64,000 nucleotides of DNA, from NCBI GenBank assembly GCA_016650295.1, contig JAENWA010000096.1, positions 1 through 64,000 of the forward strand, in the 5' to 3' direction. Shown here in pieces: positions 1 through 64,000 of this stretch. Made by a program: the position numbers and the translations under genes. The notes below the pieces were generated by a model. The model saw only the letters and a list, made by a program, of their open reading frames with translations, made no database searches and was not told the DNA's origin. Every line of letters begins with the position of its first letter. The first letter of the stretch is position 1. Source of the DNA: Desulfuromonadales bacterium. GTDB lineage: Bacteria > Desulfobacterota > Desulfuromonadia > Geobacterales > Pseudopelobacteraceae.

Positions 1-2
1 AA

Positions 3-173
3 CTTACCAACGTCATTAAATGCTGGACAGAGGGGATTCAGATGATGAAGGTTGGCGAAAAGGCAGAACTTTATTGCCCTTCGGATATTGCATATGGTGA
101 TGCAGGTGTCCCAGGATCTATCCCGCGATACGCTTCACTGATATTTGAAGTAGAGTTACTTGGTATAAAATAG
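3..173 (+). CDS. FKBP-type peptidyl-prolyl cis-trans isomerase, C-terminal part (truncated by window start)
   Basis: Frame 3 reads ...MMKVGEKAELYCPSDIAYGDAGVPGSIPRYASLIFEVELLGIK*, the typical FKBP C-terminus. Confidence 0.88.
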   Translation, partial: LTNVIKCWTEGIQMMKVGEKAELYCPSDIAYGDAGVPGSIPRYASLIFEVELLGIK

Positions 174-471
174 TCGGAAAGCGGCAACAGAGCGGCAACA
201 GGTGTGAATGGCAATAGTGTCAGGTCTACACATTGACAGAACAAGGAACACCTACGGGGTCTAGGCTTGACTTTTGGATATTTGTGACAATTAGGGACAT
301 CCATTTTATTTCCCTGGGTCAGTTCCATTGCATTACCTCCCCCCGGATAAAACGACAGAAATGACATAAATGATGTAATATCATAAAGTTATCAACAAAA
401 TCCCGTAAAATGAGGTTGAGAAATATTTAGGCGTATTTTCGACATTAATTGTTAAAATACAGATGGTTACA

Positions 472-570
472 CCATAATTTCGGACGTCAGAAATTATGGG
501 TTTTCAGCGTTCCGGCGGGTCGTAAACTGGGTGGAAGGCGTTGGTTTTGGGGATGACAAATATCTACACA
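472..570. repeat. Palindrome-containing repeat, copy 1
   Basis: CCATAATTTCGGACGTCAGAAATTATGG followed by TTTTCAGCGTTCCGGCGGGTCG; matches copy 2 at 1496-1595. Confidence 0.75.
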
Positions 571-664
571 TATGACATTATCACAGGTGCAGAGTTGTCA
601 CTAGTCTGCTACATACCATTAAAACACGGAGGCAATTGATGAACGTAACTACAAGGAGAGCAAT

Positions 665-967
665 GTGAAACAGAAGATGTTTTCTACAGTGAGGCGTTAC
701 GAAGGAGTGAAGGACCCCAAAGCAGCTGCAAAAAAAATACAGGAAGTTTTTGTGCCGCTCATATCGGCTTTGCCAGGATTCATCGAATATTATTGGATAG
801 ATATGGGTGATGGCGCGATGACGTCAATTACCATTTTTAAAACGCTTCCTGAAGCAATAGCGGCAAACACAAAATCAAGAAGTTGGGTGGAGGAACACCT
901 GAGTTCGGTTCTTTCTCGCTCAGTCCGAATTGAGGCCGGGCCAATAGTCAGATCAATAGTCAGATAA
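665..967 (+). CDS. Small conserved protein (100 aa), possibly dimeric alpha-beta barrel/ABM-like; tandem paralog 1
   Basis: ORF with upstream AAGGAGAGCAATGTG; nearly identical to the 1033-1335 product. Confidence 0.7.
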   Translation: MKQKMFSTVRRYEGVKDPKAAAKKIQEVFVPLISALPGFIEYYWIDMGDGAMTSITIFKTLPEAIAANTKSRSWVEEHLSSVLSRSVRIEAGPIVRSIVR

Positions 968-1032
968 ATATCGTACCGGAACAACCGGAGATTGTCCCTG
1001 ATTTTTCAAGGACAAAAATACAAGGAGGCAAT

Positions 1033-1335
1033 GTGAAACAAAAAATGTTTTCTACAGTGAGGCGTTACGAAGAAGTGAAGGACACTAAAGCAGCAGCAAT
1101 AAAAATAGAGGAAGTTTTTGTGCCGCTCATATCTGCTTTGCCAGGATTCATCGAATATTATTGTATCGATCTGGGAAATGGCGCGATGATGTCAATTACC
1201 ATTTTTAAAACGCTTGCTGAAGCAATAGCGGCAAACACAAAATCAAGAAGTTGGGTGGAGGAACACCTGAGTTCGGTTCTTTCTCGCTCAGTCCGAATTG
1301 AGGCCGGGCCAATAGTCGTATACAATGGGAAATAA
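1033..1335 (+). CDS. Small conserved protein (100 aa), tandem paralog 2
   Basis: Shares MKQKMFSTVRRYE.VKD.KAAA.KI.EVFVPLISALPGFIEYY with 665-967; the unit repeats at a 368-bp offset. Confidence 0.7.
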   Translation: MKQKMFSTVRRYEEVKDTKAAAIKIEEVFVPLISALPGFIEYYCIDLGNGAMMSITIFKTLAEAIAANTKSRSWVEEHLSSVLSRSVRIEAGPIVVYNGK

Positions 1336-1404
1336 AGAAGGGTACTGACCGGGGGCACTCCCGGGCGTCAGGATTGGGGAACACCTCTGGGGCTTGGCTT
1401 TTGG

Positions 1405-1490
1405 GAGGCAATAAGGGGACAGGAGGCAATAAGGGGACAGGCTGAATATTGAGATGCAAAACGAGTGGCAATAATCAGCCTGTCCCTTTA
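1405..1490. repeat. Tandem and inverted repeat (GGAGGCAATAAGGGGACAG)n with inverted copy TCAGCCTGTCCCTTTATTG
   Basis: ggaggcaataaggggacaggaggcaataaggggacaggctga ... tcagcctgtccctttattgtgcc read directly. Confidence 0.75.
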
Positions 1491-1495
1491 TTGTG

Positions 1496-1595
1496 CCCCA
1501 AATTTCCGGACGTCCGGAAATTTGGGGTTTTCAGCGTTCCGACGGGTCGGAAACAGGGGTAGGAAGCGTGGGTTTTGGGGATTTCAACAAGTGGT
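1496..1595. repeat. Palindrome-containing repeat, copy 2
   Basis: Perfect 32-nt palindrome CCCCAAATTTCCGGACGTCCGGAAATTTGGGG then TTTTCAGCGTTCCGACGGGTCGGAAAC. Confidence 0.8.
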
Positions 1596-1727
1596 GACCT
1601 GACACTATGGTGATTTCCTTGACATCATTTAATTGCAATCGAACGTGAGGGAAGTTCTTGCGCTCGCTGTGCAGGTTACCTATATTGTTGCTGCAAGCAA
1701 AACTACACCAGCGACAAGAGACTCTCT

Positions 1728-2999
1728 ATGAAAAAGGATACCTCGACGCATAAAGCAATGCTCTGTGCGTGCCCCGTGCAGGGGACGTCTCATTGTCACC
1801 TTCTTCAGGGCAGTCCCATTCCCACCTTTGTCATCGACGAAAACCATTCCATCATTTTCTGGAACCGCGCCATTGAGTATGTATCCGGCTTCAGCGCCGA
1901 AAGTATGATAAACACCAGAAATCAGTGGATGCCTTTTTATAACGACGAACGCTCGGTCATGGCAGACCTTATCGTCGATGGAGCCTCCGAGGAGGAATTT
2001 AGCCGATACTATGGATCTATCTGGCGACGCTCCCGCGTAATCGAAGAAGCCTACGAGTCCGAGGGGTTTTTTCCCGCCATGGGGGAGCAAGGAACCTGGC
2101 TCTATTTTACCGCTTCGCCGCTTTTAGACACTGAAGGCAGGACAATTGGCGCCATAGAGACTCTGCAGGATATTTCGGAGCGTAAATTTGCCGAAGCGGC
2201 CCTCAAGGCGTCCCGCGAGAACCTGGAAGATCTGGTTGAGCAACGTACATTCGAGCTGAAACTGGCTCATCAAGAACTGAAGGTAAAAGCAGAGAATCTG
2301 GAACAAGCCAATGAGGAATTGTCTCAATACGCCTTTGTCGCTTCTCACGACCTGCGATCACCTTTACGCGCAATCCGAAACTACACCGACTTCCTCCACG
2401 AAGAATTGGATTCCCTCCTTGACGATGAGCAAAGAGGATACTTTCGAGGTCTGTTCAGCGCCCTTCGACATGGCGACGAACTGGTCAGCGACCTGCTTGA
2501 ATTCTCGCGCGTCAGTAGTTCACCGGTTATTCAACAGGATATTCATCTAACATCTATTATTGATGAACTTCGGGGTACTCTCGATTTGCCGGCAGATGCG
2601 GACCTGACTATTTCGGGTGTTTTACCTGTTGTATATTCGGACCGGACTCTCCTGAACCAGATATTCCAGAACCTGATTGCCAATGGCATCAAGTTTAACC
2701 GTTCGACCAGACGTAACGTGGAGGTTGGCCTTGCAGATCAACATTTAGGGACCTGTGAGGTTTTTGTGCGTGACAACGGAATCGGTATCGATCCACTCTA
2801 CCACGATCGGATCTTCAAAATGTTCAAGCGGCTTCATACCCACAAGGAATTTGAAGGCACCGGCATCGGTCTGGCAATTGTTAAAAAATCCGTTCTGAAG
2901 CTGAACGGTTCGGTTCGCGTTGAATCCAAGGTTGGTGAAGGCAGCGCTTTTTACATTACTCTGCCCTTGGCAAGAAAGGACACGGATAGTGAAAGATAA
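1728..2999 (+). CDS. PAS-domain sensor histidine kinase
   Basis: PAS region, SHDLRSPLRAIRNY H-box, NGIKFN N-box, DNGIGID and GTGIGLAIVKK G-boxes. Confidence 0.93.
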   Translation: MKKDTSTHKAMLCACPVQGTSHCHLLQGSPIPTFVIDENHSIIFWNRAIEYVSGFSAESMINTRNQWMPFYNDERSVMADLIVDGASEEEFSRYYGSIWRRSRVIEEAYESEGFFPAMGEQGTWLYFTASPLLDTEGRTIGAIETLQDISERKFAEAALKASRENLEDLVEQRTFELKLAHQELKVKAENLEQANEELSQYAFVASHDLRSPLRAIRNYTDFLHEELDSLLDDEQRGYFRGLFSALRHGDELVSDLLEFSRVSSSPVIQQDIHLTSIIDELRGTLDLPADADLTISGVLPVVYSDRTLLNQIFQNLIANGIKFNRSTRRNVEVGLADQHLGTCEVFVRDNGIGIDPLYHDRIFKMFKRLHTHKEFEGTGIGLAIVKKSVLKLNGSVRVESKVGEGSAFYITLPLARKDTDSER

Positions 3000-3444
3000 A
3001 GAATTTGTAGTACTTTTGGCTGAGGACGATGAACACGATATCATGGCAACCCGGAGGGCCTGGAAGACAAACAGGATGGCTAACCGACTCTGCATAGTCA
3101 ATGACGGCGTGGAGTGCCTTGACTATCTGTACCGGCGTGGCGCCTACATCGACCCGGTATCTTCACCCTCGCCCGGTATCGTCCTGCTCGATATCAATAT
3201 GCCCAGGATGGACGGACTGGAAACCCTGAAAGCCATTCGTCAAAGCAACGAATTCAAACACCTTCCGGTCATCATGCTGACCACTTCAAAGGCGGAAGAG
3301 GATCGTGTGATGAGTTACGAGTACGGGGCAAATGCCTACATCGTAAAACCGGTAGGATTTGAAAATTTTTCCGAGGCCATCAGAACCATCAACCTTTTCT
3401 GGAAGCTGGTCGAGCTTCCGGGAGGGCACCATGAATACAATTGA
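2989..3444 (+). CDS. Response regulator receiver protein (Rcp1-like)
   Basis: GTG start at 2989 overlaps the kinase 3' end; VVLLAEDDEHD...VLLDINMPRMDG...MLTTSKAEED...YIVKPVGFENF. Confidence 0.9.
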   Translation: MKDKEFVVLLAEDDEHDIMATRRAWKTNRMANRLCIVNDGVECLDYLYRRGAYIDPVSSPSPGIVLLDINMPRMDGLETLKAIRQSNEFKHLPVIMLTTSKAEEDRVMSYEYGANAYIVKPVGFENFSEAIRTINLFWKLVELPGGHHEYN

Positions 3445-4825
3445 TATGCCTCAAAACCTGAATATTCTTCTTGTCGAGGACAATGAACATGATCGCGCCG
3501 CCTTTCGACGCGCTTTCAAGGATTATTCCGCTGAGTATCGGATTACCGAATGTGTCCGCGCACCGGATGCAATTTCAATGATTGAAAAATATCCTTCAAC
3601 TTTTGATATTGTCGTGATTGACCATCATCTCCCCTGCATGTACGGCCTTGATCTCTGCAAGGAGTTGCTGGCGGCATCCATCCCGATTCCGTTGGTCATT
3701 CTGACGGGAAGCGGATCGGAAAAAGTCGCTGTCGAGGCTCTCAAGGCCGGAGTGAACGACTACATCATCAAGGATCCCAATAGCGCCTATCTGGAAATGC
3801 TGCCGCTAGTCCTCAACGAGGTTGTAATAGCCCATCGCGAACGCCAGGCCCGTCAAGCCGCCGAGCTTGCGCTGCGTGAAAGCCAGGAGCTGCTGCTGCG
3901 CATCGTTGAGGGCATCTCCATCCCGACCTTCGTCATTGGCACAAACCACGTCACTATCTACTGGAACCGGGCCTGTGCAAACATCACCGGTGTACCGGCA
4001 GCCGATGTCATCGGCACCCGTCAGCAATGGCGCGCCTTCTACGACTCCGAACGGCCGGTCATGGCGGACCTGATCGTTGACCAGGTCATCGAGGAGACGA
4101 TTGCACAGTACTACAGCAAAGAATATCGGCGTTCCGAGATCATTGAAGGGGCCTTCGAAGTGGAAGATTTTTTCCCTCATCTCGGAGAAACCGGCAAGTG
4201 GCTTTATTTCACGGCCGCACCGCTTAAAGACTCCAACGGAACAATCATCGGCGCTATCGAGACGCTCCAGGATGTTACGGAGCGCAGAACGGCAGAGTTG
4301 GCTCTGAAAGAGAGCGAACATCGCCACAGGGAGCTCAGTATCACTGACGGGCTGACCGGACTCTATAACCACCGTTACTTTTTCGGCCGTATCAAGGACG
4401 AGATAGAGCGCTTCAATCGTTACGGTTCCCAACTATCCATGATCCTGCTGGATGTCGATAACTTCAAGAGTTTCAATGACAACTACGGTCATATGAATGG
4501 GGATCTGGTACTGGCAGGACTGGCGGATATTATCAGAGAAAATATCCGCGGAACCGACTCTGCCTATCGCTACGGTGGAGAGGAATTTATCGTGATTTTC
4601 CCTGAGACTGATCCGGATGAAGCCAAGGTGGTGGCGGAGAGACTGCGACACTCTTTTGAAATGAATACGTATTCGCCATCTTCTGAAATAACCGTGCGAA
4701 CAACCGTAAGTATCGGCGGCGGACGCTACCAACCCGATGAAAATCTTGCCACGTTCATAAAGCGGATCGACGAGGCCATGTATTCAGCCAAAAGACGTGG
4801 CAAGAATCAGGTCGTATTCGTCTGA
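3431..4825 (+). CDS. Diguanylate cyclase with REC and PAS domains (REC-PAS-GGDEF)
   Basis: LLVEDNEHD...VIDHHLP; PAS; C-terminal DGLTGLYNHRYF...YRYGGEEF. Confidence 0.93.
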   Translation: MNTIDMPQNLNILLVEDNEHDRAAFRRAFKDYSAEYRITECVRAPDAISMIEKYPSTFDIVVIDHHLPCMYGLDLCKELLAASIPIPLVILTGSGSEKVAVEALKAGVNDYIIKDPNSAYLEMLPLVLNEVVIAHRERQARQAAELALRESQELLLRIVEGISIPTFVIGTNHVTIYWNRACANITGVPAADVIGTRQQWRAFYDSERPVMADLIVDQVIEETIAQYYSKEYRRSEIIEGAFEVEDFFPHLGETGKWLYFTAAPLKDSNGTIIGAIETLQDVTERRTAELALKESEHRHRELSITDGLTGLYNHRYFFGRIKDEIERFNRYGSQLSMILLDVDNFKSFNDNYGHMNGDLVLAGLADIIRENIRGTDSAYRYGGEEFIVIFPETDPDEAKVVAERLRHSFEMNTYSPSSEITVRTTVSIGGGRYQPDENLATFIKRIDEAMYSAKRRGKNQVVFV

Positions 4826-4854
4826 TTACCTGATCAATAACGACTGGTTATCCC

Positions 4855-5229
4855 ATGCTGCTTCAAGCCGTGATCTATATGAACCTCGCCCTGTTCTTCT
4901 ACACCTGGGCCGTTTTCAGCGCCCGCAGGCGGGGACTCCATCGAAAACATCTGCTGATTTTCGGGGTCGGTCTGGTCTGCGACTACTTGGGAACACATAT
5001 GATGTTGCGCTACGGCCTCGCCAAAGGCATCATGCCGGAGTGGCACATTGTGGTCGGCTTTGCCTCACTGGCCGGCATGGCATTTCATTTCATGCTGGCA
5101 TTCGTTGCGGCAATGGTTCGTCAGGCCGAAACAGTGAATCGTCTCTTTCATCGGGTAAGCCTGACCATCTACACCAGTTGGCTTATCGCATTTTGCAGCG
5201 GGACAGTGGCGGGGATTATCGGGAAGTGA
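4855..5229 (+). CDS. Small membrane protein (HsmA-like)
   Basis: Four predicted hydrophobic segments, 124 aa; HsmA-like appearance is a family impression only. Confidence 0.6.
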   Translation: MLLQAVIYMNLALFFYTWAVFSARRRGLHRKHLLIFGVGLVCDYLGTHMMLRYGLAKGIMPEWHIVVGFASLAGMAFHFMLAFVAAMVRQAETVNRLFHRVSLTIYTSWLIAFCSGTVAGIIGK

Positions 5230-5310
5230 ATAAAGAATAATGATGACCTGACCGGACAATGCTGATAATTACGTGATCATCCGTAACGAAACTTTGGAAG
5301 GGGAAATGCC

Positions 5311-6369
5311 ATGACGACCGATAGCCACCCCCCCGAAAACCTCCGGCGCTCCAAGATCCATTCCGATGAGATGCTGGAATGGATGCAGGGCAAGGGAAAG
5401 ACCATCATCATCATCCATGACAATCCGGACCCGGATTGTCTGGCTTCGGCCATGGCGCTGCGCCACCTGCTTGCCATGAAACTGAGCCGGGATGCGATCA
5501 TCGCCTTTTCCGGCATGATCGGGCGCAGTGAAAACATCGCCATGGCAAAGGAACTGGAGATTACGCTCATCCCCCTCGATCTGGTCAGGCTGGATGAATT
5601 CAGCGTGGTCTGCATGCTTGACACCCAGCCCGGCACCGGCAACAACTCGTTTTCTCCTGATCGCCGGGTGGATATCATCATTGATCATCACCCCATGCGC
5701 GAAGCCAGCAAAAAGTGCCGCTGGGTGGATATTCGTGACGAGTATGGAGTTACCGCCACGATTCTGTACGAATACCTTCTGGCGCAAAATATCACCATCG
5801 GTACAAAACTGGCCACGGCCCTGTTCTACGCGATCAAATCCGAGACCCAGGACCTGGGCCGGGAGGCGAACCAGCCCGACCGGGACGCGTATCTTCGCCT
5901 CTTCCCCATAGCGAACAAGCGGCTCTTGTATGAAATCACCCATCCCAAGGTGCCGGTAGAACACTTCCGGACAATCCACAGCGGAGTTGAAAACGCGACG
6001 ATCTACGGCAAGCTGCTGGTTGTGAACCTGCAGAAGATCTGCTTTCCCGAAGTGGTGTCGGAGATGGCCGACTACCTGATCCGGCTGGAGGATATCGAGA
6101 CCGTGCTGGGCATGGGACATTACAACGATGGCATGATCCTTTCCATCCGCACGACCAGTCATCTGCTCAATGCGGGCGAGATCATCAGAAGGCTGGTGGC
6201 CGGTAGAGGAACGGCCGGAGGGCACGGCATGATGGCGGGAGGCCTGCTAAACAATGTACCGTTCGACCCCGCCGCACTGAAAGAGGTCGAAGATTTCCTG
6301 ACCAGGGGGATGCTGCAGGAACTGTCCATCGGGAATGTGATTCCGCGCAAGTTGATCGAGACCCGCTAG
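5311..6369 (+). CDS. DHH family phosphoesterase (NrnA-like)
   Basis: HDNPDPDCLASAMAL, DTQPGTGNN, IIDHHPM, C-terminal GGHGMMAGG (DHHA1). Confidence 0.92.
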   Translation: MTTDSHPPENLRRSKIHSDEMLEWMQGKGKTIIIIHDNPDPDCLASAMALRHLLAMKLSRDAIIAFSGMIGRSENIAMAKELEITLIPLDLVRLDEFSVVCMLDTQPGTGNNSFSPDRRVDIIIDHHPMREASKKCRWVDIRDEYGVTATILYEYLLAQNITIGTKLATALFYAIKSETQDLGREANQPDRDAYLRLFPIANKRLLYEITHPKVPVEHFRTIHSGVENATIYGKLLVVNLQKICFPEVVSEMADYLIRLEDIETVLGMGHYNDGMILSIRTTSHLLNAGEIIRRLVAGRGTAGGHGMMAGGLLNNVPFDPAALKEVEDFLTRGMLQELSIGNVIPRKLIETR

Positions 6370-6414
6370 ACGACCATAGCCTGTCCCTAGTACAATGTAA
6401 CTCTTAATTTTTCG

Positions 6415-6502
6415 CGGCTAACCCCTCTAAATCTCCCCTTATCTAAGGGGAGACATCAAGGTTTTCCCCTTAGTTAAGAGGGGATTGAGGGGGGTTAGAT
6501 TT
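6415..6502. repeat. C/G-rich inverted repeat (REP-like)
   Basis: ctaacccctctaaatctccccttatctaaggggaga ... ttccccttagttaagaggggattgaggggggttag. Confidence 0.7.
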
Positions 6503-6585
6503 AGATGTTCCAGGACACTAGTCAAAATATGGTGCCCGGCAAGACATGCAATTACCCAATCCGCCCCCTGAACACCTGGAGGAAT

Positions 6586-7068
6586 ATGAACGGCCGAAAA
6601 GAGAACACAACAGAGCCTTACAAGCCATTCTGGAAACGCCATTCTCTCAGCCTGACAGCTGCGGGCATCCTGGCGCTCTGTTTTGTCCTTTATGTGAAAT
6701 CTGATCCCAAATCGCACGCCGGATCCTTCTTCGGCAACGCCATCGCCGATTGGACCGGCGTTGTCATAACAATTCTGGCTACAAAATGGTTCTTCGAAAA
6801 GGGATCGCGGGAGAGCCGTCAACCTAAAATAACTCACCGGAACCGTTTTTTGGAGATGCTGCATGAACATTCACTGACGATATTTCTATTACTAACGGGA
6901 ATCGGTTGGGTTGCTCTGTTTCTCAAGGTTGATCCGGAGAGCAGATGGGGAACGGTGGTCAGCAATCTGGTTTCAGAATGGTCGCAGCAGATCGGATTGG
7001 TGCTGCTCACAAAGAAGCTCATCGAGACCGGTTCCAAAGAAAGCAGTGACAGTTCCAAAGATATGTAG
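6586..7068 (+). CDS. Small integral membrane protein, unknown function
   Basis: RBS ctggaggaat before ATG 6586; two similar TM-containing halves. Confidence 0.6.
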   Translation: MNGRKENTTEPYKPFWKRHSLSLTAAGILALCFVLYVKSDPKSHAGSFFGNAIADWTGVVITILATKWFFEKGSRESRQPKITHRNRFLEMLHEHSLTIFLLLTGIGWVALFLKVDPESRWGTVVSNLVSEWSQQIGLVLLTKKLIETGSKESSDSSKDM

Positions 7069-7190
7069 TGACAACAATTAGCTGGCGCCCCGAACCCGTA
7101 AATTTCAGGGTTGTGCTATTGCTGTAAAATCTGTTTTTAGAGACTTTATATCATGTGCCATGCGTTTTTTTGCATGCAAGGACAGGGAAG

Positions 7191-8051
7191 ATGCCTCAGG
7201 AAAAACAGGCCGATCAGAAGATGGGGGCGAACTCTGGTGAACAAATCAGCGAGTATGATTTCAGCCGCTGCAAATTGTGCGCAGCAAACACCGCCCGGCC
7301 GAAGTACACACTGAAGAATACGACGGTTTACGCGTGCGACGCATGTGACTTTCATTTCATCAACCATCTGGACAGCCTGCCGTCCGAGACCCCGAGCGAC
7401 GCCGCGATCCCTCTCGACCGTAAGGCGTTAGACTATATTGAAGGGCGGCTCCCCGACAGCGAAAAACAGCTCCGGAAAAATCTGTTGCTCGTAAAACGCC
7501 ATCTTTCGTTGTCTGGAGCGCACTGCCTCGACATCGGCGCCGGTGCCGGACTGTTTGCGCATTTGCTGGCCGAAGCGGGGGCTGTTGTCCATGGCATCGA
7601 ACCGCAAAGTATCTTCCGGCAGTTCGCCCAACGAAAATTCGGTATCGCGCTGAAGCGGGAGACCATCGATGCCCGATACTGGCAGCAGGGTTTTTCCGGT
7701 TTTTTTGATGTCGTCACGCTCTGGGATGTATTCGAGCATGTCAACTTTCCCGCGGAAACCCTGCAAAACGCTTATGACGTCATCAAACCGGGGGGCTGGC
7801 TTTTTCTCGATACCCCCCGCCGGAATGCGCTCTATTACCGGATCAGCGAATGGTCGTATCGCTTGAGCAACGGCGAAAACCCTCTGTTTCTCGAATCCCT
7901 CTATTCTCCCCTCCCCTTTCGCCACAAACAGTTGTTCACTCAGCGGCAGTTGCTGAAACTCGTGGAAAAAACAGGCTTTTCCGTCGTGCATATGCAATCT
8001 TCTCTACTCCGGCAGCACAACAAGATGGTCATCGTCTGCAGGAAACAATAG
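7191..8051 (+). CDS. Class I SAM-dependent methyltransferase with N-terminal zinc-ribbon-like Cys motif
   Basis: CKLCAAN...YACDACDFHF; CLDIGAGAGLFAHLLAEAG; DVVTLWDVFEHV. Confidence 0.88.
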   Translation: MPQEKQADQKMGANSGEQISEYDFSRCKLCAANTARPKYTLKNTTVYACDACDFHFINHLDSLPSETPSDAAIPLDRKALDYIEGRLPDSEKQLRKNLLLVKRHLSLSGAHCLDIGAGAGLFAHLLAEAGAVVHGIEPQSIFRQFAQRKFGIALKRETIDARYWQQGFSGFFDVVTLWDVFEHVNFPAETLQNAYDVIKPGGWLFLDTPRRNALYYRISEWSYRLSNGENPLFLESLYSPLPFRHKQLFTQRQLLKLVEKTGFSVVHMQSSLLRQHNKMVIVCRKQ

Positions 8052-8069
8052 TTCCTCATCCATAGAGAA

Positions 8070-9122
8070 ATGGAGCGTTCACAGATGACAGTACGAACCA
8101 TGCTGAAAATCCCGGTTCTTTCTATCGTACTAACGTTGTTGCTGGCCGCCACGCCGATCTTCGCTGCGCCACCTTCCGGGAAGAATGACACCCTCCCCTC
8201 CGGCAAACGTGTCCTGATCATCAGCATCGACGGCATGCGTCCCGACGTGCTCCTGCGCGCCAAGGCACCGAACATCCGCGAACTGACTACCCACGGCTCG
8301 TTCACCTTTTGGGCCGAATCCACCGATCTGGCCATCACCCTGCCGACTCATGTCAGTATGCTTACCGGGGTCTCCCCCGCCAAACACCGCATCACATGGA
8401 ACGACGACCGGCATGCGGGTTCCGGCGTTCTCAAGGTGCCAACCATATTCGACCTGACGAAAAAGGCCGGTTATTCCACCGCCATGGTGGTCGGAAAGCA
8501 CAAGCTCTGCATCATGGCCAGGCCGGGCAGCGTGGAGTGTACCATGGCATCCGGCACAACCGGCGAAGACGCGCTCGCCATTTCTGCGCTGGCAAGCGAA
8601 CTGCTGCGCAGGCAGCAACCGCAGGTCATGTTCGTGCATTTTCCCGATCCCGACACTGCGGGCCATGCTTCCGGATGGGGCAGCCCGGAACAGGTCGCCA
8701 GCGCCGACAGGGTCGATCAAGGTATCGGTATGCTCATGTCTACGTTGCGGGAGTTGGGTCTGAAGGATAAAACATTGATAATAATTACCGCCGACCACGG
8801 TGGTTCCGGCCGCTCACACGGTGCCAGGGTTCCTTTCAGCCACTTCATTCCCTGGATTGCAGTTGGTCCGGGAGTTCGTGAAAACTACGACCTGACCAAC
8901 GAACCGAAGCTTGCGGTACATGTTGAAGACGTGTTCGCTACTGCGCTTAATTTTCTGGGTGTCCCCATTCCGGCGGTCACGGACGGCAAAGCAATTCTCT
9001 CGATCTACGGGAGCAGTTTTAGTACCTTTGAACATCCAAAACCAACCCCCCTCAGTCCCCCCTTGTCAGGGGGGAAGCATTTGATAAGGGGAGGTTTGGA
9101 GGGGTTTGCTGCGAAAGAATAA
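8070..9122 (+). CDS. Alkaline phosphatase/nucleotide pyrophosphatase family protein
   Basis: VLIISIDGMRPDVL, LPTHVSMLTG, VHFPDPDTAGH, ITADHGGSGRSHG; signal peptide. Confidence 0.9.
   Translation: MERSQMTVRTMLKIPVLSIVLTLLLAATPIFAAPPSGKNDTLPSGKRVLIISIDGMRPDVLLRAKAPNIRELTTHGSFTFWAESTDLAITLPTHVSMLTGVSPAKHRITWNDDRHAGSGVLKVPTIFDLTKKAGYSTAMVVGKHKLCIMARPGSVECTMASGTTGEDALAISALASELLRRQQPQVMFVHFPDPDTAGHASGWGSPEQVASADRVDQGIGMLMSTLRELGLKDKTLIIITADHGGSGRSHGARVPFSHFIPWIAVGPGVRENYDLTNEPKLAVHVEDVFATALNFLGVPIPAVTDGKAILSIYGSSFSTFEHPKPTPLSPPLSGGKHLIRGGLEGFAAKE
9041..9113. repeat. C/G-rich inverted repeat overlapping the phosphatase 3' end
   Basis: aaccaacccccctcagtccccccttgtcaggggggaag ... ataaggggaggtttggaggggttt; similar type to 6415-6502. 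Confidence 0.7.
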
Positions 9123-9135
9123 CTGTTCAAACGTG

Positions 9136-10185
9136 CTACTTCTTATCCACATCCACCGGACAAGGTTTTTCCACTGCCGGCGTTTCCAGTACCTTGACTT
9201 TTTTCCAGCTCTTGTCTGGATTGTAGACCGTGATGGCTTCGGCAAGGCGCCGGGTGTTTTTGCCGAGATTTTTTTCGAATATGATCCCCTCCTGATTTAC
9301 CACAAAGGTCATTACACCGGAATTCCCGTATTCTGCGGGGTAGGCCACCAGTGCAAATCCGAGGATCATCTTGTCCTTGACCACATAATTATAGGGACCA
9401 CCCTTGGCGTGTTTTCCCTGTCCCTTGAGAATCTTGAAATAATATCCATGAAACGGTGAAAGATTGCCGTCGGTGCTGTATCCTTCCTTGGCGGCACTGG
9501 CAATCAGCGGCCCGAGAGGGCTCTGCTGCTCACCCTCTTTGGCTTCCCAGTACAGGCCGTCCCGATTGCCCGGTGTACTGATGAAACGCTGCGCGAATTC
9601 GACCCGGCCGGCGCCGCGGCAATCCTTGCTGGCGTATTCATGCTGTGCATCGTCAAACGCATCGATCACATCGATGACCTGCAATTCGTTGCGGCCGATC
9701 CTCCGGTTGAGAATCTCCTTCTTTCCTTTCCCGATGTCAAAGCCCCAGCCGCTGCCCTTCTTGACAATCGGGATCGGCATGGACCAGTCATCGGCACCGA
9801 TATGCAGGATCATGGTGCCTGCGGTCCTGGCCTCCAGAGAATGCTTCTGCTCGTAGGAGGCGACGAATTTGTCACGTCCCGCATTGTCGGCCACGCTGTC
9901 GCCCGAAGAGACCACTTCCCTGCTGCCCGGGCCGAGAATAGCCAGCATGGCATCCAGATCATCCGCCTTGGCTGCGCCGACCAGCGCCTGTACCGCCTCA
10001 TCGGGCGACGGGAACAGTTTTTGCCGTACCTCCGCTGCTCCGGAATCCCGGGATGACGCGGAAATCAACAGAACCGCTGTAACGAGACAGACCAGCAGGG
10101 CAGTCCGGACCCTTCCGATATTCACATTCAATACTGGTATATTCATGGTTTCTCTCCTGGTTGAGTCAATGACCCGACTGAACAT
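9136..10185 (-). CDS. DUF2950 family protein
   Basis: KLFPSPDEAVQALVGAAKADDLDAMLAILGPG...PLGPLIASAAKEGY...FHGYYFKIL. Confidence 0.85.
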   Translation of the reverse strand: MFSRVIDSTRRETMNIPVLNVNIGRVRTALLVCLVTAVLLISASSRDSGAAEVRQKLFPSPDEAVQALVGAAKADDLDAMLAILGPGSREVVSSGDSVADNAGRDKFVASYEQKHSLEARTAGTMILHIGADDWSMPIPIVKKGSGWGFDIGKGKKEILNRRIGRNELQVIDVIDAFDDAQHEYASKDCRGAGRVEFAQRFISTPGNRDGLYWEAKEGEQQSPLGPLIASAAKEGYSTDGNLSPFHGYYFKILKGQGKHAKGGPYNYVVKDKMILGFALVAYPAEYGNSGVMTFVVNQEGIIFEKNLGKNTRRLAEAITVYNPDKSWKKVKVLETPAVEKPCPVDVDKK

Positions 10186-10190
10186 TTCCG

Positions 10191-11510
10191 CTATCTGCGA
10201 GAACCGCCGCCATGGTCGCCGCGTGATCCACCGGATTGTCCGCCACCCCGTGAACCGCCACCCTGCGCACCACCGCCGCGTGAACCGCCGCCGCCCTGGA
10301 CGCCGCCGCCTGTCTGTCGCTGCGGCATCTGAGCGCCGGAGGAACCGCCTGACTGCGGTCTGACTACAGTGCCTTGATTGCTTATCCCTCCTCGCTCAGC
10401 CGCTCTGCGCTCGAAATTCCCTTGACCGACACCCCTGAAGGGGGTATCCCGCACCACCGGACGTACTGCGGGAGCCTGCGTTCCGACTGCCGGCGCCTGT
10501 CGCAGCTGGGGAGCCTGCGGCGAATTCTGTCTCTCAACACGCTGCGCGGGAGCCTGGGATGGTCTCACATTCTGCCGATCAATGCGCCCCCCCGGATAGC
10601 CGCGCCGTTCCGGACCGGACGGACCAGCTGGTGATGATACCCGTGGGGCCCTCGATCCGAATCGTTCACTCGTTCTCAGGTCACGGTAGGCAACTCCACT
10701 GCGGTGTGCCGGGTTATGTCTCCAGAACTGGCCGTCACCCCGTCGGTCGAAGTGCCTGTTGAAATGTCTGGTCCTGGAAATGTCGGTATGAATACGATGA
10801 AACCTCCAGTCGAACCTGACCCACGAAAAGGCATCGAAGCCGAAGAAAATACCGGGACCGAAACCGATAGTGAAGCCGCCGTAAAACCCGGGCGGATAGT
10901 ACCAGTAATAGGGGGGATAGGCGGGATACCACCACGGGCCGTACACGTAGGCCGGATCATAGACCGGCACATAGATGACTTCCGGATTGACAGGTTCGAT
11001 ACTGACCGCATCGTTTTCGACGATCACCTTCTGTTCGGCGGTCGTCTTGAGAGTACCCTGGGCCATGGCCTTGCCGCGCAACTCCTGAATGGTGGCCATA
11101 ACCTCTTCTTCCTGACCCAGGAAGGCATCGCCCAGCTTCCTGGTCTGGTCGAGCTTGTCGCTCATGGACGTGAGGAGGTCGGGAAAATGACAGATCGATT
11201 TAATACTGGGGTCCCAGGATTTGTTCTGCAGGGCGCTGTCCAGATCGTCACCTTTCAGCTCCCTGTTCTGACTTCTCCAGCGATCCGCTTCCACCACTTC
11301 CAGCGGATAGGTGGACGCCATCAGAATCTGGGCGGTCATGGCATCGGGATAGAGCGCAATCGGCGCAAGCATCTGCGTCAACTCTTCCTTGCTGAATCTG
11401 TACGCCTGATCGGAATCCCCCGCATCCTGAGCCATTATCCCGGCCGGCATGACGAGCAGGGTGATCAGGATCAGTATCACCCTGCACAAAGCAGGTATTA
11501 ACGCTCTCAT
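10191..11510 (-). CDS. DUF3300 family protein with Gly/Arg/Ser-rich C-terminus
   Basis: FSKEELTQMLAPIALYPDAMTAQILMASTYPLEVVEADRW...; low-complexity GGGSRGGG tail. Confidence 0.87.
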   Translation of the reverse strand: MRALIPALCRVILILITLLVMPAGIMAQDAGDSDQAYRFSKEELTQMLAPIALYPDAMTAQILMASTYPLEVVEADRWRSQNRELKGDDLDSALQNKSWDPSIKSICHFPDLLTSMSDKLDQTRKLGDAFLGQEEEVMATIQELRGKAMAQGTLKTTAEQKVIVENDAVSIEPVNPEVIYVPVYDPAYVYGPWWYPAYPPYYWYYPPGFYGGFTIGFGPGIFFGFDAFSWVRFDWRFHRIHTDISRTRHFNRHFDRRGDGQFWRHNPAHRSGVAYRDLRTSERFGSRAPRVSSPAGPSGPERRGYPGGRIDRQNVRPSQAPAQRVERQNSPQAPQLRQAPAVGTQAPAVRPVVRDTPFRGVGQGNFERRAAERGGISNQGTVVRPQSGGSSGAQMPQRQTGGGVQGGGGSRGGGAQGGGSRGGGQSGGSRGDHGGGSRR

Positions 11511-11712
11511 ATGATCTCCTTTGTCGCGTTTCTGTTTCTGCCGTCGTTATACACATCATATTATATCAGGATATTCAGGTATGAGGTCCGAAAATATGTT
11601 TTGTCGAACCGGATTCTCAATGCTCGTATCGACAGTTCAGCTGTTTATTGTTATACGTTAGAATAGCAGCAACGTTCGGCCGAATGTCACCAACCACACA
11701 AAAGGATACCTC

Positions 11713-12051
11713 ATGAACAGTTTACCCACATGCCCAACCTGCAGTTCGGAATACACCTACGAAGACGGCGACAACTACGTTTGCCCGGAATGCGCTCACG
11801 AGTGGGCGAAAATTGCAGCGGAGAACGCACATGCCGACAGCGTCGTGCGTGACGCCTTCGGCAATCTGCTCAGTGACGGCGACTCCGTGACCGTCATCAA
11901 AGACCTGAAGGTCAAGGGTTCATCCCTGGTCGTCAAGGTCGGAACCAAAGTCAGAAACATCCGCCTTGTCTCGGGCGACCATGACATTGACTGCAAGATT
12001 GACGGAGTCGGCGCCATGCAGTTGAAATCGGAGTTCGTCAAAAAGGCATGA
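11713..12051 (+). CDS. yjdM: PhnA/YjdM family zinc-ribbon protein
   Basis: [28 protein letters not shown]...[25 protein letters not shown]. Confidence 0.92.
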
Positions 12052-12087
12052 CAGTTTCGGGTGATTAACACAAATGCATGCTGATAA

Positions 12088-12112
12088 AGGCGGCTCGTTT
12101 CTTCGAGCCGCC
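12088..12112 (+). terminator. Rho-independent-like hairpin after yjdM
   Basis: GGCGGCTCG-TTTCTT-CGAGCCGCC. Confidence 0.65.
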
Positions 12113-12358
12113 CCGGTTACCCGTGCAAAATCATCCGTCCCCTACTCCGCGCCGCCATCTTCCTCGTGTGTTTCACGCCTCGCATACCCGCCACCTCCTG
12201 TCTCTGTTTGTAGTATATTTTGTTCCTTGATTTCCAGTTCATTGATCCACCTGTCTGCGTCAATTTGAATGTGCAGTGAACTGCAAAAGCAATGGCATCG
12301 CTTGCACCATTGGTGTATGTTTGAACCGGAGGCATTCCACCTGGAGGTTACAACCGCC

Positions 12359-13414
12359 ATGCCTGACGAGATCCGTGCCACTTTTGAAGTCCGCTGTCTG
12401 AGCATCCTCGCACCGGACGGGACAGTCGATGATACGCTGATGCCCCCCCTGCCGGAACAGGATATCCGTCGCTTGTACGAACTGATGGTACTGACCAGAA
12501 CCTTCGACCAGCGCGCCATAGCCTTGCAGCGCGAAGGGCGGCTCGGAACCTACCCTCCCAGCCTGGGGCAGGAGGCGGCCCAGGTGGGGAGCGCCTTTGC
12601 GCTTCAGCCCAGCGACTGGATTTTCCCCTCCTTCCGCGAAATGGGGGTCCAAGTGACTATCGGCTACCCCATCCATCAAATCCTGCAATACTGGAGCGGT
12701 GACGAGCGCGGACAACTGGCGCCGCCGGCATTGAACATCTTCCCGGTCTGCGTATCGGTCGGCAGCCACATCCCCCACGCGGTCGGCGCCGCCATGGCGG
12801 CCCGCTACCGGCACGACCCGCTGGCCGTTGCGGCCTGGTTCGGCGACGGGGCCACCTCCAAGGGGGACTTCCACGAAGGCTTCAACATGGCGGGGGTCTT
12901 CCGGCTGCCGCTGGTCTTCATCTGCCAGAACAACCAGTGGGCCATATCCGTGCCGCTCAACGGCCAGACCGCCTCCGCCACCCTGGCACAGAAGGCGCTG
13001 GCCTATGGTTTTGAAGGGGTGCAGGTGGACGGCAACGACATCTTCGCCGTTTACCGGGCCACCCGCGATGCCCTGCAGAAGGCGCGGGACGGCGGCGGCC
13101 CGACCTTTATCGAATGCCTGACCTACCGGATGGCCGACCACACCACCTCGGACGATGCCGGTCGCTACCGTTCCGTCGATGAGGTGACCGCCTGGGGCGC
13201 CCGTGACCCGCTGCTCAGACTGGAGCGCTACATGGAGCGTTGCGGCATCTGGAATGAGACCTACGCCCGGGAGACTCGCCAGCGGGCGACGTCCGAGATC
13301 GATGCCGCGGTCGTCGTCATGGAATCTCAAGTAGCGCCCGAACCGGACGCGATGTTCAGACACACCCTGGCAGAGCCCGGCCAGCGCCTGGCCGGACAGC
13401 GGAAGGGGGTCTGA
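12359..13414 (+). CDS. pdhA: Pyruvate dehydrogenase E1 component, alpha subunit
   Basis: ThDP motif GDGATSKGDFHEGFNMAGVFRLPLVFICQNNQWAIS. Confidence 0.93.
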   Translation: MPDEIRATFEVRCLSILAPDGTVDDTLMPPLPEQDIRRLYELMVLTRTFDQRAIALQREGRLGTYPPSLGQEAAQVGSAFALQPSDWIFPSFREMGVQVTIGYPIHQILQYWSGDERGQLAPPALNIFPVCVSVGSHIPHAVGAAMAARYRHDPLAVAAWFGDGATSKGDFHEGFNMAGVFRLPLVFICQNNQWAISVPLNGQTASATLAQKALAYGFEGVQVDGNDIFAVYRATRDALQKARDGGGPTFIECLTYRMADHTTSDDAGRYRSVDEVTAWGARDPLLRLERYMERCGIWNETYARETRQRATSEIDAAVVVMESQVAPEPDAMFRHTLAEPGQRLAGQRKGV

Positions 13415-13415
13415 T

Positions 13416-14378
13416 ATGGCTCTGCTTACCATGGTACAGGCCATCAATCAGGCGCTCGGTCAGGAAATGGCCCGCGACGAGCGGGTCGTGCTGCTGGGCG
13501 AGGATGTGGGGAAGGACGGCGGCGTCTTCCGCGTCACGGAAGGCTTGCAGGAACGCTTCGGTGCCGAACGGGTCATTGACACCCCCCTCTCCGAATCGGG
13601 CATCGTCGGCGCAGCCATCGGCATGGCTGCCTACGGCCTGCGGCCCGTGGCCGAGATCCAGTTCATGGGCTTTATCTACGCGGCCCTGGATCAGCTCTAC
13701 ACCCATGCGGCCCGCCTGCGGACCCGTTCCCGAGGCCGTTTCACGTGCCCGCTGGTGGTGCGGACCCCTTATGGCGGCGGCATCAAGGCGCCGGAGCTGC
13801 ATGAAGAGAGCAGCGAGGCGCTGCTCTGCCATCTGCCGGGGATAAAGGTGGTAGTCCCCTCCGGCCCTTACAGCGCCAAGGGGCTGCTACTGGCGGCCAT
13901 GCGCGACCCGGACCCGGTGGTCTTCCTGGAGCCGACCCGCCTGTACCGCATGCTGCGGGAGGAGGTCCCCGAGGGGGACTACACCATCCCGCTCGGCCAG
14001 GCCGCGATTGTCAGGCAGGGGACGGATGTGACGGTGGTGGCCTGGGGCAGCATGCTGGAACGGGTGCTCAAGACCAGCACCTCCCATTCCGTCGAGGTGA
14101 TCGATCCCCGCACCCTGACCCCCTTTGACGGGGAGACGCTTCTGGCCTCGGTCAGGAAGACCGGCCGACTGGTGATCGTCCACGAAGCCGTCAAAACCGG
14201 CGGGCTGGGGGCCGAGATCGCCGCCACCGTAGCCGGGGAGGCGATCCTGCACCTGCGGGCGCCGGTGCTGCGGGTAACGGCACCGGACGTGGTGCTGCCG
14301 CTCCCCAGACTGATCGACCACTATCTGCCGACCAGCGAACAGATTCTTACTGCTATCGACGACGTCATGAGGTACTGA
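13416..14378 (+). CDS. pdhB: Pyruvate dehydrogenase E1 component, beta subunit
   Basis: VLLGEDVGKDGGVFRVTEGLQERFG...DTPLSESGIVGAAIGMA. Confidence 0.93.
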   Translation: MALLTMVQAINQALGQEMARDERVVLLGEDVGKDGGVFRVTEGLQERFGAERVIDTPLSESGIVGAAIGMAAYGLRPVAEIQFMGFIYAALDQLYTHAARLRTRSRGRFTCPLVVRTPYGGGIKAPELHEESSEALLCHLPGIKVVVPSGPYSAKGLLLAAMRDPDPVVFLEPTRLYRMLREEVPEGDYTIPLGQAAIVRQGTDVTVVAWGSMLERVLKTSTSHSVEVIDPRTLTPFDGETLLASVRKTGRLVIVHEAVKTGGLGAEIAATVAGEAILHLRAPVLRVTAPDVVLPLPRLIDHYLPTSEQILTAIDDVMRY

Positions 14379-14380
14379 CC

Positions 14381-15568
14381 ATGCACTATGAATTCAGACT
14401 CCCTGATCTGGGTGAAGGGATTGCCGAGGTCGAACTGCGCAAATGGCTGGTCGTTGATGGCCAGCGGGTCGAAGAGCATCAGACCGTGGCCGAGGTGGAA
14501 ACCGACAAGGCGGTGGTCGAGATACCCTCTCCCCACGGCGGCGCGGTCTGCGGTCTGCATGGCCGGGAGGGTGATATTATCCGGGTGGGCGACATCCTGA
14601 TGACCATCTGCGAAGAAACTGCGCCGCAGGCGCGGCCACGCTCGGTCGGCATTGTCGGTGAGCTGCCCGAGGCCGAGGACGCCACGCAGGCCGATTCTGC
14701 GGCAGCAAACGCTGACGTCAAGGCCACCCCGCTGGTACGGCGGCTGGCCCGCGAGCGGGGCATCGACCTGCACGCCATACGCGGCAGCGGACCGCACGGC
14801 AGCATCTCCCCCGAAGACCTGGAACGGAGCGTACCGGCCGCCCCTTCCACAGATGAGTCCTTCGGCCCGGTCGAGCGCCTGCCGCTCCGGGGTATCCGGC
14901 GGACCACGGCCCGTAATGTCCTGGCCGCCCAGCAGCGCACCGCCTTTGTCACGGTCATGGAAGAGGCCGATATCAGCGAACTAGCGGAGTTGCGCAGCCG
15001 CGAGCAGGCGGCGGCCGGGACCCACGGCACGCACTTGACTTTCCTCCCCTTTTTCATTAAGGCGGTGCAGCACGCCCTGCGTGACTTTCCGGCCTTTAAC
15101 GCCGCCATCGATGATACCGGAGAAACAATCATCCTGAAGAATCACTATCACTTCGGCATCGCCGTCGAGACCCCCGACGGCCTGATGGTGCCGGTCATCC
15201 GCAACGTGGACAAGAAGAGCATCCTCGACTTGGCGGCCGAGATCCAGGCACTGGGGCAGAAGGCCCGCGAACGGACCATTACCCTGGAGGAACTGAAGGG
15301 GAGTAGTTTCACCATTACCAACTTCGGTCATTTCGGCGGTCTGTTCGCCACCCCGATCATCAACTGGCCGGACGTGGCCATCATCGGTTTCGGCCGCGTC
15401 GCCGGGCGCCCCTGGGTGCACGACGGCGTCATCGCCATCCGTACCATACTCCCGATCTCGCTGACCTTCGACCACCGGATTACCGACGGCGTTTCCGCCG
15501 CCCAATTTATGGCCCGGGTGGTCGGCTATCTGCAAGACCCGGCATTACTGTTTATCGAGAGCGTCTGA
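14381..15568 (+). CDS. pdhC: Dihydrolipoamide acyltransferase (E2)
   Basis: Lipoyl domain VETDKAVVEIPSP; E3-binding domain; C-terminal LTFDHRITDG. Confidence 0.92.
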   Translation: MHYEFRLPDLGEGIAEVELRKWLVVDGQRVEEHQTVAEVETDKAVVEIPSPHGGAVCGLHGREGDIIRVGDILMTICEETAPQARPRSVGIVGELPEAEDATQADSAAANADVKATPLVRRLARERGIDLHAIRGSGPHGSISPEDLERSVPAAPSTDESFGPVERLPLRGIRRTTARNVLAAQQRTAFVTVMEEADISELAELRSREQAAAGTHGTHLTFLPFFIKAVQHALRDFPAFNAAIDDTGETIILKNHYHFGIAVETPDGLMVPVIRNVDKKSILDLAAEIQALGQKARERTITLEELKGSSFTITNFGHFGGLFATPIINWPDVAIIGFGRVAGRPWVHDGVIAIRTILPISLTFDHRITDGVSAAQFMARVVGYLQDPALLFIESV

Positions 15569-15646
15569 AGCGGATGCTGCAAGGCTTCCTCTCTGCACCG
15601 GTCATTGTCTGTCGTCGCGTTTGATCTGCCGGATTCAGACACGATT

Positions 15647-17191
15647 TTATTCGGGATGCCACCATCCGTGATAGCTGAATGGCACGTGGTGCGTGAGATG
15701 AACAATTGCGACCGGTCCGGAGGCCAGCTGTTCCGCCTGGAACAGCGCCAGAAAACTCCGTCGAGTCATGCTGTCGAAGACCTCGGTTGCCACAAATCCG
15801 GGTTCGGATGCATGTTCAAAGCTGTAGGCACGGCCCGGCAGCGGGATAAAAACCGGCTCGGTGCAGTAACATGTCGGTCCGAAATCATAACTGTCGGTCT
15901 GCACGGTTTTCATGTCGATCCGCACAATCTCATTCCAGAAAAAAGCTCCCGGCCGTGCCCTGGCCATATAGCCGAAGCGGTAGTTGCAGCAACGAAGCTG
16001 TTCATTGATCCGCGGCCACTCGTAACTCCCTTTGCCAACCGTTTCCTCCCGTAACGTCCGGGCCTTTGTGTCGATCCGGTAACGGCGCAGCTCCCCCGGA
16101 TAGACATGATCCCCCTTTTGGCCGGTCATGACGGCCGAGACAAGCGGGTGCCTGCCGACGAAGTGATCGGGGTTCCGGTAGCCGATATAGTCCGCTACCA
16201 GGTCGCCTCCCTCCTCGTAGGCATTGAGGGTGTGCCACATATAACTGGCCGATGCATCCAGGAAAAACGGCGGGTTGTCACCTTCACGATCCAGCACCAT
16301 GACGAGGTTGCCCTTTTCCGGCCGCCAGTTCAAAGAATCGACCAGGCTTCGCCGGCACAACAACACTCCCAGATAATCAATCTCGACCGGGTGCAGATTG
16401 AAGATCAGGTAGTTGCCGGAGACGAACCAGTCGTGCATGTAGACATTACGCGGTAACGTGAGTTCTCGATGATGTTTCAGCGCGCCGCTGGATGAGAAGA
16501 TCGTGACATGCAGTTTGGAAGCGGGTCCGTAGCGCACTCCGAAGTGGAGCCATTCACCGTTTCGGGGATCCAGTTTGGCGTGGGCCGCGTATACGGTCAT
16601 ACCCTCAGGGAGCCCCAGATGGGAGAGACCGCTGGTTTCAAGAGTGTCGGGATCGAGTTCGTAGGGCAGGGAGCACTCGTCAAAGGCATAGAGGCGGTCC
16701 CGCCAGTAAAAGACCGTAATGCTGGCCTGACCTGTCAGTTTTCCGGGAGCCATGAAATTGGCCCACCAGCCCCCCGGCGCCTGGGTACTCCAGCTCTCGC
16801 GGGTGAACCGGCCGGCTGACTCTTCCGCCAGATATTTTTCGGTACGCACGAACCGGTTCCGGTAATGCACGCCCTGATCATGAAACCGGAATGACTGCAC
16901 CATTCCGTCACCGTCGAGAAGGTTCCGTTTACGCAGCCCGTTGCGGTCGAACAGCCCAGGTCCGTTGCGATAAAGTGTCCCGCGCAGCCGGGTCGGGATC
17001 TTCCCTTCTATCCGGGCCTCATAACTGTGCTCTTCGCGCAGAGAGGTTGCCAGTCCGAGATAAGGCCGGGCAGGGTCACCGAACTCTTCAAAGACATCCT
17101 TTCTGAGCGGGGGACTCGCTGCACAGCCCGAAACAGCCAGCGAAACGCCTGCTTCACCTGCCAGCAACAGGAATTGGCGACGGGTAACCAT
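15647..17191 (-). CDS. Carotenoid oxygenase family protein (TAT-like signal)
   Basis: GTLYRNGPGLFDRNG, LDGDGMVQSF, MHDWFVSGNYLIF, MWHTLNAYEEGGDLVADYIGY; VTRRQFLLLAGEAG N-terminus. Confidence 0.9.
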   Translation of the reverse strand: MVTRRQFLLLAGEAGVSLAVSGCAASPPLRKDVFEEFGDPARPYLGLATSLREEHSYEARIEGKIPTRLRGTLYRNGPGLFDRNGLRKRNLLDGDGMVQSFRFHDQGVHYRNRFVRTEKYLAEESAGRFTRESWSTQAPGGWWANFMAPGKLTGQASITVFYWRDRLYAFDECSLPYELDPDTLETSGLSHLGLPEGMTVYAAHAKLDPRNGEWLHFGVRYGPASKLHVTIFSSSGALKHHRELTLPRNVYMHDWFVSGNYLIFNLHPVEIDYLGVLLCRRSLVDSLNWRPEKGNLVMVLDREGDNPPFFLDASASYMWHTLNAYEEGGDLVADYIGYRNPDHFVGRHPLVSAVMTGQKGDHVYPGELRRYRIDTKARTLREETVGKGSYEWPRINEQLRCCNYRFGYMARARPGAFFWNEIVRIDMKTVQTDSYDFGPTCYCTEPVFIPLPGRAYSFEHASEPGFVATEVFDSMTRRSFLALFQAEQLASGPVAIVHLTHHVPFSYHGWWHPE

Positions 17192-17590
17192 CAGATCTCC
17201 TTGAACGTTGTCTGTATCTAGTTGGGTAACAGTATATCATGATTAAAACATGCTACAATTCCCTTGTTTGACCGCGGGGACAGAACCACCAACCACCTGC
17301 GGGTACTGGCTGCGTTATCATACTATTGTTTTACAACCGACCTATCCCATTTTCATAATTATCATTTGGCTGGTTATTCGTCAGGTAACAGGCTATTTTG
17401 TTTTCGGATGCAGACACCCTGTGCTGCCGGTATCAGACGTTACTATCGACTCTTGACGTTCCGTGAGCCCACTATCCATGTGTCTTATCGTTTTTGCCAT
17501 TGGTTTACACACAAATTACCGATTGATCCTGAGGGCAGCCGCGATGAATTCCGCAATCGACCTGCTCATCAGTTTCCGGACCGCCGACCG

Positions 17591-18181
17591 ATGAATTTCC
17601 TCTTTCACATGCTGCTGTCCGGCGATGACGATCAGCTTCTGGTCGGTAATTTTATGGGCGATTTCGTCAAGGGTCTCCTGGAAGAGCGCTTCCCGCCCCG
17701 CATCCGCCAGGGGGTCGCACTGCACCGCAGGATAGATTCTTTTGCCAGCCGGGACGACCTGTTCCAGCAGAGCAGGCGGCGCCTTTCGCCGGATTATGGT
17801 CTATACCGCGGGGTGCTGGTAGATCTGTTCTACGATCACTTCCTGGTTAATGAGTGGAACAACTGGTCCGAAGAACCGTTCGACAGATATCTGGCCCGGA
17901 CCCGCGCCGTCATAGATCAGTACAGGGCCGATCTGCCTGAACGTCTGCAGCCGCTCGTGCCGACCATCTTCGAGGAGCTGCTCCCCTCCTACGGCGGGGT
18001 TGCGGGAATCGCCAAAGCTCTGGAACGCATGTCGCGACGGGTGACGCGCCCCAATCCGCTGGCGGGAGGCGAGGCGGAACTGGTCCTGTTTCATGAAGAG
18101 CTGCGCGGCGATTTCAACCGCTTCATGCCCGCTATCCGGCGATGTGCAGATGAGTACATTCGCAGCCTGAAAGAGGAATAG
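17591..18181 (+). CDS. acpH: Acyl carrier protein phosphodiesterase family (DUF479)
   Basis: MNFLFHMLLSGDDDQLLVGNFMGDFVKG...IRQGVALHRRIDSFA...YGLYRGVLVDLFYDHFLV. Confidence 0.88.
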   Translation: MNFLFHMLLSGDDDQLLVGNFMGDFVKGLLEERFPPRIRQGVALHRRIDSFASRDDLFQQSRRRLSPDYGLYRGVLVDLFYDHFLVNEWNNWSEEPFDRYLARTRAVIDQYRADLPERLQPLVPTIFEELLPSYGGVAGIAKALERMSRRVTRPNPLAGGEAELVLFHEELRGDFNRFMPAIRRCADEYIRSLKEE

Positions 18182-18354
18182 CTGGCAACTCTTGCAATAC
18201 AACAGATAGTCTGCGATAAGGGAAACTGTATCACAACCGGCGGGAATCGTATATCCCGGTAACTGCCGCCGGGTGCCCGACAGGGACTTCGGTTTGGATG
18301 CCATCGGATTGGTCGTCGCAGCAGACATTGTGCGGCATGATAAGGAAACTGTCT

Positions 18355-18666
18355 ATGGGTGTGGAGATCTTTGTTGGACACCTCTCCGGAGCAGTCACGG
18401 AGGATGAAGTGCGGAAGCTGTTCTCCGTGGCGGGTACCGTTTCATCCGTTCACCTGGTTAAAAATTCCGGCAGCGGTGAATTACGGGGATGCGGGTATGT
18501 CAGGATGTCGACCGAGGATGAAGCCTGTGAAGCGATCGGTCTGCTGAATGGCGCCCTGCTTGGTGACAGCCTGATCGTCGTAAAGGACGTCACCAAACAA
18601 TCCGCCCGAGAATCAGGCTCGCCCGGCGGCGGTAGAACGGGCAAGACCAGGAGCAAACATCGATAG
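18355..18666 (+). CDS. RNA-recognition-motif (RRM) RNA-binding protein
   Basis: IFVGHLSGAVTEDEVRKLFS...LRGCGYVRMST. Confidence 0.88.
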   Translation: MGVEIFVGHLSGAVTEDEVRKLFSVAGTVSSVHLVKNSGSGELRGCGYVRMSTEDEACEAIGLLNGALLGDSLIVVKDVTKQSARESGSPGGGRTGKTRSKHR

Positions 18667-18710
18667 AAAGTGCGCTTCATACCAACACTTATCATATAAC
18701 GGGATAACCA

Positions 18711-19544
18711 ATGCTACTAATCGGAAATTACAATATATTAAAAATTGCCCGAATCACCGCTTCGGGGGCTTTGCTCTCTTCCGAGGCAGGTGAAATTCTG
18801 CTTCCCGGAAGGCTGGTTCCCAAGGGAGCCGAACCTGGCAGCCTGTTGAATGTGTTTATTTATGTTGATTCGGAAGACCGGTTGACGGCCACGACCCGGA
18901 AGCCCCGGGCAGTCGTGGGTGATTTCGCCCTGCTGAAGGTCAAGGACAACGTAACCGTCGGTACCTTTCTGGACTGGGGATTGGAAAAGGACCTGCTGCT
19001 GCCGTTTGGGGAACAGACCGACCAGCTGAGAAGGGGACAGGATGTGCTGGTGTATGTCTATCTGCACAGCAGCGACCGTGTGGCGGCGTCGGCCAGACTG
19101 GATAAATTCCTCAAGCCGGCCGACGGCAGCCTGGCCGAAGGGGATATGGTCGAACTGCTGGTGTATGCCTTCAGCGATCTGGGGGCCAAGGTCGTTATCA
19201 ATAATACCTTTGGCGGCCTGTTGTTTAAAAATGAGTTCTTCATGAATCCCACCATTGGCGGGCGCTTGCAGGGTTATGTGAAAAAAATCCGCGAGGACGG
19301 CAAAATCGACGTTACGCTTCGTACAGGAGGCGCACGGGAAGCGGCAGGCGACCGGGAGGCAATCCTGGATGCATTGAAAGCCAACAACGGACTGCTGCCC
19401 CTGAGTGACAAAAGTTCACCTGAAGCCATTGCCGGTCTGCTGCATATGAGCAAAAAGAGTTTCAAGAAAGGGATCGGCGGGTTGTACAGGGAGAGGCTGA
19501 TCGACATAACACCTGAAGGCGTCAGACTGCGTAGCGAAGCATGA
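18711..19544 (+). CDS. cvfB: S1-like RNA-binding protein, CvfB family
   Basis: GEILLPGRLVPKG...LGLEKDLLLPFGEQ-type S1 repeats; C-terminal wHTH FKKGIGGLYRERLI. Confidence 0.87.
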   Translation: MLLIGNYNILKIARITASGALLSSEAGEILLPGRLVPKGAEPGSLLNVFIYVDSEDRLTATTRKPRAVVGDFALLKVKDNVTVGTFLDWGLEKDLLLPFGEQTDQLRRGQDVLVYVYLHSSDRVAASARLDKFLKPADGSLAEGDMVELLVYAFSDLGAKVVINNTFGGLLFKNEFFMNPTIGGRLQGYVKKIREDGKIDVTLRTGGAREAAGDREAILDALKANNGLLPLSDKSSPEAIAGLLHMSKKSFKKGIGGLYRERLIDITPEGVRLRSEA

Positions 19545-19615
19545 CATCACCATGTGAACCTGCTTACACTCCACCAGTGCCTGAATCATTCCATGTTCCA
19601 AAGGAGTATGAAATC

Positions 19616-19804
19616 ATGTCAACAATATTACCGGAGGGGGAAGACCTGCGACGCGCCGTTAAATGGGTGTCCATGAATCTTCAGGAAAACCCTGATCAGC
19701 CTGTTCAAAAGCTCGTCCATGAGGCCGTCTTCAAGTTCGACCTGTCTCCTAGGGACGCGGATTTTCTGATCGGGTTCTACCGTAAGGCCAAGACGGAACA
19801 GTAA
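19616..19804 (+). CDS. Small conserved hypothetical protein (62 aa)
   Basis: RBS AAGGAG before ATG 19616; MSTILPEGEDLRRAVKWVSMNLQENPDQ... Confidence 0.7.
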   Translation: MSTILPEGEDLRRAVKWVSMNLQENPDQPVQKLVHEAVFKFDLSPRDADFLIGFYRKAKTEQ

Positions 19805-19861
19805 CCGTCAGAAACATACTAATTTTGTTTCAAAAAACTACATTATTGAAACGAGGTCATC

Positions 19862-21349
19862 ATGAATATAAACCTGCTTAGCGCCAACCCGCTCAAACAC
19901 CCGGCCCCGGCCCTGGTGATCGGTTGTTTTGAGGACCACCGGGATGAACTGTTCGTAGCCTGCGATGCCGCTTTGGACGGCTGTCTTGGACGTCTGGCGA
20001 CCGACAGGGAGTTTTCCGGCAAGGCTGACAGCTGTCGTTTGATCCATACCCTGGGTAAACTTCCGGCCGAACGCCTGCTGCTGGTCGGGCTGGGGAAAAA
20101 GGACGAACTGAACGAAGAGCGTCTGCGGCAGGCTGCCGGTAATGCAGTTCAAGCGCTGCGTAGTGCCCGGGTTGCGTCGTTCGCCACGGCGCTGCACCTG
20201 GCCGGGGCACGGGAATCGGCTCTGGAGGCGGTTTGCGAAGGGACTCTGCTGGGCAGTTACCACTTTGACCAGTACAAGACCAAGGACCGGGACGAGCGTT
20301 TCAGCTTTGAGAGGATGACCCTGCTGCTGCCGAAAGGTATCACTGTCAAGGAGGGGCGTGCCAGGGCCGATCGAACGATGGCACTCTGCCAAGGGGTCAG
20401 TCTGGCCCGCGATCTGGTCTCCCATCCGGGTAACGTGGCCACCACCGGCTATCTGGCCGAGACGGCGCGAGAGCTGGCGGCGCGCCACGCCCTTGTCTGC
20501 CGGGTTATGGAAATGGACGAACTGAAGCAGCTGGGCATGAATGCCCTGGTGGCAGTGGGCAAGGGCTCGGCCGAACCGCCGCGCCTGATCGTGCTGGAGT
20601 ATAAAGGCGCCGGCGACAAAGAGCGCCCGGTGGTACTGATCGGCAAGGGTATTACCTTCGATTCCGGCGGCATATCGATCAAGCCGGGGGCCGGGATGGA
20701 GGAGATGAAGACCGACATGTCCGGCGGGGCTGCTGTTCTGGGGGCCATGGAGGTGGCCGCGGCGCTGAAGCTGCCGGTCAATCTTGTAGTGATCATTCCC
20801 ACTGCCGAGAATATGCCGGACGGCATGGCCTACAAGCCGGGTGATGTTATCACCTCCCTCTCCGGCCAGACCATCGAGATAACCAATACCGATGCCGAGG
20901 GTCGCCTTGTCCTGTGTGACGCGCTGCACTACGCACAGACTACCTACAAACCGACGGCCATGATCGACCTGGCAACCCTGACCGGCGCCTGCGTGGTAGC
21001 CCTGGGGCATGAAGCCAGCGGCCTGATGGGCAACAACCCGCGCCTGATCGACAGGCTGAAACGGGCCGGAGAACGCTGCGGCGAACGGGTCTGGGAACTG
21101 CCACTGTGGGACGCTTACGGTGAGGTAATGAAAAGCGACATCGCCGACCTGAAGAACGCCGGCAGCCGCGACGGCGGCAGTATTACCGCCGGCTGGTTCC
21201 TGAAGCAGTTTGTCGGTAAAACCCACTGGGCACATCTGGATATCGCCGGTACCGCCTGGGGCGACAAAAACCGCCCCTGTTCACCCAAAGGGGCCACTGG
21301 AGTAGGCGTGCGGCTCTTGATCGAATTTTTAGGAGCCTATCGGACTTAG
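19862..21349 (+). CDS. pepA: Leucyl aminopeptidase
   Basis: LIGKGITFDSGGISIKPGAGMEEMKTDMSGGAAVLG and NTDAEGRLVL signature. Confidence 0.95.
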   Translation: MNINLLSANPLKHPAPALVIGCFEDHRDELFVACDAALDGCLGRLATDREFSGKADSCRLIHTLGKLPAERLLLVGLGKKDELNEERLRQAAGNAVQALRSARVASFATALHLAGARESALEAVCEGTLLGSYHFDQYKTKDRDERFSFERMTLLLPKGITVKEGRARADRTMALCQGVSLARDLVSHPGNVATTGYLAETARELAARHALVCRVMEMDELKQLGMNALVAVGKGSAEPPRLIVLEYKGAGDKERPVVLIGKGITFDSGGISIKPGAGMEEMKTDMSGGAAVLGAMEVAAALKLPVNLVVIIPTAENMPDGMAYKPGDVITSLSGQTIEITNTDAEGRLVLCDALHYAQTTYKPTAMIDLATLTGACVVALGHEASGLMGNNPRLIDRLKRAGERCGERVWELPLWDAYGEVMKSDIADLKNAGSRDGGSITAGWFLKQFVGKTHWAHLDIAGTAWGDKNRPCSPKGATGVGVRLLIEFLGAYRT

Positions 21350-21494
21350 GAGAAATCTACTGCAAATTCGCCTGTGCGGTCCATATTTCACCGCTTTCTT
21401 GGTCAATAGAACGACTATTGACCTGCAAAATCGGTAAAATCTGTCCTCGCCAAGTCGAATTTTCGCTACGATTTCCTAAGTCCGACAGACTCCT
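21331..21494. repeat. ~164-bp imperfect palindrome, MITE-like
   Basis: aggagcctatcggacttaggagaaatc ... gatttcctaagtccgacagactcct with inner hairpin GGTCAATAG-aacga-CTATTGACC; arms pair along nearly the whole length. Confidence 0.82.
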
Positions 21495-21588
21495 GTCACA
21501 TATTGAATAGGTTTGATTATTTCAACTGCATACTGTATACAATTAATGCATATTTACTTTAGTGATCACCACATGTAAGGGGGCAGTT

Positions 21589-22389
21589 ATGAAGAAAATT
21601 TCGTGTGTACTGTTATTTCTCTTGATCGGAGCAAGTATCACCTGGGCTGCCGGGACAAAGAAAAGAAAGTTGCCGCCCTATGAATTCGGGAGCGTCACGA
21701 TAAATAATTATTCTCAACAGTCAGGAATGCCCCCGGTCGTCTTCGACCACTGGATACATCGTCAATACTATACCTGCAGACTCTGCCATGTGGATGTCGG
21801 TTTTGGCATGTCAGCTGGTGCAACTAAAATTCGGGCTGCTGACAACATAAAAGGGTATTTCTGCGGAACCTGCCATAACGGCAGGACAACCCATAACAAA
21901 AAAGCAGTTTTTGATTCATGCGCCAAAGAATACAGCCGGGAAGCTTATAACAGCAGATGTGTAAAATGCCATGAGATCGAAAAAAGTACGCTCAAAGAAG
22001 ATCAATTCTTTAAATTTGCCCAAAACCTGCCCAAGGAACGATTTGGTAACGGGATAAACTGGGAAAAAGCCGAAAGTGAGGGTTTAATCAAGCCGATTGA
22101 TCAACTGGAAGGTGTCTCGATAAATAAAGCAAAGCTTAAAATACAACCGGATTTTGCCCTCAAATCCAAGGTTGAAGGGATGCCTGAAATCATATTCTCA
22201 CACAAAAAGCACACCGTTTGGAACGGCTGCGAACTGTGCCATCCCGAGATTTTTATGGGGATAAAACGCGGTGCGACAAAATATACCATGATAGAGCTTT
22301 TTGAAGGCAAATACTGCGGTGTCTGCCATGACAAGGTCGCCTTTCCGCAAAGCGACTGTCAACGTTGTCATACCAAAGCGGTCCAATAG
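21589..22389 (+). CDS. Multiheme c-type cytochrome (six CXXCH), paralog 1
   Basis: CRLCH, CGTCH, CVKCH, CELCH, CGVCH, CQRCH; signal peptide. Confidence 0.9.
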   Translation: MKKISCVLLFLLIGASITWAAGTKKRKLPPYEFGSVTINNYSQQSGMPPVVFDHWIHRQYYTCRLCHVDVGFGMSAGATKIRAADNIKGYFCGTCHNGRTTHNKKAVFDSCAKEYSREAYNSRCVKCHEIEKSTLKEDQFFKFAQNLPKERFGNGINWEKAESEGLIKPIDQLEGVSINKAKLKIQPDFALKSKVEGMPEIIFSHKKHTVWNGCELCHPEIFMGIKRGATKYTMIELFEGKYCGVCHDKVAFPQSDCQRCHTKAVQ

Positions 22390-22391
22390 AC

Positions 22392-22715
22392 ATGAATACG
22401 ATTCCATACGGCAAAACAAGCAAACAGCTTGTCCTGGTGCTAAGTTTCATCCTGTACGCGTTCCTGACGACAGCTCACGGCCAGGAGTCATGGCGAACTG
22501 ATTTTGATGAAACCTGTGCCAGAACAACCGATGCCATGTCGCTTTCGAATAATGAATTGAAGGTGCTGATTGCTAAATGCGATCAGCTGCAAACAATCAT
22601 TGAGAAACAGGAAGAAACCGTCCGCAAGGTATTTCTCAAAAGATTGCAGATGTGCAAGAACCTGTATGTCTATGTTTTGGAATCTAAATCTGCTTCCGAG
22701 AAGACACCTAAATGA
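22392..22715 (+). CDS. Small secreted helical protein between two cytochromes
   Basis: Signal-peptide-like N-terminus; stop overlaps the next ATG (ATGA). Confidence 0.65.
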   Translation: MNTIPYGKTSKQLVLVLSFILYAFLTTAHGQESWRTDFDETCARTTDAMSLSNNELKVLIAKCDQLQTIIEKQEETVRKVFLKRLQMCKNLYVYVLESKSASEKTPK

Positions 22716-23554
22716 AATCTGTACTCAAACTGTATTTCACAGGTTTCAGGAAATCGATTGTTTACCTGTTGCTGCTGATAACATTGTTTATATGTATCGA
22801 CAGCAGTCAGGCGATCGACCGGTTTGAATTGGGAAAAATCATCAATACCATTCCGCCAAATGGTCCGTTTTGGAAGTATGGAAACGTTGTAATGCGTCGC
22901 AAGACAAAAAAAGCCGGGATGTCTCCTGTTGTCTTCTCCCACTGGAGCCACAGGCAGCACTATACCTGCCGAGTCTGCCATGTCGATCTGGCCATGAGCA
23001 TGAGATCGGGTGATACGGGTATTACCAGAGCGGATTACACGTCAGGAAAATACTGCGGGGCGTGCCACGATGGCCGGGTCGCATTTTCCGTGAAAGAATC
23101 AACAAATTGCGATCGATGCCATATGAAGGAGAAAGAGCTTCAAGACCTGGAAAATCAGTTCAATGCCTTTGCATCTCGTCTGCCGTTAACAAACTTCGGA
23201 AACGGTATAAACTGGTCGGACTGCCTGAGTAACGGCTTGATCAAACCTGTAAAGTCTATTTCTTCAGCTAATATTCCGATGTCCTTACCGGATAAACTGC
23301 GGAACCCCATGAAACTGGGCACGGCTACTGCCCGCAGTGATGTTTCCTTTTCCCATGAGGATCATTTTGCGGAAATGGATTGTTCCAATTGCCACCCCGA
23401 TATATTCAGTATCAAAAAGAAAGGCACGGAAGACTTTTCGATGGACAGAAATATTTTTGGCAATTTCTGCGGTGCCTGTCATATGCTGGTTGCCTTCCCC
23501 ATGAATGACTGCAAACGCTGCCATACATCGATGAGCAACATATCCGGGGTGTAA
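22712..23554 (+). CDS. Multiheme c-type cytochrome (six CXXCH), paralog 2
   Basis: CRVCH, CGACH, CDRCH, CSNCH, CGACH, CKRCH. Confidence 0.9.
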   Translation: MKSVLKLYFTGFRKSIVYLLLLITLFICIDSSQAIDRFELGKIINTIPPNGPFWKYGNVVMRRKTKKAGMSPVVFSHWSHRQHYTCRVCHVDLAMSMRSGDTGITRADYTSGKYCGACHDGRVAFSVKESTNCDRCHMKEKELQDLENQFNAFASRLPLTNFGNGINWSDCLSNGLIKPVKSISSANIPMSLPDKLRNPMKLGTATARSDVSFSHEDHFAEMDCSNCHPDIFSIKKKGTEDFSMDRNIFGNFCGACHMLVAFPMNDCKRCHTSMSNISGV

Positions 23555-23660
23555 GATGAACCGGCATTCACTGTGAAGATGCCATAAGAACGTTTCGCTC
23601 CAAACCTGCCCGCATGCAAACCCTAACCCTGATAAACAGGATAAGTACGTTAACGAAATA

Positions 23661-23690
23661 AAGATCCGGTCATTTCTGACCGGGTCTTTA
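23661..23690 (+). terminator. Terminator after cytochrome operon
   Basis: AAGATCCGGTCA-TTTC-TGACCGGGTCTTT. Confidence 0.75.
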
Positions 23691-23731
23691 TAAGAATCCC
23701 TTCCGTTAAACAACAATTCATCAGATCGTGT

Positions 23732-24733
23732 CTATGGCCTGGTGCCGGCCATGATTCCCGCCCCGTTCGGCAGTTGAACAGCCAGGCGATGCACATCGAT
23801 CAGCCCCGCCTCATGCATCATGATTCGAAGCTCACTCTCCGAATAGGATTGGCCGCCGTCCGTCCTCAATAGCATATTGAGAGAGAAGAGTGCCGGAAAG
23901 AGCGGGCCATCCTTGCCATCATTCAAAATGAACTCCTGCACCAGCAGTGTGCCTCCCGGCTGAAGCGCCCCGGTCGCCTTGCCCAGGATCGTTCCACACT
24001 CTTCCGTACCTGACGAATGAAGGACATGCGAGAGCCAGGCCGCATCAAAGCCGTCCGGCAGCCGGTCGCTCAGAAAATCACCGGCAACGAACCCGATTCG
24101 GTCGCTCAGACCGAAACGGGCAATGGTCGTCTCGGCGAAGGTTCTGGTGGTGGGAAGGTCGTAGACCACCGCAGTCAGACCCGGATTATGACGGCAAAAA
24201 TGGATGGCGTAGCTACCGGGACCGCCTCCCAAATCCAGCAGCCGCTGACGACCGGACAGGTTAACCGCTCCGACCACCATGGGAGCCATCTGACTGGCCA
24301 GATTGAACATTCCCATCAGAAAGCTCTCACGAATCTGTACACTGTCTTCATGGGAGACACTCTCCGTGACCGGATTGCCACTTTTCACCGATTCGTGCAG
24401 CATCGCCCAGCCACCCATGAGGTGATGGTGATGACGGATAATGTGCCCCAGATAGTCGGGCGAGCTGCGCACCAGATATCGGCTGGAAAAACCCGTGGTC
24501 TTGTAACCGTCATGTTTTTCCACAAGTCCGAGTGCACAGAGCGCGTTCAGCAGCATCTCGGTGGCACGCCTGTCGCTGCCGCAGATCGATGACACCTCCT
24601 CGACGGATCGTACGGTGCCGTCCAGTGGCGTAAATATATCCAGTACTACCCCGGCATGTAGGGCACAGGTTGCCCAGTAGTCACCTGAAAGCTGCAAAAG
24701 TTCGGGCACCGTCCAGTCACTTGTTTTCATCAT
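23732..24733 (-). CDS. Class I SAM methyltransferase, O-methyltransferase (plant COMT/ASMT-like) family
   Basis: RLLDLGGGPGSYAIHFCRHNP; AAWLSHVLHSSGTEEC; GGGTLLVQEF-like; RBS GGAGCAGAAG before MMKTSDW. Confidence 0.88.
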   Translation of the reverse strand: MMKTSDWTVPELLQLSGDYWATCALHAGVVLDIFTPLDGTVRSVEEVSSICGSDRRATEMLLNALCALGLVEKHDGYKTTGFSSRYLVRSSPDYLGHIIRHHHHLMGGWAMLHESVKSGNPVTESVSHEDSVQIRESFLMGMFNLASQMAPMVVGAVNLSGRQRLLDLGGGPGSYAIHFCRHNPGLTAVVYDLPTTRTFAETTIARFGLSDRIGFVAGDFLSDRLPDGFDAAWLSHVLHSSGTEECGTILGKATGALQPGGTLLVQEFILNDGKDGPLFPALFSLNMLLRTDGGQSYSESELRIMMHEAGLIDVHRLAVQLPNGAGIMAGTRP

Positions 24734-25020
24734 CTTCTGCTCCTTTGATCGGAATATCTTATCCGGCATTCCAAATACTGCAGCGGTGTCAGTACATTCG
24801 GCAAGCAGCCAGAAGTATATACTCAACAGAGGAATTTACCTTTATGCGAGTATACCACCACGCATTCCGTTATCAAGCCTCTCCTACCCTCATCAAGGCC
24901 CATGGTCCGACAGGCACGTTCTTTGTCAAGTGCTGCGCTTGATAAATCTCTTGACAGATTAAACAGAACATAATAGTTTAATATTAAATCGTATGACATC
25001 AATCTATTGAGATTCGCACT

Positions 25021-25482
25021 ATGAGACCTGTAGACAAAACGACATATCTGGCCCTTACGACCTACACGAAACTGATGCGTGCAGCGGATTCTGTTACGAC
25101 CCGTGTGAATCGTTCCATGACAGCCTTCGACCTCACGATAAGTCAGTTCGGTGTCCTGGAGGCCCTCTACCACAAGGGGTCACTCTGCCAACGTGATATT
25201 GCCGTCAAAATTCTCAAGAGTACCGGCAACATTACCCTGGTTATCGATAACCTTGAAAAACGGGGGCTGGTACGACGGGAACGTGACAATCAGGACCGGC
25301 GTTATCTGACCGTTCACCTCACGATTGAAGGCACCGCATTGATCGCCCGGGCCTTTACCAGCGTAGAGGCGGCAATATTCACAGAAATGACATCTCTCAG
25401 TCGTTCTGAGCAGGAACTGCTGGGAAATTTGTGCAAAAAACTGGGATTGAAAGGAGGTGTTTCTAAAGCAACCGGCACGTAA
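25021..25482 (+). CDS. MarR family transcriptional regulator
   Basis: FDLTISQFGVLEALYHKGSLCQRDIAVKILKSTGNITLVIDNLEKRGLVRRERDNQDRRYLTVHLT. Confidence 0.92.
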   Translation: MRPVDKTTYLALTTYTKLMRAADSVTTRVNRSMTAFDLTISQFGVLEALYHKGSLCQRDIAVKILKSTGNITLVIDNLEKRGLVRRERDNQDRRYLTVHLTIEGTALIARAFTSVEAAIFTEMTSLSRSEQELLGNLCKKLGLKGGVSKATGT

Positions 25483-25549
25483 AACCTTAATAATCAGTTT
25501 AACTTTAATCAACTAACCATCAAACAAGCATAACAAAAGGAGAATTATC

Positions 25550-26140
25550 ATGAAACGCATTATCACATCCATCGCTGCCGTCGTCGCCCTGTCCCTGCCT
25601 CTGGCAGCCTTTGCATCAACCTGGAGCATCGATCCCGAGCACTCCAATATCGGCTTCAAAGTCAGGCACCTGATGATATCCAACGTCAAGGGAACCTTTG
25701 ATAAAAATTCCGGCACCGTTGACATCAATGAAAAGGATATCACCAAGTCAAAGGTGGAGGTTACCATTGATACGGACTCGATCAACACCAACGTGAAAAA
25801 GCGTGATGAACATCTGCGCAGCGCTGATTTTTTTGATGTTGCCAAATTTCCGACCATGACCTTTGTCTCGAAAAAGGTTGCAAAGGCCGGCAAGGACAAG
25901 CTCAAGGTTACCGGAGACCTGTCACTGCACGGTGTGACCCGTCAGGTAGTCCTTGATGTGGAAGGTCCCTCGCTGGAGAGTAAAGACCCCATGGGCAAAA
26001 TCCGGCGCGGCGCCACGGCCACCACCAGGATCAATCGCAAGGATTTTGGCCTGGTCTGGAACAAGGCCCTTGAAACCGGCGGTGTAGCCGTGGGTGAAGA
26101 GGTGACCATCACCCTGGAAATCGAAATGATCAAGCAGTAA
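25550..26140 (+). CDS. YceI family protein
   Basis: WSIDPEHSNIGFKVRHLMISNVKGTF...HLRSADFFDVAKFPTMTF. Confidence 0.94.
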   Translation: MKRIITSIAAVVALSLPLAAFASTWSIDPEHSNIGFKVRHLMISNVKGTFDKNSGTVDINEKDITKSKVEVTIDTDSINTNVKKRDEHLRSADFFDVAKFPTMTFVSKKVAKAGKDKLKVTGDLSLHGVTRQVVLDVEGPSLESKDPMGKIRRGATATTRINRKDFGLVWNKALETGGVAVGEEVTITLEIEMIKQ

Positions 26141-26157
26141 CGGAAACCGGCATCTTC

Positions 26158-26197
26158 AAGGCCGGGCTGGCAGTCCCCTGCCCTCCCGGCCTTTTTC
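26158..26197 (+). terminator. Terminator after YceI gene
   Basis: AAGGCCGGG ... CCCGGCCTTTTTC. Confidence 0.75.
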
Positions 26198-26288
26198 ATG
26201 ATTTCGTGAGTGGTGCAGGGTGATCAGTAGTCAACATATCGAACCAGTCGATTGACCGTTCTGCCTTGAACAGTTTCCGCGCTTCGGC

Positions 26289-27116
26289 TCAGCGGAATAG
26301 ACCGAACAAGTCCTTGAAAAATCTCTTGGCCTTCCCCGTAAACCTCTGATCCACCTTTTTCTGCATACCACTGATATTGGGCGACTCCGACATTGCCTGT
26401 CGGTACTCTCCCTCAGTCAGCACCCCTTTCTGCCGCAGAAGCCGCAGTACCATATCGGAGCGTTTCAGCACCCGGTCCAGGTGCCGGTACGGGTTGTAGA
26501 CCTTCTGCGGCCCGGGGAGCATGGCGGCCAGGAAGGCGCATTCGCGGGGTGTCAGAGAGCTGGCCGGCTTGTCGAAATAGTAGCGGGCTCCATGACCAAT
26601 TCCGTAGACCATCGGCCCCAACTCGACAATATTGAGATAGAGTTCGAGGATACGCCCTTTGGTCAGGACCTGTTCCATGCGCTTGGCCAGGTAGAGTTCC
26701 TCGATCTTGCGGGTGATGCTCTTTTCCCGGGTGAGGAACAGGTTCTTGGCCGTCTGCTGGGTGATGGTCGAGGCGCCGCGCGCCAGGCGCTTCTTCTGCA
26801 GGTCGTACTTGAGGGCATCCTTGATCGCCCGTACATCGATCCCCTCGTGACGGTAGAAGTTGGCGTCTTCGGCCACGATGACCGCCCACTCCATCTCGGA
26901 CGGGATACTCTCCGACGGCGTCCACCAGGGACTCCGCGGGCCGACGACTATGGCGTGCATATGCCCCTGCCAGTCCGCCACCTGGACCGTCAGGTTGGTT
27001 GTGCTGTCAGCCAGTGCTGTCACTGATGGCAGACGGTAGAGCGCCATGCCGATATAGACAACATAAAGAACAACACCGCCGAGGCAGATCCCCGTCAGCC
27101 ATTTGAGTACCTTCAT
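26289..27116 (-). CDS. mtgA: Monofunctional biosynthetic peptidoglycan transglycosylase
   Basis: AVIVAEDANFYRHEGID...RGASTITQQTAKNLFLTREKSITRKIEELYLAKRMEQ...LELYLNIVELG. Confidence 0.92.
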   Translation of the reverse strand: MKVLKWLTGICLGGVVLYVVYIGMALYRLPSVTALADSTTNLTVQVADWQGHMHAIVVGPRSPWWTPSESIPSEMEWAVIVAEDANFYRHEGIDVRAIKDALKYDLQKKRLARGASTITQQTAKNLFLTREKSITRKIEELYLAKRMEQVLTKGRILELYLNIVELGPMVYGIGHGARYYFDKPASSLTPRECAFLAAMLPGPQKVYNPYRHLDRVLKRSDMVLRLLRQKGVLTEGEYRQAMSESPNISGMQKKVDQRFTGKAKRFFKDLFGLFR

Positions 27117-27209
27117 AAAAACCTCGCAGGGGTGGTTCTAGCTGCCACAGGATAGCAGATCATGAGTCTGAAGGTAAGTTAAGTAATCAAGCGCTGGAGA
27201 TGGCGGGCA

Positions 27210-27244
27210 AAAAAAAAGGCCACATCCGAAGATGCAGCCTTTTT
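27210..27244 (-). terminator. Rho-independent terminator, UUCG-type loop
   Basis: Minus strand: AAAAAGGCTGCATC-TTCG-GATGTGGCCTTTTTTTTT. Confidence 0.85.
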
Positions 27245-27262
27245 AAAATATTGAAAGAAGAA

Positions 27263-27523
27263 TTACTTCTTAGCAGGAGCAGGAGTAGTAGTAGTTGTAG
27301 TAGTTGTTTCAGCAGCAGGAGCAGCTTCTTTTTTCACTTTCTTTGCTTTTTTGGATTTCTTGACTTTCTTCACTTCTTTTTTCTCGACTTTAACTTCGCC
27401 AGCAGGGCTGGTTGTGGTTGTTTCGGACTTGACGTCAGTTTTTGTGGTTTCTGCTGCGCAAACAAGACCAGCGAAGGACAGAGCAACAATAGCAGCTACG
27501 AGTGTGGAAAGAACTTTTTTCAT
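27263..27523 (-). CDS. Small secreted Lys/Ala/Thr-rich low-complexity protein
   Basis: MKKVLSTLVAAIVALSFAGLVCAAE signal peptide, then KKEVKKVKKSKKAKKVKKEAAPAAETTTTTTTTPAPAKK. Confidence 0.75.
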   Translation of the reverse strand: MKKVLSTLVAAIVALSFAGLVCAAETTKTDVKSETTTTSPAGEVKVEKKEVKKVKKSKKAKKVKKEAAPAAETTTTTTTTPAPAKK

Positions 27524-27566
27524 GGGTAATACCTCCAAATTAATTTAGCGAATCTGTGTTTATATA

Positions 27567-27584
27567 TAGCACATGCTGTGCCAA
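27567..27584 (-). promoter_or_regulatory. Putative sigma54 (-24/-12) promoter for 27263-27523
   Basis: Minus strand TTGGCACAGCATGTGCTA. Confidence 0.6.
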
Positions 27585-27792
27585 GTATTTGATATGTGCA
27601 ACATACTGTAAATGCTGGATAAATAGAATATGACCCACTATATTTTTTAATGTACTCGACCTGATATACTCTACATGTACCCCATATGGGGCATAAACAG
27701 ATATAATGCTGAATTTTTGTAACGTTTTACTGCTGTATGCCGTCTTGTAGTATCACTTGCATTTAATAATCGTTTTGAATAGGTTGCTGACT

Positions 27793-28146
27793 ATGCTGAT
27801 TGCCCTCAAAAAGATGAATCCGCTCACACGCTGCTACCTCAACACTTCCATCATTCTGCTGTCGGGATGGAGCGGTTCGATCATCATGTACCTGACTGCA
27901 GAGGAGATTGCAGAAAATCCCTTTGCGGAGTTCGAAAATTCCAAGAGATTTGCCAACAGTGTTGAACGTATGGGAGGGAAGTCGGCATTGCTTGCCAATG
28001 AGTTGGCAAAATGGTTCAATGGAGTGTGGCAAGGTGAATCACTCGCATATACAACAGCTTTTATTACTTTTATCATTGCAGTGATATATTATTTTATTGC
28101 ATCCGATCATTCAGTCCTGCAGAAAACCCCTCAAAATCCAGCGTAG
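27793..28146 (+). CDS. Small membrane protein, unknown
   Basis: Two hydrophobic segments; ORF 27757-28146. Confidence 0.5.
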   Translation: MLIALKKMNPLTRCYLNTSIILLSGWSGSIIMYLTAEEIAENPFAEFENSKRFANSVERMGGKSALLANELAKWFNGVWQGESLAYTTAFITFIIAVIYYFIASDHSVLQKTPQNPA

Positions 28147-28178
28147 AAGCTGGTCACGTCCATATCAACTATTCACAG

Positions 28179-30155
28179 TTACCAGATATACTCCCCGGCT
28201 ATCTCCCGTTTGTCCTTGCCGGCCAGGATATGCAGTATCCTGACCTGCTTCAGCTTGTGGGGGGACAATGATCCCAGCGGAATATAGACTATATTGCGTT
28301 CGAGCCGGGCGGCTATCTGTTTGAAGATGCTGCGAGGAGGCTTAGCCGCCACGTAGACCACGTACTTCTCGATAGAATAGTCCAGTGCGGCCATCAGCAG
28401 AACTTCCGCCCAGGTTGACGCCATGAAGTAATCAGGGTCCTGCCAGACATCCAGCATACGCCGGGGCGGGTATGAAAGCAGAAAACCGCCGTATTCGCAC
28501 CGGCAGATGCCGGGTCCCACAATGTTCTCCGCCGGATCGGTGGCGTAAAAGGCCATGTCGGACTCCTGATCGTGCTCCCCCATCCAGGTCATGCGGCAGG
28601 GGTAGCGATCCTTGCGGCGATCCTCATCGAATATCACCACCAGGCACCCTACCCCGCCCTTGGCCCGCTGCTGTTCCCGGACGTAGATCGCCCCTTCGTG
28701 GATATTGCGCAGGGTTTCCCGCATATCGATACCGTCCAGCAGCGAAGTGCTGAACTTCTCGCTGCGGCTCAGCTCCTCGGAGAGCTGCATACACCCCTTG
28801 CGCTTGAGAAAGCGGCCATAGTTTTCAATGGCAATGTCCTCCTGCGAGTAGGAGCAGACGGAGGGATCATCGAAACCCTCCAGCCATTCTCCGGAACGCT
28901 TTTCCCGTTTGCGCTTGAGCAGTCCCATGCGCGAGAGCCCCTTGGTCCGCTTCTGGCGCGGGCGGAATCGGATCAGGCGGCTGTTGCCCCAGATTTCCTC
29001 AGGTGAGAGAGTGATGGTGGCCAAGTCGCTGCTTTCCGTCTGCCAGGGGTAGCAGGTGGCCAGACGGCAGAAGGCGTAGGCGAAATTGTCATCGATACAG
29101 CCCCGGGCCGCCGCCAGAAGCTGGAAGAGGTCCGGCAGCAGCTGACTACTCTGCAGGGCGTAATTGCGGGAGAAGCGGAAAAAGGCCCGTTTCTGCCAGA
29201 TATGCAAGGTTTCACCGGTCTCCTGGCGATAGTGCCGGGCCGTTTCGCAGAACAGGCGGTAGATGATGCGTTGGCGGTCGGGAAAGACGCCTTCCCGCCC
29301 CAGATGGCGGGCAGTCCGACGGATGGCGTTATCCAGAAGTCTGTCTTCCGAAAGCTCCTGCCGGCCGCCCCGGATCAGCTCCAGGGCATGGAAGCGCTTG
29401 CGCAGACCGCTGCCGCTCTCTTCAGGTTCTTCGGGCAGCGAGCCGCGCCGGTATTCGTAGACCGCCGACAGGAAAGGGAACCCGGCCAGGATTTCGCGGC
29501 AGGAATCAGGGTGCAGATTGGATACGGTAATGCCGTCCCGCCGGAGCCGCTCCAGAGGAGAAGCCTGGGGAGTATCGAAGAGGCGTTTGACACGTTCCAG
29601 ATGGGCCATGCCGCAGACGTACAGGATCCGTCGGTATGTCTGCCCCAGCTGCTGCAGACGGTAGGTCATTCCCTGCTCGCGGCGCTGATCCTCGCGGCCG
29701 GGGAGCTCTTCTGCCGCAGAGTTCCGGTATTCGCGGTAATAGGCCTCCAGGCCAATGCGGCAGATACTGTAGGAGTCCGGCAGCGGCTCATGCTGGCGGG
29801 GGTAGTGATCCGTATCCACGTCCACAAAATGCAGCGGCAGATCCAGCTCCAGCGCCCGTCGGGCCGCCTCCACCAGGGGATCGGCCGGCTCCACCAGCAG
29901 ATAGACCGTCTCGGTGTGGCCCGGTCCGGGTCCATTTTTCAGCTCGGCCTGATAGCTGATGACCGAGATCTGCGGCAAGCGGCGCACACCCCTCAGAAAA
30001 GCTGCTTCCAGGGTGGGGGGCAGTTCTATGGCCACGGCATCCGGCCGGAGCCGGTCAAAGGCCATGCGCACCAGGTGGGCGAATTCCAGGCGGTAATGAA
30101 GTACCGGCAGGGCATGGATCGGGCCGAACTGTTCCAGGTAGAGGCGTTGCGGCAT
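28179..30155 (-). CDS. Large uncharacterized protein with possible TraB/DUF5682-like N-terminus
   Basis: 658 aa ORF; VAIELPPTLEAAFLRGV...YVCGMAHLERVKRLFD resembles TraB/PrgY-like folds; 3-nt gap to the AAA gene. Confidence 0.7.
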   Translation of the reverse strand: MPQRLYLEQFGPIHALPVLHYRLEFAHLVRMAFDRLRPDAVAIELPPTLEAAFLRGVRRLPQISVISYQAELKNGPGPGHTETVYLLVEPADPLVEAARRALELDLPLHFVDVDTDHYPRQHEPLPDSYSICRIGLEAYYREYRNSAAEELPGREDQRREQGMTYRLQQLGQTYRRILYVCGMAHLERVKRLFDTPQASPLERLRRDGITVSNLHPDSCREILAGFPFLSAVYEYRRGSLPEEPEESGSGLRKRFHALELIRGGRQELSEDRLLDNAIRRTARHLGREGVFPDRQRIIYRLFCETARHYRQETGETLHIWQKRAFFRFSRNYALQSSQLLPDLFQLLAAARGCIDDNFAYAFCRLATCYPWQTESSDLATITLSPEEIWGNSRLIRFRPRQKRTKGLSRMGLLKRKREKRSGEWLEGFDDPSVCSYSQEDIAIENYGRFLKRKGCMQLSEELSRSEKFSTSLLDGIDMRETLRNIHEGAIYVREQQRAKGGVGCLVVIFDEDRRKDRYPCRMTWMGEHDQESDMAFYATDPAENIVGPGICRCEYGGFLLSYPPRRMLDVWQDPDYFMASTWAEVLLMAALDYSIEKYVVYVAAKPPRSIFKQIAARLERNIVYIPLGSLSPHKLKQVRILHILAGKDKREIAGEYIW

Positions 30156-30158
30156 GGT

Positions 30159-30977
30159 TCAGTCCAGATAGGGGAGCGCTTCATTGCCGAGGATGCGGGT
30201 TACGGACAGCCTGATCAGCTCCATGGGGGGCGTGCCGCCGGCAGCGGACATCTTGAGGGCATAGCGGGCGATGTTGATGCCGTCCCTGACAGAATACAGT
30301 TCATCTGCGGCATGGGCGCGCTGCAGAAAGGTCACCACATATTTCAGGATGGCGCTGTCGGCAAAGGGCAGGTTCTCCTTGAGGATGGTCAGCTCCTCGT
30401 CGGCTTCGGGGAAGTCGATATAGATCTGGGGCTGCAGACGTGAGTGAATATATTCCGGGATCTCGAAGGTCGAGGAGTCTTCGTTCATGGTGACCACAAT
30501 CCGGAAATCCCGCTGGGCCGGTATCCGCAGGCCGGTAACGATCGATTCCACGTAGCGCCGGTCATCAAGCAGCGGCGCCAGTGATGCCCAGGCCTTCTCG
30601 CTCATGCGGTTGCCTTCGTCCAGGATCAGAACCCCGCCGGTGAGCATGGCCGACACCAGCGATGATGCGGCATACAGGATTTTTGCATCGGGACCGATCA
30701 CCGGGGTGACAATCAGGTCCTCGGGACGGGTGTCCATGGTGGCCTGGAACAGGTAGACCGGCCGCCCCAGCCGTTTGGCCGCGGCATAGGCCAGGGTGGT
30801 CTTGCCGACCCCCGGCTTGCCCACCAGGCGGGGATTGAAGGGGATATCCCGCTCATCAATTACCATCCAGGCCGCCAGCAACTGCAGCAGCAGTTCATCC
30901 TGGCCGACCCACTGCAGGTTGAGTTCCACGGGCCTGGCAAGTGTCATAGTAATGCCGTCAAGTGTTACCTGATTCAT
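30159..30977 (-). CDS. MoxR-type AAA+ ATPase
   Basis: LVGKPGVGKTTLAYAAAKRLG (Walker A), GGVLILDEGNRMSE (Walker B), VVTMNEDSSTFEIPEYIHSRLQPQI. Confidence 0.87.
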   Translation of the reverse strand: MNQVTLDGITMTLARPVELNLQWVGQDELLLQLLAAWMVIDERDIPFNPRLVGKPGVGKTTLAYAAAKRLGRPVYLFQATMDTRPEDLIVTPVIGPDAKILYAASSLVSAMLTGGVLILDEGNRMSEKAWASLAPLLDDRRYVESIVTGLRIPAQRDFRIVVTMNEDSSTFEIPEYIHSRLQPQIYIDFPEADEELTILKENLPFADSAILKYVVTFLQRAHAADELYSVRDGINIARYALKMSAAGGTPPMELIRLSVTRILGNEALPYLD

Positions 30978-31120
30978 ATCCGTGACTCCATCCGTTCAGT
31001 ACGTACAACAATTCACTTGGAACTGTTCCGTTGCAAACTGAGTGATTTCAGCCCGGCTGTCAAGCAGAAGTAAGGTCAAGTCTGCTTTGGAAGCGCATAC
31101 CTCTCCGTACAGGAAAATAG

Positions 31121-31810
31121 CTATGAAGGGCTACTGGGGGAAACGGATCGCAAAACAGAAGACTTGAAGCGCTTTGAATTCAACCTCCGGTTTAATCCCG
31201 GAATCATATAGAACAGCATTCCAAGCAGGGGCAGGAAAATTACCAGCAGCAGCCAGACGGCTTTATTTGAAGGTGTATTGAAATCGCTTCTGACTATATC
31301 CACAATAGTCACTATCCAGACAACAAACAGGGCAAGCCCCAGCACTATCCATATGACTACAAATTTAGCCAGCGATTTCATGGTGCTGTCAAAATTCCTG
31401 TCGTCTATCTGCTGCTGTTGCTTTGTCTCCGCGGCCTGTCGCTGTTGTTCCAGACTGGCCTGGTGATCTGCACTCTTTTGTTCCTGATTGGCCCGGAGAT
31501 CGGTAACCTGTTTCTCCTGATTGGCCTGGTGATCGGTAACCTGTTTCTCCTGATTGGCCTGGTGATCGGCAACCTGTTTCTCCTGATTGGCAGCCAGCAG
31601 AGCCTGCTGATTCTTTCCGACCCTGAGGTGTGTAACCGAAGTCTCGGGCTGCAGTTCGGTTTCTGCAACAGGCTTTTCACGATTCTTTTCAGGCATGGAG
31701 GAAGGATTATCCGAAAAGTTCACCCCGTTTGCATCCTCCCACCTGTATACTTCTGCAGATGCAAGGGAGCTAAGAAACACCAGCATGAATAGAATGACAG
31801 CAGTTTTCAA
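31121..31810 (-). CDS. DUF4124 N-terminus + 11-aa repeat linker + PLDc_N-type membrane segment
   Basis: SAEVYRWEDANGVNFSDNPSSMPEK; repeats (QANQEKQVTDH); C-terminal TM segments WLLLVIFLPLLGMLFYMI. Confidence 0.75.
   Translation of the reverse strand: MKTAVILFMLVFLSSLASAEVYRWEDANGVNFSDNPSSMPEKNREKPVAETELQPETSVTHLRVGKNQQALLAANQEKQVADHQANQEKQVTDHQANQEKQVTDLRANQEQKSADHQASLEQQRQAAETKQQQQIDDRNFDSTMKSLAKFVVIWIVLGLALFVVWIVTIVDIVRSDFNTPSNKAVWLLLVIFLPLLGMLFYMIPGLNRRLNSKRFKSSVLRSVSPSSPS
31483..31600. repeat. 33-bp tandem repeat encoding QANQEKQVTDH
   Basis: Repeated ctgattggcctggtgatcggtaacctgtttct on + strand. Confidence 0.8.
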
Positions 31811-31837
31811 TTCGTAACCTTTCCATGATTAACAGAA

Positions 31838-31876
31838 ACAACACAAGGCCTTACGTAAATACGCAAGGCCTTGTGT
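31838..31876 (-). terminator. Long hairpin downstream of 31905-32192
   Basis: ACACAAGGCCTTACGTAAATACGCAAGGCCTTGTGT. Confidence 0.65.
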
Positions 31877-31904
31877 CCGGAAAAAGAAAATTAATCAAAT
31901 CCGG

Positions 31905-32192
31905 CTATTTTTCCTTGAAGGCCTCGCCGGTTTCATGCCCGGACTCTTTGAAGGCCTTGCCGGTCGCTTTACCCGATTTCTTGAAAGCCTTGCCGGTGGC
32001 CTTGCTCGATTTCTTGATAGCCTTGCCGGTGGCTTTGCCCATTTTTTTGACACCTTGTCCGACCTCTTTGCCGCCTTCCTTAATGCTGTTGTCGCCAGTA
32101 TTAATGCTTTCGTCGGCATAGGCGAATGAACCCGCCAGCGACAGCGACAGTAAGACCATAATCGTTCTTGTAAAAATTCTTGTTAACTTCAT
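31905..32192 (-). CDS. Small secreted protein with 11-residue repeats (KATGKAFKKSG)
   Basis: Signal peptide FTRTIMVLLSLSLAGSFAYADE; KATGKAIKKSS/KATGKAFKKSG/KATGKAFKESG/HETGEAFKEK; RBS cggaggtagt. Confidence 0.8.
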   Translation of the reverse strand: MKLTRIFTRTIMVLLSLSLAGSFAYADESINTGDNSIKEGGKEVGQGVKKMGKATGKAIKKSSKATGKAFKKSGKATGKAFKESGHETGEAFKEK

Positions 32193-32236
32193 ACTACCTC
32201 CGTTTACTCTGTTGGTTATTTCATGAACTGTTAATG

Positions 32237-32254
32237 TACAACAAACGTGCCAGG
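32237..32254 (-). promoter_or_regulatory. Putative sigma54 promoter for 31905-32192
   Basis: Minus strand CCTGGCACGTTTGTTGTA. Confidence 0.6.
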
Positions 32255-32368
32255 AATATAATCAGAACCGAGTAGGGCTTACACTCTGATATTGTTGGAT
32301 TATATTGAGTAAAAGTTCAGGAAGTAATGAGGAATCCGTTACAGGCGGCCGCCGCATGTAACAAGACT

Positions 32369-32380
32369 GTCATATGTGGC
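32369..32380. promoter_or_regulatory. Palindromic putative enhancer site GTCATATGTGGC
   Basis: 14-nt stretch GTCATATGTGGCGG identical to the site at 41670. Confidence 0.55.
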
Positions 32381-32578
32381 GGAAAGCGTTGGAGAAAATT
32401 GTTATTCGCGGATGCTGCCTGGTATATGCAATCGTAGTCTGTAGTGATGCAGGCCATACTGCAGGTTGTTATCGCCCGGCGTCTTACTTTTAAATCCGGC
32501 TATGACCATGGACGTAACCTCATCCGTCAATAAAGAAAAGGCCGGTATATCTTACAACTGGTTACCTCAGCGAGGTCC

Positions 32579-32590
32579 GTCACATATGGC
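32579..32590. promoter_or_regulatory. Palindromic putative enhancer site GTCACATATGGC
   Basis: Lies in a ~65-bp block (32575-32639) similar to 41666-41730. Confidence 0.55.
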
Positions 32591-32704
32591 AGTAATGTTA
32601 ACATAACAGATTCCGATAACGGTTTTCCTTTCTTCCCCGTTCGCTCTTTTCACAATTTACCTGCATAATCAAACTGTTACGCTCTCAGTTTCAGCAGGTC
32701 TCCT

Positions 32705-32722
32705 TTGGCATGATAGTTGCGA
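32705..32722 (+). promoter_or_regulatory. Putative sigma54 promoter for 32793-33005
   Basis: TTGGCATGATAGTTGCGA. Confidence 0.65.
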
Positions 32723-32792
32723 TGTACAATACGTTTGGGCGGCTGCGCGCAATTCTGCGCTCAGTTATTGTTCGATATAAAGGAGAATCATC

Positions 32793-33005
32793 ATGAGATA
32801 TTTGATTGTAGTTGCAGCAGCACTGTCGGCGCTGGCTTTGGGCGCATGTAACAAACCTGAGACAGTTTCGCCTTCTACCCCTGTGGTAGTTGTTCCCGGA
32901 CCTCCCGGACCACAAGGTGCCACGGGCGCACCTGCTGAAAAAGGCGCAACCGGCGCAACCGGCGCAACTGGCGCTGAAGGCGCAAAGGGCGAGCAGGGCA
33001 AATAG
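32793..33005 (+). CDS. Short lipoprotein with collagen-like Gly-X-Y repeats
   Basis: Lipobox LALGAC; GPPGPQGATGAPAEKGATGATGATGAEGAKGEQGK*; RBS aaggagaatc. Confidence 0.82.
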   Translation: MRYLIVVAAALSALALGACNKPETVSPSTPVVVVPGPPGPQGATGAPAEKGATGATGATGAEGAKGEQGK

Positions 33006-33462
33006 GGTAGCGGCATGATCGTGGTTATCCCCTGCACCCGATTCGTAGCGCTGATCAGTTTTCATCGGGGGCTGGCCGGGCAGTCCGTGCGGCATCCGGA
33101 GTTATTCACCACATGGCTGGAATATAAAGAGTCGCCCCCGCTATTTATCGAATAGAAGGGGGCGTCCCTCATTTCTGGCAGGGAAAATGATTAATAGGAA
33201 TTTATCGACTAAAGCTCGACACCGATTCCGACCAGACATCTCGCACCATATTGACCTGTTTTTTGACCTCTCCTTCAATCCCCGGAATTCTCCCTCGCCC
33301 GCTTCCACCTCGTAACGCCTTACAAAATCAACAAATTTTCACGGATAAAACCTGCATTTTGCTGCTGTTGTTGATTGCCGCTCATTCATCCTTGGCAATG
33401 CCGGCGTCTCTATACTATAGTCTTTGTGCAGACCGGATCGGGTGAGGTGTCGAGGGAATACC

Positions 33463-35607
33463 ATGGATAATGAAAAAGCCAGACTCGTTTTTGCACGGGC
33501 GAACGAATTCAAGGAGGGAGACCTGCTGGTCGGCGGAACACGCGACGAAGCCGTCAGGATGGATGCAAAGAAGGAGATTGCAGCCCTGAAAATCGGCGAG
33601 ATCGCCAGGCTTGTGCTGGTAGAAGACGCGATCACGGAGGCGCTTTCCCGCTCCGTCAACAGGCAGCTGTTCAATGAAATTGCTCACCTGACGATCAGCG
33701 ACCTCAAGTTGATCCTGACAGGTGCCGCCTGCGCCGTCTGGGTCAGGAAATATTCCGATGGCCTGTCCAGCGAGGCAATCGCGGCGCTGGTCAAGACCAT
33801 GAACAATGACGAGCTTTCACAACTCTCGCGTTCCCTGTTCAATCCCTTGTCGGACAAAGCACAGAGCGGTCCCGTCGTTATCGGTTCCCCACTCCATTTC
33901 GGCAGCCGCATCCAGCCCAACAGCCCCGGTGATTGTGAAGAGGAAATCCTCATGTCAATCCTGGAGGGGTTGGCCTTCGGCTGCGGCGACGTCATCATCG
34001 GGCTCAATCCGGCCAGCGACGATATCGAAACAATCGTCAGGACCGAGAAGCTCCTGCAGAGCGTGGTCGAACGGCTGCAGCTTCCGACCCGTTACTGCGT
34101 CCTTTCCGATCTGGTAAAACAGTCGGCGGCCCGCTCCCGGACAAAGGTTGACGTCGGTTTCCAGAGCCTGGCCGGAACGTCCAGGTCCCTGGTCGGCATG
34201 CTGGGCCTGGATGTTGAAGGGCTGCTGGAACTGGCGCGGGGTTTCGACGGTCTCTATTTTGAAACGGGACAGGGTTCCGAAGTCACCAACGGGTCGGCCG
34301 AAGGCGTTGACATGCTGACGCTGGAGTCGCGCTGTTACGGCCTGGCCAGACATGTACGGCAGCAGTGCAGCGGGAAATGGATGATCGTCAACGACGTGGC
34401 CGGCTTCATCGGCCCGGAGGTCTTCAGGACCGGCCGGCAACTGATGCGGGCCTGCCTGGAAGATACGGTCATGGCCAAGCTGCACGGTATCACCATGGGT
34501 CTGGATGTCTGCTCCACCTTCCATATGGGTATCGATCCGTTCGAGCTTCAGGCCCTGACCGGGCAGATAGTTACAATGGCGGCCCCCGCCTATCTGATGT
34601 CCGTGGCCGGAAACGCCGACCCCATGCTCGGCTATCTTACGACATCCTACCGTCAACACCCGCGCCTCAGGCTGGCGACCAACCGGCAGATCTCAAGCGC
34701 CATGCGGGACAGGCTGATCGTTCTCGGCGTGATCGACTCCGACGGCCCGGCCAGCGGTGCCCCTGAAATCACCGCACTCCTGTATGCACGCTATCTGAAA
34801 CAAGGCGGAGACACGCGGTCAATCGACGGACTCAGGCTGGAAGGCCTCAAGCGGATTGCAGCCCTGCAGGAAAAAGGATGCGACCTGGGCTATGGCCCCG
34901 GTCCGGATAATTGCGACCCGCCGCTGGTATCCGCACGGATTGAAACACTCTACCGGCATGCCAGAATTGCCCTGTATGCCGGGCTTGACCCGGCGGTCAT
35001 CCGGGCCTGCTGTCCGCAGCATATCATTGTTGCGACACATTCGGCCGACCGTGAGGAGTATCTTGCGCATCCGGCATCCGGCGAACTGATCAGCGAAAAG
35101 GATTGCGCAGCCCTGAAAAGGCTCCGTGAGGGCCGCACGACTGCCCCGCAGGTCCGGATCGTCATCTCAGACGGCCTTAACGCGGACGCGGTCAATGAAA
35201 ATCTGCGCGACGTCCTGCCGGGGCTGAGATGGTCGCTGAAGGAAGCAGGATTCCAGGTTAGCGAAACCGATGTGGTTTTACGGAACGGGCGTGTCAGGGC
35301 AGGCTATCATGTGGCGCAGATCACTGAACCTGACATCCTGATTCACCTGATCGGAGAGCGGCCGGGGTCGGGTCTGAACCAGCTTTCGGCCTACATGACC
35401 TACGGAAGAGACCCGTCCGGCAGCTTCCGCTGGAGTCCCGGCATGGACCATTCCTGTACTTCTGCGATCTGCAGCATACACCCCAGAGGAAAAACAGCTG
35501 AATCGGCCATCGTTGATATGCTACAATGCGCCGGACGCATGATAGATCTGAAATGCTCGGGTGTGGCCCTTGGCGACAAGGCCAATACCAGCTCCATGCC
35601 CGGCTGA
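33463..35607 (+). CDS. eutBC: Ethanolamine ammonia-lyase, fused large (EutB) and small (EutC) subunits
   Basis: EutB-like LQPNSPGDC...EGLAFGCGDVIIGLNPASDD...LYFETGQGSEVTNG...GFIGPEVF; continues in frame into EutC-like RIVISDGLNADAVNENL...GERPGSGLNQLSAYMTYG...DHSCTSAICSIHPRG. Confidence 0.92.
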   Translation: MDNEKARLVFARANEFKEGDLLVGGTRDEAVRMDAKKEIAALKIGEIARLVLVEDAITEALSRSVNRQLFNEIAHLTISDLKLILTGAACAVWVRKYSDGLSSEAIAALVKTMNNDELSQLSRSLFNPLSDKAQSGPVVIGSPLHFGSRIQPNSPGDCEEEILMSILEGLAFGCGDVIIGLNPASDDIETIVRTEKLLQSVVERLQLPTRYCVLSDLVKQSAARSRTKVDVGFQSLAGTSRSLVGMLGLDVEGLLELARGFDGLYFETGQGSEVTNGSAEGVDMLTLESRCYGLARHVRQQCSGKWMIVNDVAGFIGPEVFRTGRQLMRACLEDTVMAKLHGITMGLDVCSTFHMGIDPFELQALTGQIVTMAAPAYLMSVAGNADPMLGYLTTSYRQHPRLRLATNRQISSAMRDRLIVLGVIDSDGPASGAPEITALLYARYLKQGGDTRSIDGLRLEGLKRIAALQEKGCDLGYGPGPDNCDPPLVSARIETLYRHARIALYAGLDPAVIRACCPQHIIVATHSADREEYLAHPASGELISEKDCAALKRLREGRTTAPQVRIVISDGLNADAVNENLRDVLPGLRWSLKEAGFQVSETDVVLRNGRVRAGYHVAQITEPDILIHLIGERPGSGLNQLSAYMTYGRDPSGSFRWSPGMDHSCTSAICSIHPRGKTAESAIVDMLQCAGRMIDLKCSGVALGDKANTSSMPG

Positions 35608-35640
35608 ACCCGCTTGAAAACCAACACACCGGAGGATTAA

Positions 35641-36216
35641 ATGGGAAGATCAATGCAGGAAGTATTGATATTCGATGCTTTCATGAGAAATACGAGCGAT
35701 TCAATCGTAATTAAAGAATATTTTGCCACGGAACGGGGAGGGTTTACCGGCGGGAAAATTATCTGTGCCAGTGAGGCCAAAGCCGGACATTATGGCCTGA
35801 ATATGGATACTATCCGGGGCCGCACCGATTTTGATCTTATGCCCCCTGAGCAGGCTGCCAAGGCATTTCAGGATGATATCTGGGTGATGGAACATCGCAA
35901 GCCGATTGAGGATCAGCGTGAAACCATAACCCATAAGAATGGCGAGATCGTGAAAGTCTCGGTAACCAAATTTCCCTGGATCTTGACCGGCGGAGAAATT
36001 ATAGGGGTCATGTGCATTGCCCGGAACATAACCATTCGAGAAAAAGCCAAGCAGCAAGCCCGCGATCTGATACAGTTCATGATGCAGGAAGTATTAAAAC
36101 CCCTGCTCCCGATGTATCATAATGAATTGAAATACTCTGAATCAGGAAAGGTTTTAAAAACAGTTATCTTTCGTGTAATCAGAAAACTCAGGGAAGGAAA
36201 AAGCCTGAAATCCTAG
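35641..36216 (+). CDS. PAS-domain protein
   Basis: ICASEAKAGHYGLNMDTIRGRTDFDLMPPEQAAKAFQDD...GEIIGVMCIARNIT. Confidence 0.8.
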   Translation: MGRSMQEVLIFDAFMRNTSDSIVIKEYFATERGGFTGGKIICASEAKAGHYGLNMDTIRGRTDFDLMPPEQAAKAFQDDIWVMEHRKPIEDQRETITHKNGEIVKVSVTKFPWILTGGEIIGVMCIARNITIREKAKQQARDLIQFMMQEVLKPLLPMYHNELKYSESGKVLKTVIFRVIRKLREGKSLKS

Positions 36217-36293
36217 TACCATTTTTTCGTGGGTCGGGTTAGTTAACCCGACAGCCGCTACCGCTGCTATTACAACATAAAAGGACAACAACC

Positions 36294-37517
36294 ATGGGTT
36301 TCTTTGACAAAATGTTCGGGACGAAAACCAACAGTGGTAAAATCGCTGCTGAAGCTCAGGCTGGCGACTTTGTCACGGCGCTATTGATGCACCTGCGCGG
36401 TGAACTGGAGCCGGCGCTCAGCGCCTATCAGAAGATCGCCGAAGAGTTCCCCGAAGACACTCTGGCCCCGTTTTTTGCCGCGGCCATCAGGTCCGACACG
36501 GGAAAGGCGGTTGAAGCCGCGGACGGCCTCCGCTCTCTCAGCCGGCGTATTGCAGCGGCGGGGGAGGCCATCTCGCGGGCAATCTCTCTGGATCTGGTCT
36601 CCCTCGTGAGCGATGAGCCGTTTCTTAAAGTTAAAGGCATACCGGCGGTTGCCGATATTATCGTATCTTTCGGAGACTCTCTCAAACAGTCGGGCTTCGT
36701 TCAGGAAAGCGCGGTCTGTTTCGAAATTGCCGCGGGGCTCGTACCGGAGCATGCCAATGTTCTCTACAAGCTTGGCGATACGCTTCATGACCTCGGCATC
36801 TACGACTACGCGGAATCGGTCTTGCTGGAAGCGCTTAAACACGCGCCGAGTCACTGGGGGGCGCTCTATACCTATGCCGTGCTGCTGCAGGATCTCGGGC
36901 GTGATGAAGAAGCGATTACCTATTATGGCAGGGCCGTCCGGCTCATTCCCGACCATGTCAATAGTCAGAACAATTACGGTGCGGCACTCCTGAGGGCAAA
37001 TCGGCTTGAAGAAGCTCTCGTCCATTGCACTCTGGCTGCAAATTATGATCCCGACTCCCCGTTGGTCAAGATCAATCTCGGCAATATTTATTTACTGATG
37101 CAGGAGTATGAAACCGCACGTACCTGCTTCACCGAAGCCATCTCTTTGAATGATAAGCTTGCCCAGGCATATTTCGGACTCGGCTCGGTTGAGCAAAGAT
37201 CGGGGAGCGACACTGGACGAATCCGGGAGTTGTACCTCAAGGCCATTCAGCTCAACCCCTCGATTCCCGAGATCTATCAGGCAGTGGGCAACCTTTTTGC
37301 GGGTGACGGCAGTCCTGAAGCACTGCAGTACTTCTCCGAAGCAGTGCAGATGAACAGTAACCTGAAGGATCTACATAAGGATTTCGGCATGGCCTGCCTG
37401 CAGCAGGGACAGAGAAAGGAAGCGCTGGAACATCTGAGAATGGCCCTTCAGCAGAACCCGGATGACGTCATGGTGCAGAACGTTCTTGCCGGTGCGGAAG
37501 CGGAAAATCCGGTTTGA
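36294..37517 (+). CDS. Tetratricopeptide repeat protein
   Basis: Multiple TPR units, e.g. WGALYTYAVLLQDLGRDEEAITYYGRAVRLIPDH. Confidence 0.92.
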   Translation: MGFFDKMFGTKTNSGKIAAEAQAGDFVTALLMHLRGELEPALSAYQKIAEEFPEDTLAPFFAAAIRSDTGKAVEAADGLRSLSRRIAAAGEAISRAISLDLVSLVSDEPFLKVKGIPAVADIIVSFGDSLKQSGFVQESAVCFEIAAGLVPEHANVLYKLGDTLHDLGIYDYAESVLLEALKHAPSHWGALYTYAVLLQDLGRDEEAITYYGRAVRLIPDHVNSQNNYGAALLRANRLEEALVHCTLAANYDPDSPLVKINLGNIYLLMQEYETARTCFTEAISLNDKLAQAYFGLGSVEQRSGSDTGRIRELYLKAIQLNPSIPEIYQAVGNLFAGDGSPEALQYFSEAVQMNSNLKDLHKDFGMACLQQGQRKEALEHLRMALQQNPDDVMVQNVLAGAEAENPV

Positions 37518-37759
37518 GAGAAAAAGCAGGCCGGCTGCTTTGCTCCTGTAACAAGAAGCCTGTCATCTGTCCTCTGTGTAATCAATGGGGAGCGCAGCAG
37601 GCATAACCCACTGAAAAGTATGGAATCAGCCTCTACAAAAAACAAATCAGGGCTTTCATTTTATTTTTCCGGAATAGGTGTAGACTTGAAAGGAGGGATT
37701 TTATTAATAAGGCTTTCCCGGCAATACGGAATTATCTTTGGATACACAGGAGGTAACTG

Positions 37760-38497
37760 ATGAGGATTCAGCGAATCATCTGGGCTGTGGGACGCATTTC
37801 GTTCTATGCGGTGCTGTTACTGCTACTGGTTACAGTCATATATGCGCTTTCGCATGATCAGATGCTGGCAGGTCTGATTTCCGGGATCTTGTTAATCATC
37901 GCCCTCTACTTCGGTCTGATCCGCCTCAAGATCCCGGCATATTCGGTTGTAGTGCGCGATGACAAGGTGGTCTTCTTCATCCCCGAGACAACAGTTCGTA
38001 ACCGGTTCGATTTTGTATCGCGCGGGCAGACCATTGTCGAATTGCCGCATTACGGCTTACTGGACCGGCCATACAAGCTGGAGATATTTTTCCCGGACAG
38101 TGAGGGGGGTCTGTACTCCTGCCGCCTGACGCTGGACCTCGATTATCTCATGGAGCCGTCTGCGTGGCAGCGGGCCTATGACAGCTTTGTCCTGCACCAG
38201 GAGAGGCTGTCACTGGAGGTCAAGGGGGTGCTGATGAAGAGCGCGGCCCGCCTGGCAGGCCGGCCGGTCCCCCTGCAAGGAGAAGAAGCCATGCAGGAGT
38301 ATCTGAAACCGATTGTTGCGGAGCTCAATCATGGACTGGAGAGTGTCGGGTTGAAAATTGAGGAAGCGAAATGCTCATTCACCGCAGGTTCGACACTTGT
38401 CCGTTTAGTAGCCACCGAGCAGGAGATATTGGATAAAAGAGTCACGGATGCAGCTTCCGGGGGGGGTGAGTTAATCACAAGGTCCCTGGTTGGCTGA
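37760..38497 (+). CDS. Membrane-anchored hypothetical protein
   Basis: Two N-terminal TM segments, 245 aa; RBS cacaggaggtaactg. Confidence 0.65.
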   Translation: MRIQRIIWAVGRISFYAVLLLLLVTVIYALSHDQMLAGLISGILLIIALYFGLIRLKIPAYSVVVRDDKVVFFIPETTVRNRFDFVSRGQTIVELPHYGLLDRPYKLEIFFPDSEGGLYSCRLTLDLDYLMEPSAWQRAYDSFVLHQERLSLEVKGVLMKSAARLAGRPVPLQGEEAMQEYLKPIVAELNHGLESVGLKIEEAKCSFTAGSTLVRLVATEQEILDKRVTDAASGGGELITRSLVG

Positions 38498-38643
38498 TGG
38501 AGTTATGGTGTTGAAAATTGTAGTTGTATTTTTTCGTGGAAAGAGTATATTCAACTTAGAGGCAGCAATAAAACGGATCTTCAAAGATAGCACGTAAAAG
38601 TCGCTACTAGAAAATACGTAAATTGTTACCTCTTTTGTTTACT

Positions 38644-38678
38644 AAGCTCTTCGGGTAGTGCCGAGGGGCTTTTTTATT
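38644..38678 (+). terminator. Rho-independent terminator
   Basis: AAGCTCTTCGG-GTAGTG-CCGAGGGGCTTTTTTATT. Confidence 0.65.
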
Positions 38679-39116
38679 GTGCCTCAAATTGCGGTGGTGT
38701 CCATACAAGTGATCACATAACTGCTTGTTTTATATGCATTGATTCAGGTTACTAAAACATAGATACCCCCCAAATCTACCCCTAAATGTTTTTCCTTACC
38801 TTGATTTTGCCACCCTTAAACTTCAGCCACTCCACCCCTTCCGACCAGCAGTTCTACGGCAAGCACGTCCACGATCTCCACAAGAAGGACAAGTTGCTCT
38901 CCCTGGAGGAGGCGCAGCGGCAGTCGTATCAAATGGTATGTGGAGAGCATGAAGGGATTCAAGTGATCTGCGGCAATGCCGAACAGTTACGCGTGGACAG
39001 CTTCCGGCTAAATCGATATAATGAAACTAGAGGGGAAAATGTGGGAACCTGAGACCGATCAGGTCTGCCTTCCTTAGAGTCGCAAGTGCCTAAACAAATT
39101 TTGAAAGGAGTCCTGT

Positions 39117-39266
39117 ATGCTTTGGACAATCGTAGTAATACTCATGATACTGTGGTTGCTGGGGCTGGTGACAAGCTATACGATGGGAGGACTGATCCAC
39201 ATCCTGCTGGTTCTTGCCATCATCATCGTGGTGCTAAACCTCATTCAGGGGCGCAGAGCCCTGTAG
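39117..39266 (+). CDS. Small lmo0937-like hydrophobic membrane protein (49 aa; absent from supplied ORF track)
   Basis: MLWTIVVILMILWLLGLVTSYTMGGLIHILLVLAIIIVVLNLIQGRRAL*; RBS gaaaggag. Confidence 0.8.
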   Translation: MLWTIVVILMILWLLGLVTSYTMGGLIHILLVLAIIIVVLNLIQGRRAL

Positions 39267-39588
39267 TGCGGTAACCTCAGCATGTCTGCCAATCCGTTAG
39301 GCAAAGGCCGATTCCCTTTTTGAATTGGCCTTTGCAGTCTTCCTGTTCTCCTCGTTCCAGAGATGCGTCTAGGTGCCTCCCTGTAGTCAGTCCTGTTAAC
39401 CTATGCCGATAATTCGTACATGTTTCTTCGTTTCTTCCACTATGTACGGTGCGGTGTGACGGATATCACACCTGAAAGTTTCCATCTGTGGTATCCTGAA
39501 ATGCGCCCACATCCTGTCCGTTACGCGCCAAGGGCATTATTCCGCAGGCACAACAAGGCGATGGGGGTAAAATTTATGCGAGGTAATG

Positions 39589-41397
39589 ATGAAAAAATTG
39601 AATCCGTCCCGCTTGATTAAACTGTATGTCTTATTGTGCTTCCTTGGAGTGATCGGCGGCAGTTTGTATGTATGGAGGCAGCACCAGGCTGACGAAAAAA
39701 ACCGCATCAGCTTTACGGTCTTCATTGACAAGGTCAATGCCGGGGAAATACTGAAAGTCAGGACCGAAGGGGATGCTATCAGGGCCGAGGGAAAGACGGG
39801 AGCTACGTTTTTGCTCTTCCGACCGGTGGATGCTGAATTGTCCAAGCTGCTCTTGGCGAAGCATATCGACCTTTCCGCACAACCTCCCCCTGCCCCGTTC
39901 CGCTGGATCGAAGTTGGCTTGTTTCTGGTGGTGCTGATTCCCGTCTTCCTGGTTATGAAGAGGATGGCCGTATTCAGCCGGAGCAGGGCGAAGCTTATGG
40001 CTGGCTCCGAATCGAAGACTTTTTTTTCCGATGCCGCCGGTGCGGAAGAGGCAAAAGCTGAACTTCTGGAAACAGTTGATTTCCTGAGAGAGCCGGCCAA
40101 ATTTACCCGGCTGGGCGGAAAAATGCCGACCGGCGTGCTTCTCGTGGGCCCGCCGGGTACGGGGAAGACGCTGCTGGCGAGAGCCGTAGCCGGTGAAGCG
40201 GGGGTGCCATTCTTTTCCATGTCCGGTTCCGAGTTTGTCGAGATGTATGTGGGGGTCGGCGCGTCGAGGGTCAGAGACCTTTTTGCCCAGGGGAAAAAAG
40301 TCGCCCCGTGCATCATCTTCATCGACGAGCTCGATGCCGTCGGACGCCGTCGCGATTCCGGCTCCAGCGGTTCCAGCGACGAGCGCAACCAGACTCTGAA
40401 CCAGCTGCTGGTGGAGATGGACGGGTTTGCCGAAAACTCCGGCATCGTGGTAATTGCCGCCACCAATCGGCCCGAAGTACTGGATCCGGCGCTCCTCCGT
40501 CCGGGACGCTTTGACCGGCAGGTGGTTGTCGGCTCGCCGGATATCAGGGGACGGGAAGAGATCCTCAAGGTGCACACACGAAAAATACCACTCAGCTCGG
40601 AAGTCGATTTGCGAGTAATTGCCCGGGGAACTCCCGGACTGTCCGGCGCCGACTTGGCCAACGTGGTGAATGAAGCCGCAATCCTTGCCGCCCGGTCGAG
40701 CAGACCTGCTGTCGCTATGGCCGACTTTGACGCCGCCAAGGACAAGGTGTTGATGGGGGCCGAGAAGAAATCGATGGTGCTGTCTGAAAAATCGAAGGTA
40801 AGCACCGCCTACCATGAAGCCGGCCACGTGATGGTCGCAAAGCTGGTTCCAGGGTGCGACCCGGTGCACAAGGTGTCGATCATTCCGAGGGGACGGGCTC
40901 TGGGCGTTACCGTGCAGATCCCCGAAGAGGACATCCACTGCTACACGAAAGAGATGCTGGTCGGTCACATAATGGTTCTCATGGGAGGAAGGGCTGCAGA
41001 AGAGCTCGTATTCAACACCACCACCACCGGCGCCGGGAATGACCTCGCCCGAGCCACGGATATGGCGCGAAAAATGGTCTGCGAATGGGGTATGTCCGAG
41101 GCGTTCGGTCCGGTCGCGTTCGGCAACCACGACAGTACCGGATCCGGAGAAGAGAGCGCTAAAACGAATTTCAGCGATGCTACCGCAGTGGAGATCGACT
41201 CGGAGATCAGGTCGATCGTGACTTACGCCTATGCCGAGGTCAGCAGGCTGCTGCATACGAATATGGATGCTCTAAAGGCCCTCGCTGCGGGGCTCATTGC
41301 CCGCGAAACCCTGGACAGCTCCGAAATAGACGCACTGCTTCAGCCGACTCTGGCGAACGGGATGACAGCGTCACTTCAGGAGCATGCATACTCATGA
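39589..41397 (+). CDS. ftsH: ATP-dependent zinc metalloprotease FtsH
   Basis: [51 protein letters not shown] zinc site. Confidence 0.96.
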
Positions 41398-41443
41398 CCA
41401 TTGTCCGTTGAGTCCGGACGCGTTCGCGTTTAGGATGGATCAC

Positions 41444-41478
41444 AAAAAAACGCCGCTGTTACTAGCGGCGTTTTTTTT
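41444..41478 (+). terminator. Rho-independent terminator after ftsH
   Basis: AAAAAAACGCCGCTGTTACTAGCGGCGTTTTTTTT. Confidence 0.85.
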
Positions 41479-41669
41479 CACCAACTATCTTCCCAAGAGT
41501 TTTTGGGCTTTGCCTAACGCCTTTTAGGCTTTTCCGGCTATTTTTCTGTCTGCCCTTTCAAAGCTACACCTTATATAACCGTAACATTTTATGTTAGAGA
41601 CGATTCACAGTTTGCATAAACAACTGATATTTTGATCTTTAGAAAAGACTGTAAGAATCAATGCGGTCC

Positions 41670-41681
41670 GTCATATGTGGC
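41670..41681. promoter_or_regulatory. Palindromic putative enhancer site GTCATATGTGGC
   Basis: Same 12-mer as 32369-32380; in ~65-bp block shared with 32575-32639. Confidence 0.55.
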
Positions 41682-41806
41682 GGTTATGTTAAGCATGACA
41701 GATTCCATTGATGGTTTTCCCTTCGCCCCGCACTCCCCAATCGCAGTTCTCGTTTAAATCCCAATGATTCAATACTGTTAGAAAATATTTTCTTTAAACA
41801 CAAGTC

Positions 41807-41824
41807 TTGGCACAACCTATGCTA
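41807..41824 (+). promoter_or_regulatory. Putative sigma54 promoter for 41869/42023 genes
   Basis: TTGGCACAACCTATGCTA. Confidence 0.62.
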
Positions 41825-41868
41825 ACTTGATAGTATATGGTAACTATCTAAAGATAAAGGAGAAATTT

Positions 41869-41949
41869 ATGGAAACCCTACTTATTATACTAGTTGTATT
41901 ATTTATCCTCGGTGGCGGTGGCTTCTATTGGACGAGGCGTGGTCGTTAG
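41869..41949 (+). CDS. 26-aa hydrophobic peptide (absent from supplied ORF track)
   Basis: METLLIILVVLFILGGGGFYWTRRGR*; strong RBS aaaggagaaattt. Confidence 0.65.
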   Translation: METLLIILVVLFILGGGGFYWTRRGR

Positions 41950-42022
41950 ATAACAATAAGTTAGTTGTTAGATGTTGATAACGTACCGGAATACAAATCG
42001 AAACACTAATGGGAGGTTTATT

Positions 42023-42202
42023 ATGAAATCCAGCATTAAGGACAAGACTGAAGGAACATTTCACGAAGTAAAGGGAAAGGTCAAGGAAGTCGCCGGGAAA
42101 CTGACTGACAATCCGAAGTTGCAGGCTGAGGGTAGTATCGAAAAGAATGCCGGGAAAGTTCAGGAAAAGATCGGTGAGGTCAAGAAAGTTTTGGGGAAGT
42201 AG
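42023..42202 (+). CDS. CsbD family stress-response protein
   Basis: MKSSIKDKTEGTFHEVKGKVKEVAGKLTDNPKLQAEGSIEKNAGKVQEKIGEVKKVLGK; RBS gggaggt. Confidence 0.9.
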   Translation: MKSSIKDKTEGTFHEVKGKVKEVAGKLTDNPKLQAEGSIEKNAGKVQEKIGEVKKVLGK

Positions 42203-42352
42203 AGAGCGCTGCGTATCATTCGACAAAAGGTTCCTGACCACTGTAGCGTTTGCATCGTACTCAACTATAACGACTCAGAACAGATTGACATCTTCGGAGT
42301 AACGTATTCTCAACCATCTGTATCTAACGTTAAAAAAAAAAGGAGAAGCGAA

Positions 42353-42916
42353 ATGAAGAATAATATTTTTGCAATAGTGCTCATGGTTTTTGTTCTGGCC
42401 CTGATTTCGGGCTGCGCCACTATTCAAACATGGCCAGATTCGGAAAGAAGCGCGGAAAGCAAGATGGTTGTTATCCAGGAAAACATTGGGGATGGTTTAA
42501 AAACCGGCGCGCTTTCCCCCGATCAGTCCCAGATGTTTCTGACAACACTGAAAGGTATTCGAACAGACTATATGTCGCTGAGAGACAAAAAAGTCCACGA
42601 GAAAGAGTGGAACGCTCTTCAGGGAAGACTTGATGTGCTAGGAGATGAGGTAAACAGGGCTGCTAGCCGGACCACAAAATTTGAGGAACCAAGGAATGGG
42701 GACAGGATTCTCACACTCCAAAGGAGAATAGATGATGTAAGAGTCAGCGGGCGCTTGCCTCAGTCAGAGGGGAGAGAGTTTCAGACCAGACTGGACTCCA
42801 TTCGGAGAGAATATATGCGGATGACGAATGAAGGAAGATACGCTGCGCACGAGGAGAGAGCAGACATTTCCCGTCGACTTGATTCCTTGGAAACGGATCT
42901 AAACAGGTTCCGGTAG
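42353..42916 (+). CDS. Lipoprotein with helical repeats, unknown function
   Basis: Lipobox LISGCATIQ; two similar segments around GDGLKTGALSPDQSQMF.TTLKGIRTDYM / DVRVSGRLPQSEGREFQTRLDSIRREYM. Confidence 0.75.
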   Translation: MKNNIFAIVLMVFVLALISGCATIQTWPDSERSAESKMVVIQENIGDGLKTGALSPDQSQMFLTTLKGIRTDYMSLRDKKVHEKEWNALQGRLDVLGDEVNRAASRTTKFEEPRNGDRILTLQRRIDDVRVSGRLPQSEGREFQTRLDSIRREYMRMTNEGRYAAHEERADISRRLDSLETDLNRFR

Positions 42917-42995
42917 CATTTCACGAAATTATTGAATCAACAGGCTAAGCAGCAATGCTCCCATAAATTCGATCTTAGAACAGCAGGAGAAACTG

Positions 42996-44012
42996 ATGAT
43001 GAACCCTGAACTGAACCACGAGTATCCCGAACCGGGCGAGGCCGCACTGATTGAGAAGATGGTCAAGTTGGCCGTCGAACGAATGAAGCCCCAACAGGGT
43101 CGCATTCGCCGCGGTCAGCATGCCAAAACGACAGGTTGTGTCAGGGGGGAGTTCACAATCCATAACGATATAGCAGACGACTTGCGTTTTGGAATCTTCC
43201 AGAAGCCAAATCAGGTATATCAGGCGATCATCCGCTTCTCTAATTCCTCGGAATCGATCAACCCTGATGGTATGGGTGATGCGCGGGGGATGGCCATCAA
43301 GTTGTTGGATGTGACAGGTACCCCGGCAACTCCCGACACTGATAATCGCTGTCAGGATTTTTTGACCATCAACTTCCCGGTCTTCCCGTTCGCAACACCG
43401 GCTGAATTCGTGGATTTCTTCGACATCCGCGCGATGCCTTTCGTAGGTGATCCGCTGGCTGCGGCCTGGCTTGCTCTTTCCAATTACCGTCACCTGAATA
43501 TCGCCAGGGAGATCCTGGGCGAAATCGTCACCAGCCCACTGGAACTGACGTATTGGAGCGGCTCGCCTTACTGGCTCGGCTCACCGGCAACAGCCAACGG
43601 CCACGCAGTTAAATACACGCTTGTGCCCAGATTCGAAGAGACGGGGCCGCTTCAAGATCCTAACAGCATGCCCGACGATTATTTGAACCAGGCCCTGGCG
43701 CGGCACTTGATAACACGCGAAGCTGTCTTTGAATTCAGGGTTCAAACCCAGACTGATCCTATTGCGATGCCTGTCGAGGACGTGTCGGTCGTATGGGATG
43801 AATCTGTCTCCAAGCCGATTCCTGTAGCCTCACTCAAGATTGGTATGCAGGACGTCGATTCGCCCGAGGGAAGGTCATTGGCCGAGGAATGCGAGACGAT
43901 GGCTTTCTCACCCTGGAATGCCCTCGCTGAGCATCGGCCGATGGGGGGAATAAACAGGCTGCGTCAGGCGGTTTATTTGGCCAGCCAGGCTAAGAGAGCA
44001 GTAAAGGGCTAG
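42996..44012 (+). CDS. Catalase-like (heme-dependent peroxidase fold) family protein
   Basis: RRGQHAKTTGCVRGEFTI...QAIIRFSNSSESINPDGMGDARGMAIKLLDV...QDFLTINFPVF. Confidence 0.87.
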   Translation: MMNPELNHEYPEPGEAALIEKMVKLAVERMKPQQGRIRRGQHAKTTGCVRGEFTIHNDIADDLRFGIFQKPNQVYQAIIRFSNSSESINPDGMGDARGMAIKLLDVTGTPATPDTDNRCQDFLTINFPVFPFATPAEFVDFFDIRAMPFVGDPLAAAWLALSNYRHLNIAREILGEIVTSPLELTYWSGSPYWLGSPATANGHAVKYTLVPRFEETGPLQDPNSMPDDYLNQALARHLITREAVFEFRVQTQTDPIAMPVEDVSVVWDESVSKPIPVASLKIGMQDVDSPEGRSLAEECETMAFSPWNALAEHRPMGGINRLRQAVYLASQAKRAVKG

Positions 44013-44019
44013 GATCGAG

Positions 44020-44147
44020 CAGGACTGGATATCCTGGGAGGGAGCAACGTTGTAACGGGGATTGAGGTCCCGGTCGATCTTCCGCACGATGCCGTATATC
44101 TCGATGATCGTCTCAATCGGTATGTATAGCGTCAGTCGTCCGCACAT
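44020..44147 (-). pseudogene. Truncated SRAP (YedK/HMCES-like) gene: N-terminal fragment
   Basis: MCGRLTLYIPIETIIEIYGIVRKIDRDLNPRYNVAPSQDIQS then homology ends; start overlaps dinB stop (TAATG). Confidence 0.82.
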
Positions 44148-45376
44148 TATTTCACATTCACGTTCTTGATTCCGGCCGGCCGCCATGAAGGTGGTATCAC
44201 ATGGCTCCCGGCCTTTTCTTTCCCTGGTAGCAGTGTACCAAACGTCACGACCATACTCCCGTACTTCCGGTTGACCTCATCCATGGCCTTGGTGGCAAAG
44301 AGCTTTTTCCGCTCATCCTCGAACAACGGTAACTGCTCGACCTCATGCCGAAGGTTGGATAGGCTGACTCCCAGGAGCCGCACAGGCTGCTCCAACTCGA
44401 CGGTGTTGAGTATTCCCAGGGCTGCCTTGTATATTTCGTCACTCTGGTTGGTATGTGACCTCAACGTGGTCTGCTTACCCCAACTGGAGAAGAAGTCTGC
44501 GTAGCGGACATACAGGCTGATGGTTTTACCGGCCACGTTGTAACGCCTGGCCCGGCTGCCGACCATCTCCGAGAGCTGTAACAGGAAGCGACGGATCTCC
44601 TGGGGGTCGTCGATGTCCTTCTCCAGGGTGCTGGAGTGGCCGACACTCTTTACGTGATCTTCCTCGCCGTAGGGTATCACCGGGGAGTCGTCGATCCCCT
44701 GTCCCATCAACTTGAGGCGGCTGCCGATAATACCGAACTTCCTAGTCAACCGGGCTTCGTCACAACGTCCCAGTTCTCCGCAGGTGTAGAGGCTCATCAT
44801 ATTCAGGTGTCGCTCCATCTTCTTGCCAATGCCGCAGAGCTCCTTGATCGGCAGGCGTTCCAGTACACGCGACACGTCCTCGGGCATGATGACGGTCAGT
44901 CCGTCCGGTTTCTGCATATCACTGGCCAGCTTCGCCAGGAGCTTGTTGGGTGCGATGCCGATGGAACAGGTAATGCCAAAGCTGTGTCTGATACGGGCCT
45001 TAATGAGATAGGCAATATTCACTGCACTGTCGAAGATGGAAAGGGAGTGGGTGACATCCAGCCAGGACTCATCAATGCTGAAAGCCTCTACCTCGGGCGT
45101 GTAGTCGCGGAATATCTCGTTGATCATGGTGGAGGTGTGGGTGTACTTCCTGTTATCGCCCACCACTATGATCAGTTCCGGACAAACCCGTTTCCCTTCC
45201 CAGATCGCCATGCCTGTCTTGACACCTTTGGCCCTGGCCTCATATGAGCTGGTGGTGATGACCGTCCGATGACCGCCACCGACAACGGCTATCGGCTTGC
45301 CGCGCAGGTCAGGGTTGGCCTGCTGTTCTACAGAGGCGAAAAAGGCGTTCATATCGATATGGAGGATGGTGCGCAT
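44147..45376 (-). CDS. dinB: DNA polymerase IV (Y-family)
   Basis: MRTILHIDMNAFFASVEQQANPDLRGKPIAVVG...FSIDESWLDVT...SIGIAPNKLLAKLASDMQKPDG. Confidence 0.94.
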   Translation of the reverse strand: MRTILHIDMNAFFASVEQQANPDLRGKPIAVVGGGHRTVITTSSYEARAKGVKTGMAIWEGKRVCPELIIVVGDNRKYTHTSTMINEIFRDYTPEVEAFSIDESWLDVTHSLSIFDSAVNIAYLIKARIRHSFGITCSIGIAPNKLLAKLASDMQKPDGLTVIMPEDVSRVLERLPIKELCGIGKKMERHLNMMSLYTCGELGRCDEARLTRKFGIIGSRLKLMGQGIDDSPVIPYGEEDHVKSVGHSSTLEKDIDDPQEIRRFLLQLSEMVGSRARRYNVAGKTISLYVRYADFFSSWGKQTTLRSHTNQSDEIYKAALGILNTVELEQPVRLLGVSLSNLRHEVEQLPLFEDERKKLFATKAMDEVNRKYGSMVVTFGTLLPGKEKAGSHVIPPSWRPAGIKNVNVK

Positions 45377-45603
45377 AGATGTTGTCCACAAATTATGTTG
45401 GTAACCTTGTTTATGGATTATAGCAAACGGTGGATATTATGGCGAGAAGGTTGGTTTGAACAGATTTTGGGCAGAAAGGCTATCGCGCGATTACTTTTTT
45501 AATGAAGACTCATTCCAATGTCATTTCGCCTCATTTTCTGGTATGTAAACACAATTAAACACAGCACCAAGACCGTTATGCAGATTGAAAGGAGTGTAAG
45601 ACC

Positions 45604-45849
45604 AAAGAGCAGTATATAGGATCAGCGTCTGGTGAAGAAGGATTTTGGGGGCGCTGGCAGAACTACATACAGACTGGCCACGGCGGCAATGTGGGACTCA
45701 AGAGCCGAGATCCGAGCGATTATCAGGTTTCGATCCTGGAGGTTGCAGGTACATCTGCAACAACTGATGATATTCTGACCATGGAAGGCCGGTGGCAGTC
45801 TAAACTGCAAAGCAGGGAAATGGGGCTGAACCGCAATTTGTCACGTTAA
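45604..45849 (+). pseudogene. C-terminal remnant of a GIY-YIG-type nuclease protein
   Basis: Frame reads KEQYIGSASGEEGFWGRWQNYIQTGHGGNVGLKSRDPSDYQVSILEVAGTSATTDDILTMEGRWQSKLQSREMGLNRNLSR*; no start or N-terminus. Confidence 0.75.
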
Positions 45850-45976
45850 GACTACAACCGAACCAAAGCGGCATCGGATGAGCAACTGCAACACATACTA
45901 TAACCCGGTCTGGCCATCCCCCCGATTTGGAGGTTGACCGGGGTCTGGTCAACAAAGAAGTTGGTCTCGGAAGAAT

Positions 45977-46789
45977 ATGACAGCAAAAATATTTCAAACA
46001 TTCAGGGAATTACGTGACGATTTAGGCAAGATAGATGCCTCGTTTGCTTACATTGCCTTGTCTTTAAAACACCTTGATTACAGTGCATCTCAGTCGGCAA
46101 ATCGGCTCAACTTCCTGGAGGAAGTTGCGGAGCGTCATTCAATTAGAGTTCTTCTCCAGAATGATGATGATCCACAGAAAAACGTTTACTTTTCTGCGGC
46201 TGTTGCAGTCCATTCCGAATGGGATCGCTTTTTATTTGGGCTTATGGATGAATTAAGTGATTTCAATTATGAGCCTATTGACAAGGGGCGTAGACGTGAT
46301 GGTGAATCAAGGCTGGCATTCTTTCTTCGATCCATGAAAGTAATTGCTCCAAACAAATTAGACGAATTACCGCAACCACTTATCGAACTATGTGAATACT
46401 TAAGACTCCTTAGAAATTATTATGCTCATCGTCTCACTACGCCTCAAAAGGAATGCGTAGAACTGTTTAATAAAATAAGCAAAAAAATCAATACTTGGCC
46501 GAGTAAATTCGGAAATCTTAAATTTTCATCTGAGTGTTGTCAGCCTGCGTTTGATGATGTGCTCATCTTGACAATAGCCGTAAAACTTCTTGCAGAGGAA
46601 ATATGTACCCGATTGGCTCCAGTCCCTGACGTATTGTTGGAGCATCCAGCAACAAAAGATTTTATTGCCCGTGAAAAAAGCCCCATGCCTGAAAGTCGTT
46701 TTCAATTGTTCCTGAATGATCGGTTCGGTCTTGATAGGATTACTGCTAATCAACTTTCTAAAAAACTAGTGAATAAGGCGTTGGTGTAG
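45977..46789 (+). CDS. HEPN-like protein (RNYYAH motif), possible defence nuclease
   Basis: 270-aa helical protein; LCEYLRLLRNYYAHRL matches the HEPN RX4H pattern. Confidence 0.65.
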   Translation: MTAKIFQTFRELRDDLGKIDASFAYIALSLKHLDYSASQSANRLNFLEEVAERHSIRVLLQNDDDPQKNVYFSAAVAVHSEWDRFLFGLMDELSDFNYEPIDKGRRRDGESRLAFFLRSMKVIAPNKLDELPQPLIELCEYLRLLRNYYAHRLTTPQKECVELFNKISKKINTWPSKFGNLKFSSECCQPAFDDVLILTIAVKLLAEEICTRLAPVPDVLLEHPATKDFIAREKSPMPESRFQLFLNDRFGLDRITANQLSKKLVNKALV

Positions 46790-46879
46790 TGGTCGCATAC
46801 CCCCTCGATGTGCACTCGAACCAGCTTCGAGAGTAGATCAAGGGCGAGGAGCTTGGTTCGATTCCAACACGCCTTTCCA
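46775..46879 (+). tRNA. Atypical tRNA-like gene (105 nt, enlarged anticodon/variable domain, encoded CCA)
   Basis: Acceptor AAGGCGT/ACGCCTT (7 bp), TG, D-arm GTGT-AGTGGTCGC-ATAC, T-arm TTGG-TTCGATT-CCAA, 3' T-CCA; 51 nt between D and T arms. Confidence 0.6.
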
Positions 46880-46975
46880 AAAAAGATGAAGTTACCAACC
46901 AGGAAAATGGACACCGGCCGCCCATAGGAACCGGACGGGCGAGTATTTCCCGAACCGTTGAACAGAGGAGAAAAT

Positions 46976-47749
46976 ATGCCACCGACAGGCGAAGAAATCC
47001 GGAGAGTACTTCTGGAAGTAATCAGTGAATACTCCGACAGAGATGCATCGTTTCAGTCCGGTACAATTTTAGGTGAATCTCAACGCAGACTCGGAATCAA
47101 TCATAATGTAAGCATGGAACAAGCGTTACTGACACTATGGCATGATCTGTTTAGAACTGGTTACCTTGCGTGGGGCTATAATCTTTCCAATCCGGACCCC
47201 CCATTTTGCCACCTTACAGACCAAGGGAGGCGAACCTTACAGCATTTAAGCCGTGATCCTGCTAATCCTGATGGATATCTTCATCATTTAAACCAAACAG
47301 CCACATTAAATCCAATTTCAAATTCTTATCTAAAAGAGGCTCTCATATCTTTTAACACCAACTGTTATAAAGCTGCTGCGGTTATGATAGGGGCTTCAGC
47401 GGAAAGTATTGTGCTTGAGTTGAGAGACACGCTGGTAGCTAAGATTATTTCTTTGAGCAGAACACCAGCTAAGGACCTGGAAGATTGGAGAATCAAGAAG
47501 GTTCTAGATTCATTAAAAAAGGAGATCGACGCAAAACGGCCCTTAATTCTCACTCCATTATGGGAAGCCTACCAAGGCTATTGGTCTGCTTTTACGCAGC
47601 AAATACGTACCGTTAGAAACGATGCTGGTCATCCTACAAATATTGACCCAGTGACAGAAGAGTCCGTTCATGCATCGCTTCTTATTTTTCCGGAATTAGC
47701 AAAGCTCGCAAATGACTTGTCATCTTGGATTACAACACATTACACATAG
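46976..47749 (+). CDS. HEPN-like protein (RNDAGH motif)
   Basis: QQIRTVRNDAGHPTNIDPV resembles HEPN/DUF4145-type C-termini; ORF with RBS agaggagaaaat. Confidence 0.65.
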   Translation: MPPTGEEIRRVLLEVISEYSDRDASFQSGTILGESQRRLGINHNVSMEQALLTLWHDLFRTGYLAWGYNLSNPDPPFCHLTDQGRRTLQHLSRDPANPDGYLHHLNQTATLNPISNSYLKEALISFNTNCYKAAAVMIGASAESIVLELRDTLVAKIISLSRTPAKDLEDWRIKKVLDSLKKEIDAKRPLILTPLWEAYQGYWSAFTQQIRTVRNDAGHPTNIDPVTEESVHASLLIFPELAKLANDLSSWITTHYT

Positions 47750-47854
47750 TTAAATATCAAATTGTTTGCTAAAAGTGGGTGGGTTTTATAATCGGAAAAA
47801 TTCCATAACTGTAACGTTTGAACCAATGTAGTCTAATTTACAGGAGGCTTTGAA

Positions 47855-48499
47855 ATGGCAAATGTACCATCCAAAATAGAAACCGCTTTGAAAATACTAG
47901 ACATCTTTGTCAACCACTTTAATTGCAGGGCCTCACACGTATTAAGAGTGAACAACTTTTTGGCGGTATGGCACAAAAAAGGGCTGCATTGGGATGATTT
48001 TATTCCAGGAATGGAATTCGCCGCAGAGCAAAAATGGGTTGAGATATTGCCTAACGGTTACTCCTTCAAATTAACAGAAGAAGGTTTTGCAACATCGCCG
48101 CAACAAAATTCTGAAATAAACGCTAAACCGGCCATTGTAAATAAGAATTACATTAGCATTGGTCAGGCAATTAACTCGCCAATTACCCAGGGTATCAACT
48201 CAACTCAAACTGTAACGACCAATTACACACCTATTTCAAAAGACGAGCTGGTAGACTTCGTCAATTCTTTTCGAGAGCATATCTCAGATTTAAAACTTTC
48301 GACCCAAGAAGAAAGAAAAGTAAACGCTCAATTGGCCACAATTGAAGCCCAATTACTCGACGAACCAAATCCTGAAGTATTAAAACAAACCTTTGCCTCC
48401 ATTAAAAACATTACTGAAGGTGCTATTGGAAGTCTTCTAGCAACAGCCGCACAACCAGGAGTATGGGCTGCAATTCAATCTTTTCTCTCTAGTTGTTAA
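47855..48499 (+). CDS. Hypothetical protein, N-terminal winged-helix-like, C-terminal helical/hydrophobic
   Basis: RBS caggaggctttgaa; linker NYISIGQAINSPITQGINSTQTVTTNYT. Confidence 0.6.
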   Translation: MANVPSKIETALKILDIFVNHFNCRASHVLRVNNFLAVWHKKGLHWDDFIPGMEFAAEQKWVEILPNGYSFKLTEEGFATSPQQNSEINAKPAIVNKNYISIGQAINSPITQGINSTQTVTTNYTPISKDELVDFVNSFREHISDLKLSTQEERKVNAQLATIEAQLLDEPNPEVLKQTFASIKNITEGAIGSLLATAAQPGVWAAIQSFLSSC

Positions 48500-48634
48500 C
48501 CCACGAATGAGCCAGAAGGGACGCAGGTGAGTTTACTGACTTGTCGAGAGAGAAGAACAATGTCCAACTCTTATTAGGCCCCTGTCTGTCAATAGGCAAA
48601 ATGGTGCCTTGACGATTTTGACTCTTTTTATTGC

Positions 48635-49090
48635 ATGAATCGGTTCAACAGCATCCAGCGCCAAGACCGGCCCAATAGCCGCCTCTCTCAAGAGATATTC
48701 GAAAGGATCGCCCGTGAGGGAAGAAAATTTGGATTAGGCTTAGTACTTTCTTCTCAACGTCCATCGGAACTTTCACAGACTGTTCTGGCTCAATGCAATA
48801 CATTTATTCTTCATCGGCTTGTAAATGATAAAGATCAGGACCAGGTTAAACGACTGGTCCCAGATAATGTAGGTGCACTCCTCGACGAACTTCCAAATCT
48901 ACCAACTCGGAAAGCAATCATGCTCGGTTGGGCAACACAGATTCCTGTAATCATGAATGTTCGTGAACTTCCGGACAGTCAGCGACCACACTCAGCCGAC
49001 CCACAATTCTGGGATGTTTGGACTAGAAGTAAAAAAGGTGAACGACTGATGAATTGGGATAAAATCGCTGACGAGTGGCAGGAAAGCTGA
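48635..49090 (+). pseudogene. C-terminal fragment of HerA-like ATPase
   Basis: SREIFERIA-type region SQEIFERIAREGRKFGLGLVLSSQRPSELSQTVLAQCNTFILHRLVNDKDQDQVKRLVPDN; Walker A and B regions absent upstream. Confidence 0.78.
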
Positions 49091-49243
49091 CAAGCCCGGA
49101 GGGGGCGCTAGAAAGCATATCAGAGGTTCAATGCTCGAGATTTCAAAAATATAAAACACATAATTTCCAACTCACGGCTGGACCGGTCCTAAACCCGACC
49201 GATCAGCCTTGCGTTTTACATGCAGAAAAGGACCCACAACCCA

Positions 49244-50800
49244 ATGATCGAAGACATCAAAAAAACCCTTTGGGCCACCGCCGACAAGCTGCGCGCCAAC
49301 ATGGACGCTGCCGAATACAAGCATGTCGTGCTTGGCCTCATCTTTGTCAAATACATCTCCGACACCTTTCAGACCCGCAGTAACGAACTTACGGAACGCT
49401 TTGCTGATCCTGATGACGAGTATTACATTCAGGATGCAGATTCTGCTGGAATAGTAAGCGAGCTGGAAGACCGTGACTACTACCGGGAAGTCAACGTCTT
49501 CTGGGTGCCGGAAGCTGCGCGCTGGGAAAACCTGCGGGCACAGGCCAAGCAGCCCGATATCGGCAAACGCATCGACGATGCCCTGACACTGATCGAGACC
49601 GAAAACCCCAAACTCAAAGGTATCCTCGACAAACGCTATGCCCGCGTGCAACTTCCTGATGGCAAGCTGGGCGAACTTGTGGATATGGTTTCTACCATCG
49701 GATTTGGGACCACCGGGCAGAGTGCCCGCGACCTGCTCGGCCAGGTGTATGAATATTTTCTCGGCCAGTTTGCCAGTGCCGAAGGCAAGCGTGGCGGCCA
49801 GTTCTACACCCCTGCCAGTATCGTTAAGACGCTGGTATCCATACTCGCACCGCATCAGGGACAGGTCTATGACCCCTGCTGCGGTTCGGGCGGCATGTTT
49901 GTGCAATCGGAAAAATTCATCGAAGCACATGGCGGCAAGATCGGTGATGTGTCTATCTACGGCCAGGAATCCAACCCAACCACCTGGCGGCTGGCGGCGA
50001 TGAACCTCGCCATTCGCGGTATCGACTTCAACCTGGGCAAAGAACCTGCCGACACCTTTGTCCGCAACCAGCACCCCGATTTGCGCGCCGACTTCGTGCT
50101 GGCCAACCCTCCCTTCAATATTTCCGACTGGTGGCATGGCAGCCTGGAAGGCGACCCGCGCTGGGTGTATGGCACACCGCCGCAAGGCAACGCCAACTAC
50201 GCCTGGCTGCAACATATCCTCTACCACTTAAAAGCTCAGGGTAGAGGCGGTATCGTACTGGCCAACGGCTCCATGTCCTCCAGCCAGAACTATGAGGGCG
50301 ATATCCGCCGCGCCATGGTCGAGGCCGACAAGGTGGAGGTCATGGTTGCCATGCCGGGCCAACTGTTCTTCAATACCCAGATCCCGGCCTGCCTCTGGTT
50401 TCTGGTCAAACAGAAGAGCAGGCGTCAGGGTGAAGTGCTGTTCATCGACGCCCGCAAACTGGGCACCATGATCAGCCGGGTGCAGATCGAGTTTACCGAT
50501 ACCGATATCCAGAGAATCGCCGACACCGTCCTTGCCTGGCGTTGTGATGGTGAAGCCAATGTCGAATATGCCGACGTGGCCGGCTTCTGCCGGAGTGTGA
50601 CGCTGGCCGAGATCGCCGAGCATGGTCATGTCCTGACACCGGGGCGCTATGTGGGTGCTGAGGCGGTTGAGGATGATGACGAAGCTTTTGTTGAGAAAAT
50701 GCAGCGGTTGACTGAGACTCTGGGTGAACAGATGGCCAAGGGTGCGGAACTTGATGGGCTGATCCGGAAGAAGCTGGGAGGGCTGGGGTATGAGTTCTAA
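49244..50800 (+). CDS. hsdM: Type I restriction-modification system, DNA methylase subunit M
   Basis: [55 protein letters not shown]. Confidence 0.96.
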
Positions 50801-52130
50801 TTCGCCCATTCAGTCTGAGTTTCCCATAACCCCGATTGGGTTTGGCGCAAATTTTATTTCTGGATATGCCTTTAAGAGCCAGGATTTCTGCGAAAAAGGG
50901 CTTCCGGTTATAAAAATCAAAAACATTCAGGATCGGATCGTTACTACTGCTAGCTCTCAGTGCGTACTACCTGATCTAATTACGGAGAAACTGAAAAAGT
51001 TCCTACTGGATAACGGCGATGTACTTATTGCAATGACAGGGCAAGGCAGCGTTGGTCGTGTAGGCAGGCTTCAATGCGTAAAAAATATGCGCCCTGCGAT
51101 GAACCAACGAGTTGGAAAGTTTGTCGCAGATGAGGCGTCACTTCACAAAGATTTTTTGTATTACGTCATAAGTTCAGAAACTTTTGAGAACCATTTATTT
51201 GCTATGGGATCTGGGAGTGGCCAGCCGAACCTGAGTCCAGCCGCGATTCTGTCGGTTGGTATTCCTCAGCCTGCATACCAGGAACAAGTTGCAATCGCGG
51301 AAATATTGAATGCTCTTGACGACCGCATCGCCCTCCTCTGCGACACCAACACCACCCTCGAAGCCATCGCCCAAGCCTTGTTCAAATCGTGGTTTGTGGA
51401 CTTCGACCCCGTCCGCGCCAAACAGGAAGGCCGCGAACCGGAAGGCATGGACGCCGACACCGCCGCGCTCTTCCCCGATAGCTTCGAGGAATCGGAACTG
51501 GGGTTGGTGCCGAAGGGGTGGCGGGTTGGAACGGTTGCAGATATTGGTGAGGTCATTTGCGGTAAAACACCACCGACATCGGAACCTGCAAATTACGGCG
51601 ATGATGTTCCGTTTATCACGATACCAGACATGCACAATCTTTTAGCCGTCACTTCAACCAACAGGTCATTATCAACGCTTGGTGCTAATACACAGAAGAA
51701 GAAAACGCTACCACCTGGATCAATTTGTGTGTCTTGTATCGCAACGGCTGGCCTTGTAGTGCGAGTAACGACGCCATCACAAACAAATCAGCAAATAAAT
51801 AGTGTGGTGCCATTTACAAAATGGGGCTATTCCTTCCCACTCTTTACCCTCAGACGAATTGGCGATGCCGTGCGTGCTGGTGGTTCTGGTGGTTCGGTTT
51901 TTCATAACCTGAGCAAGTCAGGATTTGAAAAATTAAAAGTCTTGTTCCCTATTGAACAACTTACCGTTGTTTTTGGTGAAATCATTGAACCTATTATTGA
52001 GAAAATCATTAAGAATCAAAAGCAAGCCCAAACCCTCGCCACCCTCCGCGACACATTGCTCCCCCGCCTGATCTCCGGCCAGTTGCGCCTGCCGGATGTC
52101 GAAGCACTCATTGAGGAGGCCACCGCATGA
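50790..52130 (+). CDS. hsdS: Type I restriction-modification system, specificity subunit S
   Basis: Two TRD-like regions with conserved helices ([39 protein letters not shown]). Confidence 0.93.
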
Positions 52131-53089
52131 GTTATCAGCCCCCCTACACCATCACACCACAAATATTGCAGCGGGTAGCAGAGATCGTCGAGCTGTTGGC
52201 CCGTTGGTCGGTGTCAGGTGACTCTGCCCTGTCGCCGCAGTTGCGGCGCAACAACCGTATCCGCACCATTCAGGCATCGCTGGCCATCGAAAACAACACC
52301 CTGAGCATCGAGCAGGTGACCGCCGTACTGGAAGGGAAGCAGGTGCTCGGCTTGCCGCGCGAAATTCAGGAGGTGAAGAACGCCTTTGCCGCCTATGAAC
52401 AGTTGCCGGAGTGGCAACCTCATGCCAGCGCAGATCTGTTGGCAGCGCATGGCCTGCTGATGGCTGGTCTGGTGGATGAAGTCGGTACGTTCCGTACTGG
52501 CGGTGTCGGAGTTTACAACGACAAGGGACTGGTGCATATGGCGCCGCCCGCTGCTCGTGTCGCCGGGCAAATGTCTGATTTGCTGGCCTGGCTGGCATCG
52601 GCGCCGGTGCATCCTTTGATTGCCAGTTGCGTGTTCCATTACGAATTTGAGTTTATCCACCCTTTTGCCGATGGCAATGGCCGCATGGGGCGTTTGTGGC
52701 AAACGCTGATCCTGAGCCAGTGGCAGCCGATGCTGGCGTATCTGCCGGTTGAATCGTTAATCAGATTTCGACAGGTTGCCTATTATCAGGCCTTGGCAGA
52801 GTCGGACAAGACGGGAAATTCAACAGTTTTTATCGAGTTCATGTTGCAGGCGTTACAGGATACCCTAACGGAAGCCCTTTCAAAAACGTCGGTGAAAGCG
52901 TCGGTGAAAACGTCGGTGAAAATCATTGCCGAGCTGCGACAGAACGGTTTGCTGACCATTCCGGAACTCGCCAAAATCATCGGCGTCACAACCCGATCCA
53001 TTGAACGTAATCTGCAAAAGCTGCAGGAGGAAGGAAGGTTGCGTCGGGTCGGGGCAGACAAGGGCGGCCATTGGGAGGTAGTGAAGTGA
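52127..53089 (+). CDS. Fic family protein with C-terminal wHTH
   Basis: HPFADGNGRMGR Fic motif; SIEQVTAVLEGK; C-terminal HTH. Confidence 0.92.
   Translation: MSYQPPYTITPQILQRVAEIVELLARWSVSGDSALSPQLRRNNRIRTIQASLAIENNTLSIEQVTAVLEGKQVLGLPREIQEVKNAFAAYEQLPEWQPHASADLLAAHGLLMAGLVDEVGTFRTGGVGVYNDKGLVHMAPPAARVAGQMSDLLAWLASAPVHPLIASCVFHYEFEFIHPFADGNGRMGRLWQTLILSQWQPMLAYLPVESLIRFRQVAYYQALAESDKTGNSTVFIEFMLQALQDTLTEALSKTSVKASVKTSVKIIAELRQNGLLTIPELAKIIGVTTRSIERNLQKLQEEGRLRRVGADKGGHWEVVK
52886..52921. repeat. 12-bp tandem repeat ACGTCGGTGAAA in fic
   Basis: acgtcggtgaaagcgtcggtgaaaacgtcggtgaaa encoding TSVKASVKTSVK. Confidence 0.8.
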
Positions 53090-53134
53090 CTGAAATAAGC
53101 CGACTAATCGTTTGTCGCCGACATCTCGGAACGG

Positions 53135-53446
53135 ATGGGCTACCTCTCGGCACTTGAGCCGGAGCAAGGACGCTCCCCCCAAGTCACCCCTCAAGTCACC
53201 CCCCAAGTCGAGCGGCTGATGGAGACGCTGGTTGGCGACATGTCCCGAGACCAATTACAAATGGCCATTGGCCTGCAAGACCGCAAGTCGTTCCGCGAGC
53301 TCTATCTTGCACCGGCATTGGCGGCCGGATTGATCGAGATGACCATTCCTGAAAAACCGAACAGCCGGTTGCAAAAATACCGGTTGACTGACCTGGGCAA
53401 ATCGTGGCTGTCACAAAGGGATGAGCAGATTTGTAGGTTGGGGTGA
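53135..53446 (+). pseudogene. C-terminal wHTH fragment of a Fic/AlbA-type protein
   Basis: TPQVTPQVTPQVERLMETLVGDMSRDQLQMAIGLQDRKSFRELYLAPALAAGLIEMT; N-terminal domain missing. Confidence 0.6.
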
Positions 53447-53530
53447 ACTGTTGTATCGTGAACCCCAACATTACGACGCTGGCAAGACTAAAACCGTTGG
53501 GGTTCGTTGCTCTTACCCCAACCTACGAAA
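53432..53530. repeat. REP-like element flanking RAYT (left)
   Basis: gtaggttggggtgaac...gaaccccaacattacgacgctggcaag...ccgttggggttcgttgc...accccaacctac. Confidence 0.8.
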
Positions 53531-53544
53531 ACAGGCGTGGGAAT

Positions 53545-54068
53545 ATGAACTATAGGCGGGCAAAAACTGAAGGTGGCACCTATTTTTTCACGGTCACGCT
53601 GGCTGACCGGAGGAAATCGGCACTTGTGGAACATGTTGATCTGCTCCGTTCTGCCATCCGTCTGGTAAAAGAACGGCATCCATTCACTATCGACGCAATT
53701 GTAATAATGCCAGAACATCTTCACACGATCTGGACTTTACCAAAAGGGGATAAAGACTACCCAACTCGATGGGCACTCATCAAAGCTGGTTTCTCCCGTG
53801 CTTTGCCGAAGGGCGAGGCGATAAGTGAGAGTCGCCTCGCCAAGGGTGAGCGTGGAATCTGGCAACGTCGTTACAGGAGCATCAAATTCGTGATGACGAG
53901 GATTTTGCACGACATGTTGATTACATCCATTTCAACCCGGTAAAGCACGGTCATGTGGCGAGCCCGATTGACTGGCCATTTTCTTCAATTCATCGGTTTG
54001 TAGCAGCGGGGACATTACCGACTGATTGGGGGGCATCTGAAGAGATTTCGGGTAAATTTGGAGAATAA
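53545..54068 (+). pseudogene. REP-associated tyrosine transposase (RAYT, Y1 family), frameshifted
   Basis: NYRRAKTEGGTYFFTVTLADRRKS...IVIMPEHLHTIWTLP...GIWQRRY; after a 1-nt frame change near 53875 continues HQIRDDEDFARHVDYIHFNPVKHGHVASPIDWPFSSIHRF. Confidence 0.88.
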
Positions 54069-54072
54069 GAAT

Positions 54073-54223
54073 CGTTGGGGTTCGTTGCACTTACCCCAAC
54101 CTACGAAAAATACGCTTCTGTAGGTTACGGGTGAACGGTCGTATTGTGAACCCCAACATTACGTCGCTGGCAAGATTAAACCGTTGGGGTTCACGGTGAG
54201 ACTGTTCACCACCAACCTACGAT
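54073..54223. repeat. REP-like element flanking RAYT (right)
   Basis: cgttggggttcgttgcacttaccccaacctacgaaaa...gtgaaccccaacattacgtcgctggcaagattaaaccgttggggttcacggtg. Confidence 0.8.
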
Positions 54224-54251
54224 AATGAATTACGAAACCCTCGGAGAAACC

Positions 54252-57200
54252 ATGACCGAAGACCAACTCGAACAGGAAACCATGGGCTGGCTGGCCGAAG
54301 CCGGCTACAGCCATTGCTACGGTCTGGACATTGCCCCGGATGGCTCTGCACCTGAGCGCAGCAACTACAACCAGGTGCTGCTGGTAGGCCGACTGCGGGA
54401 GGCGATCAACCGGCTGAACCCTTTGGTACCTCCAGTGGCACGCATTGATGCCCTGCAACAAGTGCTGAACCTGGACACGCCGGTGCTGCTGGCTGCCAAT
54501 CGCGCCTTCCACCAACTGCTGGTCAATGGTGTTCCGGTCGAGTATCAGAAGGATGGCGAGACACGCGGCGACTTTGTGCGGTTGATCGACTTTGCCGAGG
54601 TAGAGGCGAACGAATGGATGGCGGTGAACCAGTTTTCCGTCAAGGGTGCAAAGTACACCCGCCGCCCGGACATCATCCTGTTCATCAACGGCCTGCCGCT
54701 GGTGCTGCTGGAGTTGAAGAATCCTGCCGACGAGAAGGCCGACATCTGGAAGGCCTACGATCAGATCCAGACCTATAAAGAGCAGATACCGGATGTCTTC
54801 CAGTACAACGAACTGCTGGTAATCACGGACGGAACCGAGGCGCGCCTGGGTTCGCTCTCTGCCAACGTCGAACGCTTTATGGCCTGGCGTACTATTGACG
54901 GCCTGACGCTTGACCCGCTCGGCCAGTTTAACGAGCTTGAGACGCTGATTCGTGGTGTGCTGGCCCCGGCCTTTCTGCTGGATTTTCTGCGCTTCTTTGT
55001 GCTGTTCGAGGATGACGGCACCCTGGTCAAGAAGATCGCCGGGTATCACCAGTTCCACGCGGTACGTTCGGCCATTGAGCAGGTAATTGCGGCATCCCGC
55101 CCTGGCGGTGATCAGAAAGGGGGCGTGGTCTGGCATACCCAGGGATCGGGCAAGAGCATCACCATGACCTGCTTTGCAGCGCGGGTGATGCGCGAGGCGG
55201 CGATGGAGAATCCCACCATCGTGGTCATTACCGACCGCAACGATCTGGACGGGCAACTGTTCGGGGTATTCTCTCTGTCGCAGGAGTTGCTGCGTGAACA
55301 GCCGGTACAGGGTGAAACGCGGCAGGACCTGCGGGCCAAGCTGGCCAACCGGCCATCGGGGGGGATCGTCTTTGCCACCATCCAGAAGTTCATGCCGGGG
55401 GAGGATGAAGACAGCTTCCCGGTCCTGTCCGACCGCCACAACATCGTGGTGATCGCCGATGAGGCCCACCGCACCCAGTACGGCTTTGAAGCCAGGTTCA
55501 AGGGCGATTCCAAGGGGTATCAGGTGGGCTATGCCCAGCATCTGCGCGATGCGCTCCCTAATGCAACCTTTGTGGCTTTTACCGGCACCCCTGTAGCATC
55601 CGAAGACCGCGACACACGGGCCGTGTTTGGCGATTACATCAGTATCTACGACATGCAGCAGTCCCGCGACGATGGGGCGACTGTGGCGATCTATTTTGAA
55701 TCACGCCTGGCAAAGTTGGGGTTGAAAGAAGACATGCTGGCGGACATCGACGCCGAGGTGGACGAACTGGCGGAAGATGAAGAGGACGATCAGCAGGCCC
55801 GGCTCAAGAGCAAATGGACGGCGCTGGAAAAGGTAGTCGGTGCCGAACCGCGTATCAAGCAGGTGGCGGCTGACCTGGTGGCACACTTTGAAGAACGCAG
55901 CCAGGCCCAGACCGGTAAGGCGATGGTGGTCGCCATGAGCCGCGACATCTGCGTCCATCTCTATAACGCCATCATTGACCTGCGCCCGGAGTGGCACGAC
56001 GAGGACCCGGAAAAAGGCGTGATCAAGGTCGTGATGACCGGCTCAGCCAGCGACAAGCCATTGCTGCGACCGCATATCTATTCCAAGCAGGTCAAGAAGC
56101 GCCTGGAAAAACGCTTCAAAGATCCGGACGATCCGATGCGACTGGTGATCGTGCGGGATATGTGGCTGACCGGTTTCGATGCCCCCTGTGTGCATACGAT
56201 GTATGTGGACAAGCCGATGAAGGGGCACAACCTGATGCAGGCCATCGCCCGCGTCAACCGGGTGTTTCGGGACAAGCAGGGCGGACTGGTGGTGGATTAC
56301 ATCGGCATCGCCAATGACTTGAAACAGGCGCTCAAGGAATATACCAACAGCAAAGGCCGTGGCCGGCCGACTGTCGATGCCCACGAAGCGTATGCGGTGC
56401 TGGAAGAGAAGCTGGACATCCTGCGCGGCATGCTGCATGAGTTCGACTACAGCGGCTTTCTCACCGGCGGCCACGGCATCCTGGCCAAGACTGCCAATCA
56501 TGTCCTGGGGATCAAGGACGGCAAGAAACGCTTTGGCGATACCGCGCTGGCCATGTCCAAAGCCTTTACGCTCTGCTGCACTCTTGATGAAGCCAAGGCC
56601 GTGCGCGAAGAGGTGGCCTTCTTCCAGGCGGTCAAGGTGCTGTTAACCAAGCGGGAGATCAGCACCAAGAAGCGCACCAATGAAGAGCGCGAGCTGGCGA
56701 TCCGCCAGATCATCGGCTCGGCGCTGGTCTCGGAAGAAGTGGTGGATATTTTCCAGGCGGTAGGTCTGGACAAGCCGAATATCGGCATCCTGGATGATAA
56801 CTTCCTGAATGACGTGCGCAACCTGCCGGAACGCAATCTGGCGGTGGAACTGCTGGAGCGACTGCTGGAAGGTGAGATCAGGGCGCGCTTTGCCACGAAC
56901 GTAGTGCAGCAGACCAAGTTTTCGGAACTGCTGGCCAACGTCATCCTGCGCTATCAGAACCGGGCCATCGAAACCGCCCAGGTGATTGAAGAACTGATCG
57001 CCATGGCCAAGAAGTTCAAGGAAGCCATCGGCCGGGGCGAGGAACTCGGACTCAATAACGATGAACTGGCCTTCTATGATGCACTGGCCAACAATGAAGA
57101 AGCGGTCCGCGAGATGGGTGACGAGATCTTGAAGAAGATTGCCCACGAACTAGCAGAGAGCCTGCGCCAGAACATCAGCGTAGACTGGTCGGTGCGGGAT

Positions 57201-57329
57201 AACGTGCGGGCCAAGCTGCGGCTGATGGTGAAGCGGATTCTGCGAAAGTACAAGTATCCGCCACACCGGCAGGAAGCAGCGGTGCAACTGGTACTGGATC
57301 AGGCGGAGACGCTGAGTGCGGAGTGGTAG
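54252..57329 (+). CDS. hsdR: Type I restriction-modification system, restriction subunit R
   Basis: [20 protein letters not shown] (nuclease), [43 protein letters not shown]. Confidence 0.96.
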
Positions 57330-57565
57330 GAGTAGCCGTCACCAAACATCTACTGATTCCCTTATCCAATCTTAACCTATCTAACATCAAGAGCAATTTC
57401 ACTAAGGAAATCTTTGTCGAAACGTCGATACAGAACTGGCCTCAATTAACAACCTGAGACTAGCATGATCAACCATCAATTAATCTACTAAATTTCTTCC
57501 ATTGGAGGAGGATAGATTTAGATATAGAGCTAAAACTCCATCCACGGAAATTGCCCAAGACAAAA

Positions 57566-57596
57566 GAAAAAGCCCCTGATTTCTCAAGGGCTTTTG
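57566..57596 (-). terminator. Terminator of ssrA
   Basis: Minus strand AAAAGCCCTTGA-GAAA-TCAGGGGCTTTTTC. Confidence 0.8.
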
Positions 57597-57624
57597 ACTT
57601 TGTCCGGATGGGGCCGGACCGTTA

Positions 57625-57977
57625 TGGTGGAGGTGAGGGGAATCGAACCCCTGTCCGAAAGACCTACAAACTGAATTACTACACCGTTAGTCAATTGCTC
57701 GATTTAGCCGGTGTGCTGCGCACTTGACAAAGCAGCAAACCGGCGGTCCCGTTGATCTCGGGTCACGCTACGGGCGTCGCGCATCCCTATCCGGTAGTGA
57801 ATGACGCCCCCGTTTTACCACCGGCATCTCAATTGGGGGCGCCTGTTAAGCAGCTAGTGCAACAGGAGTGTTGTAGTTGTCGGCAATTAAGCCGTTGCAG
57901 GTTTATTAAGGTCGGCCGCCTGCCCCGACCCGGTGCAATCCAGAAATTCACTCCCCCGTCGAAACCTTTACACCCCC
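57625..57977 (-). ncRNA. ssrA: tmRNA
   Basis: Minus strand begins GGGGGTGTAAAGGTTTCGACGGGG, tag reading frame GCCGACAACTACAACACTCCTGTTGCACTAGCTGCTTAA (ADNYNTPVALAA*), ends TTCGATTCCCCTCACCTCCACCA. Confidence 0.96.
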
Positions 57978-58080
57978 ATGAAAATCTGTGACTCAGGACC
58001 TGGAAACTGGGACTTGGGATCGGGGATCGGAAAAGTCAAAAGCCTTTACTGATCCCTGTTCCCAGACTTTTCTGATCCCT

Positions 58081-58138
58081 GTTACCCGTTACCCGTTCCC
58101 TGTTCCCTGTTCCCTGTTCCCTGTTCCCTGTTCCCTGA
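58081..58138. repeat. 7-bp minisatellite (TTCCCTG)n
   Basis: gttacccgttacccgttccctgttccctgttccctgttccctgttccctgttccctg. Confidence 0.9.
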
Positions 58139-58156
58139 TTTTACTGATCCCGGCCT

Positions 58157-58630
58157 TTACTCCCTGTTCCTGCTCTTCATCACCTGCGATATCTCACGCT
58201 GGCTGTCCTTCTTCTTCATGTCCTCGCGCTTGTCGTACATCTTCTTGCCTTTGCCAAGCCCGATTTCAACCTTTACCAGCCCGTCCTTGAAGTACAGCCG
58301 AAGCGGAATTGCCGAAAAACCCTGCTCGCGGATCCGGCCGTAGATCCGGTCGATTTCCTTGCGATGCAGCAGCAGTTTGCGGTTGCGATCGGGCTGATGA
58401 TTCTGGAGGTTGCCGAACTCGTAGTGGGAGATGGTGAGATTATGCAGAAACGCCTCACCGTCGCGCACCAGCATGAAGGATTCGTTCAGGCTGGCCTTGC
58501 CGGCCCGCAGGGACTTGACCTCCGTGCCTTTGAGCACCATACCGGCCTCGAGCTTCTCCTCGATGAAGTAGTCGTGATAGGCCTTTTTGTTATTGCAGAT
58601 CAGTTTCTCACCCATAACTGGTGTTATCAT
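58157..58630 (-). CDS. smpB: SsrA-binding protein SmpB
   Basis: ICNNKKAYHDYFIEEKLEAGMVLKGTEVKSLRAGKASLNESFM...HEFGNLQNH-like HYEFGNLQNHQPDRNRKLLLHRKEI. Confidence 0.95.
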   Translation of the reverse strand: MITPVMGEKLICNNKKAYHDYFIEEKLEAGMVLKGTEVKSLRAGKASLNESFMLVRDGEAFLHNLTISHYEFGNLQNHQPDRNRKLLLHRKEIDRIYGRIREQGFSAIPLRLYFKDGLVKVEIGLGKGKKMYDKREDMKKKDSQREISQVMKSRNRE

Positions 58631-59043
58631 AACAGACTGTCCCTGCAAAGGGAATGCAATCTTTTGCAGCCGGAATGTTTCCGGATCGTAACGATTAGGT
58701 ATTCAAATACAGGTATTTGGCGATTGACAAACACGCCGTGCAGGTCTATAAACAGCATATATCCTCGTTAGCGGAGGCGTTTGCACAAACACAGGCTACT
58801 GCCCAAAAATGTCGAAAGACGCCAATGGGTAGACCAGGTATTGTCGGCTTAAGGCTTTACCTAAGGTAGCTGGTTCTTTTAGTACGTTAGAAGATTTAAC
58901 TTCGTTAACGTACTTATCCTGTTTATCAGGGCAACCTACGTTGTGCACTGCCAAAAGTCAACCAGTGGGGAATCGGTTCTTCTGCGTGCGCACAAAGGCC
59001 TTTTCTCTGAAAAGGCCTTTTTTTTATTTTTCCGGGATGACAG

Positions 59044-60307
59044 CATGACATCAGAATTCAGCGAAATATACCTGAGCAGCGTCATCGGACGCTCGGTCAT
59101 CAATAGTAATGGCGACGAGCTCGGCATCCTGCGCGATCTTGTCATGGTGCCGGGCGAGGTCTTTCCCGAGGTTTCGCACATCGTCTTCAAGTCGCGCAAG
59201 GGCTTGAAATCGCTGCCCTGGAGCGAGGTCTCACTATTTACCCATGTGGTGATTTCCGCCATCGGTGTCAACCTGCCCGGTCTCAGGCCCTACGAAGCCG
59301 GTGAGGGAGAGATCCTGGTCAAACGCGACCTGCTGGACAAGCAGATCGTGGATGTAGACGGCGCCAAGGTCGTTCGTGTCAATGACATCAAGCTGGGCAA
59401 ATTTCATGACAAGCTCTGTATCTTCAGCGTTGACATAGGGTTTCGCGGCCTGCTGCGGCGGCTGGGCTACGAACGCTTCGGTGAAAAGATGGCCGGCCTC
59501 CTGCGCAAGGAGATCATGGCGACCGAGATCAGCTGGGAGTATGTTCAACCGCTGGAAACCCATTCATCCAAGCTGGCGCTTAACATCGCCCGCAACCAGA
59601 TGAACGAGATGCATCCGGCCGACCTGGCCGATATTATCGAAAGCATCCCGATCCAGAACATCCGAACGGTGCTGGACTCCATCGACGCCGAGACCACCGG
59701 CGACACCCTCTACGAGCTGGAATCAGATATGCGTAACGTCGTCATCAGCCAGATGGATGACGAAGAGGTTTCCGATATCCTGGAGGAGATGGAGCCGGAC
59801 GAAGCGGCCGACGTACTCAACGACCTGCCTGAGAAGAAGGCCCAGGAACTTCTGGATATGATGGACCAGGAGGATGCCGAGGACATCCAGGAACTGCTGG
59901 AGCACGAAGAGGATTCGGCCGGAGGCCTGATGACCCCCGACTACTTCCGGCTGTCAACCGATATCACGGTCGGACGGGCCCTGGAGATGGTGCGCGAAGT
60001 GGCCGATGAGGTGGAAACGGTCTATTACGGCTATGTTGTGGACGCCGATGATCGCCTGGAGGGGGTTGTCTCACTCAAGACCCTGCTGCTCAATCCGCCC
60101 GAAAGCCACATCACCGAGGTCATGGAGGAGAATGTCAAGTTCGTGCATGTGGACGCCGAACCGGAAGACATGCTGGAGATTCTCACAAAATATGATCTGA
60201 TCGCCGTTCCGGTTCTGAACGAACTGGAGTGCATGGTCGGAATTGTCACTGTCGATGACGTGCTGGCCCATTACCTGCCGCTGATCATCAAAAACAAGCG
60301 TCGTTAG
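59044..60307 (+). CDS. PRC-barrel + MgtE N-terminal + tandem CBS domain protein (no transporter domain)
   Basis: LSSVIGRSVINSNGDELGILRDLV; MHPADLADIIESIP...LEEMEPDEAADVLNDLP; EDSAGGLMTPDYF...CBS. Confidence 0.88.
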
Positions 60308-60329
60308 GGCGGAATCAAGGCCACCGGAT

Positions 60330-61628
60330 ATGTTCAACAGTATTTCACAATTCAGGTTTTTAAAACCGCTCAAGAGCTTCAGCTTCCGGAATGTCATGAT
60401 ATTCCTGGCCATCCTCGGTCCCGGCATCATCACGGCCAATGTGGACAACGACGCCGGCGGCATTACCACCTACTCACTGGCGGCGGCCAACTATGGCTAT
60501 TCCATCCTCTGGATGATGATCCCCACCACGATTGCCCTGGTGGTGGTCCAGGAGATGTGCGCCCGCATGGGGGCCGTGACCGGCAAAGGACTTTCCGACC
60601 TGATCCGGGAATCCTTCGGCGTCAAGGTTACCTTTTACGTCATGATCGCCCTGCTGCTGACCAACATGGGCAACTCCATATCCGAGTTCGCCGGCATCGC
60701 GGCCAGCCTGGAGATCTTCGGCATCAGCAAATATATCTCGGTGCCGGTCTGCGCCATCCTGGTCTGGCTGCTGATCGTCAAGGGCTCCTACAAGGTTGTG
60801 GAAAAGGTTTTCCTGGTGGCCTGCCTGGTCTATATCGCCTACCCCATCGCCGCCTTTATGGCCGGTCCCCAGTGGAACATTGTCCTCAAGGCGACTGTCA
60901 CCCCGACCTTCAAGTCGGACAGCGCCTACCTGATGACGTTGATCGGTATTGTCGGCACGACAATCGCACCCTGGATGCAGTTCTACCAGCAGGCGGCGGT
61001 GGTGGAAAAGGGCATCACCGCCGATCAGTACAATTTTTCACGGATCGATGTGATTTTCGGCTGCATCATGGCCATCGCGGTGGCTTTCTTCATGATGGTG
61101 GCCTGCGCGTCAACCATCCATCTGCATGGACTGAAGATCGAGACCGCCGCTGACGCCGCCCTGGCCCTCAAACCCCTGGTGGGTCAGCACGCCTCGGCCC
61201 TGTTCGCCTTCGGCCTGTTCAATGCCTCCATCTTTGCCGCCTGCATCCTGCCGCTCTCCACGGCCTATTACATCTGCGAAGGAATGGGCTGGGAATCAGG
61301 AGTTGACAAGGATTTCGAGCAGGCTCCCCAGTTCTTCTGGCTCTTCACGATCATCATCATCATCAGTGCCGGCCTGATCCTGATACCCGATGCCCCCTTG
61401 CTGGGCATCATGTTCATATCGCAGGTCATCAACGGTGCGGTCCTGCCGTTCGTGCTGCTCTTCATGATCAAGCTGATCAACGACAAAAAACTGATGGGCA
61501 GCTACACCAACGGGCCGACCTTCAACATCATTGCCTGGCTGACGGTTGTGATCATGATCGGGCTGACGCTGATTATGACGCTGGACATGGCCGTGCCCGG
61601 TCTGCTGAAGAGGCTGCTGTCATTTTAA
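60330..61628 (+). CDS. NRAMP/SLC11-related metal ion transporter with non-canonical metal-site motifs
   Basis: GPGIITANVDNDAGGITTYSLAAANYGYS (TM1) and IGIVGTTIAPWMQFYQQAAVVEKG (TM6); ~11 TM segments. Confidence 0.85.
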   Translation: MFNSISQFRFLKPLKSFSFRNVMIFLAILGPGIITANVDNDAGGITTYSLAAANYGYSILWMMIPTTIALVVVQEMCARMGAVTGKGLSDLIRESFGVKVTFYVMIALLLTNMGNSISEFAGIAASLEIFGISKYISVPVCAILVWLLIVKGSYKVVEKVFLVACLVYIAYPIAAFMAGPQWNIVLKATVTPTFKSDSAYLMTLIGIVGTTIAPWMQFYQQAAVVEKGITADQYNFSRIDVIFGCIMAIAVAFFMMVACASTIHLHGLKIETAADAALALKPLVGQHASALFAFGLFNASIFAACILPLSTAYYICEGMGWESGVDKDFEQAPQFFWLFTIIIIISAGLILIPDAPLLGIMFISQVINGAVLPFVLLFMIKLINDKKLMGSYTNGPTFNIIAWLTVVIMIGLTLIMTLDMAVPGLLKRLLSF

Positions 61629-61630
61629 TA

Positions 61631-61666
61631 CGAAACGCCCGCTGATACTGTCAGCGGGCGTTTCGG
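61631..61666 (+). terminator. Terminator after NRAMP gene
   Basis: CGAAACGCCCGCTGA-TACTG-TCAGCGGGCGTTTCG. Confidence 0.85.
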
Positions 61667-61686
61667 TACTCATGTATGTAACTCCG

Positions 61687-62244
61687 CTATTTTCTGAATT
61701 CCGCCGGCAGACCGGCCTTGTTGGCGGCATCATTCAATTCATTGTAGAATTTCAACGCCGCGTTATACTGCTTCTGGGTTTCCTTGAACTCCTGCGAAAG
61801 TCCGTCAAATCTCTCCTTGGAAATACCCCGTGGATTCTTGATCAGGCTTTCAATCTGCACAAGCTGCTGTTCAAGCCGCTTGTATTCAGCTGCGCGAGCC
61901 CTGAAATCCTGTTGCCAGACCTCGGGTTTTTTCCCGTCATACAGATCGTTGTCCGCCTTATCCTTTTTTCCGCCTCCGGCATCTTTACCGGAAGAACCCT
62001 TAGTGTCCGCACTTGCCGCAGGTGTGACCGGCTTGATATTGGGGACCGGCTCAGCCGCGCGAGAGGGAGACGGCTGGCTATCCATATCTCCACGCTTGCC
62101 CACGCTCTTGCGGTATTTTTTCGGGACCTTGGAAAAATCCTCGGTGAAATTGTAGGTGCCGTTATCGTCAATCCAGGAGTAGGTCTCGGCCGGCAACGGT
62201 GCAGCCCACAGAACAATACTTGCAAGAATAACAATCCGTTTCAT
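61687..62244 (-). CDS. DUF4124 domain-containing secreted protein
   Basis: AETYSWIDDNGTYNFTEDFSKVPKKYRKSVGKRGD. Confidence 0.8.
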   Translation of the reverse strand: MKRIVILASIVLWAAPLPAETYSWIDDNGTYNFTEDFSKVPKKYRKSVGKRGDMDSQPSPSRAAEPVPNIKPVTPAASADTKGSSGKDAGGGKKDKADNDLYDGKKPEVWQQDFRARAAEYKRLEQQLVQIESLIKNPRGISKERFDGLSQEFKETQKQYNAALKFYNELNDAANKAGLPAEFRK

Positions 62245-62267
62245 AGTCTCTCCCCTCCCTGAGCGGG

Positions 62268-63368
62268 TCAGCCCGGAGGCCAGGCAAATTCGCGGCCGGC
62301 CAGCAGGTGAAAATGGATATGGAACACTGATTGTCCGGCCCCCTCGCCATTATTCTGGACAATGCGAAAACCGGACTCGGCGTACCCCTTCTGGCGTGCA
62401 ATCTCTCCGGCAATGCGGTAAGCGTATCCTACCAGGGCCTCGTCCGCCTCGGTCATATCCAGACAATTGGCAAAATGCCGCTTGGGCAGCACCAGCAGAT
62501 GCAGCGGCGCTTTGGGGCCGACATCCTCGATCACCAGCAATCGCTCATCCTCATAAACCTTTATGGAGGGAATCTCTCCCCGGATAATTTTACAGAAGAT
62601 GCAGTTTTCCATCACAACCTCCTTTTCGACATGTTCCGGCAACTCCAGAAGAATTAGAAACTCGCGATTGCCATCGGCACCGGTGATGGGCGATTCGCAC
62701 ACACCTGACACAGCCAGACCCATCTCCAGAGCAGTGTGGCGAACAGCGTCGATAATCCGTTCATGGGCGGCCGGATCACGAACGATACCACCTTTGCCGA
62801 CTTCCCCCTTGCCCACCTCGAACTGCGGCTTGATCAGGGCGATAATCCGTCCACCCGGTTTTACAAGAGCAACCGTATGCGGAAGTACCTTGGAGAGCGA
62901 GATAAACGAGGCGTCGATTACAGCCAGGTCAGGTACCCCGTCAATCTGTTCCGGCGTGAGGTGGCGGATATTGGTCTTCTCCATGCTGACCACGCGCGGG
63001 TCCTGCTGAAGCTTCCAGGCCAGCTGTCCATGCCCCACATCCACTGCAATGACCCGGATCGCCCCGGCCTGCAGCAGGCAATCGGTAAAGCCGCCGGTGG
63101 AGGCGCCCACATCCAGGGCCAGCTGGCCCTTCACATCGACGTTGAATTCCCGGAGCGCCTTTTCCAGCTTGAGCCCGCCCCGGCTGACATAGGGCAGGAC
63201 ATCACCCTTGATGCGGATCTCGGCATCTGCCGATATCTGCTGTCCGGCCTTGTCGATGGCATGGTCGCCCACCACCACCTGGCCGGCCATGATCAAGGCC
63301 TGGGCCTTCTCCCGTGACGGGGCCAGACCCCGCTCCACCATAAGTTTGTCAAGACGCTGTTTAGTCAT
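62268..63368 (-). CDS. TlyA-family rRNA methyltransferase fused in frame to HIT domain protein
   Basis: KQRLDKLMVERGLAPSREKAQALIMAGQV (S4), LALDVGASTGGFTDCLLQAGA, then ...ELPEHVEKEVVMENCIFCKIIRGEIPS...GQSVFHIHFHLLAGR (HIT); internal SD AAGGAGG and ATG at 62612. Confidence 0.9.
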   Translation of the reverse strand: MTKQRLDKLMVERGLAPSREKAQALIMAGQVVVGDHAIDKAGQQISADAEIRIKGDVLPYVSRGGLKLEKALREFNVDVKGQLALDVGASTGGFTDCLLQAGAIRVIAVDVGHGQLAWKLQQDPRVVSMEKTNIRHLTPEQIDGVPDLAVIDASFISLSKVLPHTVALVKPGGRIIALIKPQFEVGKGEVGKGGIVRDPAAHERIIDAVRHTALEMGLAVSGVCESPITGADGNREFLILLELPEHVEKEVVMENCIFCKIIRGEIPSIKVYEDERLLVIEDVGPKAPLHLLVLPKRHFANCLDMTEADEALVGYAYRIAGEIARQKGYAESGFRIVQNNGEGAGQSVFHIHFHLLAGREFAWPPG

Positions 63369-63503
63369 CGGATGTTCACTATTACAACAAGACTACTACG
63401 AATACAATACCGTTCACGCCACGGTGAAACCGTCTTCACATCTTCCTGCCGGAGTCGACCAAGCGACTTACCGATTTCTTCAAAACGATCCATCTTCGTA
63501 TTG

Positions 63504-63926
63504 TCACGCCACCAACTGAACATTCAGTCCCGGCACCTTCCGGAACTGCCGGTCACCGGTTAAAAAAGTAACCGGCCCCTTGATTGACAGGGCCGAGGCA
63601 GCCTGAATAGCGTCCGGTGTGCGCAGACCATGACGCGCTCTCAGGATTGTTGCCGTTTCGATGACTAGAGCGCTCACCTCAACAATCTGCAAACCGGTGG
63701 AACTGAAGAAACCGCGATAACGATCCATGTCAGCAGTATTTTGATCCCGCAGCGGTTTCACCAGGCATTCCATCAAGCTCAGTCGGGATACCGCAAATCC
63801 GGAATCCGGATACTTTTCAACAAGCGCCCGAAGAGCAGTAAGCACGTGCTGATTAAATGGCTCAACCGCCTCAACCCGGTAGATGATGATATTGGCGTCG
63901 AGAAAGAGGATCACGCTTTGTCCCAT
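63504..63926 (-). CDS. PIN-domain toxin (VapC-like)
   Basis: ILFLDANIIIYRVE...LSLMECLVKPLRD...RTPDAIQAASAL...FLTGDRQFRKVPGL. Confidence 0.88.
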   Translation of the reverse strand: MGQSVILFLDANIIIYRVEAVEPFNQHVLTALRALVEKYPDSGFAVSRLSLMECLVKPLRDQNTADMDRYRGFFSSTGLQIVEVSALVIETATILRARHGLRTPDAIQAASALSIKGPVTFLTGDRQFRKVPGLNVQLVA

Positions 63927-64000
63927 GAATCCCGATCTGCAGTAACTCGCTGGTCTATTTCCTTTTTTGTGGCTGTCCCGGACGCGGGAAGAGCAAACCA
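63911..64000 (-). CDS. Cognate antitoxin, C-terminal end (truncated by window edge)
   Basis: WFALPASGTATKKEIDQRVTADRDSWDKA*; overlaps toxin start. Confidence 0.6.
   Translation of the reverse strand, partial: WFALPASGTATKKEIDQRVTADRDSWDKA

Follow-up and report, generated by a model that had tools for sequence, protein, structure and literature searches.

In this study, we found that the intergenic region at positions 32193-32792 of the window (the whole 64-kb stretch of DNA that was analysed) appears, judged from its sequence, to carry two divergent, enhancer-dependent sigma54 promoters, which would belong to a dispersed regulon of ~35 sites; RpoN dependence, transcription starts and binding have not been shown. 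The pair is a real finding within a larger system, namely a sigma54 enhancer regulon with a near-invariant promoter layout and, probably, a shared family of multi-sensor activators. Taken as a whole, divergent sigma54 promoters, a regulon with a shared enhancer (UAS), one bEBP family and converging sensors make up the explanation that we consider likely to be correct, without binding or expression data at hand. The genome encodes RpoN (PF04552 at contig C105, E=2.7e-64).

Two divergent sigma54-like promoters had been placed in this region by the preliminary description, and both are present at the coordinates claimed. On the forward strand, the -24/-12 promoter TGGCATGATAGTTGCG (32706-32721; TTGGCATGATAGTTGCG from 32705) has a score of 18.4 and is, by a simple consensus score, the top sigma54-like match of the 64-kb window on either strand. 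It is located 121 bp from the centre of a ~65-bp UAS (32562-32632, palindrome core 32579-32590) that scores 62.4 bits (E=7.9e-17) with the UAS model R1, and the IHF-like site AATCAAACTGTTA (32667-32679) matches 9/9 consensus positions and starts 39 bp before the TGGC. The reverse-strand promoter TGGCACGTTTGTTGTA (32237-32252, within CCTGGCACGTTTGTTGTA at 32254-32237; score 16.7) is weaker, with TTGTA and not TTGCN at -12 (GT at -12). Its UAS (32324-32397, reverse strand, palindrome core 32369-32380; R1 47.7 bits, E=3.1e-12) is centred 122 bp away, and the IHF-like site TATCAGAGTGTAA (32279-32291, reverse strand, 8/9 consensus positions) again starts 39 bp before the TGGC. The palindromes GTCATATGTGGC (32369) and GTCACATATGGC (32579) likewise stand where they had been reported, and the earlier distances of ~122.5 and ~123.5 bp from site centre to GG agree within ~1 bp with the 121 (+) and 122 (-) bp determined here to the T of TGGC. 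That description had overlooked the ~65-bp element, the IHF-like sites lying between UAS and promoter, and the additional copy of the UAS at 41657-41726.

Downstream on the forward strand lies a gene for a collagen-like lipoprotein of 70 aa (32793-33005; its match to Pfam Collagen, E=2.1e-5, narrowly misses the curated cut-off), relatives of which are found at UAS sites in loci L059 and L055 and also on contig C9 of the same genome, behind a UAS-linked BON gene. On the reverse strand, an ORF (31905-32192) encodes a secreted 11-residue repeat protein of 95 aa with 31/54 identities at lag 11, for which no Pfam family was reached at its cut-off. Its strict 11-residue periodicity resembles that of desiccation-protective repeat proteins. 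At the sole named relative, L020 of HGW-Deltaproteobacteria-15, no UAS-like sequence was seen by eye in the stretch before the gene, and therefore the UAS link is not universal for this protein. The adjacent gene for a membrane protein with DUF4124 and PLDc_N domains (31121-31810, reverse strand; Pfam) is inferred to be probably part of the same operon as the repeat-protein gene, and relatives of the DUF4124 protein adjoin UAS sites in L070 and L073. Elsewhere in the window, positions 33424-35607 form a single 727-aa ORF in which, judged by eye and without a check by any tool, the large subunit of ethanolamine ammonia-lyase seems to be fused to the small one.

The proposal that the palindromes are sites proved right in that the palindrome GYCAYATRTGRC is real and above chance (18 copies in the 4.07-Mb genome, 1 for the reversed control), yet it understated their extent, as they are only the core of the ~65-bp element. 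In a first pass over 5-kb stretches, a sigma54-like promoter was located ~121 or ~130 bp away at most palindrome sites. Alignment of 17 sites on the palindrome revealed the common element, roughly TCAACG.GGTCCGTCATATATGGCAGTTATGTTAAACaTGACGGATTCCGCTGACGGTTTTCCCTTC. Its TGACGG-type half-sites surround CCGTCATATATGGCAG; they occur as an inverted pair about the centre (CCGTCA / TGGCAG) with an N4 spacer (TATA), with two additional copies at +20 and +33, and conservation is limited to discrete positions. The model R1 was built on the sequence of this ~65-bp UAS alone with the promoter excluded, and the promoter thus provides an independent test. At E<2e-4, R1 detected 35 genomic sites, among them 32562-32632, 32324-32397 and 41657-41726. 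Two exact palindromes (C54:9157 and C98:9586) were without a promoter, had a poor or no score with the full model and were taken as chance. Contig C36 harbors a strong UAS (L007 2477-2547, 59.7 bits) that lacks a sigma54 promoter at the normal spacing.

A sigma54 promoter with a score of at least 16.5 was present 112-139 bp downstream in 54/56 sites not used for R1, and in 20/2043 control windows (1%) taken at other offsets. This genome-wide scan supports the earlier idea of sigma54 promoters and enhancer palindromes that match each other and keep a constant distance to them. Overall, 70/73 sites reached the score, and the -24 GG and -12 GC were nearly invariant. The spacing between UAS and promoter was 120-123 bp in 63 of the 70 passing promoters, with five others at 129-132 and single promoters at 118 and 113; at a further site, L059, the promoter is found at 103. 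Since the outliers at 103, 113 and 129-132 are shifted by close to one or two turns of the helix, their spacing hints at phase dependence, albeit on small numbers. The IHF-like sequence AATCARNNNNTTR starts 39 bp before the TGGC in 47/70 promoters and within 38-40 bp in 54/70. The third UAS of the window (41657-41726, forward strand, palindrome core 41670-41681; R1 65.5 bits, E=9.0e-18) is located upstream of a csbD gene (42023-42202, forward strand; Pfam CsbD E=8.9e-19), and its promoter TGGCACAACCTATGCT (41808-41823, forward strand; score 17.7) lies 132 bp from the UAS centre. This site (41657-41823) and those in L018, L010 and L051 form a second promoter class with a spacing of 129-132, a TGGCACAAYCTATGC core and mostly no good IHF match.

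In the same genome and its relatives, the first genes downstream of the UAS encode CsbD (8) and BON (5) proteins, the commonest families, as well as DUF3309, LTXXQ, OMP beta-barrel, DUF4124, collagen-like, Cu/Zn-SOD, CHRD, PRC-barrel, ScdA/hemerythrin, VTT/DedA, BrkB, PAP2 and polysaccharide deacetylase proteins. The choice of the downstream ORF was heuristic and single gene assignments may be wrong. These gene families alone, without induction data, suggest an envelope and general-stress regulon. Within the family, 56/76 genomes had R1 sites at E<=0.1, with between 0 and 45 in each genome; at E<=1e-6, such sites were detected in 64/141 genomes of the order and 89/277 of the class, where 35/82 genera searched possess the UAS. 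When 394 genomes sampled across the phylum were searched, R1 matched just two from outside the class, which bounds the false-positive rate.

Sigma54 promoters require a bEBP. The top candidate for the activator is an unnamed bEBP family with an AAA+ domain and an FhlA-like HTH, for which binding data are lacking. PF00158 (Sigma54_activat AAA+) and PF02954 (HTH_8) are present in both its PAS- and REC-type members, and no NCBIfam equivalog was reached, the best model being FhlA (NF011958) with 401.6 bits, below the cut-off of 830. A bEBP gene is located at or near the edge of a UAS cluster in genomes G065, G066 and G008, and at most of 33 bEBP loci examined a UAS was found within ~1 kb, often 35-250 bp past the bEBP stop codon. 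The window's genome possesses four close copies, on contigs C65, C120, C107 and C9, of which those on C107 and C9 are cut by the contig ends; contigs C9, C107 and C65 terminate inside bEBP genes. The sigma54-contact loop reads GAFTGA in G065, G066 and G008 and GAFTGS in the copies of the window's genome, one of which, on C120, shows divergence in its HTH; both features weigh against the overall explanation. UAS sites and close bEBPs tend to be found together within the family (rho=0.79; 39/6/2/29, p=1.3e-12) and in 201 genomes of other families in the class (38/5/7/151, p=2.3e-28), in both cases with shared ancestry ignored, and their presence is patchy within genera. G022 and G032, which encode only bEBPs of ~62% identity, have zero UAS sites. 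A few genomes possess the bEBP without UAS sites. Conversely, a close bEBP is absent in six family genomes and five others with UAS sites (e.g., G041, G033, G063), and a laxer search agreed. Assembly gaps at near-identical paralogues are a plausible reason for these exceptions, one that has not been shown.

The AAA+-HTH half was found behind different sensors. It carries a PAS front end behind a CheB-CheR-PAS protein on contig C65 and in G065, and a REC front end behind PAS-containing hybrid kinases on contig C120 and in G045 and G002. An ice-binding-like protein (PF11999; L127 790-2874, contig C65) that has four Big_5 domains adjoins the CheB-CheR/bEBP operon. In a tree built from the AAA+-HTH parts of bEBP genes (loci L070, L090-L093, L099-L126 and L130-L133), copies from the same genome tend to cluster despite their different sensors: three copies from G002, two with REC and one with PAS, group together at 100/98, and the PAS and REC copies of G069 pair at 99/95. 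The C120 copy stands apart from the three other copies of its genome. Front ends were called by simple motifs and four tree rows remained without assignment. The tree needs 8 changes for the REC label and 7 for the PAS label, that is, the labels are somewhat clustered, less than under a single origin. Homogenisation of the output half by gene conversion, or swapping of the sensors, would produce such a pattern, and either process, inferred here, suggests a common output. The pattern suggests that many inputs converge on one enhancer, an inference made without binding data.

Convergence would fail if each paralogue of this bEBP family had its own subset of sites, as the two spacing classes (120-123, and 129-132 mostly without a good IHF match) and the diverged C120 HTH might indicate. 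This remains doubtful, since a single UAS consensus covers the sites and the HTHs are almost the same whatever the front end, with a tendency to cluster by genome. The UAS and the sigma54 promoters could also be real while another DNA-binding protein recognizes the 65-bp element and the bEBP merely co-travels. Eleven UAS-bearing genomes lack a close bEBP and no binding of the bEBP to the UAS has been demonstrated; nonetheless, we regard this as improbable in view of the strong co-occurrence across many families, the UAS near most bEBP genes examined, the lack of sites in G022 and G032 where bEBPs are only ~62% identical, and the general requirement for a bEBP at such promoters.

With regard to function, polysaccharide deacetylase, OMP beta-barrels and collagen-like lipoproteins among the UAS-linked genes, and the ice-binding/Big_5 protein beside the CheB-CheR/bEBP operon of the window's genome, would also suit a surface, matrix or biofilm regulon. 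We consider this unlikely in place of general stress, because CsbD and BON, the families met most often downstream of the UAS, are general-stress families, and Cu/Zn-SOD and ScdA/hemerythrin are present too. That the 65-bp element is no enhancer at all and instead a dispersed repeat or an RNA leader can hardly be entertained: the element is long and reaches dozens of copies in some genomes, however its conserved positions are discrete and it lies upstream of a sigma54 promoter at a fixed distance. No Rfam match was obtained at the element, and the RNA-leader reading was rejected.

Under the preferred reading of a shared-enhancer sigma54 regulon, members of a single bEBP family, with a PAS or REC sensor, an AAA+ domain and an FhlA-like Fis-type HTH, would bind the UAS as oligomers, and IHF would bend the DNA between UAS and promoter so that the AAA+ ring could touch RNA polymerase-sigma54 and open the promoter by ATP hydrolysis. 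As several paralogous bEBPs share the HTH, CheB-CheR-PAS/PAS and hybrid kinase/REC signals may all lead to the same set of envelope-protective and general-stress proteins; this mechanism is inferred. Potentially, the whole class runs a general stress response by sigma54 and not by a dedicated sigma factor, with paralogous activators that swap sensors while ATPase and DNA-binding domains are homogenised in each genome, so that whichever sensor is triggered, the response runs through the same ~65-bp enhancer at ~10-40 promoters. We put this forward tentatively, its chances being somewhat short of even. The system would offer a probable regulator and regulon for many small secreted and membrane proteins without a known role, and a natural setting in which to test how a single enhancer is shared among paralogous activators whose sensors differ.

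No published description of the motif or the regulator was found in the openly licensed literature, which is no proof of novelty. A sigma54 study in Desulfovibrio described the FlrA/DVU2894-type motif yGTCA-N6-TGACr (PMC4641369), which belongs to another bEBP. Both systems have half-sites of the GTCA/TGAC or TGGC kind upstream of a sigma54 promoter, whereas the spacer here is N4 and not N6 and further half-sites follow downstream, and the motif was rejected as a match; no flagellar genes were seen among the targets examined. In Geobacter sulfurreducens, a deltaproteobacterium with a large sigma54 regulon, over-expression of RpoN raised stress genes, and in the main text of that study we found neither such a UAS nor a stress bEBP (PMC2725144). 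NifA/NtrC-type sigma54 promoters share with the present ones a UAS, an IHF site between UAS and -24/-12 and an AAA+ activator. In contrast to them, the UAS here is different and much longer, the spacing is almost invariant and the genes concern stress and envelope rather than nitrogen; the NCBIfam NifA and NtrC models were not reached by the bEBP. FhlA/HyfR-type bEBPs come closest over AAA+ and HTH, where FhlA is the best NCBIfam match, however the score stays far below the cut-off, the front end is PAS or REC, and no formate-hydrogenlyase targets were seen. In general, large general-stress regulons are credited to sigma70-family factors, and genes of the CsbD, BON and PRC type also belong to the RpoS, SigB and EcfG regulons. 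Those regulons use alternative sigma factors, whereas the regulon proposed here would use sigma54 and an enhancer. It thus represents a concrete alternative to sigma70-family control, with a readable promoter code of enhancer, IHF-like site and promoter in near-fixed register.

Follow-up and report, generated by a model that had tools for sequence, protein, structure and literature searches.

What kind of gene is a tRNA-like sequence that has an aberrant anticodon domain and begins inside a protein-coding gene? The stretch of DNA analysed here (64,000 nt, hereafter the window) contains such a sequence at positions 46775-46879 on the plus strand, overlapping the 3′ end of a gene for a HEPN-like protein. 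Sequence comparison indicates that the locus is a conserved two-part unit, consisting of the HEPN-like gene and a tRNA-shaped RNA. The existence of relatives, the overlap of RNA and gene, and covariation within the inserted part of the RNA together argue for such a unit rather than a decayed tRNA, an allo-tRNA or an integration scar.

The window RNA and its relatives have a cloverleaf with an acceptor stem, D and T arms and, in all but one copy, CCA. The parts listed in the preliminary description (a 7-bp acceptor stem AAGGCGT/ACGCCTT, T8 and G9, a D arm, a T arm with the loop TTCGATT, then T and CCA) fall exactly within 46775-46879 (+). The 5′ acceptor strand (46775-46781) pairs with 46869-46875, and all seven acceptor pairs show covariation. 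The 3′ strand continues into T73 and an encoded CCA (46869-46879). The T arm (CTTGG-TTCGATT-CCAAC, with a C.C mismatch as its outermost pair) occupies 46852-46868, and the D arm (GTGT-AGTGGTC-GCAT) occupies 46784-46798. The distance of 51 nt between D and T arms given earlier is correct for a D stem GTGT/ATAC, whose 3′ strand lies at 46797-46800; the alternative stem GTGT/GCAT leaves the 7-nt D loop AGTGGTC, a loop pattern also found in two relatives (L007 and L169). Acceptor and T stems comprise 7 and 4 pairs with one mismatch in the window RNA, and 6-7 and 3-5 pairs in the other members.

ARAGORN run without introns calls no tRNA at 46775-46879, and the only Rfam match of the window RNA is to tRNA-Sec (15.8 bits, cut-off 47). 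The Rfam tRNA model (RF00005) accepts all five relatives with their inserts included (30.3-54.4 bits, cut-off 29), and the window copy fails it. By fold energy alone the whole 105 nt are unremarkable (z -1.38, 20 of 200 shuffles as good). A consensus scan of the plus strand from 45600 to 47100 found no promoter-like site, and no terminator-like site after the RNA.

We identified five relatives of this RNA in Geobacter-like bacteria, one Pseudomonadota genome and one Bacteroidota plasmid, which with the window copy gives a small set of six sequences. The HEPN-like protein is rare: among 196 related genomes, one other encodes it (G135, 26% identical over the match), and this gene also has a tRNA-like sequence with a long arm at its 3′ end (locus L007). 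A DNA pattern made from the window and G135 RNAs matched 35 loci in a collection of 84,980 species. Two of these are members, namely L186, which is the L007 sequence, and L169, a new copy in a Geobacter sp. contig. The other 33 were rejected by their fold and comprise tandem ordinary tRNAs, chance matches and intron-type tRNAs in archaeal contigs.

Protein searches extended this set. Searching plasmids with the G135 protein identified three homologues, in Bernardetia (Bacteroidota), Methylobacterium and Rhizobium. The Bernardetia gene (L223) carries the RNA at its 3′ end. By model and by eye, the RNA is absent from the 3′ ends of the homologues on Methylobacterium pMRAD03 (L224, 3938-4885) and Rhizobium p_2 (L225, 3848-4834), and the HEPN-like protein can thus exist without it. 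Plasmid pMRAD03 also contains an ordinary tRNA-Met about 3.2 kb from the homologue. A five-protein profile run over 277 genomes of the class recovered G000, G135 and G024; the last of these is from the window genome's family and carries the RNA (L228). A six-protein profile run over 398 genomes, drawn from the phylum to which a Methylococcaceae contig belongs, added G848, which we therefore took as Pseudomonadota and which carries the RNA as well (L229).

Four of the six homologues identified by protein searches (L007, L223, L228 and L229, but not L224 or L225) thus have the RNA at the 3′ end. That the neighbouring gene belongs with the RNA had gone unseen in the preliminary description. The RNA thus accompanies HEPN-like homologues in different phyla. 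At L169, the ORF upstream of the RNA runs into the contig end, which truncates its protein, and no HEPN relationship was recognised for it; about 140 bp at this contig end recur at six other places in the same genome. CCA is encoded in five of the six RNAs and is missing from the Bacteroidota copy.

The anticodon arm sets these RNAs apart. In all six members it forms one closed helix, about 20 layers long, and each triplet at the anticodon place is caged there by its own complement. In the window RNA the extended arm covers 46801-46845 and consists of the anticodon stem, the 3-bp caged anticodon, a G.G mismatch, a 10-layer apical stem and a 5-nt loop. The triplet GAT (46807-46809) pairs with ATC (46837-46839), and the insert between the anticodon position and A37-A38 measures 30 nt (46810-46839; 27-35 nt across the six members). 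The same order recurs in every member: a C-rich stem (27-31), T32, Y33, the triplet, G, an apical stem of about 10 layers, then a G, A or C opposite that G, the triplet's exact complement, and A37 A38. The six triplets and complements are GAT/ATC, CAA/TTG, GGA/TCC, CAG/CTG, CAC/GTG and CAA/TTG. An open 7-nt anticodon loop with U33 is lacking throughout the set: the triplet is paired inside the closed helix in six of six members and residue 33 is C in three (the window RNA among them) and T in three. The apical loops are the most variable part (CCAGC, ATTATTGCAT, ATTT, GGAGCC, about 10 nt, and AAT).

Neither of the folds previously suggested for the insert is the best one. RNAfold instead gives a single long hairpin that continues the anticodon stem (CCCT.GAT.TGC.CTCGAA [CCAGC] TTCGAG.GTA.ATC.AGGG), with single mismatches as its only interruptions. 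Taken alone, this hairpin has a fold energy of -19.7 kcal/mol (z -2.94, equalled by 0 of 200 shuffles), and the trimmed window arm reaches z -4.41 (0 of 300). Arms of five of the six members fold at z -4.4 to -6.9 relative to shuffles (0 of 300 in each case), and the Bernardetia arm is weak on its own (z -1.73, 23 of 300 as good). Long-arm folds of G135 (z -4.51, 1 of 200) and L169 (z -4.29, 0 of 200) were similarly well separated from shuffles.

Models of the RNA detected members that had not been used to build them. A model built on the window RNA alone (R1) scored G024 at 47.3 bits (E 1.2e-10), L169 at 39.8, L007 at 38.4 and Bernardetia at 34.4 bits; an ordinary tRNA-Met reached 25.0 bits and ordinary-length tRNA matches 31-34 bits, so R1 scores alone cannot part all members from tRNAs. 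Run over the 277 class genomes, R1 returned the window RNA and tRNAs of ordinary length but neither G135 nor G024, so the filtered search has false negatives. A second model (R2) was built from five members with the G848 copy left out. It scored this copy, which is independent of its training, at 72.8 bits (E 1.3e-19). The training members scored 67.6-102.2 bits (window 81.5), and no other match in the loci tested went above 49.2.

Covariation extends into the insert. We padded the six-sequence alignment by hand and checked that each row is an exact stretch of its locus. In this alignment 94.6% of cells are paired, compared with 69.5% in shuffles and 33-51% in slid controls, and 24 of 34 pairs have changes on both sides. 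The insert helix taken alone is 93.6% paired, with both-side changes at 11 of 13 pairs, and none of 500 shuffles reaches it; this shuffle count is not a probability. The structure was partly derived from the same sequences, and the G848 copy is the cleanest test. The check proposed with the preliminary description, a search for homologues and for covariation in the insert, thus gave a positive answer on both counts.

The gene upstream of the window RNA (45977-46789, +) encodes a 270-aa HEPN-like protein with the motif R-N-Y-Y-A-H, a predicted RNase partner of the RNA. The HEPN Rx4-6H motif with a polar residue after R is present as R-N-xxx-H in seven of seven aligned homologues, with R, N and H invariant; the homologues are otherwise 18-21% identical to the window protein. 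No fitting family for these proteins was found in Pfam, PADLOC or NCBIfam, and a PDB sequence search gave a best E of 0.096, which is not meaningful. An AlphaFold2 model of the window protein is all-helical (pLDDT 75.6, pTM 0.70). Foldseek found no match to this model at E ≤ 0.001. The best two of the 50 VIA-align rows listed are the HEPN RNases Csm6 (Z 6.2, rmsd 4.5, 132 aligned) and HepS (Z 6.1, rmsd 4.6, 139 aligned), both under Z 8 and hence below the level proving a fold. This likeness to HEPN RNases is suggestive only, and the predicted HEPN assignment rests on the motif together with a mid-confidence model.

As had been noticed, the first 15 nt of the RNA (AAG GCG TTG GTG TAG) are the last four sense codons and the stop of the HEPN-like ORF; the stop TAG lies at 46787-46789, which corresponds to element positions 13-15. 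The upstream stop codon falls inside the RNA in all six members, at element positions 13, 45, 7, 8, 12 and 8. From this position, an RNase P cut at the 5′ end of the RNA would be expected to remove the stop codon from the message.

In the window the neighbours of the unit include an AbiTi-like gene and a type I restriction system, and at L007 a type I restriction enzyme gene lies next to it. At L229 the unit sits between attC-like sites identified by eye (1371-1475, 2369-2436 and 2755-2815), so the pair of HEPN-like gene and RNA looks self-sufficient, which would fit a mobile cassette containing the two together. A cassette next to it encodes an Imm53 protein.

Several further features were observed in the window. 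Directly downstream of the RNA, the region 46958-48499 encodes a DUF4145 protein (E 3.9e-5) and a weakly AbiTi-like protein (PADLOC E 2.5e-6), which could be a second defence pair. A row of genes follows at 48635-57329 (a HerA C-terminal fragment, HsdM, HsdS, a Fic-like protein, a REP-associated tyrosine transposase and HsdR) and ends beside a tmRNA at 57625-57977, forming an island at ssrA. Just 5′ of the HEPN-like gene, 45640-45850 appears by eye to be a coding remnant, perhaps the end of a GIY-YIG type protein. An M-box (ykoK leader) magnesium riboswitch lies at 58757-58976 (140 bits).

Searches of open PMC papers turned up no HEPN gene accompanied by a tRNA-like RNA. One of the closest parallels is AbiF/Abi_2, in which a HEPN-like protein gene also lies beside an RNA, and AbiF-Cd, a HEPN-like protein, is described in the available text as neutralised by RCd22 RNA through direct binding (PMC12373285). 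The abiF RNA described there is upstream of its gene and has two repeated motifs, whereas here one tRNA-shaped RNA overlaps the 3′ end of the gene. Searches for Abi_2 (Pfam) in the window protein and its six homologues, and for abiF (Rfam) in the window and the relatives, were negative. Type III antitoxins (ToxIN, CptIN and TenpIN) are, in the same source, upstream tandem repeats folded as pseudoknots (PMC12373285). An RNase toxin and an RNA antitoxin on one transcript would be a logic shared with type III systems, but toxin fold and gene order differ, as here a single RNA overlaps the 3′ end of the predicted toxin gene.

Mimicry of tRNA is also known from YrlA, a Y RNA, where it is not known to be built from an extended anticodon arm. 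In the portion of the literature consulted, the tRNA-like domain of YrlA is uncut by an anticodon nuclease and is proposed to inhibit the nuclease competitively (PMC7790460). YrlA resembles the RNA described here in mimicking tRNA and differs in being a separate gene in the rsr-yrlBA-rtcBA RNA-repair operon, outside any nuclease gene (PMC7790460, available part). Other HEPN proteins act on tRNA themselves, as PrrC and RloC are HEPN anticodon nucleases with a tRNA target according to the text available (PMC3710099). The HEPN motif is shared with PrrC, RloC and Gifsy-1 HepS, the last being among the best structural rows listed. The sources for these proteins, as far as available, report no RNA partner gene, and for PrrC and RloC there are other domains that are fused to the nuclease or control it.

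Allo-tRNAs differ in another respect. In the consulted part of a review of non-canonical tRNAs, the 8/4 or 9/3 allo-tRNAs have altered acceptor and T stems and keep their anticodon loop, while the anticodon arm is called highly conserved in size (PMC7609411); in the RNA described here the stems are near 7/5 and it is the anticodon arm that is changed. The same part reports that an allo-tRNA pseudogene of Edaphobacter C40 overlaps an ORF, with a suspected toxin-antitoxin or transposon link, and a word search of the available text returned neither 'extended' nor 'decoy' (PMC7609411). The suggestion that the window RNA is allo-tRNA-like finds no support: its acceptor and T stems are neither 8/4 nor 9/3, and both a long variable arm and a free anticodon are lacking.

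These comparisons lead us to propose a HEPN RNase toxin paired with a tRNA-mimic RNA antitoxin that is freed from the toxin's own mRNA by tRNA-processing enzymes. We give this reading, built on sequence comparison and analogy, roughly one chance in two. In this model RNase P and 3′-end processing would free the RNA from the HEPN message. The freed RNA would resemble the substrate of the HEPN protein (a tRNA or a tRNA anticodon arm) but resist cleavage, and by binding the protein it would keep it inactive, much as RNA antitoxins do in type III systems. As release of the RNA takes the stop codon away from the message, each transcript would yield either antitoxin or a toxin message that still has its stop. 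Ribosomes reaching the end of the gene would unfold the RNA, thus tying toxin supply to antitoxin supply. If a phage stopped host transcription or attacked tRNAs, the RNA would run short, and the HEPN RNase would then attack tRNA or other RNA and halt growth. Among the options raised in the preliminary description, 'tRNA decoy or bait' fits the comparative evidence. In favour of the toxin-antitoxin pair are the RNA at the 3′ end of four of six homologues, the detection of L228 and L229 by models built without them, the covariation, the stop codon inside the RNA in every member, the self-sufficient look of the L229 unit, the terminator-like sequence seen by eye after the L007 CCA, the restriction or AbiTi-like neighbours at the window and L007 loci, and the precedents of AbiF with RCd22, PrrC and RloC. 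Against it stand the two of six protein homologues (L224 and L225) that have no RNA, the cut L169 ORF that was not recognised as HEPN, and the usual form of type III antitoxins as upstream tandem repeats, where this RNA is single and downstream.

The sequences that support a toxin-antitoxin pair can be read in other ways. The RNA might be a cis element only, a tRNA-like 3′ end that serves autoregulation by letting RNase P and 3′ processing cleave or shield the HEPN message, the freed RNA having no partner. The stop codon inside the RNA in six of six members would suit this, as would the CCA encoded in five of six and the intrinsic-terminator-like sequence seen by eye directly 3′ of the L007 CCA, but an ordinary tRNA would serve the same end, and the long, closed, covarying arm of near-constant length is left unexplained; we consider this unlikely. 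Alternatively, the RNA could hold or guide the HEPN protein as a sensor or activator, with an event that changes the RNA (a phage anticodon nuclease, a tRNA ligase or lost tRNA processing) switching the RNase on, or with the apical loop carrying specificity. The variability of this loop and the defence-gene neighbours at two loci (the window and L007) point in this direction, yet the loops are too short for a guide and show no conserved sensing motif, which makes the proposal quite unlikely in our estimate. That the RNA is a degenerate tRNA or an integration scar, a fragment or attachment site left by an element carrying the HEPN-like gene, is hardly credible. L169 does lie near an integrase-like gene and a tRNA-Met, and the window unit is in an island ending at a tmRNA. 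However, covariation is found in all arms, the arrangement is the same in three phyla, and a sequence search of the window's own genome found neither a second copy nor a parent tRNA; the option of a degenerate tRNA used as an integration site lacks support in particular because covariation of the insert holds over all six divergent members.

A 'tRNA with an insertion in the anticodon loop' had likewise been among the options and also fits the comparative evidence, and it raises the question of whether the RNA is an intron-bearing pre-tRNA. The HEPN protein or another RNase would excise the insert, and an RtcB-like ligase would join the halves into a real tRNA. The insert sits precisely between A37-A38 and the anticodon, with which it pairs in the manner of pre-tRNA introns. 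In all six members, taking it out gives a molecule of 70-76 nt that has a 7-nt loop (T-Y-NNN-A-A) and a variable loop of 4-5 nt. ARAGORN calls none of the six unspliced without introns, all six when spliced and all six in intron mode, and the Rfam tRNA model accepts the five relatives with their inserts. But ARAGORN also calls tRNAs at most other excision offsets, so the splice boundary is unsupported, and its intron-mode boundaries vary. Residue 33 is C in half of the members, the anticodon changes among members while its pairing to the insert is kept, two of six acceptor stems have 6 bp, and three of six T stems have mismatches. Together these points make a spliced pre-tRNA rather improbable. 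To our knowledge, protein-spliced tRNA introns are not known from bacteria. They are known in archaea and eukaryotes (PMC4090602, as far as available), where the insert is also beside the anticodon and pairs with it; here the host is bacterial, and the insert directly follows position 36 rather than lying one nucleotide 3′ of the anticodon. Less probable still is the specific version in which proteins would remove an intron from a bacterial tRNA-like gene's transcript: a dedicated HEPN RNase encoded on that transcript would cut at the caged anticodon and an RtcB-type ligase would seal it, so that the HEPN gene would bring along its own substrate. If true, an intron with its own HEPN RNase would mean protein-dependent tRNA splicing in bacteria, or insert excision as an on/off switch of the toxin.

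Additional searches outlined the range of the family. Among 141 genomes of the order, a DNA pattern of the same kind matched 8, namely the window genome, G135 and six in which the matching stretch is unrelated and looks coding. Searches for the HEPN-like protein recovered only G000 among 395 genomes of the phylum and only G848 among 145 genomes of the Methylococcaceae contig's order. They recovered none among 159 genomes of the phylum of an Acidobacteria contig, in a further set of 6, or in phages, viral contigs and E. coli DNA. In plasmids, the window and L229 proteins gave no match, and the L007 and L223 proteins led to the Bernardetia, Methylobacterium and Rhizobium homologues. A sequence search of phages with the window RNA gave T-arm matches at E 0.08 or worse and unrelated stretches of Gordonia phages. 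DNA patterns run on viral contigs identified no member; the candidates were ordinary tandem tRNAs, chance matches and other odd phage tRNAs.

These odd tRNAs include a second family in viral contigs (L008 3375-3495 +, L100 1313-1432 +, L131 8325-8442 +, L132 8520-8640 - and L062 3449-3566 -; L134 and L135 are alike). It has an insertion of about 45 nt between the D and anticodon arms, with a conserved CCTGnnAAGG hairpin and TTCAGCAA, followed by an apparently ordinary anticodon loop on a short stem. Three other viral contigs (L099 2028-2126 +, L108 3078-3176 + and L119) contain tRNA-like sequences with a regular GTT anticodon loop and a long variable region that is unusual for tRNA-Asn. On the minus strand of a 462-kb viral contig (L142, about 9030-9160), we observed tRNA-like ends (GGGCTTG/CAAGTCC) around a long inner region; a normal D arm is missing.

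The RNA described here has no Rfam family of its own. As Rfam takes five of the copies for plain tRNA and misses that of the window, more members may hide among genes annotated as tRNA or intron-bearing tRNA. If the pair works as a toxin and antitoxin in the way proposed, a tRNA shape would be the safety catch of an RNA-cutting toxin, cut from the toxin's own message by the tRNA-processing machinery. Maturation of tRNA and translation would then be coupled to growth arrest or phage defence, a coupling not found in the literature searched.

What the first reader, a model, noticed from the sequence alone, without database searches (positions are those of the whole stretch)
45977..47749. HEPN - tRNA-like - HEPN cassette: candidate RNA-targeting defence module
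Two unrelated-looking proteins with RX4H motifs typical of HEPN domains (LLRNYYAHRL; TVRNDAGHPT) flank the tRNA-like gene immediately upstream of a type I R-M locus. Established knowledge: HEPN domains include RNases and tRNA anticodon nucleases (PrrC, RloC), and PrrC is encoded with type I hsd genes. A tRNA-like RNA co-encoded with HEPN proteins could act as target, decoy, guard or antitoxin RNA. The functional link is inference.
Basis: partly seen in the sequence, partly recalled or inferred. Interest (0 to 1): 0.85.

Follow-up and report, generated by a model that had tools for sequence, protein, structure and literature searches.

The report
RNase-like gene with tRNA-mimic RNA partner
A small bacterial gene that looks like an RNA-cutting toxin overlaps, here and in distant bacteria, a gene for an RNA shaped like a transfer RNA but with its decoding loop replaced by a hairpin, which suggests an unrecorded toxin and RNA-decoy pair that may take part in defence against viruses.

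Summary
The window has a HEPN-type protein (45977-46789, motif RNYYAH) whose 3' end overlaps a tRNA-like RNA (46775-46876 plus CCA), then a DUF4145 HEPN protein. The RNA has a 7-bp acceptor, D arm, T arm and encoded CCA. Its anticodon stem ends in C32/A38, but a 33-nt hairpin replaces the anticodon loop, so it cannot decode. ARAGORN (default) and Rfam miss it. Protein searches found distant relatives of the first HEPN (19-26% identical), in no Pfam or PADLOC family. In three of them (another family of the same order, Bernardetia, another Cytophagales-order genome) the 3' end again overlaps a tRNA-like RNA with the same anatomy: unrelated acceptor sequences that all pair (28/28), the C/A mismatch in all four, and a covarying hairpin. 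In one, the pair directly follows hsdMSR. Two alphaproteobacterial relatives lack it. The second HEPN gene is real but not part of the conserved unit. Best reading: a HEPN RNase, perhaps tRNA-cleaving, held in check by a tRNA decoy without an anticodon loop, like the AbiF/RCd22 RNA-antitoxin pair but with an unrelated RNA. The pairing is well supported; toxicity, inhibition and phage defence are inference. AlphaFold gave no usable model.

The parts
45977..46789 (+). HEPN-motif protein of an unnamed family (270 aa; R146-N147-x3-H151); candidate RNase/toxin
   Evidence: ORF; five other distinct family members, Arg-Asn-x3-His invariant in all six; no Pfam, PADLOC or PDB match
46775..46879 (+). 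tRNA-like RNA (cloverleaf 46775-46876, encoded CCA 46877-46879), overlapping the last 15 nt of the HEPN ORF
   Evidence: fold; recurrence at three homologous loci
46775..46781 (+). acceptor stem, 5' strand AAGGCGT
   Evidence: pairs 7/7 with 46869-46875
46784..46800 (+). D arm GTGT-AGTGGTCGC-ATAC; contains the stop codon TAG (46787-46789) of the HEPN ORF
   Evidence: sequence, pairing
46802..46806 (+). anticodon stem 5' strand CCCT plus C32
   Evidence: CCT-C identical in 4/4 RNAs
46807..46839 (+). 33-nt hairpin in place of anticodon-loop positions 33-37
   Evidence: first 3 bp covary GAT/ATC, CAA/TTG, CAC/GTG, CAT/ATG across the four loci
46840..46844 (+). A38 plus anticodon stem 3' strand AGGG; C32/A38 mismatch present in 4/4
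46852..46868 (+). T arm CTTGG-TTCGATT-CCAAC (4 of 5 pairs)
46869..46879 (+). acceptor 3' strand ACGCCTT, discriminator T, encoded CCA
46976..47749 (+). DUF4145 HEPN protein (RNDAGH); neighbour, not part of the conserved unit
   Evidence: Pfam PF13643 E=3.9e-5; plasmid homologues keep RN-x-AGHP; absent from the other HEPN/tRNA-like loci
47855..48499 (+). winged-helix-like protein with weak AbiTi/MC5-like C-terminus; context only
   Evidence: PADLOC AbiTi E=2.5e-6, Pfam MC5 E=0.089
49220..57329 (+). type I R-M locus: hsdM 49220-50800, hsdS 50790-52130, Fic 52127-53089, hsdR 54225-57329; context
   Evidence: Pfam/NCBIfam

Best explanation
The unit is two elements: a HEPN-motif protein and a dedicated tRNA-mimic RNA, probably from the same transcription unit. 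The protein is most likely a HEPN RNase toxin, plausibly one that binds tRNA and cuts the anticodon loop. The RNA keeps the tRNA body (acceptor, D arm, T arm and the base of the anticodon stem with C32/A38) but has a covarying hairpin where the cleavable loop would be. It would therefore bind the enzyme without being consumed and hold it inactive, like a type III RNA antitoxin. Because the tRNA-like 5' end lies inside the end of the toxin ORF, RNase P trimming of one transcript would release the decoy and remove the toxin's stop codon, so each transcript would yield decoy or toxin mRNA, not both. When phage infection stops host transcription or damages tRNA, the decoy would be lost and the nuclease freed. 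Shown here: both elements, their overlap, their recurrence and covariation. Inferred: RNase activity, tRNA as target, inhibition, RNase P coupling, phage defence.
For: Four of six distinct family members carry the RNA at the same place: window, G586, Bernardetia, G830. The last three loci were fetched by protein similarity alone, then found to carry the RNA. Three of four stop codons lie 14-16 nt inside the RNA; the fourth 48 nt. Acceptor strands pair 28/28 within loci against a mean of 12.7 for swapped partners; hairpin base 12/12 against 7.3. U33 is absent in 4/4. MFE folds give the same broken helix in place of the anticodon loop. Arg-Asn-x3-His is invariant in all six proteins, the HEPN RNase motif (PMC3710099, PMC12373285). 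The pair lies directly behind hsdMSR in G586 and near hsdMSR here. Precedent: AbiF, a toxic HEPN-type protein, is neutralised by direct binding of its ncRNA RCd22 (PMC12373285).
Against: No HEPN profile or PDB match to the first protein, and AlphaFold gave pLDDT 44.9; hhalign to the DUF4145 alignment aligned only the motif, without significance. Two members (Methylobacterium, Rhizobium) have no recognisable RNA, so it is not indispensable to all the family. Nothing shows expression, toxicity or binding. No host tRNA is clearly the mimicked one. R-M linkage holds at two of four RNA-bearing loci only.
Confidence: 0.5

Rival explanations
1. The RNA is the sensor or activator rather than an antitoxin: the tRNA mimic bound by the HEPN protein reports on tRNA-handling enzymes (RNase P, CCA-adding enzyme, synthetase, phage nucleases or ligases), and loss or damage of the bound RNA switches the RNase on, or the RNA is a cofactor that delivers it to tRNA or ribosomes.
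For: The same conserved pairing and tRNA body as the main reading; a complete 7-bp acceptor in all four and an encoded CCA in two (window, G586) would suit recognition by tRNA-handling enzymes.
Against: The acceptor sequences and apparent discriminators differ between loci, so no single synthetase identity is conserved. The anticodon loop, the usual synthetase and nuclease determinant, is gone, which favours an inert decoy.
Confidence: 0.2
2. The RNA is a cis-acting processing element: RNase P and the 3' tRNA-processing enzymes cut the mRNA at its 3' end, removing the stop codon and limiting HEPN expression, while the released RNA has no function of its own.
For: The tRNA-like 5' end lies upstream of the stop codon in 4/4.
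Against: A cis processing site needs only acceptor and T stems; the conserved C32/A38 mismatch and covarying hairpin would be unexplained.
Confidence: 0.12
3. A degenerate tRNA gene or attachment-site remnant left by integration next to an unrelated gene.
For: Defence islands often sit at tRNA or tmRNA genes, and a tmRNA lies at 57625-57977 here.
Against: The same structure with compensatory changes recurs at the same position in distant lineages, and no intact parent tRNA of matching sequence was found in the genome.
Confidence: 0.03
4. A tRNA with an intron in its anticodon loop, spliced to an ordinary elongator tRNA.
For: ARAGORN in intron mode proposes tRNA-Asp(gtc) with a 13-nt intron; introns at this place are common in archaeal tRNAs, as the pattern scan showed.
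Against: Position 33 is G or C in all four, never U; the insert is base-paired on both sides and covaries; no group I intron fits in 30-38 nt; the HEPN association would be unexplained.
Confidence: 0.04
5. HEPN - tRNA-like - HEPN is one three-gene system.
For: Adjacent and on one strand, 96 nt from the end of the RNA to the next ATG; both proteins carry an RN-x3-H motif.
Against: Homologues of the DUF4145 gene are missing at the other HEPN/tRNA-like loci, and its own homologues lack the other two elements.
Confidence: 0.06

Closest known systems
AbiF/RCd22 (Abi_2 HEPN protein with abiF-motif ncRNA, Rfam RF03085; PMC12373285)
   Same: A HEPN-type toxin encoded with a small structured RNA; for AbiF the RNA binds and neutralises the toxin.
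   Different: Protein has no Abi_2 match; RNA has no RF03085 match, is a tRNA mimic rather than repeated short hairpins, and lies 3' of and overlapping the ORF rather than 5' before a terminator.
Type III toxin-antitoxin systems (ToxIN, AbiQ, TenpNI, CptNI)
   Same: Protein RNase toxin plus RNA antitoxin from one locus (proposed here, shown there).
   Different: ToxN-fold toxin and tandem-repeat RNAs upstream of the gene; here a HEPN motif and a single downstream tRNA-like RNA.
PrrC and RloC anticodon nucleases (own knowledge)
   Same: HEPN-superfamily proteins, PrrC tied to type I R-M, that cleave tRNA anticodon loops.
   Different: PrrC and RloC carry ABC-type NTPase domains; this protein is a 270-aa protein with no such domain detected. 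PrrC is restrained by EcoprrI proteins, not by an RNA.
HEPN-MNT toxin-antitoxin pairs and DUF4145 HEPN proteins (PMC3710099)
   Same: Same RN-x3-H motif type; DUF4145 occurs in R-M operons. The second ORF here belongs to DUF4145.
   Different: No MNT-like antitoxin gene was recognised beside the first HEPN protein; the proposed partner is an RNA.
tmRNA and bacterial Y RNAs (YrlA) (own knowledge)
   Same: Functional RNAs with a tRNA-like domain and no decoding anticodon loop.
   Different: Here the whole cloverleaf is kept and only the anticodon loop is replaced; there is no tag ORF and no Ro/Rsr gene beside it.

Membership tests
HEPN superfamily (first protein) | RN(or RD/RH)-x3-H catalytic motif at the end of a helix | tested here: met
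   R146-N147-x3-H151 invariant in 6/6 divergent members
HEPN superfamily (first protein) | significant profile or fold match to a HEPN domain | tested here: inconclusive
   no Pfam, NCBIfam or PDB match; AlphaFold pLDDT 44.9; hhalign to DUF4145 not significant
DUF4145 (second protein) | Pfam PF13643 above gathering score | tested here: met
   24.1 bits against a cutoff of 23.1; RN-x-AGHP conserved in plasmid homologues
AbiF / abiF RNA | Abi_2 protein family | tested here: not met
   no Abi_2 match for any of five members scanned
AbiF / abiF RNA | abiF RNA motif RF03085 upstream of the gene | tested here: not met
   Rfam scan of the whole window at gathering threshold and of 46750-46980 at E<=1
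Type III toxin-antitoxin | RNA partner neutralises the toxin by direct binding | not testable with these tools
   needs co-expression and binding assays
Type III toxin-antitoxin | tandem RNA repeats 5' of the toxin gene | tested here: not met
   one RNA, 3' of the gene, at all four loci
PrrC/RloC anticodon nuclease | ABC-type NTPase domain plus anticodon-nuclease domain | tested here: not met
   no NTPase domain detected in 270 aa; no Pfam match
PrrC/RloC anticodon nuclease | cleaves tRNA anticodon loops | not testable with these tools
   needs an RNA cleavage assay
canonical tRNA | 7-bp acceptor, D arm, T arm, CCA | tested here: met
   acceptor 28/28 pairs and D stem 16/16 over four loci; T stem 17/20; CCA encoded in two of four
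canonical tRNA | 7-nt anticodon loop with U33 | tested here: not met
   replaced by a 30-38-nt hairpin in 4/4; position 33 is G or C

The most novel reading that the evidence does not exclude
A class of RNA-regulated defence or toxin-antitoxin system in which a HEPN tRNA-cleaving RNase is held by a dedicated full-length tRNA mimic whose anticodon loop has been replaced, the mimic being cut out of the 3' end of the toxin's own message so that each transcript gives decoy or toxin.
Probability: 0.4. Interest if true: 0.92.

Novelty: new variant of a known kind. Interest (0 to 1): 0.77.

Why it matters
RNA antitoxins are known for ToxN-like proteins and AbiF. A complete tRNA mimic without an anticodon loop as the dedicated partner of a HEPN protein did not turn up in the papers searched. 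If confirmed it would show how an enzyme that attacks tRNA can be kept silent by a substrate look-alike, give a simple co-expression test of tRNA-decoy control, and add a marker RNA that a default tRNA finder and Rfam overlook.

Tried and rejected
Single-protein pattern searches of viral and genome contigs found no relatives, nor did phages; P0004 against plasmids and a profile against another order did. AlphaFold on single sequences gave unusable models, so no fold search was run. A first D-arm/T-arm pattern scan of viral contigs returned class II tRNAs and odd phage tRNAs without this anatomy; genome contigs returned mostly archaeal tRNAs with introns. Two narrower motif scans of viral contigs gave ordinary tRNAs and chance matches. 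An RNA covariance model was not built because MAFFT misregistered the acceptor, D arm and hairpin; pairing was counted on a hand-parsed structure instead. A first hand parse had two sequences wrong and is superseded. The nearest host tRNA was sought, without a clear parent. An upstream tRNA-like element in Rhizobium (L131 about 5485-5603) was considered and left unproven: its fold is not a cloverleaf.

Full report
What is in the window. The ORF at 45977-46789 encodes 270 aa with LLRNYYAHRL; the ORF at 46976-47749 encodes 257 aa with TVRNDAGHPT. Between them, overlapping the first ORF by 15 nt, lies a tRNA-like sequence at 46775-46876 followed by an encoded CCA (46877-46879). Its parts are acceptor AAGGCGT/ACGCCTT, D arm GTGT-AGTGGTCGC-ATAC, T arm CTTGG-TTCGATT-CCAAC and discriminator T. 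The D arm supplies the TAG stop of the first ORF. Default ARAGORN and Rfam do not see it; ARAGORN in intron mode proposes an implausible tRNA-Asp. A type I R-M locus (hsdM, hsdS, Fic, hsdR) begins 1.5 kb downstream of the second HEPN ORF, and a tmRNA gene lies beyond it.

The first protein belongs to an unnamed family. Pfam, NCBIfam and PADLOC give nothing significant for it, and neither does the PDB. Searching 275 genomes of the class found one relative, G586:C237, 26% identical. That protein found relatives on three plasmid records (Bernardetia, Methylobacterium, Rhizobium), and a profile of five found G830 and a second Bernardetia-like copy in 189 genomes of the order that contains the Cardinium genome of L099. 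Six distinct proteins share few invariant residues, among them Arg-Asn-x3-His, the HEPN RNase motif described in PMC3710099 and PMC12373285. The profile has no Pfam, PADLOC or PDB match. The family is sparse: 1 of 398 and 1 of 378 genomes in two phylum samples (the window's own each time), 3 of 72,556 plasmids, none in the phage records or viral contigs searched.

The RNA recurs with it. At G586 the end of the HEPN ORF runs into tgcctgttggctcagtggcagagc...gggttcgattccccggcaggcacca; at Bernardetia into gtctactagcataaaggtagtgc...ttggttcgattccaacagtagata; at G830 into tgttccattagcttaacggtaaagc...gaagttcgaatcttcggtgggaca. These loci were fetched by protein similarity only and the RNA was found afterwards. 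Stop codons end 15, 14, 16 and 48 nt inside the RNA (window, Bernardetia, G830, G586).

Anatomy of the RNA. All four have a 7-bp acceptor of unrelated sequence (28/28 pairs; swapped partners give a mean of 12.7 and a maximum of 15), a D stem (16/16) and a T arm (17/20). All have an anticodon stem ending CCT/AGG followed by C32 and A38. Position 33 is G or C, never U, and positions 33-37 are replaced by a hairpin of 30-38 nt whose first three pairs covary: GAT/ATC, CAA/TTG, CAC/GTG, CAT/ATG. Minimum-energy folds reach the same broken helix independently: stem, single C/A mismatch, then a further helix, which in three of the four has 3 bp and a second single mismatch. A descriptor of this anatomy hit 3 places in 13 Mb of shuffled sequence on one strand. 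In 2.6 Mb of fetched sequence, on both strands, it found the four loci and their re-fetched copies plus two other places, in L218 and L281. The descriptor was derived from these RNAs, so only its false-positive rate is informative. CCA is encoded at the window and G586, not at Bernardetia or G830. The hand parse of stems uses a one-nucleotide choice of register at G586 and G830; either register pairs.

What is not part of the unit. The second HEPN protein is a genuine DUF4145 member, a HEPN family found in R-M operons (PMC3710099). It has no homologue at the other three loci, and its own homologues in Agrobacterium, Mycobacterium and Bacillus plasmids have neither the RNA nor the first family. 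Type I R-M lies directly upstream of the pair in G586 (hsdR ends 45 nt before the HEPN ORF) and downstream in the window, but not beside the Bernardetia or G830 copies. The Rhizobium copy, which lacks the RNA, has a cytosine methyltransferase gene nearby.

How it most likely works. A tRNA body with the anticodon loop replaced cannot decode. The simplest reason for an RNase-like gene to carry it is that the RNase binds tRNA and the mimic occupies it without being cut. HEPN proteins include anticodon nucleases, and a HEPN-type toxin held by its own RNA is established for AbiF/RCd22 (PMC12373285). The overlap suggests that RNase P processing would release the RNA and remove the stop codon from the same message, tying the two outputs together. 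Steps shown here: the two elements, overlap, recurrence, covariation, motif conservation. Steps inferred: RNase activity, tRNA as target, inhibition, RNase P coupling, phage defence.

Weak points. The HEPN fold is inferred from the motif only; AlphaFold on single sequences was unusable. Only four distinct RNA-bearing loci were found, and two related proteins have no recognisable RNA. No expression data exist. The sensor or cofactor reading and a cis-processing reading remain possible.

Verdict. A protein-RNA pair that none of the libraries or papers searched describes is likely; its mechanism is a good but untested hypothesis.

Noticed in passing
L016 3452-3566 (-), L064 1564-1676, L044 8323-8440, L059 333-447 (-), L019 1467-1584: Phage tRNAs (several in large-genome contigs) with a D arm TGGTGTAGTGGT or similar and an insert of about 40 nt between D arm and anticodon arm; L016 keeps an anticodon arm TTTCC-ATTTCAA-GGAAG (anticodon UUC), and the insert has a hairpin followed by TTCAGCAA.
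   Followed up: partly
L143 about 4190-4295, also L138, L165, L184, L185, L218: Phage tRNA-like genes with an acceptor, an anticodon arm starting CCCCTC (anticodon such as UCG or CCU), no ordinary D arm, and a GGAAGGA-like stretch before the T arm.
   Followed up: no
L083 about 1531-1655 (Oscillospiraceae genome): tRNA-like gene with an 80-nt centre and encoded CCA, similar in build to the phage ones.
   Followed up: no
window 48635-49090: Short fragment resembling the C-terminus of a HerA-like helicase (Pfam HerA_C E=0.064), probably a decayed defence gene.
   Followed up: partly
window 45613-45849: Open frame starting YIGSASGEEGFWGRW, reminiscent of a GIY-YIG nuclease remnant; no Pfam match.
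   Followed up: partly
window 47855-48499: Winged-helix-like protein with weak AbiTi and ABC-3C middle-component similarity beside the HEPN genes.
   Followed up: no
window 57625-57977 (-): The defence genes end next to the tmRNA gene, a common integration site; no integrase was sought.
   Followed up: no
L131 about 5485-5603 (Rhizobium leguminosarum plasmid): T-arm-like sequence about 250 nt upstream of the HEPN-family gene, possibly a diverged tRNA-like element; it does not fold as a cloverleaf.
   Followed up: partly
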